22,693 nt of DNA from a virus. The stretch spans positions 1 to 22,693 of the IMG/VR virus record IMGVR_UViG_3300030090_003132; one strand, 5' to 3'. This document shows positions 1 to 22,693 of this stretch, one piece after another (positions within the stretch are counted from its first letter, which is position 1; each line of letters begins with the position of its first letter). The notes under the pieces are model-generated. The model was given only the letters and a program-made list of their open reading frames with translations. It was not told the DNA's origin and did no database searches. The position numbers and the translations under genes were made by a program.

Positions 1-87
1 GAGGATGAGTTTGCAAGAGCATTAGCAGAAGATGGTTCTGCATCTAGCACACACATTACTCCTAAAGCATACTACCCGGGAGCATAA
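1..87 (+). CDS. C-terminal end of an upstream virion gene (partial)
   Basis: The first 28 codons of the window are an open frame running in from upstream and ending in TAA at 85-87. The next gene starts at 87 inside TAATG, so the two are translationally coupled. The visible residues end in PKAYYPGA and contain a Ser/Ala-rich stretch. From position alone, just before the neck genes of a late operon, it could be the end of the major capsid protein or another head protein. The fragment is too short to say which. Confidence 0.6.
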   Translation, partial: EDEFARALAEDGSASSTHITPKAYYPGA

Positions 88-584
88 TGGCAAAGTACGC
101 AACAGGTAAATACGCAAGAGCAATATCAGATAGATCTGGTATGGAGTTTCCATATAAAGAAATGGTAAGAGAGTGGAATGGTGCATTTGTACACGTATCA
201 GAGTTTGAACCAAAGCAACCACAATTAGAACCAAAACCAATGAATGGTGATTCCATATCTTTAAGACACGTTAGACCAGATAGAATAGAGCCTGCAGTTG
301 CAGCTATGTTAGGAAATAATCCTTTTTCTACAACAGCATCATCAGCGACAGTAACTGTAACAGAAAATAATCATGGAAGAACTTCAGGTGATACTGTAAG
401 ATTTAGAAATGTACAAGGAAGTCCAGGAGGAGTGCCTTTTTCTACCTATGAAAATTCTTCAGGATTTAGTATAACAGTTACAACAACAGACAAATATACT
501 TTTAATTTAGGCACAAATGCAAGTATAACAGAAGATAAAGGAGGCCCAACTGTGTCCGCAGGACCAGTTACAATAACACCATGA
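87..584 (+). CDS. Conserved phage virion protein with C-terminal beta-domain (neck/head-tail region)
   Basis: 165 aa with no enzymatic motif. Residues 1-50 are a conserved-looking Arg/Lys/Glu-rich segment (starts MAKYATGKYARAISDRSG, then FPYKEMVREWNGAFVHVSEF) of a type I recognise from marine phage late operons, always unnamed. Residues 79-160 are a separate Thr/Ser/Gly-rich beta-domain with alternating hydrophobic residues (ATVTVTENNHGRTSGDTVRF). A similar domain occurs at residues 96-182 of the nozzle-like protein at 10267-12432, suggesting both proteins sit in the neck/tail assembly. The start at 87 is chosen for its TAATG overlap with the preceding stop, and the stop overlaps the next start as ATGA at 581-584. 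The virion role is inferred from position and conservation. Confidence 0.6.
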   Translation: MAKYATGKYARAISDRSGMEFPYKEMVREWNGAFVHVSEFEPKQPQLEPKPMNGDSISLRHVRPDRIEPAVAAMLGNNPFSTTASSATVTVTENNHGRTSGDTVRFRNVQGSPGGVPFSTYENSSGFSITVTTTDKYTFNLGTNASITEDKGGPTVSAGPVTITP

Positions 585-796
585 TTAAAAAAATAAAAAA
601 TTTTATTTGTAAATTATTTGGTATTAAACAATGTGGATGTCCAGAGGAGATAGATCCACATGAAGAATTAATGTTACATGTTCCAGAACCAGATGTTCCT
701 GTTTATGAAGATGAAAATGCTGTTAAGAAAGAACATTGTGATAGTCATTTAAGATTTAGAAAAAGCTGTAAAGCTTGTCAGGAGATAGTAGCGTAA
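581..796 (+). CDS. Small Cys/His-rich protein, possible zinc binder
   Basis: 71 aa. The N-terminus is basic and hydrophobic (MIKKIKNFICKLFGI) and could be a short amphipathic helix. It is followed by a CGC pair at residues 18-20, an acidic middle section, and a C-terminal cluster C53-x2-H56-x6-C63-x2-C66 that has the spacing of a small zinc-binding knuckle. It overlaps the previous gene by 4 nt (ATGA), and its stop overlaps the adaptor start by 1 nt (TAATG at 796), so it is co-translated with the neck genes. I recognise the C-terminal pattern (C..H.RF.KSC..C) as recurring in marine phages but know no function. Zinc binding is inferred from the motif only. Confidence 0.6.
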   Translation: MIKKIKNFICKLFGIKQCGCPEEIDPHEELMLHVPEPDVPVYEDENAVKKEHCDSHLRFRKSCKACQEIVA

Positions 797-1509
797 TGGC
801 AGGATTAAGTTATTCAGGTTTAGTTACACAAATTAGAAACTACACAGAAGTAGATTCAAATGTTTTATCTTCAGATCAATTAGAAAATATTATTTTAAAT
901 GCTCAATATAGAATTATGAGAGATGTGCCTATTGATGCAGATCGATTACAAAAAGTAGGTAATTTTGTAGCTGGACAAGAAAGTATTAATGTTCCAGGTG
1001 GAGCTTTATTTGTAAGAGGAGTTCAAGTTTACGACACTGCAGGTTCAGAAATTACAGGGGCTAATAGATGGTTAGAGAAAAAAGACTATACATACTTACA
1101 AGAATATCAAGATGTTACAGGCACGTCCGCAGCTCAAGGTAAACCTAAATATTATGCTATGTATGGTGGAGCAACAGGAGATGGCGATACTAACTCTGGA
1201 CGTATTATTGTGGCTCCAGTCCCAAATACTACTTACAGATTTAGAATACATTATAATAAAATGCCAGATACTTTAGCTTCAGATAATACAAGTAATTATA
1301 TCAGTCTTAATTTTCCAAACGGTCTATTATATTGTTGTCTTTCAGAGACATATGCCTTTTTAAAAGGTCCGATAGATATGTTGACTTTATATGAAAATAA
1401 ATATAAAGAAGAAGTACAGAAGTTTGCTAATGAGCAAGTTGGTAGAAGACGAAGAGATGACTATACTGATGGCACTGTTCGTATCCCAGTAAACTCAGCA
1501 AACCCGTAG
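796..1509 (+). CDS. Head-tail adaptor (SU10-adaptor-like head completion protein)
   Basis: 237 aa. The N-terminal half is helical (LVTQIRNYTEV, then LENIILNAQYRIMRDV), as expected for connector proteins that dock under the portal. A beta-rich middle carries a PKYYAMYGG segment and IIVAPVPNTTYRFRIHYNKMP, which matches the usual 'P.YYa...i.l.P.P...Y...i.Y...p' pattern of the phage SU10 adaptor family. A C-terminal helical part follows (NGLLYCCLSETYAFLKG ... YENKYKEEVQKFANEQ). Such proteins form the ring between portal and tail nozzle in podoviruses. The ATG at 796 is preferred over the upstream TTG at 775 because AGGAGA lies about 10 nt before it at 780-785 and it forms TAATG with the preceding stop. 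Confidence 0.75.
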   Translation: MAGLSYSGLVTQIRNYTEVDSNVLSSDQLENIILNAQYRIMRDVPIDADRLQKVGNFVAGQESINVPGGALFVRGVQVYDTAGSEITGANRWLEKKDYTYLQEYQDVTGTSAAQGKPKYYAMYGGATGDGDTNSGRIIVAPVPNTTYRFRIHYNKMPDTLASDNTSNYISLNFPNGLLYCCLSETYAFLKGPIDMLTLYENKYKEEVQKFANEQVGRRRRDDYTDGTVRIPVNSANP

Positions 1510-1520
1510 GAGATTAAATT

Positions 1521-1961
1521 ATGGCAATAACATCTGCAATATGCACAAGTTTTAAAGTAGAACTTTTAAAAGGGGTTCACGATTTTACTGCAACAACTGG
1601 AGATACGTTTAAAATAGCTTTATATACTAGTTCAGCAACTTTAGGAGCTTCTACAACAGCGTATACAACATCAAATGAAATTACTAACTCATCTGGAACA
1701 GCGTACACAGCTGCTGGAGCAACTCTTACAAGTGTAACTCCAACTAGTTCTGGAACAACTGCACTTTGTGATTTTGCAGACGTAAGTTATACATCTGCTA
1801 GTTTTACTGCAAATGGTGCTTTAATTTATAATGATACTGAATCTGGAGATCCGGCTGTTTGTGCAATAGCTTTTGGTGCAGATAAAACTGTTACCAGTGG
1901 TACCTTTACAATTCAATTTCCAACAGCAGACGCAACTAACGCAATCATACGATTAGCATAA
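1521..1961 (+). CDS. Small beta-rich phage structural protein
   Basis: 146 aa, preceded by AGGAGA at 1508-1513 with 7 nt spacing. The sequence is Thr/Ala/Ser-rich with a pattern common in phage structural operons: a short N-terminal helix (SFKVELLKGVHDF), then GDTFKIALYTSS, a variable middle, and a final segment that predicts beta strands. There is no signal peptide, TM segment or catalytic motif. Members of this family are abundant in tailed phages between adaptor and fibre genes and are usually annotated as virion or tail-associated proteins. The exact position in the particle is unknown. It sits directly upstream of the repeat-rich appendage gene, which fits a tail-surface or decoration role. 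Confidence 0.6.
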   Translation: MAITSAICTSFKVELLKGVHDFTATTGDTFKIALYTSSATLGASTTAYTTSNEITNSSGTAYTAAGATLTSVTPTSSGTTALCDFADVSYTSASFTANGALIYNDTESGDPAVCAIAFGADKTVTSGTFTIQFPTADATNAIIRLA

Positions 1962-1977
1962 GGAGGAATTCCTTATG
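1960..1977 (+). promoter_or_regulatory. Strong Shine-Dalgarno AAGGAGG before the repeat-protein gene
   Basis: The stop of the upstream gene runs straight into AAGGAGG (1960-1966), the best ribosome binding site in the structural part of the window, 8 nt before ATG 1975. It is followed by AATTCCTT, so AAGG (1960-1963) can pair with CCTT (1971-1974) and might partly mask the site. That stem is only 4 bp, so any regulation is speculative. Confidence 0.55.
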
Positions 1978-3315
1978 GCATCAACCTGGGGTACAAATAC
2001 TTGGGGCGCCAATACATGGCAGTCTGATGAAATAGTTGTATCTATTACTTCACCTGGAACAATATCAGCATTAGGAACACCACAATCATTTAACGTTGAA
2101 GGTTGGGGTAGACAACAATGGAGTAACTCAGGATGGGGAGTTGAGTATTCTGTAGAACCATCTGGTGTATCTATAACTTCTTCACAAGGAACAGCTGAAG
2201 GCGCACCAACAACAGTGGCAGAATTAACAGGAATAAGTTCTAATGTTAATGCAACATTTCCAACTGTTGATCTTGAAACACCAGTAACGTTATCAGGTTT
2301 TGGAATTACATCTTCTTTAGGAAGTGTAGTTTCAGCAAACGAAGAAGGTTGGGGTAGAGCAGAATGGGGCAATGGTGCATGGGGTGTGCAATATTCTGTC
2401 GAGCCATCAGGTTTAGAAATAACTTCTTCTGTTGGAAGTCTTACAACTGCTAACGTAGTAGACATAAATGGTTTAGAAATAACTTCTTCAGTTGGAGAAA
2501 TATCTCCAGCAGATGTAATAGGAATAACAGGTCAATCAATAACTTCTGCTATAGGTGATCTTTCTAATTCTGGAACTCTTGTTGGTTGGGGTAGAAATGG
2601 TTGGGGTGAGGAGCCTTGGGACGCTTCAGTAAATTCACTTGTTCAAATAACAGGTGTTCAAGCAGAGGCAAGTGTTGGTTCTATTACACCAGCAGATGTT
2701 ATGGGATTAACAGGAGTTTCTGCAACAGGAAATGTAGGATCTATTATACCAGCAGATGTTATGGGATTAACTGGTGTTGAGTCTTCTCTTGATGTTGGAA
2801 CTTTATCTATTTTAGAAGGAATTACTTTAAGTGGTCAATCATCAACAGCTAGTGTTGGTTCTGTTACGGTAGCTGATCAAGTAGTCGGTTTAACGGGACA
2901 ATCAGCAACTGTAAGTGTAGGTGATCCTACAATAACATCAAATCCAGTTATAATACCTACAGGTCTTTCTTCAACTGTTTCAGTAGGTTCTATAACACCA
3001 GCTGATGTCATAGGATTAACTGGGGTATCTGCTACAGCATCGGTTGGAGCTACGACAGTTGCAGATTTAGTTTTAGGTATCACTGGAGTTTCAACAACAT
3101 TAAGATTAGGATTACCTACTATTATACCAATTTATGGAAATGTTGACACCGGGTCAAATTCATCTTATAGTGCCGTGTCAACAGGATCAAATAGTAGTTT
3201 TTCTGATGTAAGCACTGGATCTAATACAACACCAGGTTCAGTTTCAACAGGATCAAATAGCACTATTTCTGATGTTGCAACTGGATCAAATACAAGTTAT
3301 AGTGACGCTGCATAG
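1975..3315 (+). CDS. Repeat-built tail appendage/structural protein (Trp-rich, beta-repeat and TGSN modules)
   Basis: 446 aa with at least three repeat types. Near the N-terminus and middle are Trp-rich units of the form GWGRxxWGxxxWG (around nt 2098-2142, 2344-2394 and 2581-2620), after an opening TWGTNTWGANTW. Between and after them are about eight units of roughly 20 residues with the core G(L/I)TGVSATxxVGSITPADVx, which predict a regular beta-solenoid-like rod. The last 56 residues are five 11-residue units STGSNSSxSDV (3145-3312). There is no catalytic motif or TM. Low-complexity repeat proteins of this sort in the appendage region are probably fibre-like or surface proteins. It lies between a small structural protein and the tail-fibre gene with strong SDs on both sides. 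The fold and place in the virion are inferred. Confidence 0.6.
   Translation: MASTWGTNTWGANTWQSDEIVVSITSPGTISALGTPQSFNVEGWGRQQWSNSGWGVEYSVEPSGVSITSSQGTAEGAPTTVAELTGISSNVNATFPTVDLETPVTLSGFGITSSLGSVVSANEEGWGRAEWGNGAWGVQYSVEPSGLEITSSVGSLTTANVVDINGLEITSSVGEISPADVIGITGQSITSAIGDLSNSGTLVGWGRNGWGEEPWDASVNSLVQITGVQAEASVGSITPADVMGLTGVSATGNVGSIIPADVMGLTGVESSLDVGTLSILEGITLSGQSSTASVGSVTVADQVVGLTGQSATVSVGDPTITSNPVIIPTGLSSTVSVGSITPADVIGLTGVSATASVGATTVADLVLGITGVSTTLRLGLPTIIPIYGNVDTGSNSSYSAVSTGSNSSFSDVSTGSNTTPGSVSTGSNSTISDVATGSNTSYSDAA
2098..2620 (+). repeat. Dispersed Trp-rich GWGR repeat units inside the appendage gene
   Basis: Three copies of a GWGRxxWGxxxWG block occur at about 2098-2142, 2344-2394 and 2581-2620. 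The first two are each followed by (E/Q)YSVEPSG and ITSS. The DNA 'ggttggggtaga' is conserved in all three. These are internal coding repeats of the 446-aa protein, and the roughly 240-nt spacing of successive blocks suggests an ancestral duplication. Confidence 0.75.
3145..3312 (+). repeat. Five tandem 33-nt units encoding 11-residue TGSN repeats
   Basis: Each unit encodes (S/D/A)TGSN(S/T)xxxx(V/A). The central residues vary (SSYSA, SSFSD, TTPGS, STISD, TSYSD) and synonymous codons differ between units, so the repeat is old and maintained at protein level and is not a fresh DNA slippage product. It forms the extreme C-terminus of the 446-aa appendage protein. Confidence 0.85.
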
Positions 3316-3328
3316 GAGATAAAAAATT

Positions 3329-4102
3329 ATGGCTTCAACATACACGCCTCTTGGTATAGAGAAACAAGCAACTGGTGAAAACGCAGGAACTTGGGGAACA
3401 AAAACAAATACTAATTTAGAAATAGTAGAACAAGCTATTGGAGGCACTGCTTCACAGGCTGTTTCTGATTCAGGAGATACAACTCTTTCAGTTACTGATG
3501 GTGGAACAGGTGCAACTCTTGCACATAGAGTTATAGAATTTACTGGATCCTTAACTGCATCCAGAAATGTAACAATACCTTTAGATGTTCAACAACTTTA
3601 TCTTTTAAAAAATGGAACTTCTGGTTCACAAAATGTTGTGTTTAAATATGTCAGTGGAACAGGAACTTCTGCTACAGTTGCAAATGGTAAAACAATATTA
3701 GCATATGCAAAAGCTGATGATGCTTCAGATCCAAATATAGTTTCTGTTGAGTTTGGTGGAGATGTTGTAGATGATACAACACCACAATTAGGTGGTAATT
3801 TAGATACTAATTCTTTTATGATTGATTTTGATGATGATCATGGAATTAGAGATGAAAACGGAAATGAACAATTACAATTTCAAACAACAGCTTCTGCAGT
3901 TAACCATTTTGATATAACAAACGCTGCAACTGGTAATAGTCCTACTATTTCAGCAGTTGGAGGCGATTCTAATATTGATCTTACTTTAGTGCCAAAAGGA
4001 ACAGGAGTTGGTAAATTAACTAATGCTAATGGCACTAGTTCAACACAAAAAATAACAACAGATGGAAAAGGTATTGTCTTATCCATGGTTTTCGGGTATT
4101 AA
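3329..4102 (+). CDS. Tail fibre / appendage protein
   Basis: 257 aa, preceded by an AGGAGA Shine-Dalgarno. The N-terminus (YTPLGIEKQATGENAGTWG, then TNTNLEIVEQAIGG) is a signature I recognise from fibre proteins of marine cyanophages and pelagiphages, where it is thought to anchor the protein in the virion. The middle is beta-rich (ASRNVTIPLDVQQLYLLKNG). The C-terminal part carries DDTTPQLGGNLDTNSF followed by GIRDENGNEQLQF and a VGGDSNIDLTLVPKGTG segment, also typical of such fibres. There is no enzymatic or depolymerase motif. It is shorter than many fibres and ends just before two more appendage genes, so receptor recognition may be delegated to the downstream Gly-rich protein. The fibre assignment rests on recognised motifs. 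Confidence 0.7.
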   Translation: MASTYTPLGIEKQATGENAGTWGTKTNTNLEIVEQAIGGTASQAVSDSGDTTLSVTDGGTGATLAHRVIEFTGSLTASRNVTIPLDVQQLYLLKNGTSGSQNVVFKYVSGTGTSATVANGKTILAYAKADDASDPNIVSVEFGGDVVDDTTPQLGGNLDTNSFMIDFDDDHGIRDENGNEQLQFQTTASAVNHFDITNAATGNSPTISAVGGDSNIDLTLVPKGTGVGKLTNANGTSSTQKITTDGKGIVLSMVFGY

Positions 4103-4121
4103 TATAAAAGGAGAATAAAAT

Positions 4122-4481
4122 ATGGCAACACCGAATCTTGTAAACATAGCAACAATCACACCTAAGAATGCTATGGGTAGTTTATCTGACACAAACAGAA
4201 CTACTATGATTGATGTCCCTGCAGATACTGCAGTTAGAATTGATACAATATTATTAGCTAACATTGATGGAACTAACGCTGTTGATGCAACAGTAGAAGT
4301 TAGTAACGACAATGGTTCAACATACTATAAAATAGCAAGCACAATTTCAGTGCCTGCAGATTCAACATTAGATTTAATTTCAAGACCTATCTACTTAGAC
4401 GAAACTGACTTAATTGCTGTAACAGCAGGTGCCGCTAATGACTTAGCGTTTCATGTTTCTTATGTAGAAATGGTAGACTAG
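4122..4481 (+). CDS. Small beta-sandwich-type virion protein
   Basis: 119 aa, SD AGGAGA a few nt before ATG. The sequence alternates hydrophobic and polar residues (VRIDTILLANIDGTNAVDATVEV) and has the layout VPA ... I..ILLAN ... V.V ... IASTISVPADSTLDL ... PIYLDETDLIAV ... VSYVEM. The protein at 12596-12937 has the same order of elements (VPS ... V.SLIVSED ... IASKATTELLSQPLIMEEGEALKV ... ASILEI), so the two look like paralogues within one operon. Proteins of this shape are small virion components, possibly trimeric. There is no catalytic motif. Function beyond 'structural' is unknown. Confidence 0.55.
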   Translation: MATPNLVNIATITPKNAMGSLSDTNRTTMIDVPADTAVRIDTILLANIDGTNAVDATVEVSNDNGSTYYKIASTISVPADSTLDLISRPIYLDETDLIAVTAGAANDLAFHVSYVEMVD

Positions 4482-4489
4482 GAGAATAA

Positions 4490-5122
4490 ATGCCAAGAAT
4501 AATCAAACCAGCAAAAGGAAGTTTTACAGTTTCTAGCATAACTGTTGATAGTAGTGGAAGAGTTGTTGCTGCTTCATCAGGAGTAGCGGGTGGAAACAAC
4601 ATGGTTTTAAAAGATACAGCGACAGGTCCTGCTTCCGGAACTTTTACAGCAAATTCTAGCGCAACTAAAATCGTTGCTTATGTTGGAGCTGGAGGTGGAA
4701 ATGGTGGCAGTGGAGATTCTGATAATAATGGAGTTGCTGGCGGTGCCGGTGGTCAAGGAGGATTTGGAGTTTTTTCTTACCCTATCACAGCACCTTACTC
4801 AGTGCCTTTTAGTGTTGGAGCGGCTGGTGGAGCTACTTCAATTGGAAGCCCAGTTGATGCTTCAGCAACTGCAGGTGGTGCTGGATCACCAAGAAATGCA
4901 GGAGGAAATGCTGGACAAGCTGGTAATGCAGGAGCAGCACCAGGAGCAAAAGTATCATATAGCGCCCCTACTGTGACTGCACCAATGAGCACTTTTATGA
5001 GTTTTAATTTTAGCGATAGTAATTTTGTTTTAGGAGGAAATGGAGGACCATTAGGTGGTCCTGGTGCCGCTCCTCCTGGTAAACCAGGTTTTTTACAAAT
5101 ATACGAGGATTTAGGATCATAA
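4490..5122 (+). CDS. Glycine-rich tail-tip / adhesin-like protein
   Basis: 210 aa, SD AGGAGA before ATG. Residues 1-35 contain GSFTVSSITVDSSGRVVAAS, a short attachment-like segment seen in phage appendage proteins. Residues 60-152 and 182-200 are Gly-rich blocks (VAYVGAGGGNGGSGDS, VAGGAGGQGGFGVFSYPI, FSVGAAGGATSIGS), matching the general 'Gly-rich domain' pattern of phage tip proteins. Packed polyglycine-II helices are known for T-even gp38-type adhesins, so a receptor-contacting role is a reasonable inference. Residues 195-200 read PPGKPG, two X-Pro-Gly triplets like collagen, which is notable because a prolyl-4-hydroxylase-like gene lies 1.2 kb downstream. The following gene could be its chaperone. 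Receptor binding is inferred and not shown. Confidence 0.6.
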   Translation: MPRIIKPAKGSFTVSSITVDSSGRVVAASSGVAGGNNMVLKDTATGPASGTFTANSSATKIVAYVGAGGGNGGSGDSDNNGVAGGAGGQGGFGVFSYPITAPYSVPFSVGAAGGATSIGSPVDASATAGGAGSPRNAGGNAGQAGNAGAAPGAKVSYSAPTVTAPMSTFMSFNFSDSNFVLGGNGGPLGGPGAAPPGKPGFLQIYEDLGS

Positions 5123-5125
5123 TAA

Positions 5126-5554
5126 ATGGCTTTTGTAATATTAAGTAATGGGCAATTTTATAGAGTAGCAAAAACTCAATCTGATGTAGATGATATCAAT
5201 ATACCAGAACAAGCTAAAACAGTTGTTGATATTTCTGATGATGATTTTAATTCATTTGTAACATATCAAAAAGAAATTTTTGTTAATGATGGAAATGTTA
5301 CTTTTTCAGATTTTCCTGAAACACATCTACAACATGCAAATGAAGAATTTTTAAAAGAACATTTTAATGAGTTTAAAGACTTAGCTAATTTATATATTGA
5401 AAAAAATTCAGACAGACAATTAGCTATTGCAATAAAAAACTATGTAACTTATCTTGATACTGTAGATACAAGTTCTTTAAGTTATCCAATAAAATGGGAA
5501 AAATATTGTTCTGAAAATTCCATTGTTTTTTTTAATAAATATCAAATAGGCTAA
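5126..5554 (+). CDS. Hypothetical protein, possible tail-fibre assembly chaperone
   Basis: 142 aa, starting 3 nt after the previous stop with no strong SD, so probably coupled to it. It is acidic and soluble, with an N-terminal beta-like part (FVILSNGQFYRV), a helical middle (HANEEFLKEHFNEFKDLANLY) and a C-terminal part ending in WEKYCSENSIVFFNKYQIG. There is no signal peptide, TM or catalytic motif. Position right after the Gly-rich tip gene, size and alpha-helical content resemble tail-fibre assembly proteins, but I see no diagnostic motif. It is the last gene before the promoter of the enzymatic cassette and is more AT- and Lys/Asn-rich than the genes before it, so it could also belong with the cassette region. 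Confidence 0.4.
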   Translation: MAFVILSNGQFYRVAKTQSDVDDINIPEQAKTVVDISDDDFNSFVTYQKEIFVNDGNVTFSDFPETHLQHANEEFLKEHFNEFKDLANLYIEKNSDRQLAIAIKNYVTYLDTVDTSSLSYPIKWEKYCSENSIVFFNKYQIG

Positions 5555-5559
5555 TTTCC

Positions 5560-5590
5560 TTGACACATATTAGGGTATGTAATATATAAT
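5560..5590 (+). promoter_or_regulatory. Exact-consensus sigma70-type promoter driving the cargo cassette
   Basis: TTGACA at 5560-5565 and TATAAT at 5585-5590 are both exact consensus hexamers, separated by 19 nt. TATATA at 5583-5588 offers the alternative of a 17-nt spacer. The site lies in one of the few true gaps of the operon (5555-5599), immediately before the first cassette gene. The expected transcription start is about 5595-5600 and the first ATG is at 5600, so the 5' leader would be 0-5 nt. No purine-rich Shine-Dalgarno is present before that ATG. Confidence 0.65.
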
Positions 5591-5599
5591 ATACATCCT

Positions 5600-6355
5600 A
5601 TGTTTGAGAAAGTTATAGAGTTTATTGCACCTAAAGATTACGTAGTTAAAAAACAAGATTTACCTACTCCAATAAAAATTAATGCGCCAGATTGGTTTAA
5701 AAAACTTAATCATTCTGAAGAACATCGAACAATTAAAGGATGTATGCCTTTTTTAGATACTTTAACTTTTGGTTATTCTTTGTATGTTCCAGTAGATTTA
5801 AAAGTACAACATAATGTTACTGTGAAAGACAGAGAAGGTAAAGAAAAACAAGATAGTCTATTTGGTTGTCCAATAGATAGGTCAGCTTATGATAGTGGTA
5901 TAAATATTAATTATAATGGACCTGATCAATCAATTCATGGTACACATCAAGTAGAGGGTTCTCCATTTATAAATAAAAATAAAAATTTACCTTTTTATAA
6001 AATATTAAATCCTTGGATAATAAAAACACCTCCAGGTTATTCCTGTTTATTTGTGCCACCATTAAATAACGCAGATGATAGATTTAGTATTATTCCAGGA
6101 ATAGTAGATACAGATTCATTTAATTCTGAAATAAATTTTCCCATTATAATAAACGGAGATAAGTATAACGTTTTAGACACCATCATAAAAAAAGGAACTC
6201 CATACGTGCAAATAATACCTTTTAAAAGAGACAATTGGGAGATGAAAATATCTAGTTCAAATATGGCTCGTAATCGTATTTCAAAAGCATTATTTCCTTT
6301 GCGCTTTATTCATAATTACAAAACAGACATATGGAAAAAGAAACACTGCAAGTAA
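5600..6355 (+). CDS. DUF6065-like conserved protein, first gene of the cargo cassette
   Basis: 251 aa. The N-terminus has FEKVIEFIAPKDY followed by PDWFKKL and GCMPFLDTLTFGY. The core contains NPWIIKTPPGYSCLFVPPLN, GIVDTDSFNSEINFP and IIKKGTPYVQIIPFKRDNW. This 'PGYS-lf-pP-N ... pG-VDTD ... KGTPf-q-iPFkR--W' order resembles the DUF6065 family and an unnamed family common in marine phages. The predicted fold is a compact beta-barrel, and no catalytic site is evident. The start at 5600 is preferred although it lacks an SD, because conserved-looking residues begin immediately and the next ATG (5741) would delete them. The last 25 nt overlap the first oxygenase gene. It travels with 2OG oxygenases here, so an accessory or binding role in that pathway is an inference. 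Confidence 0.55.
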   Translation: MFEKVIEFIAPKDYVVKKQDLPTPIKINAPDWFKKLNHSEEHRTIKGCMPFLDTLTFGYSLYVPVDLKVQHNVTVKDREGKEKQDSLFGCPIDRSAYDSGININYNGPDQSIHGTHQVEGSPFINKNKNLPFYKILNPWIIKTPPGYSCLFVPPLNNADDRFSIIPGIVDTDSFNSEINFPIIINGDKYNVLDTIIKKGTPYVQIIPFKRDNWEMKISSSNMARNRISKALFPLRFIHNYKTDIWKKKHCK

Positions 6356-6927
6356 ATACATACGAAGTAGGTCAATACGCTAGAGTGGTTGATGATTTAT
6401 TTCCAGAAAAAACCATGGATGTATTTTATAAAATTTGTCAAACATTGGATTTTGAAGACATGGGAGTTGGGGGTAATCAAAAACCTGAGATTAATAAAGA
6501 AATAAGAAATACTAAAGGCATTGAATTTACTAGATACAGTAAAAAATTAACTCACGTTCATTGGTGTAATTATTTTTCTACTTTAGTAGCACAAGAAATT
6601 TTATATCAATACAAAACAATAGCACCCCATATTCATTTTAAAAAATCAAATATGATTCAAGTTTTAAAATATGAAGAGGGGGGTTTTTACATTCCTCATG
6701 TTGATCATTTTCACAGTATACCTAGAACAATGAGTGTAGTAATATTTGTTAATGATAATTTTGAAGGTGGTGATTTTGAAATGTTTTCGCCAGATAACAA
6801 AGAGTCACAAAAAATAAAACCAAAAAAAGGTAGAACCATTATGTTTCCTTCAAATTTTTTATACCCTCATAAAGCAAATGTTGTGACAAAGGGCACTAGA
6901 TACATGATTGTAATTTGGAATTTATAA
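6331..6927 (+). CDS. 2OG-Fe(II) oxygenase, prolyl-4-hydroxylase type
   Basis: 198 aa. It shows the full active-site set of the 2-oxoglutarate/Fe(II) dioxygenase superfamily on a double-stranded beta-helix: H123-x-D125 in FYIPHVDHFHS, the distal histidine H180 in FLYPHKANVV, and R190 in GTRYMIVIW as the 2OG carboxylate ligand. Between them are MSVVIFVNDNFEGGDFEMF and KKGRTIMFPS, the usual strand pair of P4H-type enzymes. Such enzymes hydroxylate an unactivated C-H bond, often of proline or another side chain, using O2 and 2OG. The substrate here is unknown. The gene overlaps the preceding one by 25 nt and is followed after 1 nt by another oxygenase-like gene. Confidence 0.85.
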   Translation: MEKETLQVNTYEVGQYARVVDDLFPEKTMDVFYKICQTLDFEDMGVGGNQKPEINKEIRNTKGIEFTRYSKKLTHVHWCNYFSTLVAQEILYQYKTIAPHIHFKKSNMIQVLKYEEGGFYIPHVDHFHSIPRTMSVVIFVNDNFEGGDFEMFSPDNKESQKIKPKKGRTIMFPSNFLYPHKANVVTKGTRYMIVIWNL

Positions 6928-6928
6928 T

Positions 6929-7492
6929 ATGAAGATTAGAGATGATTTTAAATATAAAGTAATAAAAAATTTTTTAACTAAAGCAGAAACTTCTTTATTA
7001 AAAGATTACACTCGTTTAACAATTAGACATAATGAACAATATTTTAACTTGGGACAAAGTTCAAGTGTTCCAAATCTTTGTATGTTTTCCGATCCTATTA
7101 TGGAATCATTAATGTTGCAAAAAAGATTACTTGTTCAAAAACAAACTGGTTTAGAATTATTACCAACTTATACTTATTGGAGAGCTTACACTAAATTTTC
7201 TGATTTACCAAAACATAAGGATAGACCCTCTTGCGAAATAAGTGTAACTGTTAACATGGGTTCAGATGGTACTCCTTGGCCTATATTTATGGACAATACT
7301 CCACTTAATTTAAATCCAGGTGATGCAGCAGTTTATTTAGGTTGTGAAGTAGAACATTGGAGAGAGGAATTTCAAGGTGATTGGTGTTCACAAGTTTTTA
7401 TGCATTATGTTGATAAAAATGGTCCTTATAAATCTTTTTTTAAAGATGGAAGAATACATTATGGATTAAAGGAACGATATGAAAACATTTAA
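6929..7492 (+). CDS. 2OG-Fe(II) oxygenase-like protein (HxDRP subfamily)
   Basis: 187 aa. The core reads YTYWRAYTKFSDLPKHKDRP, giving H96-x-D98, then SCEISVTVNMG, a WPIF strand, LNPGDAAVYLGCEVEHWREEF with H143 as candidate distal ligand, and FMHYVDKNGPY. This arrangement (Y.YWR.Y...L..H.DRP..EisvT ... l.pGD...Y.G.e..HwR) is a recognisable marine phage and bacterial 2OG-oxygenase subfamily. The R usually found about 10 residues after the distal His is not at its standard place. R84 or R145 could serve instead, or 2OG binding may differ. There is 1 nt between the previous stop and this ATG, and 14 nt overlap with the next gene. The substrate is unknown. Confidence 0.75.
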   Translation: MKIRDDFKYKVIKNFLTKAETSLLKDYTRLTIRHNEQYFNLGQSSSVPNLCMFSDPIMESLMLQKRLLVQKQTGLELLPTYTYWRAYTKFSDLPKHKDRPSCEISVTVNMGSDGTPWPIFMDNTPLNLNPGDAAVYLGCEVEHWREEFQGDWCSQVFMHYVDKNGPYKSFFKDGRIHYGLKERYENI

Positions 7493-8057
7493 ATGCGAAA
7501 TACCTATTTTAAAAGATAAATTTGAAAAACATAATTTTTATAAAGATGAATTATTATCAATTATAAACAATCAAAAAGAACATTCAGAAAACTACAATAA
7601 TGATAAATTAAAAAAGTGTGATTGGGATGAATCAAAAAATTTTGAAAGACTGTGGGTAAAATTAATTATTGATGATCTTAAAAAACAATTTTTAAAATTT
7701 GCAGATTATTTAGGTTTTAAAAAATGTATAATTTACGAACTTTGGAATCAACAATATGACAATCAAGGTGAACATGGATGGCATGTTCATGGACACAATT
7801 ACACTGGGGTTTATTATTTAAACTTTAGCAAAGATTGTGCTAAAACGAGATTATTAGATCCGTATACTAAAAAATATTTTATGGACATAACAGCTGAGGA
7901 AGGAGACATTGTTATATTTCCATCTAGTATAATTCATACTTCACAAGTACAAAAAACAAATTTTTTAAAAACAATAATATCTTTTAATATTTCATTTGAT
8001 GATATAAAAAAAGATACGTATGAAAGCACAAATAAGGAGGTTAAAATAATTAAATGA
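7479..8057 (+). CDS. Putative 2OG-Fe(II) oxygenase with HxH motif
   Basis: 192 aa. The C-terminal half follows the pattern of the 'putative 2OG-Fe(II) oxygenase' family PF13759: LWNQQYDNQGEHGWHVHGHN, TGVYYLNF, LLDPYTKKYF, EEGDIVIFPSSIIHTSQV, and KTIISFNI. The first metal motif is H102-x-H104 where classical enzymes have H-x-D, and the distal His is H153. Where this family normally has Arg before 'isiSFN' the protein has K164. The N-terminal 80 residues are Lys-rich and helical. It overlaps the previous gene by 14 nt and the next by 4 nt (ATGA). The HxH form is usual for this family as I recall it, so activity is plausible. The substrate is unknown. Confidence 0.7.
   Translation: MKTFKCEIPILKDKFEKHNFYKDELLSIINNQKEHSENYNNDKLKKCDWDESKNFERLWVKLIIDDLKKQFLKFADYLGFKKCIIYELWNQQYDNQGEHGWHVHGHNYTGVYYLNFSKDCAKTRLLDPYTKKYFMDITAEEGDIVIFPSSIIHTSQVQKTNFLKTIISFNISFDDIKKDTYESTNKEVKIIK
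8034..8056 (+). promoter_or_regulatory. Shine-Dalgarno AAGGAGG inside the upstream coding end
   Basis: AAGGAGG at 8034-8040 lies within the last codons of the HxH oxygenase gene, 13 nt before ATG 8054. It is the only strong SD in the cassette. The spacing is long, but the start also overlaps the upstream stop (ATGA), so re-initiation would help. Confidence 0.5.
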
Positions 8058-8257
8058 AAATTATACAGAATAAGGATGGATCAGGAACTATAGTTTTTAA
8101 TGAAAAAGAAAAAAAATTAATAGCTAAAAAAGGTGAGTTTTGTTTACCTGCTAAATTTTTAAGAGATTTTTCTAATGTGTTAGTTAAATTAGCTGTCGAT
8201 ATTAATGATAGATTACCAGATGATTTACGAAACAAACAAACTAATCTTAATAAATAA
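8054..8257 (+). CDS. Small conserved hypothetical protein in the cassette
   Basis: 67 aa, Lys/Asp-rich and soluble. It begins MKIIQNKDGSGTIVFNEKE, a short beta hairpin, and continues with a predicted helix (FLRDFSNVLVKLAVDINDRL) and a charged tail. Comparable small proteins starting 'MK.vQNKDGS..I.F...E' recur in uncultured marine phages as I recall them, without a known role. There is no TM or metal motif. It overlaps the oxygenase before it by 4 nt and is followed after 5 nt by the carbamoyltransferase N-domain gene, so it is co-expressed with both. It could be a small adaptor or regulator of the enzymes, but nothing in the sequence shows this. Confidence 0.55.
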   Translation: MKIIQNKDGSGTIVFNEKEKKLIAKKGEFCLPAKFLRDFSNVLVKLAVDINDRLPDDLRNKQTNLNK

Positions 8258-8262
8258 TTTTT

Positions 8263-9186
8263 ATGAAAATACTTGGAGTTAATATCTCCCATCATCCCTC
8301 TATTTGTGTTTATGAGGGAGGTAAAATAATATCTTTTTATAATGAAGAAAGATTTGTTCTTAGTAAAGGATATAGTTTAGACGAAACAGAAATACTACAA
8401 TCTATTTTGCAAAAAATTAATTTTAAACCAGATATGGTTTGTTATTCTTCTTATGGAAGAAATTTTAAATATTCTGATACTAGTGATGAAAAAATAATAA
8501 AACTTTTACAAGATCAATTAAAAAATCCTCCTTATTTTTTTAATGAAAAAGAACATCATTTATATCATGCAGTAGCAGCATTTTATTTTTCTTCTTTTAA
8601 AGAGGCAATAGCCATTATTGTAGATGGAGGAGGTTCATGTAACTTTGAAATTCCTTACCGAGAAATAGAGTCAATTTATTTTATTAATAATAAAAGTATT
8701 AACCCCATATATAAACACAGTACATGTTTTAAAACTGACCGATCATTAAATTTTCCAACAAACACATGGAATGTTCAATCTTATAAAAAAGGATTTTTAA
8801 ATAAATTTTCAAATGAATCTAGAGGAGGAATAGATTTTTTAAATGCTTGTGAAGCAATAGGTTTTCCAGCTAGAGGAATGAATGCAGGAAAAGTTATGGG
8901 TCTATCTTCTTATGCATACAGTAAAAAAAAATATGATTTAGATTATTCAAAAGTAGAAATTGCAAAAAATGTTCAAGAAAAAACTTTTAAAGAAACATGT
9001 ATGTTAATAGATGGTGTAAAAAATAAAAGTAACAATATTGTTTTATCAGGTGGCTATTTTCTTAATTGTTCAAATAATTTTAAATACGTAAAAAAATACC
9101 CTAATATAAATTTTTTCGTTGATCCAATTCCACATGATGGTGGAACAGCAATAGGTGCAACAGTGTATTATGATAATTATAGATAA
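8263..9186 (+). CDS. O-carbamoyltransferase, N-terminal Kae1-like domain (NodU/CmcH/TobZ family), split gene
   Basis: 307 aa. This is the actin/Kae1-like half of a carbamoyltransferase, which in the family transfers a carbamoyl group from carbamoyl-adenylate to a hydroxyl of a sugar, antibiotic or nucleobase. Motifs in order: LGVNISHHPSICVYEGG and NEERFVLSKG at the N-terminus; H98-xxx-H102 in EHHLYHAVAAFY; D121 in IIVDGGG; GKVMGLSSYAY; IVLSGGYFLNCSNNFKY; and D292 in IPHDGGTAIGAT. H98, H102, D121 and D292 match the metal ligands known in TobZ. Only the C-terminal domain is missing, and it is supplied by the next gene in another frame. The stop at 9184-9186 overlaps that gene by 17 nt. Starts 5 nt after the small ORF. 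Confidence 0.85.
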   Translation: MKILGVNISHHPSICVYEGGKIISFYNEERFVLSKGYSLDETEILQSILQKINFKPDMVCYSSYGRNFKYSDTSDEKIIKLLQDQLKNPPYFFNEKEHHLYHAVAAFYFSSFKEAIAIIVDGGGSCNFEIPYREIESIYFINNKSINPIYKHSTCFKTDRSLNFPTNTWNVQSYKKGFLNKFSNESRGGIDFLNACEAIGFPARGMNAGKVMGLSSYAYSKKKYDLDYSKVEIAKNVQEKTFKETCMLIDGVKNKSNNIVLSGGYFLNCSNNFKYVKKYPNINFFVDPIPHDGGTAIGATVYYDNYR

Positions 9187-9730
9187 TAAAGAAAAAGCAG
9201 TTTTAACATTATTAGAACAAAAACCTTTGGTAATTTTTCAAAACGAAAGTGAATGGGGGCCAAGAGCTCTTGGTAATAGATCTATATTGTTTGATCCAAG
9301 AAATAAAGATGCAAAAAAAATAGTTAATAAATTTAAAAAACGAGAATGGTGGAGACCTTTAGCAGGAACAATATTATTAGAATATGCTCATGATTATTTT
9401 GATTTAGCAACTTTAAAAGAAAGTCCTTATATGTCTTTTGCAGTAGAAGCAAAAGAAAAAGCTATAAAGGAAGTGCCATCGATTGTTCATGTAGATAATA
9501 CCTGTAGAATACAAACATTAACTAAAAAAGATAATAAAAATTACTATGATTTAATAAAATGTTTTTTTAAAAAAACTAACGTTCCAATGTTATTAAATAC
9601 ATCATTTAATTTAGCAGGATTTCCAATTGTAGAAAACGAAGAGTTTTTAAAGTTTACAGTAGAAAATTCTGAATTTAAATATGTTTACAAACCTAAATCT
9701 ATAAAAAATGAAGACTTTAATAATAGATAA
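9170..9730 (+). CDS. O-carbamoyltransferase, C-terminal domain, split gene
   Basis: 186 aa from ATG 9170 (a GTG at 9155 would add 5 residues). This is the C-terminal carbamoyltransferase domain. It has SEWGPRALGNRSILFDPR, then KKREWWRPLAGTIL, SPYMSFAV, IVHVDNTCRIQTL and VPMLLNTSFNLAGFPIVENE, all in the order found in full-length NodU/CmcH/TobZ proteins, where this YrdC-related domain makes or binds carbamoyl-adenylate. In those proteins both halves are one chain of roughly 500-600 aa. Here they are separate frames with a 17-nt overlap, and together they lack only the variable linker. A +1 frame change would fuse them, or they may assemble as two subunits. It overlaps the next gene by 23 nt. 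Confidence 0.85.
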   Translation: MIIIDNKEKAVLTLLEQKPLVIFQNESEWGPRALGNRSILFDPRNKDAKKIVNKFKKREWWRPLAGTILLEYAHDYFDLATLKESPYMSFAVEAKEKAIKEVPSIVHVDNTCRIQTLTKKDNKNYYDLIKCFFKKTNVPMLLNTSFNLAGFPIVENEEFLKFTVENSEFKYVYKPKSIKNEDFNNR

Positions 9731-10223
9731 TTTTTTACCTGACCCTAATAGTGTAAGACAGTTTGGATTAGGTTTATCCTATCGAAGAAGAAATAATGAT
9801 GAATACTGGGAGGGTCAAAGAAGTGAAAAAGTAAGTTTATACGATAAAAACTTAGAGGATAAAATATGTAGAAATATTATTAAAAGTTACTTTAATATAA
9901 ATAATTTTAATTATAATGCTGATTTATATTTTCATAAAACCATGAAAAACGATTTAAACGATCCACAATGGATTAATGATAAAATACATACTGATAAAGG
10001 TATGATCGCTGCCTTAGTATATTTAACACCTGATGCTCCAATAAATTCAGGCACGCAAACATATAAAAATCAAAAACCAGATATTGTCATGGGTAATTGT
10101 TTTAATAGATTAGTTTGTTATCCATGCGATGTGCCACACTCAGCGATGACTTATTTTGGTGGTGAAAATAATTGTAGACTAGTGTTGTTATTTTGGTTAT
10201 TTAATTTAGAAATTTTGAAATAA
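9708..10223 (+). CDS. DUF6445-like 2OG-Fe(II) oxygenase-type protein
   Basis: 171 aa. The N-terminus reads TLIIDNFLPDPNSVRQFGLG, the usual opening of this family, then a YWEGQRSEKV segment. The core shows H94-x-D96 (KIHTDKG), AALVYLTPDAPINSGTQTY, a CFNRLVCYP strand, H144 in VPHSAMTYFGG and R157 in NCRLVLLFW. This matches the fold and metal/2OG ligands of the DUF6445 branch of the dioxygenase superfamily. It is the last gene of the cassette, overlaps the carbamoyltransferase C-domain gene by 23 nt, and is followed by a 43-nt gap before the nozzle gene. Hydroxylation of an unknown substrate is the expected activity, perhaps making the OH group that is then carbamoylated, which is inference. Confidence 0.7.
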   Translation: MKTLIIDNFLPDPNSVRQFGLGLSYRRRNNDEYWEGQRSEKVSLYDKNLEDKICRNIIKSYFNINNFNYNADLYFHKTMKNDLNDPQWINDKIHTDKGMIAALVYLTPDAPINSGTQTYKNQKPDIVMGNCFNRLVCYPCDVPHSAMTYFGGENNCRLVLLFWLFNLEILK

Positions 10224-10266
10224 TAATTCTATTCAAAAAGATTTAAATACGTTATAAAGGTCCATT

Positions 10267-12432
10267 ATGCTACAAAAAATAGGTTTTGCGCCCGGAATCA
10301 ATAAACAAATATCTGCAACAGGGGCTGAAGGTCAATGGGTAGATTGTGATAATGTTAGATTTAGATATGGCACACCTGAAAAAATAGGTGGTTGGAAACA
10401 ATTAGGAACAGATGATCTTACAGGGGCTGTTAGAGGTCTACATCACTATGTTAATAGTTTAGGTAGAAAATATGCTATTATTGGAACTAATAGAATTTTG
10501 TATGCTTTTTCTGGTGGTGTATTCTATGACATACATCCAATTAAATCTACAACAACGCTTACAAGTGCATTTACCACGACTAACGGATCACCAACTGTTA
10601 CAATAACTTTCTCGGGTTCACATGGAATATTAAAGAATGATATTATTTTATTAGATAATTTTACAACCATAACAGGTTCTAATTTTGGTTCATCTGATTT
10701 TGATGATAAAAAATTTATGGTAACATCTGTGCCAACATCATCAACTCTTACAATTACAATGCCATCAAACGAGTCAGGATCTGGTGCAACAACATCAGGT
10801 GGTATCCGAGTGCAACATTATTATACTGTGGGACCAGCGGTGCAGGCAAAAGGTTTTGGCTGGGGTTTAGGATCTTGGGGTGGTGAAGATGTTGGAGCAG
10901 TAACCACTACTTTAAATGGTGCAATTAATGACTCTGTAACAAGCCTTACACTAACTGATGCTTCTCAGTTTCCAAGTTCAGGAACTAATTTTATTATCAT
11001 AGGGTCTGAAGAAATTTCTTATACTGGTGTTAGTGGTAACACTCTTACAGGTTTAACAAGAGGAGTTGCAGGAACCACGGCAGCATCTCATAGTGATGGA
11101 GCTACTGTTACAAACTCAACTGATTTTATTGCATGGGGTGAAGCTGCATCAGGTGACTTAGTTATTGAACCTGGTATGTGGTCACTAGATAATTTTGGTG
11201 ATAAAGCAATTTGTCTTATTCATGATGGTGCTGTTTTTGAATGGGACTCTTCTTTATCAAACGCTACATCAACAAGAGCAACTATTATATCAGGTGCACC
11301 AACAGCATCACGTCACATGTTAGTATCCACACCGGATAGACACTTAGTATTTTTTGGAACAGAAACAACTATTGGAGATACGTCAACACAAGATGATATG
11401 TTCATAAGATTTTCTGACCAAGAAGATATAAATACATATACACCTACAGCAACTAATACTGCTGGTACACAAAGACTGGCCGACGGATCACAGATCAGAG
11501 GAGCGATCAGAGGTCGTGATGCAATCTATGTTTGGACCGACACTGCTTTATTTACACAACGTTTTGTTGGTCAACCTTTTACATTTGCTTTTTCTCAAGT
11601 AGGAACTAACTGTGGACTTGTTGGACAAAATGCTTGTGTAGAAGTTGATGGTTCTGCATATTGGATGTCGGAAAATGGTTTTTTTAGATATGCAGGTAAA
11701 TTAGAATCATTACCATGTTTGGTAGAGGATTTTGTATTTGATGATATAAATTTAGAATCTGGAAATCAAATGGTGTCAGCAGGTTTAAATAATTTGTTTG
11801 GTGAAGTTATGTGGTTTTATCCAACTTCAAGTTCCTCTGTTGTAAATAGACAAGTCACTTATAATTATTTTGATTCATCACCACAAAGACCAGTTTGGAC
11901 AAATGGGACTTTATCTCGAACAATGTGGAGAGATTCTGCTGTATTTGGTTTACCACATGCAACAGAATATGATGCAGATACAGATACTTCTTTTGATGTT
12001 GTGGGCAACACTGATGGTAAAACAACGTATTATGAACACGAGACAGGCACTGATCAAAATAAAAATGGAACTATAACTGCAATAACTTCAAACATTTCAT
12101 CTGGTGATTTTGATATTACACAAAGGCAAGCAGGTGTTGCAACCCCTCTTCCTAGAGGTGATGGAGAATTTATAATGAAGATAAGAAGATTTGTTCCAGA
12201 TTTTATATCACAAACAGGAGCAACTAGAGTAACTTTAGAATTAAGAAATTATCCTAATAACTCACAAGCTAGCTCATCATTAGGACCTTTTGATGTAACT
12301 AGTTCAACAACAAAAGTAGACACGCGTGCAAGAGCAAGAGCTATTGCGTTAAAAATAGAAAATACAACAACTAGTCAAACCTGGAAGTTAGGAACTTTTA
12401 GATTAGATATACAACCAGATGGACGTAGATAA
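10267..12432 (+). CDS. Tail nozzle / packaged-DNA stabilisation protein (P22 gp10-like)
   Basis: 721 aa. The start (LQKIGFAPGINKQ, EGQWVDCDNVRFRYGTPEKIGGW) is the hallmark of a large podovirus tail-hub family related to P22 gp10, which plugs the channel beneath the adaptor and retains DNA. The body is all-beta, with short repeated blade-like segments (AIIGTNRILYAFSGG, AICLIHDGAVFEWDS, AIYVWTDTALFTQRF). Two insertions stand out: residues 96-182, a beta-domain like the C-terminal half of the 87-584 protein, and residues 213-282, a module with SLTLTDASQFPSSG and GSEEISYTGV that is widespread in phage proteins. SD-like AAAGG lies 6 nt before ATG. The family match is good, but the exact structural name (nozzle or stabiliser) is inferred. 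Confidence 0.75.
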   Translation: MLQKIGFAPGINKQISATGAEGQWVDCDNVRFRYGTPEKIGGWKQLGTDDLTGAVRGLHHYVNSLGRKYAIIGTNRILYAFSGGVFYDIHPIKSTTTLTSAFTTTNGSPTVTITFSGSHGILKNDIILLDNFTTITGSNFGSSDFDDKKFMVTSVPTSSTLTITMPSNESGSGATTSGGIRVQHYYTVGPAVQAKGFGWGLGSWGGEDVGAVTTTLNGAINDSVTSLTLTDASQFPSSGTNFIIIGSEEISYTGVSGNTLTGLTRGVAGTTAASHSDGATVTNSTDFIAWGEAASGDLVIEPGMWSLDNFGDKAICLIHDGAVFEWDSSLSNATSTRATIISGAPTASRHMLVSTPDRHLVFFGTETTIGDTSTQDDMFIRFSDQEDINTYTPTATNTAGTQRLADGSQIRGAIRGRDAIYVWTDTALFTQRFVGQPFTFAFSQVGTNCGLVGQNACVEVDGSAYWMSENGFFRYAGKLESLPCLVEDFVFDDINLESGNQMVSAGLNNLFGEVMWFYPTSSSSVVNRQVTYNYFDSSPQRPVWTNGTLSRTMWRDSAVFGLPHATEYDADTDTSFDVVGNTDGKTTYYEHETGTDQNKNGTITAITSNISSGDFDITQRQAGVATPLPRGDGEFIMKIRRFVPDFISQTGATRVTLELRNYPNNSQASSSLGPFDVTSSTTKVDTRARARAIALKIENTTTSQTWKLGTFRLDIQPDGRR

Positions 12433-12596
12433 TGGCAAAGATAGTGCAAGTATTAACTAGAGCTAGTAAAGAATACGATTTAGAAACAGCAGAATCTCAA
12501 GTTAGAGATTTAGATGCTATTATAGAAAAATTAAACACAACATATCAACAAGATTTAAAGGATGAAGTTGAGGCATTTAACTTCTTTATAAATTAA
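12432..12596 (+). CDS. Small coiled-coil hypothetical protein (54 aa)
   Basis: 54 aa, starting at the A of TAATG that ends the nozzle gene and ending in TAATG that starts the next gene, so it is coupled at both ends. The sequence (MAKIVQVLTRASKEYDLETA ...) is almost entirely helical with hydrophobic residues at 3-4 spacing (V, L, I, I, L), a likely short coiled coil. No function is recognised. A minor virion component or assembly helper is possible because of its position. Reality is supported by the double TAATG coupling and by its filling an otherwise empty 163-nt gap. Confidence 0.65.
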   Translation: MAKIVQVLTRASKEYDLETAESQVRDLDAIIEKLNTTYQQDLKDEVEAFNFFIN

Positions 12597-12937
12597 TGGC
12601 TAATAGTTTTATAAATAAAAAGGTAGATTTAACGACAACAGATTTAACTACACTATATACAGTTCCTAGTTTTAAATCTGCTGTTGTAAAATCATTAATA
12701 GTATCAGAGGACGCCGGATCAGGGAGCACAATAACTATAACTTTAGTCAATGCTAGTAGCGCAATATTTAATTTATTTAAAGATAAAGCTATAGCATCTA
12801 AAGCAACAACAGAACTTTTGAGTCAACCTCTTATAATGGAGGAAGGCGAAGCGTTAAAAGTACAAGCTGCTGACGCGAATGAGCTGCACGTCATAGCTTC
12901 AATATTAGAAATACAGCCACGAGAGGTAACAACATAA
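12596..12937 (+). CDS. Small beta-sandwich-type virion protein (paralogue of the 4122-4481 product)
   Basis: 113 aa. The layout is SFINKKVDLTT..., then YTVPSFKSAVVKSLIVSE, STITITLVNASSAIF, IASKATTELLSQPLIMEE, GEALKVQAADANELHVIASI. The same order of strands and similar key residues (VP, IAS, PL/PI, E/D-x-(D/E)-(A/L)-(I/L)-(K/A)V, A(A)N-L-(V/A)) occur in the 119-aa protein upstream, so both probably have the same small beta fold and may decorate or trim different parts of the particle. Coupled at both ends by TAATG-type overlaps (12596 and 12937). No enzymatic motif. Confidence 0.6.
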   Translation: MANSFINKKVDLTTTDLTTLYTVPSFKSAVVKSLIVSEDAGSGSTITITLVNASSAIFNLFKDKAIASKATTELLSQPLIMEEGEALKVQAADANELHVIASILEIQPREVTT

Positions 12938-13107
12938 TGATTGAAATACAACCAGACAAAATAATAGAAAAAATAACTAATAAAAAAACAGGTGAAGAAT
13001 ATAAAAATGATAAAGAATGGAAAGACAAAGGGGTATTACCAGAAGACATAAGAAGAGATGTAACTGTTTTAATGCCTAGTCTTGATTTATTTGGAAAAAC
13101 AAAATAA
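12937..13107 (+). CDS. Small conserved hypothetical protein (56 aa)
   Basis: 56 aa, starting within the stop of the previous gene (TAATGA). It is Lys/Glu-rich and reads MIEIQPDKIIEKITNKKTG, then YKNDKEWKDKG, VLPEDIRRDVTVLMP and a SLDLFGKTK tail. The 'rrDV-v-mPsLDLFgK' ending is one I recognise from several uncultured marine phages at the same place, upstream of the ejection-protein genes. Conservation of so short a protein supports a real gene. Function is unknown, with no metal, DNA-binding or membrane motif seen. Confidence 0.65.
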   Translation: MIEIQPDKIIEKITNKKTGEEYKNDKEWKDKGVLPEDIRRDVTVLMPSLDLFGKTK

Positions 13108-13116
13108 GATAGATAA

Positions 13117-14892
13117 ATGGCCATAACAAGATCACAACAAGCAAAACAAATGTTACAAAACGGCGGTATGTTAGTACAACCAGGATTTGGTGGAGCTAGA
13201 CAAGGATACCGTGGTGATGCTGCAGCTGCGTCAGGTGCACCAGGAATGGCAGACCCTGGACCAGCAGGAGACCCTACAGAGGGGGGACCTACAGGTGCTC
13301 CTAGTCGAGGAGTGCTTGAAGCAAAACAAGCTTTTGCAGCAGCACGAAAAGGTCTTACAAAATCTTTAACACAACAATCTAGAAAAGCTGCTCTTGATAA
13401 AGCTTTAAGTTTTTTACCTGGTGGAAAACGTTCATTAACTGGTCTTGCACTAAGAGGATTTACTAAAGCTTTTGGTCCACCTGATTTAGGTATTAGAAGT
13501 GGATATAATATGGCAAACATTGCAGGACCATCACAAACTGATGAGGATGAAGATGAACAAGGACAAGGAAGAGAAGATTATATACCTCCTACATTTGAAC
13601 AAACACGAGTTCGTGCAGGACTACCTGCAGCAGTGATGCCTATGCAAACCATGGATTTAAATAGAATAGCTTATAGACTTATGGCTGATGGTGGTTTTAT
13701 AGATGATGAACCAAGACAAGCTTATGGTTTAGGTAGTATTGTTAAAAAAGCATTTAAGACAGTTAGAAAACCTTTTAAAGCTGTAACTAAAACTTTAAAA
13801 AAAGTTGCAAAAAGTCCAACAGGTAGATTACTATTAGCAGTAGCAGCTCCTTATGCGTTAGGACCGGCTGTGGCTCAATCACAATTTTTAGCAGGTTTAT
13901 CTGCTGCAAAAAAAGCAGCTTTAATATCTGGTGCAACGACAGGTATCACTCAACTTGCATCAGGTGAAGATTTAAATTTAAAAGATATTGCATTATCTGC
14001 AGCAATAGGTGGAACAAGTGCAAAATTTTTTCCTCCTGGTGGAGCACCAAAAGGAGTAGACCCTTCTAGTGCGGCTGGTAGAGCAAGAGTTGCAAGTGAT
14101 ATAAGTGCGGGTGCAATACCTGATAGAGCTATGGGTCAAATAGCAAGTAGAGCCCCTACGTTTACAGGGCCAGCAGAATTAGGAATGACAACTAGACAAG
14201 CAGCAACTCGTTTTACAGATTTTCCAACCATGAGACAGATTGGTGTAACAGATATGCCTAGTGTAAAACAAAGTGGTTTAGAAAAATTAATTGCATCTAG
14301 TAGAAGAGGTCTTGGTAAAATTAAAGACAGTAAATTAACAGATATATTATTAAGAAATAAAGAAGGTAAATTAAGTCCATTAAAAATAGCTAGCCTTGCA
14401 GGGTTAGCAGGACTAGCAACTGCAAAAGGATTAGGAGAGGAAGAAGTAGAAGAACAAGATAGAGGCCCAGGCATAGATATAGCTGCAATTAGAAGAAGAC
14501 CTTTTGATTTTATGGCACCTAGATTCGCTGGTAGTGAATTTGATTTTTATGCAGCAGAAGGTGGTAAAGCAGAACCTGTAGCTAAAAAGGTAATGCCTTT
14601 ATTAGATATGGATGGTAATGAAATGGATTTAAGAGATAATGGTGGTTTTGTGCCTATTGGACGTATGGAAAAAGCAGATGATGTCCCTGCAAGATTATCC
14701 AAGAATGAGTTTGTATTTACAGCCGATGCTGTTAGAAATGCTGGCGACGGAGATGTAGACAAAGGCGCAGAAGTTATGTATAACATGATGAAGAATCTCG
14801 AAGCCGGGGGTGACGTATCTGAAGAATCGCAAGGCTTACAAGGCGCAAGAAAAATGTTTCAAACATCACAAAGATTAGAGGAAGTATTATAA
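13117..14892 (+). CDS. Putative internal virion / ejection protein 1
   Basis: 591 aa. The N-terminus begins MAITRSQQAKQMLQNGG, then a Gly/Pro/Ala-rich linker (residues 20-66). A basic amphipathic stretch (208-232, SIVKKAFKTVRKPFKAVTKTL) is followed by a hydrophobic Ala/Leu-rich segment (about 236-285) that could enter a membrane. Residues 480-591 contain the conserved block DDVPARLSKNEFVFTADAV and GDGDVDKGAEVMYNMM, a motif common in structural proteins of marine podoviruses. The gene precedes three other Ala/Gln-rich or very large proteins just before lysis, the usual place for ejection proteins that leave the capsid with the DNA. The role is inferred, and no lytic enzyme motif is seen. Start at 13117 has only a weak SD. 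Confidence 0.55.
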   Translation: MAITRSQQAKQMLQNGGMLVQPGFGGARQGYRGDAAAASGAPGMADPGPAGDPTEGGPTGAPSRGVLEAKQAFAAARKGLTKSLTQQSRKAALDKALSFLPGGKRSLTGLALRGFTKAFGPPDLGIRSGYNMANIAGPSQTDEDEDEQGQGREDYIPPTFEQTRVRAGLPAAVMPMQTMDLNRIAYRLMADGGFIDDEPRQAYGLGSIVKKAFKTVRKPFKAVTKTLKKVAKSPTGRLLLAVAAPYALGPAVAQSQFLAGLSAAKKAALISGATTGITQLASGEDLNLKDIALSAAIGGTSAKFFPPGGAPKGVDPSSAAGRARVASDISAGAIPDRAMGQIASRAPTFTGPAELGMTTRQAATRFTDFPTMRQIGVTDMPSVKQSGLEKLIASSRRGLGKIKDSKLTDILLRNKEGKLSPLKIASLAGLAGLATAKGLGEEEVEEQDRGPGIDIAAIRRRPFDFMAPRFAGSEFDFYAAEGGKAEPVAKKVMPLLDMDGNEMDLRDNGGFVPIGRMEKADDVPARLSKNEFVFTADAVRNAGDGDVDKGAEVMYNMMKNLEAGGDVSEESQGLQGARKMFQTSQRLEEVL

Positions 14893-15896
14893 TGGCTGTA
14901 GCTGAACAAAGAACATTACCCGCAAAATTTGTTGAAGATTTAGGTGTAGATCTAGCAAAACAGATTACGGCACAAACAGGTGTACCAGTTGTAACAACTG
15001 GTATTGCTGGTATATCGCAACAACCTGGTGAGACAGCAGAAGGTTTTAAGGCAAGACAAGATGCAGCTAGAGCATTTACAACAAGACAACAAAGTTTAGC
15101 AGGGCTCGCACCACAGATTGCAGGAAGAGATCCTTTACAAACACAAGCACAACAAGTTGCACAGGCTGGTATAGGTTCTTTTCAACCATTCTTAACAGCA
15201 GCTCAACAACAGGCAACAGCTGCAGGAACAGCATTAGGTGGAGTAGGTTTAGGAGCAACTGCATTTCAACAAGACATTGGACAATTTATGTCCCCTTATC
15301 AATCACAAGTGATTGATGCAACTCTCTCAGAGTTTGATCGTAATAGACAAGTACAAGAACAACAAATACGAGATCAACAAGCAAAATTGGGTGTGCTCGG
15401 CGCTGGTCGAGCGGGCGTACAACTCGCCGAGTTTGGTACGGGGGCGGCAAGAGAACGTGCACTATTACAAGCAGGACTCTTGCAACAAGGTTTTGGTCAG
15501 GCAGCGGCGGCTAGACAACAAGATATAGCTAATAGATTTGGTATAGCACAGGGACAACAAGGTTTAGGTAGTTTTCAAGCAACACTTGGAGCACAACAAC
15601 AAGCATTAACTGGTGGAGATGTAAGACAACTTGGAACATTGGGCGCACTGAACCAAGCGCAAGCACAAGCTCAACTTGATGCACAAAGAGAAGCTACAAG
15701 AATGGCAACATTCCAACCACAAGAACAATTGGATAGATTTGCTGGACAAGTTACTGGATTACTAGGTGGATACCCAGCTCAATTTCAACAAACTATTCAA
15801 CCTAATCCAACACCATTACAAACTGCGTTAGGTGTTGGTACAACACTTGCTGGTATTTATGGATTAACAAACCCAACAAGAAATTTATTTGGATAA
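14892..15896 (+). CDS. Putative internal virion / ejection protein 2 (Gln/Ala-rich)
   Basis: 334 aa with very high Gln and Ala content. The start is TAATG-coupled to the previous gene. Long stretches (about residues 90-280) are predicted helices with QQ and AQAQ runs, as in P22 gp7/gp16-type DNA transfer proteins. A central conserved block reads LGVLGAGRAGVQLAEFGTG, followed by ARERALLQAGLLQQGFGQA. The end is hydrophobic (LGVGTTLAGIYGLTNP). The central block is written with unusually GC-rich codons for this genome (15393-15440) and can fold into a GC hairpin. The ejection role is inferred from composition and from position between two other candidates. Confidence 0.55.
   Translation: MAVAEQRTLPAKFVEDLGVDLAKQITAQTGVPVVTTGIAGISQQPGETAEGFKARQDAARAFTTRQQSLAGLAPQIAGRDPLQTQAQQVAQAGIGSFQPFLTAAQQQATAAGTALGGVGLGATAFQQDIGQFMSPYQSQVIDATLSEFDRNRQVQEQQIRDQQAKLGVLGAGRAGVQLAEFGTGAARERALLQAGLLQQGFGQAAAARQQDIANRFGIAQGQQGLGSFQATLGAQQQALTGGDVRQLGTLGALNQAQAQAQLDAQREATRMATFQPQEQLDRFAGQVTGLLGGYPAQFQQTIQPNPTPLQTALGVGTTLAGIYGLTNPTRNLFG
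15396..15431 (+). other. GC-rich inverted repeat inside the ejection-protein gene
   Basis: CTCGGCG (15396-15402) is followed, after a 22-nt loop, by its exact reverse complement CGCCGAG (15425-15431), with one extra G-U pair outside. The stem uses six G-C pairs in a gene that otherwise prefers A/T third positions. It coincides with the conserved protein block VLGAGRAGVQLAE, so it may be a by-product of that block or a real RNA/DNA structure. Confidence 0.45.
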
Positions 15897-15897
15897 T

Positions 15898-16794
15898 ATG
15901 AATAGAACATTAAAAAGACCAATGTTTAGAATAGGTGGATCAACAGGAACTGGTATCACATCAGGATTAGATAAACCACGAACTAATTATCAATTTGGTG
16001 GAGGAGCTGATGCAAGATTTTTTATAGGAAATAGAATGATGCCGACGGCATCACCGATGAACACTAATCAATCTATCGCAGCTGCAGCACCAACATTATC
16101 AACTAGAGAAAGATTAACACAAGCACTAGGTGCAGGTGCAGGACGAAATAGAAATATGGGTCAATTCTTAACTCAGTTTGGTTTAAATTTATTATCACAA
16201 ACTCCAACAGGAAACATATTTCAGACTGCAGCGACCGCGGCCCAAGAACCAACAAAAGGTTTGTTTGATGATTTAAATAGAGAACAAGATTTAAAAAGAC
16301 AAATTGCACTAGAAGCTGAAAGATTAGATATTGGTCAAGAACAAGCTACAGAATTACAACTATTAAAAAATTTAGATGATAGTAGCAGAAATGCTATTGA
16401 ACAAGAGATACAAGCTAGAATGAATGATTTAGGTGAAACAAGAGAACAAGCATCTAGAATTGTTTTAGATAAAAGAGCCTATGGTGTATTAGATCAACCT
16501 GGTGAATTAAAGAGAAAAGCAATAGAGGACAGATCAGATAAACTACAAGATCAATTAAGACTAAGTAAACCTGAAGCAGATAAAAGAGCGGCTTTTGAAG
16601 TTGAGTTTAGTAAAATAGAAAAAGACAACGAAGAATATGATTTTGATATTTCAGATCCTTTTTGGACTCCAGGTAGAACAGACTATAAAGAAGGCACAGT
16701 TTATATTGATTACGTAACAGGAAAAGCTTTTAGAAGAGATTCAACACAAAAAGAAGTAAATCCAATAGGGTTTGTTGAAGTACCACTTAAATAG
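15898..16794 (+). CDS. Putative internal virion protein 3
   Basis: 298 aa from ATG 15898, 1 nt after the previous stop. A TTG at 15889 would add 3 residues, but ATG is preferred. The N-terminus MNRTLKRPMFRIGGSTGTGI is a signature I recognise from marine phage structural genes, and Gly-rich short motifs follow (YQFGGGAD). From about residue 95 on it is helical and charged (ELKRKAIEDRSDKLQDQLRL), likely coiled coil. The C-terminus is a small beta-like module (FWTPGRTDYKEGTVYIDYVT). There is no catalytic motif. Position between two other candidate ejection proteins and the shared 'xxGG' N-terminal style suggest a capsid-internal role. Confidence 0.5.
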   Translation: MNRTLKRPMFRIGGSTGTGITSGLDKPRTNYQFGGGADARFFIGNRMMPTASPMNTNQSIAAAAPTLSTRERLTQALGAGAGRNRNMGQFLTQFGLNLLSQTPTGNIFQTAATAAQEPTKGLFDDLNREQDLKRQIALEAERLDIGQEQATELQLLKNLDDSSRNAIEQEIQARMNDLGETREQASRIVLDKRAYGVLDQPGELKRKAIEDRSDKLQDQLRLSKPEADKRAAFEVEFSKIEKDNEEYDFDISDPFWTPGRTDYKEGTVYIDYVTGKAFRRDSTQKEVNPIGFVEVPLK

Positions 16795-16802
16795 GAGCTA
16801 CT

Positions 16803-19800
16803 ATGGTACAAAAGTACGATAGATACGCGCTACAAGAACCAGAAACAGAAACTAATTTAGCAGTGTCTGTTGCATCAGGGATTGGTTCTGGATTAATTAA
16901 AATACCGTTAGGATTAGCATCGGTTGCAGCTGAAGTTTATGATGCTGTGCAAAGTGAAGGTCAAAAAATTGATGATGGTGCTGTTGCAAGACTAGAAAAA
17001 TTTATAGATGATAGTGTTGTAGGTGATGTTATACAAGGATTAGAAGATAAAGCTAGAGATACAGCGGCAGGAAGAATTACAGAGGCATTAGTTCAAGTCG
17101 GTATACCAGCTGCAAGAGGTGCTAAGATAGGTGGACAGATAGCTACAAAAATAATTAGTTCTATAAAAAGCGGTAAAAGAGTTGGATTAAAAAATAAAAA
17201 TTTATTACAAGGTGCAAAGAAAGCAAATGACTTAAATAAATTAAATAGATATAGCAGATTCGCTGCAACAAGCGTTGGAGGCGCTGCTGGTGCTTCTATA
17301 GTTTATGACATAGAAGATATAGGAACTTTTGGTGACATGTTAGGAGCTCCTGGTGGATTACCCTCTACAGATTTAGACAGAGAAGCTAGATTAGACTCAA
17401 ACGATGATGCTGTAAGAAGATTAGAAAACAGAGCAAAATTTTTAGCTGAAGGTGTTTTAATAGCTCCTTTTGCTTATGGTGCAGGTAAAGCCGTAGGTAT
17501 TCTTGGCAAAAAAGGTAAAGAACTTGCATACAGTAATTCTAGATTTGAAAGAATATTAGATAAATTTGCATCTACATTTAGACCTAGAAGTAAAAAGTCT
17601 CAGGCATTGTTTGAGGGACAAATGAGAGTTACTGGAGAAGAAGGTGCTGCAGCTATTGTAGCTAAAGATTTAGTAAAAGATATAGATGATTCTTTTAAAA
17701 CTATATTTAATAAATCATCAAATGCTGCAGAAAAAATAAAAAATAAAGATGAGTTATTAACACAGATGGATGGTTTAATAAGAGGAGCAAAAGATCGAAT
17801 AGTAAATAACGAAATAGTATTTCAAAATTTTAACAAACAACAATTAAAAGAATTTCGTAATTCATTAAATAATATTAATGTACCAAAACAAAAACAAGAA
17901 GAATTAATATCTGCATTAACAAGTTCGAAAAATGCCTTTAATAGATTACAAACAGACTTATTACAGGGCGGTAATTTAACTACAAAAAATAAAGATGAAG
18001 TGTTAGATTTTTTTAGTCAAAGATTAAACTCTACATTGTCTAATGACTATAAAATATTTGAAAATAGTAAAGTTTTTAAAAGCACGAATTATATTCCAAC
18101 TGATGAAAAAAGACAAGCAGTTGCACAATTGTTTATGAATTATGCAAAAAACAATAGAGTAAAAAATTACACTGAAAAAGATGCCTTATTAGATGTAGAT
18201 AAAGTTTTAGAAAATGTAAAAATGGACCCAGTAACAAAATCTCCTGTATTTAAATTTGAAAGTAAAAGCGCATTGTATGATGGTGTTGTACAAGAGGTAA
18301 ACATAGCTAAGATGATTAGCACAAATAAATTTGATAAAAGAGATTTAATTACAGGTCAAAAAGATATTAAAGCATTTAGAGAGTTATTTGGTGAAATAAA
18401 AGATGCTAGAAGAACAATTGTAAATAATATGCAAGCATTATCTAGTGTTTCTGCAAGAGATAAATTTTATAATCAAATAGCACAATCAGGTAAAATAGTT
18501 TTTGACAATCCAACACAGGCACGATTAAATTTACCAAACAGACCTGGATATACCATGAGTAGAAATGGTATGCAGATTAAATCACCGTTAAATGAAGAAT
18601 TTTATACAAACCCATTAAACGGTAAGTTTACATCTTCAGAGTTTGAAGAAGCAATTAAGTTTGCAGAAAAATTACCTGGTGAATCTTTAATGAAAAGCAA
18701 CGTTTATAGATATTTAGTAGCTGTACCAAAAGGAGTTGCACAAGTTTCTAAAACAGTTTTAGGTCCATTTACACATATGCGTAACTTTACAAGTGCTGTG
18801 GCGTTTAGTTTAGGTACAGGTAATTTATTTAAAAACCCTAAATTTGTTTTAGATAGTTTTAAAAAATCTTTTAACACAATACAGCCACAACTATTGTACA
18901 GAAACTTACCAGAAGACCAAGCATTCTATCAATTTATGTTAGAAGAAGGTGTAGTTAACTCAAGTTCTACATTCCAAGATGTACAAGGATTATTAAAAGA
19001 TATTGCAAAAGGTGGTGATTTTGTTGAGAGAGCTTTTGGTAAATTAGGTAAAAGAATGAATAAAGTTTTTAGAGGTGCACAAGATTTATACGTTGCAGAA
19101 GATGACTTTTATAAAATATATAATTATTTAGCAGAGTTTGATAATTTAAAAAATGCGTACAGAGGTTCAGGAAGATCAGAGCTAGAATTAATGAAAGAGG
19201 CTGCTAGTATTGTAAGAAATACGGTGCCAAACTATGCATATGTATCAGACTTTATTAAAGGTTTACGTAGATCACCACTTGGTAATTTCGTGTCTTTCCC
19301 TGCAGAAATATTAAGAACATCATTTAATATTGTTGAACAAGGTATAAAAGAACTAAGAAATGAAGCAACAAGATCAATTGGTGCAAGAAGATTATTAGGT
19401 TTTGGAACAACTGTAGCTACAATACCACCAGCTCTTGTTGAGATATACAGAGGTATGTATGGTATCACAAGAGATCAATTAGCAGCCATGAGAAGATTTT
19501 TACCTGAATGGTCAAGAGAGTCTACAATTCTACCACAAAAAGATAAAGAAGGTAATTACTACTATACAGATTTTAGTCATGGTTTTGCATACGATACAGT
19601 TGTAAATCCGATACAGTCTGTTGTTGCAAACGTAGGCACAGGAGAAAATGCAGAACCTTTAATTACAGAAATGACTGCAGGTTTTGGAAAAGCAATAGCT
19701 AGACTTGTAGATCCATTTATTAGTGAATCTATCTGGATACAAGCATTACAAGACTTATATGCTAGAGGTGGAAAAACTGATACGGGCTCTGAAGTTTGGA

Positions 19801-20588
19801 ATCCAAGAGATCCTGAAGGTGATAAGTTTGCAAAAGGTTTAAAACACTTAGCTGAAGCATTAGCTCCTCTTTCACTACCTCAGATAGGGAGATTAATAAA
19901 AGCTGGTAGATTTGGTGAAGATCCAGAAACAGGAAAAGATTTAAGTTTTACTGGTGAGGCAGCAGGTTTCTTTGGTTTTAGAAATCAAAAAATGGATTTT
20001 AAAGAATCACTTGGTTTTAAAATATCAGAATATAATACAGCACTTAGACAAAGTAGAAAATTTTTACCTAGACCAACTGGTAATGTCAAAACACAAGATA
20101 TTATAGAGGGTTTAATACAAGGTAATGACTCATGGTATGAAGCTCAAAAAGATATGAAAAAAGATATTGCAGCTATGAAAACTTTAGGTTTTGATAATAA
20201 AAAAATTGGTATAATATTTGATAGAAGAGGTTTAGGAAGAGATTATAATAGTTTAATTGTAGATAGATTTAAACCTTTTGATTTACCAAAAGGTTTAATA
20301 GATGCATATATTAGAAATGCACAAGAAAATGGTTATGACAATCCATTAACACCTGAAGCATTTAGAAAAATAAATGAAATATTACGACAATTAAATAAAG
20401 TATATTTAAGTCAACCATATCCTCAATTAATGAGAGAAACAAACATTGGTAATATGTCTGCGTTACCACCAACACCGATGCCAAATATACAGCCAACAGC
20501 GCAACAAATTAACCCAACAACTAACTTGACACGTACAGAGCAAGCTTTATTATCTCCTGAAGAACAAGTAATAGCGAGTAGAACATAA
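16803..20588 (+). CDS. Very large internal virion / DNA ejection protein (1261 aa)
   Basis: 1261 aa, the largest gene of the window, with SD AGGAG at 16793-16797. Hydrophobic Ala/Gly-rich segments at residues 21-49, 153-168 and 213-235 and a later one near 19400-19450 nt (FGTTVATIPPALVEIY) alternate with long charged helical regions, as in large ejection proteins such as T7 gp16 that build a channel through the envelope. A conserved-looking block (RYLVAVPKGVAQVSKTVLGP, then FTHMRNFTSAVAFSLGTGN; nt 18704-18830) is shared, as I recall, with other marine phage internal proteins. I see no clear transglycosylase or peptidase active site. It is the last structural gene and is coupled by TAATG to the lysis genes. 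The ejection role is inferred from size, composition and context. Confidence 0.6.
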   Translation: MVQKYDRYALQEPETETNLAVSVASGIGSGLIKIPLGLASVAAEVYDAVQSEGQKIDDGAVARLEKFIDDSVVGDVIQGLEDKARDTAAGRITEALVQVGIPAARGAKIGGQIATKIISSIKSGKRVGLKNKNLLQGAKKANDLNKLNRYSRFAATSVGGAAGASIVYDIEDIGTFGDMLGAPGGLPSTDLDREARLDSNDDAVRRLENRAKFLAEGVLIAPFAYGAGKAVGILGKKGKELAYSNSRFERILDKFASTFRPRSKKSQALFEGQMRVTGEEGAAAIVAKDLVKDIDDSFKTIFNKSSNAAEKIKNKDELLTQMDGLIRGAKDRIVNNEIVFQNFNKQQLKEFRNSLNNINVPKQKQEELISALTSSKNAFNRLQTDLLQGGNLTTKNKDEVLDFFSQRLNSTLSNDYKIFENSKVFKSTNYIPTDEKRQAVAQLFMNYAKNNRVKNYTEKDALLDVDKVLENVKMDPVTKSPVFKFESKSALYDGVVQEVNIAKMISTNKFDKRDLITGQKDIKAFRELFGEIKDARRTIVNNMQALSSVSARDKFYNQIAQSGKIVFDNPTQARLNLPNRPGYTMSRNGMQIKSPLNEEFYTNPLNGKFTSSEFEEAIKFAEKLPGESLMKSNVYRYLVAVPKGVAQVSKTVLGPFTHMRNFTSAVAFSLGTGNLFKNPKFVLDSFKKSFNTIQPQLLYRNLPEDQAFYQFMLEEGVVNSSSTFQDVQGLLKDIAKGGDFVERAFGKLGKRMNKVFRGAQDLYVAEDDFYKIYNYLAEFDNLKNAYRGSGRSELELMKEAASIVRNTVPNYAYVSDFIKGLRRSPLGNFVSFPAEILRTSFNIVEQGIKELRNEATRSIGARRLLGFGTTVATIPPALVEIYRGMYGITRDQLAAMRRFLPEWSRESTILPQKDKEGNYYYTDFSHGFAYDTVVNPIQSVVANVGTGENAEPLITEMTAGFGKAIARLVDPFISESIWIQALQDLYARGGKTDTGSEVWNPRDPEGDKFAKGLKHLAEALAPLSLPQIGRLIKAGRFGEDPETGKDLSFTGEAAGFFGFRNQKMDFKESLGFKISEYNTALRQSRKFLPRPTGNVKTQDIIEGLIQGNDSWYEAQKDMKKDIAAMKTLGFDNKKIGIIFDRRGLGRDYNSLIVDRFKPFDLPKGLIDAYIRNAQENGYDNPLTPEAFRKINEILRQLNKVYLSQPYPQLMRETNIGNMSALPPTPMPNIQPTAQQINPTTNLTRTEQALLSPEEQVIASRT

Positions 20589-20767
20589 TGGCGAGAAAAT
20601 CGGCACTACAAAGAATTGAATCTCATGAGAAGCTTTGCAGAATAATGCAGAAGCAAACGTTCGAACAGATTAAAGAGATGAAGGATCGAATCAAAAGACT
20701 AGAGTATTGGATAGTCGGAGGCATGGGAGCTGTTCTTATAACTTTACTAACAGGCATAGGACAATAA
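20588..20767 (+). CDS. Small coiled-coil plus membrane protein, holin-like
   Basis: 59 aa, TAATG-coupled to the ejection-protein stop and to the endolysin start at 20767. Residues 1-38 are a charged helix (MARKSALQRIESHEKLCRIM ... KEMKDRIKRL) and residues 41-58 are a single hydrophobic segment (WIVGGMGAVLITLLTGIG), so the protein is N-in or N-out with one TM. This layout is that of XhlA/hemolysin-type holin partners and of short class III holins. Placement immediately before the endolysin supports a lysis role. A spanin is less likely because no second overlapping gene or lipobox is seen. Confidence 0.65.
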   Translation: MARKSALQRIESHEKLCRIMQKQTFEQIKEMKDRIKRLEYWIVGGMGAVLITLLTGIGQ

Positions 20768-21252
20768 TGCAACTGAGTAAACACTTTAGTTTAAAAGAGA
20801 TGACCAAGTCAATGACTGCCCAACGTAAAGGCATAGACAATACACCAGGATCAGGTGAGATTAAAGCTTTAGGTGATTTGTGTTACAAAATTTTAGAACC
20901 GCTACGGGCACATTTTGACAAGCCAGTTACGATTACCTCGGGCTATAGGTCAGAAGCGTTATGTGAAGCGATCGGTAGCAAAAAAACTTCGCAGCATGCC
21001 AAGGGGCAAGCCGTCGACCTAGAAATTTTTGGCGTGCCAAATATTCAAACAGCTTACTGGCTACAAAATAACGTGGATTTTGACCAGCTGATCATGGAGT
21101 ACTACGATAAGGATGATCCTGCAGGCGGATGGGTTCACATAAGTTATCACGAATCAGATTCAAATAGAAAACAAGTATTAACCTTTGACGGCAAAAAATA
21201 TACTGAGGGCCTACCAGAAATGAAATGGTCTGGTGGAAAAGTTGTAAATTAA
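20767..21252 (+). CDS. M15 peptidase endolysin
   Basis: 161 aa from ATG 20767, chosen because it forms TAATG with the holin-like stop. A TTG at 20707 would extend into the holin gene and is rejected. It belongs to Peptidase_M15_3: N-terminal LSKHFSLKEMTKS, then ITSGYRSEALCEAIG, SQHAKGQAVDLEIFG and GWVHISYHES. Zn ligands are H77, D84 and H124. Such enzymes cleave D-Ala-D-Ala or L-Ala-D-Glu/meso-DAP links in peptidoglycan, so this is the likely lysis enzyme acting in the periplasm after holin action. There is no signal peptide. Its codons are less AT-rich than those of the cassette and ejection genes. It converges with the helicase gene over TTAA. Confidence 0.85.
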   Translation: MQLSKHFSLKEMTKSMTAQRKGIDNTPGSGEIKALGDLCYKILEPLRAHFDKPVTITSGYRSEALCEAIGSKKTSQHAKGQAVDLEIFGVPNIQTAYWLQNNVDFDQLIMEYYDKDDPAGGWVHISYHESDSNRKQVLTFDGKKYTEGLPEMKWSGGKVVN

Positions 21253-22679
21253 ATCCAATCTTTTAATTCTTCACCTAATACTTCTGATGCAATATTAATT
21301 TTTTTACGTAGTGATTTTACTATCTTATCATCAACGGTGTCATCTGCAATAATATCTATATAGGTTACGTTTTTTTTCTGTCCAATACGATGTGCTCTAT
21401 CTTCTGACTGTAAACGCTTCTCTAGGTCATATCCGTTAGAGTAGTAGATTACGGTATTTGCAGCCGTCAGAGTTATCCCATAGCCGCCCGTAGATGGCGT
21501 TCCTACCATAAACCGGCACTTAGGGTCATCCTGAAATCTACGTATGTTATCTTGCCTTTCATCTTGTGGTGTAAGTCCATAATAACTGACCACTGACCCT
21601 GGACCATGAACCTTTTCTATTTCACTAACCATATTCTGTATATCTTTCTGCCAGTGTCCCCATATGATTGCCTTGCCTTCTATCTCATCTAACACATCCA
21701 TTAGCTCCGTAATTCTGTTATTTTTTATTTCTTGTGTAGTGCCATCATCAGCAACGAAGTGGCCACAAGTTATTTGTTGTAATCTCATTAGCTGTGTAAT
21801 TACAGTCATAGTAGAGGTGACCTTGCCATTTAAAGTAGCAAGAGCTGTTTTTTTCATTTGATCATAAACCTTTTGCTGTTCTTTACTTAAAGTTATATGT
21901 CTTTTAGTCCAATTTTTAGGAGGTAAATCTAAACAATCTTCTTTTAACACTCTGTAAGAAAATGGTTTTAATCTATCGGATAGTTCAGATAAATTTTGAA
22001 ACTTGTGTACAACTTGTATTGTTCTACCTCTAACATGCATAGATTTCATAACAGCATACCTATTTCTAAAAGAATAATATGAAGCATGATCTAATAAATA
22101 TGGATCTAAAAAATAACATTGTGTGTATAAATCTAACGGGTTTTTAGTAACAGGCGATCCTGTCATTATTCTTCTATATTTAGCATATACTCCAAGATCA
22201 AGAATATTTTTAGTTCTTTTAGCAGCCGGTGTTTTAATTGTTGTAGACTCATCAATAGCCATTAAAACTTTGTGTGAATTTAAAAATTTTGTTGCAAACT
22301 TAACACCTTTGTCTGTGCTGAAAGCTTCAACATTCATAACTAAAATATGTAAAGCTGTTTCTATTTCAAATAAACTTTCTAATTTTTCTTGTTGTGTTTT
22401 AGTAATATTTGGTTGCCACAATACAGTCACATTCTCTATGTGGTTTGGTAAATGTGTAGGGAGTTCTTGCTCATACCAAGTTTTTATTACACCCTTGGGA
22501 GCTATAATTAATGCACCATCTATTTTACCTTTATCATAAAGCATAGACATATTATCAATTAATACTTTTGTTTTACCTGTACCCATTTCCATAAAATATG
22601 CGTACGTTTCTTTATTCCATGACTTTTCTAAAGCAGTCATTTGATGCTTATATGGTTTAGTCTTAAATTTATAATTCAT
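21249..22679 (-). CDS. SNF2-type superfamily 2 helicase
   Basis: 476 aa on the minus strand, start codon at 22679-22677 with a weak GAAAG SD. Motifs run in order: Q-motif-like YKHQ (10-13), Walker A EMGTGKTK (31-38), LIIAPKGVIKTW (motif Ia), DEST (143-146) at the Walker B site, MTGSPV (172-177, motif III), and in the second RecA lobe VSYYGLTP, MVGTPSTGGYGITLT, and motif VI QSEDRAHRIGQ (424-434). These are the SNF2/Rad54-like motifs. Phage members are placed with replication or recombination genes. It would translocate on DNA using ATP. The gene appears complete and lies opposite to the late operon, implying an early-gene block transcribed the other way. It shares the stop TTAA with the endolysin. 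Confidence 0.88.
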   Translation of the reverse strand: MNYKFKTKPYKHQMTALEKSWNKETYAYFMEMGTGKTKVLIDNMSMLYDKGKIDGALIIAPKGVIKTWYEQELPTHLPNHIENVTVLWQPNITKTQQEKLESLFEIETALHILVMNVEAFSTDKGVKFATKFLNSHKVLMAIDESTTIKTPAAKRTKNILDLGVYAKYRRIMTGSPVTKNPLDLYTQCYFLDPYLLDHASYYSFRNRYAVMKSMHVRGRTIQVVHKFQNLSELSDRLKPFSYRVLKEDCLDLPPKNWTKRHITLSKEQQKVYDQMKKTALATLNGKVTSTMTVITQLMRLQQITCGHFVADDGTTQEIKNNRITELMDVLDEIEGKAIIWGHWQKDIQNMVSEIEKVHGPGSVVSYYGLTPQDERQDNIRRFQDDPKCRFMVGTPSTGGYGITLTAANTVIYYSNGYDLEKRLQSEDRAHRIGQKKNVTYIDIIADDTVDDKIVKSLRKKINIASEVLGEELKDWI

Positions 22680-22693
22680 CTTTCTATTGACTT

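Follow-up and report, generated by a model that had tools for sequence, protein, structure and literature searches.

Candidate virion-modification genes, including a predicted two-subunit carbamoyltransferase, in the tail module of an HTVC023P-type marine podovirus

The window analyzed here is a 22,693-nucleotide stretch of IMG/VR record IMGVR_UViG_3300030090_003132, a 23.5-kb record holding the incomplete genome of an HTVC023P-type (SAR11 phage-like) marine podovirus. Between its tail-tip genes and a nozzle-like gene lie four 2OG-Fe(II) oxygenase-type genes and a carbamoyltransferase divided over two genes. The gene identities, predicted folds, conserved residues, split, insertion, and recurrence in relatives were observed directly. 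We consider it quite plausible that the late tail module carries here a patchwork of cargo genes for modifying the virion, their targets being presumed.

The region consists of eight plus-strand open reading frames (ORFs), most of them overlapping (5600 to 6355, 6331 to 6927, 6929 to 7492, 7479 to 8057, 8054 to 8257, 8263 to 9186, 9155 to 9730, and 9708 to 10223). The preliminary description of this DNA had listed these genes, and the analysis confirmed that they are real. The region is AT rich, with a GC content of 25 to 28% versus ~33 to 41% in the adjoining kilobases. It adjoins a plus-strand nozzle/stabilization-like structural gene (10267 to 12432; phrog_3287, E 5e-101; 47% identity to 023Pt_psg01). 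An earlier suggestion that the region carries its own promoter did not stand, as 39 promoter-like matches were counted versus 42.4 ± 6.9 in shuffled sequences, which is no excess. Nor was it borne out that the genes form a single unit; the carbamoyltransferase pair is a separable insertion of 1,454 bp. A megablast search of named phages with the window yielded zero matches.

All four proposed oxygenase genes hold, each family keeping its triad: HxD...H in those encoded from 6331, 6929, and 9708 (the facial triad), and HxH...H in one. The gene at 6331 to 6927 encodes a prolyl-hydroxylase-type enzyme (P4H; 2OG-FeII_Oxy_3, PF13640, E 2e-19) with weak matches to P3H1 and EglN/PHD2, in which H123, D125, H180, and R190 are kept at a level of at least 85% among 40 representatives. 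Its neighbor at 6929 to 7492 (phrog_2954, E 2e-47) is annotated in relatives as "ferrochelatase," a misnomer; H96, D98, H143, and R145 are invariant in a 32-row alignment of this family. Structure prediction, proposed earlier as a check on the oxygenases, gave for this protein an AF2 model (pLDDT 91) with a predicted 2OG oxygenase fold, its best fold matches being SnoN, PHD2, and P4H (Z ~15 to 16) and its double-stranded beta-helix aligning with a Z of 15.9 over 172 residues. A Pfam search up to E 1 returned zero families for this protein. Ferrochelatase identity was rejected on the basis of the predicted fold. The gene at 7479 to 8057 is of the 2OG-FeII_Oxy_5 type (PF13759, E 5e-9) and keeps H102, H104, and H153 at a level of at least 85%; it thus has HxH...H in place of HxD...H, yet passes the PF13759 cutoff. 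The last gene, at 9708 to 10223, encodes a DUF6445 protein (PF20043, E 8e-9) that is 2OG-oxygenase-like (HxD...H...R), with H94, D96, H144, and R157 invariant over 23 aligned rows. When the alignments of the "ferrochelatase" and DUF6445 families were run as sequence profiles against solved structures, zero matches resulted, and fold comparison and hhalign were therefore used instead; hhalign matched one family to the other with a probability of 71 and with their triads aligned.

Oxygenases precede the nozzle gene in 56 of the 59 sampled loci of relatives, in 2 to 11 copies as assigned by iterative profiles, among which cross-matches within the superfamily can occur. The core genes are chiefly those of the prolyl-hydroxylase and "ferrochelatase" types, which in most relatives lie ahead of the nozzle gene. 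Oxygenase clusters also adjoin tail genes in HTVC023P, HTVC033P, Mosig EXVC030M, and S-CAM8.

A further part of the region is a co-inherited tail-tip set of four plus-strand genes. These encode a glycine-rich tail-tip/adhesin-like protein (GLY; 4490 to 5122), a tail-fiber-assembly-like protein (TFA; 5126 to 5554; phrog_136, E 0.008; Caudo_TAP, E 0.1, below threshold), a DUF6065-like protein (D6065; 5600 to 6355), and a small conserved protein of 67 amino acids (SM; 8054 to 8257; 102 homologous ORFs). The DUF6065-like gene was found in 8 of the 59 sampled loci, and GLY (Fisher p 7e-8), TFA, and SM each accompany it in all eight. GLY evolves fast (dN/dS 0.31 to 0.34), and TFA has a dN/dS of 0.68 to 1.08. 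The name "DUF6065-like" stands only in part: the DUF6065 match itself is below threshold (E 0.03), whereas the full-length match to phrog_7084 is strong (E 9e-41). The AF2 model of this protein (pLDDT 82.8) has a predicted dUTPase-type fold, superimposing on dUTPases over 118 residues (Z 10.5, rmsd 2.2). The family keeps GIVDTD (motif III-like) and GTPYvQ (motif IV-like), and dUTPase motif II (RS) and the Gly-rich motif V are unrecognizable in it.

The split NodU/CmcH-type carbamoyltransferase named in the preliminary description is borne out, with both domains found and the split recurrent. Subunit N (8263 to 9186) is Kae1-like and represents the metal and acceptor domain (Carbam_trans_N, PF02543, E 1.5e-12; phrog_1601); its metal-ligand positions H98, H102, D121, and D292 are kept at a level of at least 85%. 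Subunit C is YrdC-like (Carbam_trans_C, PF16861, E 1e-51) and aligns with TobZ, GdmN, and NovN. Its ORF opens at 9155, and its likely start is the ATG at 9170, giving a gene at 9170 to 9730 that overlaps the N gene by 17 nt. Both halves are under purifying selection, with values of 0.14 to 0.36 for N (0.83 in one barely diverged pair) and 0.03 to 0.13 for C.

The split is not a sequencing or assembly error, because independent contigs of relatives show the same break. A single protein made by programmed +1 frameshifting would account for the N and C frames of the overlapping type always differing by +1, and this reading is nevertheless extremely improbable. In all 35 distinct loci with the overlap, an ATG is kept in the +1 frame, versus 43% in interior windows, and nine different last-codon/stop combinations occur there. 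Moreover, the order of the halves is reversed in S-RIM44, Sf-FP1, S-SCSM1, and two further loci (L155 and L157), and an oxygenase gene separates them in two others (L182 and L183), which argues for two subunits. On these grounds, programmed frameshifting was rejected.

The pair is an insertion. Three close relatives (L023, L104, and L105) lack exactly positions 8255 to 9708, with both carbamoyltransferase genes, and have a 25-bp stretch in that place; everything else is retained, including all four oxygenases. Across the sample, the carbamoyltransferase occurs in 5 of 59 relatives, versus 56 of 59 for the oxygenases. The search of related phages for the gene set, suggested earlier, found near-universal oxygenases and a rare carbamoyltransferase. 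This distribution bears on the original proposal of enzymes acting one after another on a single target, the oxygenases making a hydroxyl that the carbamoyltransferase caps. Their clustering in one operon, here and in S-CAM8, and the frequent embedding of the pair in the oxygenase cluster are in its favor. However, since oxygenases are nearly universal in these phages, co-occurrence with them carries little information; relatives keep all four without the pair, and several genomes have the pair ~10 kb away or next to glycosyltransferases. The sequential model is therefore not upheld, and we regard a joint pathway as improbable.

In the patchwork reading that we prefer, the core oxygenases, chiefly the prolyl-hydroxylase and "ferrochelatase" types, probably hydroxylate tail proteins encoded by neighboring genes; even within a single superfamily, the four families could differ in target. 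The two-subunit class III carbamoyltransferase would be an optional part of the region. By analogy with the two-domain chemistry of TobZ and GdmN (PMC9633730), subunit C would use carbamoyl phosphate and ATP to form carbamoyl-AMP, and subunit N, its metal site kept, would transfer the carbamoyl group onto a hydroxyl. The two would be separate proteins, probably translationally coupled through their 17-nt gene overlap. The most likely acceptor is a hydroxyl of either a virion protein or a virion or surface sugar. The structural-operon location, which the preliminary description had taken to favor a target in the virion or at the surface, recurs in other phages and does favor such a target over DNA: the pair was found at three places, each within a structural region, and in the unrelated cyanomyovirus S-CAM8, several 2OG oxygenases lie between tail-fiber genes together with a carbamoyltransferase and a "ferrochelatase." Late-operon cargo sites also gather unrelated genes, so that gene neighborhood is weak evidence of the target.

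Carbamoylation of sugars is an established job of this enzyme family, and the carbamoyltransferase could act on a virion-added glycan or on a polysaccharide of the host surface, with a GT1-GT2 glycosyltransferase pair and sometimes a sulfotransferase taking part in making it. In several relatives, such a glycosyltransferase pair directly follows the carbamoyltransferase pair, and some of them also have a sulfotransferase close by; acceptors may accordingly differ between phages. MetaGPA likewise reported carbamoyltransferases next to group 1 glycosyltransferases on unmodified contigs (PMC8670742). The window and many other carriers lack a glycosyltransferase near the pair, which is not decisive for the window because its phage is incomplete; we regard this sugar reading as possible but doubtful. 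For the oxygenases, published work assumes an auxiliary metabolic role (PMC9599517, PMC3037559, PMC12753301), in which they would act on host metabolites or on 2OG/iron balance rather than on virion proteins. Against it stand their specific position in 56 of 59 sampled loci, with tail-tip genes on one side and the nozzle gene on the other, their place beside tail fibers in other phages, and the prediction that the "ferrochelatase" behind the iron/heme reading folds as an oxygenase. The retention of several oxygenases in the tail module by nearly all sampled relatives points to a virion job instead, and we view the metabolic role as rather unlikely.

Modification of hydroxylated phage DNA bases of the 5-hydroxymethylcytosine (5hmC) type is suggested by a phage-type 5hmC carbamoyltransferase of the same fold (MetaGPA, eLife 2021; PMC8670742), by the thymidylate synthase and thymidine hypermodification genes of some HTVC023P-type clades (PMC9599517), and by the position beside thyX of the closest full-length relatives of subunit N among named phages. 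However, 20 records, among them carriers of 41.9, 49.6, 50.0, and 58.9 kb, contain neither thymidylate synthase (PF00303) nor ThyX (PF02511); the genome of the window's phage is itself incomplete. Of the three diagnostic positions reported, two, G40 and R42 (TobZ G421 and R423 in our own alignment), are canonical and not of the 5hmC type, the 5hmC enzyme forms a very long outlying branch in the tree, and the pair sits in structural regions. A 5hmC-DNA role is disfavored and seems quite unlikely.

A virion role of the oxygenases is testable on cultured phages, and the predicted fold of the "ferrochelatase" does away with a heme-based interpretation in published work. The split carbamoyltransferase divides naturally into two parts what is a single chain in the characterized members, which makes it useful for examining how the intermediate moves between the two active sites. 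More speculatively, and with little likelihood in our estimation, it might O-carbamoylate hydroxylated tail-protein residues, with hydroxylation and carbamoylation together tuning the receptor-binding surface in a phage group that is among the most abundant in the ocean. To our knowledge, such protein O-carbamoylation would be a new posttranslational modification.

Compared to known systems, the 5hmC carbamoyltransferase of MetaGPA shares the superfamily and phage setting but is a single chain, differs in two of the three diagnostic residues, and has a thymidylate synthase link. The 2OG oxygenase/"ferrochelatase" clusters of HTVC023P-type phages (mSystems 2022; PMC9599517) involve the same phage group, genes, and co-location; that study reads the oxygenase partner as a ferrochelatase, whereas we predict an oxygenase, and a text search of the paper did not find a carbamoyltransferase. 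Class III O-carbamoyltransferases of the NodU/CmcH type (TobZ, GdmN, and NovN) have the same two domains, GPRALGNRS core, and H/H/D/D ligand positions, with H98-x3-H102 and the 19-residue spacing to D121 corresponding to GdmN H133, H137, and D156 (PMC9633730). All characterized members carry both domains on one polypeptide, as do 74 of 75 complete matching ORFs in a bacterial/archaeal sample (single chains of at least 507 amino acids). Here, the domains lie on two polypeptides, and the enzyme is therefore filed as a split variant rather than a standard class III member. The "Nol-like" carbamoyltransferases of cyanophages (phrog_1601 and phrog_20469; S-CAM8, P-SSM2, S-RIM44, and S-SCSM1) are also from marine phages, some split and some in tail-fiber regions, but fall outside the 41-member split clade containing the window's enzyme; those of S-CAM8 and P-SSM2 are single chains, and the split ones have the reversed order. 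As a counterpoint to the virion reading, these split cyanophage enzymes adjoin thyX, not tail genes. The t6A synthesis pair TsaC/YrdC and TsaD/Kae1 divides its labor between separate proteins of the same two folds, as the window's enzyme would, with a different acceptor and close-sequence family.

The window, contained in a 23,505-base viral record, had no match to named phages at the DNA level. Its nozzle-like gene (10267-12432) shows 46 to 48% identity with those of 023Pt_psg01 and the pelagiphages HTVC027P and HTVC023P, and its gene layout is the same as in these phages, including the terminal reverse-strand helicase. Together, these features indicate that the window is a fragment of an HTVC023P-type podovirus, whose host we infer from its relatives. 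All eight genes of the AT-rich region at 5560-10223 were found as claimed in the preliminary description and their families were borne out; the signal of the promoter ascribed to them is not above chance. The region is real and in part misannotated. Upstream, positions 1975-3315 encode a repeat-rich protein in which 'LTGVSATxSVG' and 'STGSNSSYSDV' units recur, and internal DNA repeats show up here in comparison with relatives. The tail-fibre-assembly-like gene (5126-5554) has a dN/dS of ~0.7-1.1 between close relatives, with its neighbouring genes constrained.

Compared to three relatives (contigs L023, L104, and L105; 88 to 98% DNA identity), the window contains 1,454 extra bases (8255-9708) in place of 25 bp. 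This insert holds exactly the two carbamoyltransferase genes, the Kae1-like N gene (8263-9186) and the YrdC-like C gene (ending at 9730), and all three relatives retain the four oxygenases, the DUF6065-like gene, and the small gene (8054-8257). In other genomes, the pair is located downstream of the nozzle gene, adjoining a glycosyltransferase pair, or ~10 kb away, near an o305 gene (taken for the capsid gene by size only). Because the pair is absent from relatives that keep the oxygenases and placed elsewhere in others, carbamoylation is set apart from hydroxylation as a function; the two could still meet on one target. The joint pathway proposed in the preliminary description is not supported.

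The split carbamoyltransferase described there is a genuine variant of a known enzyme. At 35 of 35 distinct N/C junctions, the C gene starts at an ATG in the +1 frame, 14 to 26 nt before the end of the N gene, versus an ATG in 43% of comparable windows inside the N gene. This ATG is preserved while the overlapping residues vary. The N gene ends in nine different combinations of final sense codon and stop, leaving no slippery site. The C gene precedes the N gene in S-RIM44, Sf-FP1, S-SCSM1, and loci L155 and L157, and an oxygenase gene lies between them in L182 and L183. Given the junction pattern and these gene orders, N and C are two separate proteins. Purifying selection acts on N (0.14-0.36) as well as on C (0.03-0.13) in almost every comparison, the exception being one pair of very low divergence (0.83). 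The residues known from GdmN are retained. In the C-domain tree, the overlapping type forms a single clade (41 rows; 99/97), and the split forms require about four changes, at least two of them forced by well-supported branches. Single chains account for 74 of the 75 complete matches among the best 80 from cellular genomes. One cassette (L139:5476-9198; L140/L199) combines a single-chain carbamoyltransferase (496 aa) with a split pair, the two being far apart on this tree. Contig L225 (PBPT01000082.1), from a Neomarinimicrobiota bin, looks like phage sequence: its single-chain carbamoyltransferase occurs together with glycine-rich genes of tail-tip-like type.

Loci were sampled via the nozzle gene, independently of the cassette; consisting of the best 80 matches, the sample therefore represents close relatives. 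Among the 59 loci with at least 4 kb upstream of the nozzle gene, 56 carry 2 to 11 oxygenase-like genes there and only five (L038, L056, L060, L086, and L088) a carbamoyltransferase, fused or split. Oxygenases are near-universal in this very abundant phage group, a puzzling pattern that lends itself to testing.

In alignments of representatives, three residues of metal-binding type are conserved in each of the four oxygenases. They are H123/D125/H180 in the prolyl-hydroxylase-type enzyme (6331-6927), H96/D98/H143 in the second oxygenase (6929-7492), H102/H104/H153 in the Oxy_5 type (7479-8057), with an HxH instead of an HxD motif, and H94/D96/H144 plus R157 in DUF6445 (9708-10223). The second oxygenase has no Pfam match, and its relatives are annotated as 'ferrochelatase'. 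Its predicted structure (pLDDT 91), a check suggested earlier, matches 2OG enzymes, among them SnoN, PHD2, and bacterial P4H, at Z ~15-16. Using hhalign, the triads of DUF6445 and this family are in register, at a probability of only 71. Based on the predicted fold and this alignment, the name 'ferrochelatase' and the name 'minor coat protein' given to the DUF6445 gene both look wrong. Across marine phages, phrog_2954/phrog_3531 (window 6929-7492), named 'ferrochelatase', is an apparent 2OG oxygenase, and published iron/haem interpretations depend on that name. Likewise, phrog_1644 (window 9708-10223) is named 'minor coat protein', yet belongs to the DUF6445 family with its conserved HxD...H...R pattern.

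For the 'DUF6065' label of the gene at 5600-6355, the Pfam match falls under the cut-off, but phrog_7084 spans the whole protein. The structure predicted for this protein (pLDDT 82.8) matches dUTPases (Z 10.5; Foldseek E 3e-4), with conserved stretches resembling dUTPase motifs III and IV; motifs II and V are not recognisable. In all eight loci of the nozzle-based sample that carry this gene, the glycine-rich tail-tip gene (window 4490-5122), the tail-fibre-assembly-like gene, and the small gene accompany it (Fisher p 7e-8 to 4e-9, values that are optimistic because the loci are related). The gene is inherited with the tail tip rather than with the carbamoyltransferase. A distant DUF6065-like protein is present in many haloviruses; in Halorubrum tailed phage 7 (L019, gene 38), it adjoins a gene for thymidylate synthase, consistent with the dUTPase-like fold predicted here.

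As a target of the carbamoyltransferase, DNA (5hmC-type) is disfavoured because 20 records, among them carriers of 41.9, 49.6, 50.0, and 58.9 kb, yielded neither thymidylate synthase family, the window enzyme has canonical residues at two of the three positions described as diagnostic of 5hmC carbamoyltransferases (PMC8670742), and the 5hmC enzyme sits on a distant branch of the C-domain tree. However, some HTVC023P-type clades have thymidine hypermodification genes (PMC9599517), and cyanophage split versions adjoin thyX. This leaves as candidates a hydroxyl on a protein or glycan of the virion or on a sugar of the host surface. The best single guess is that the core oxygenases hydroxylate a virion protein; as the carbamoyl acceptor, a sugar would be nearly as likely as a protein.

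In S-RIM44 (L017:9288-11543), Sf-FP1 (L018:8044-10296), and S-SCSM1 (L014:4540-8790), the reversed pair lies immediately 3' of a gene for thymidylate synthase, which is thyX in S-RIM44. In contrast to the pairs in tail regions, these are candidates for a version that modifies nucleotides or DNA. Cyanophage carbamoyltransferases have been assigned to the pyrimidine pathway (PMC9146016, PMC10436341); the S-MS29 enzyme matches the NodU/CmcH-type C domain, so this reading seems doubtful for S-MS29. In the literature searched, no paper was found that handles such oxygenase/carbamoyltransferase gene sets as one system. Comparable sets were already present in annotated genomes, with oxygenase clusters adjoining tail genes in HTVC033P, the myovirus Mosig EXVC030M, and cyanophage S-CAM8, in the last together with a carbamoyltransferase.
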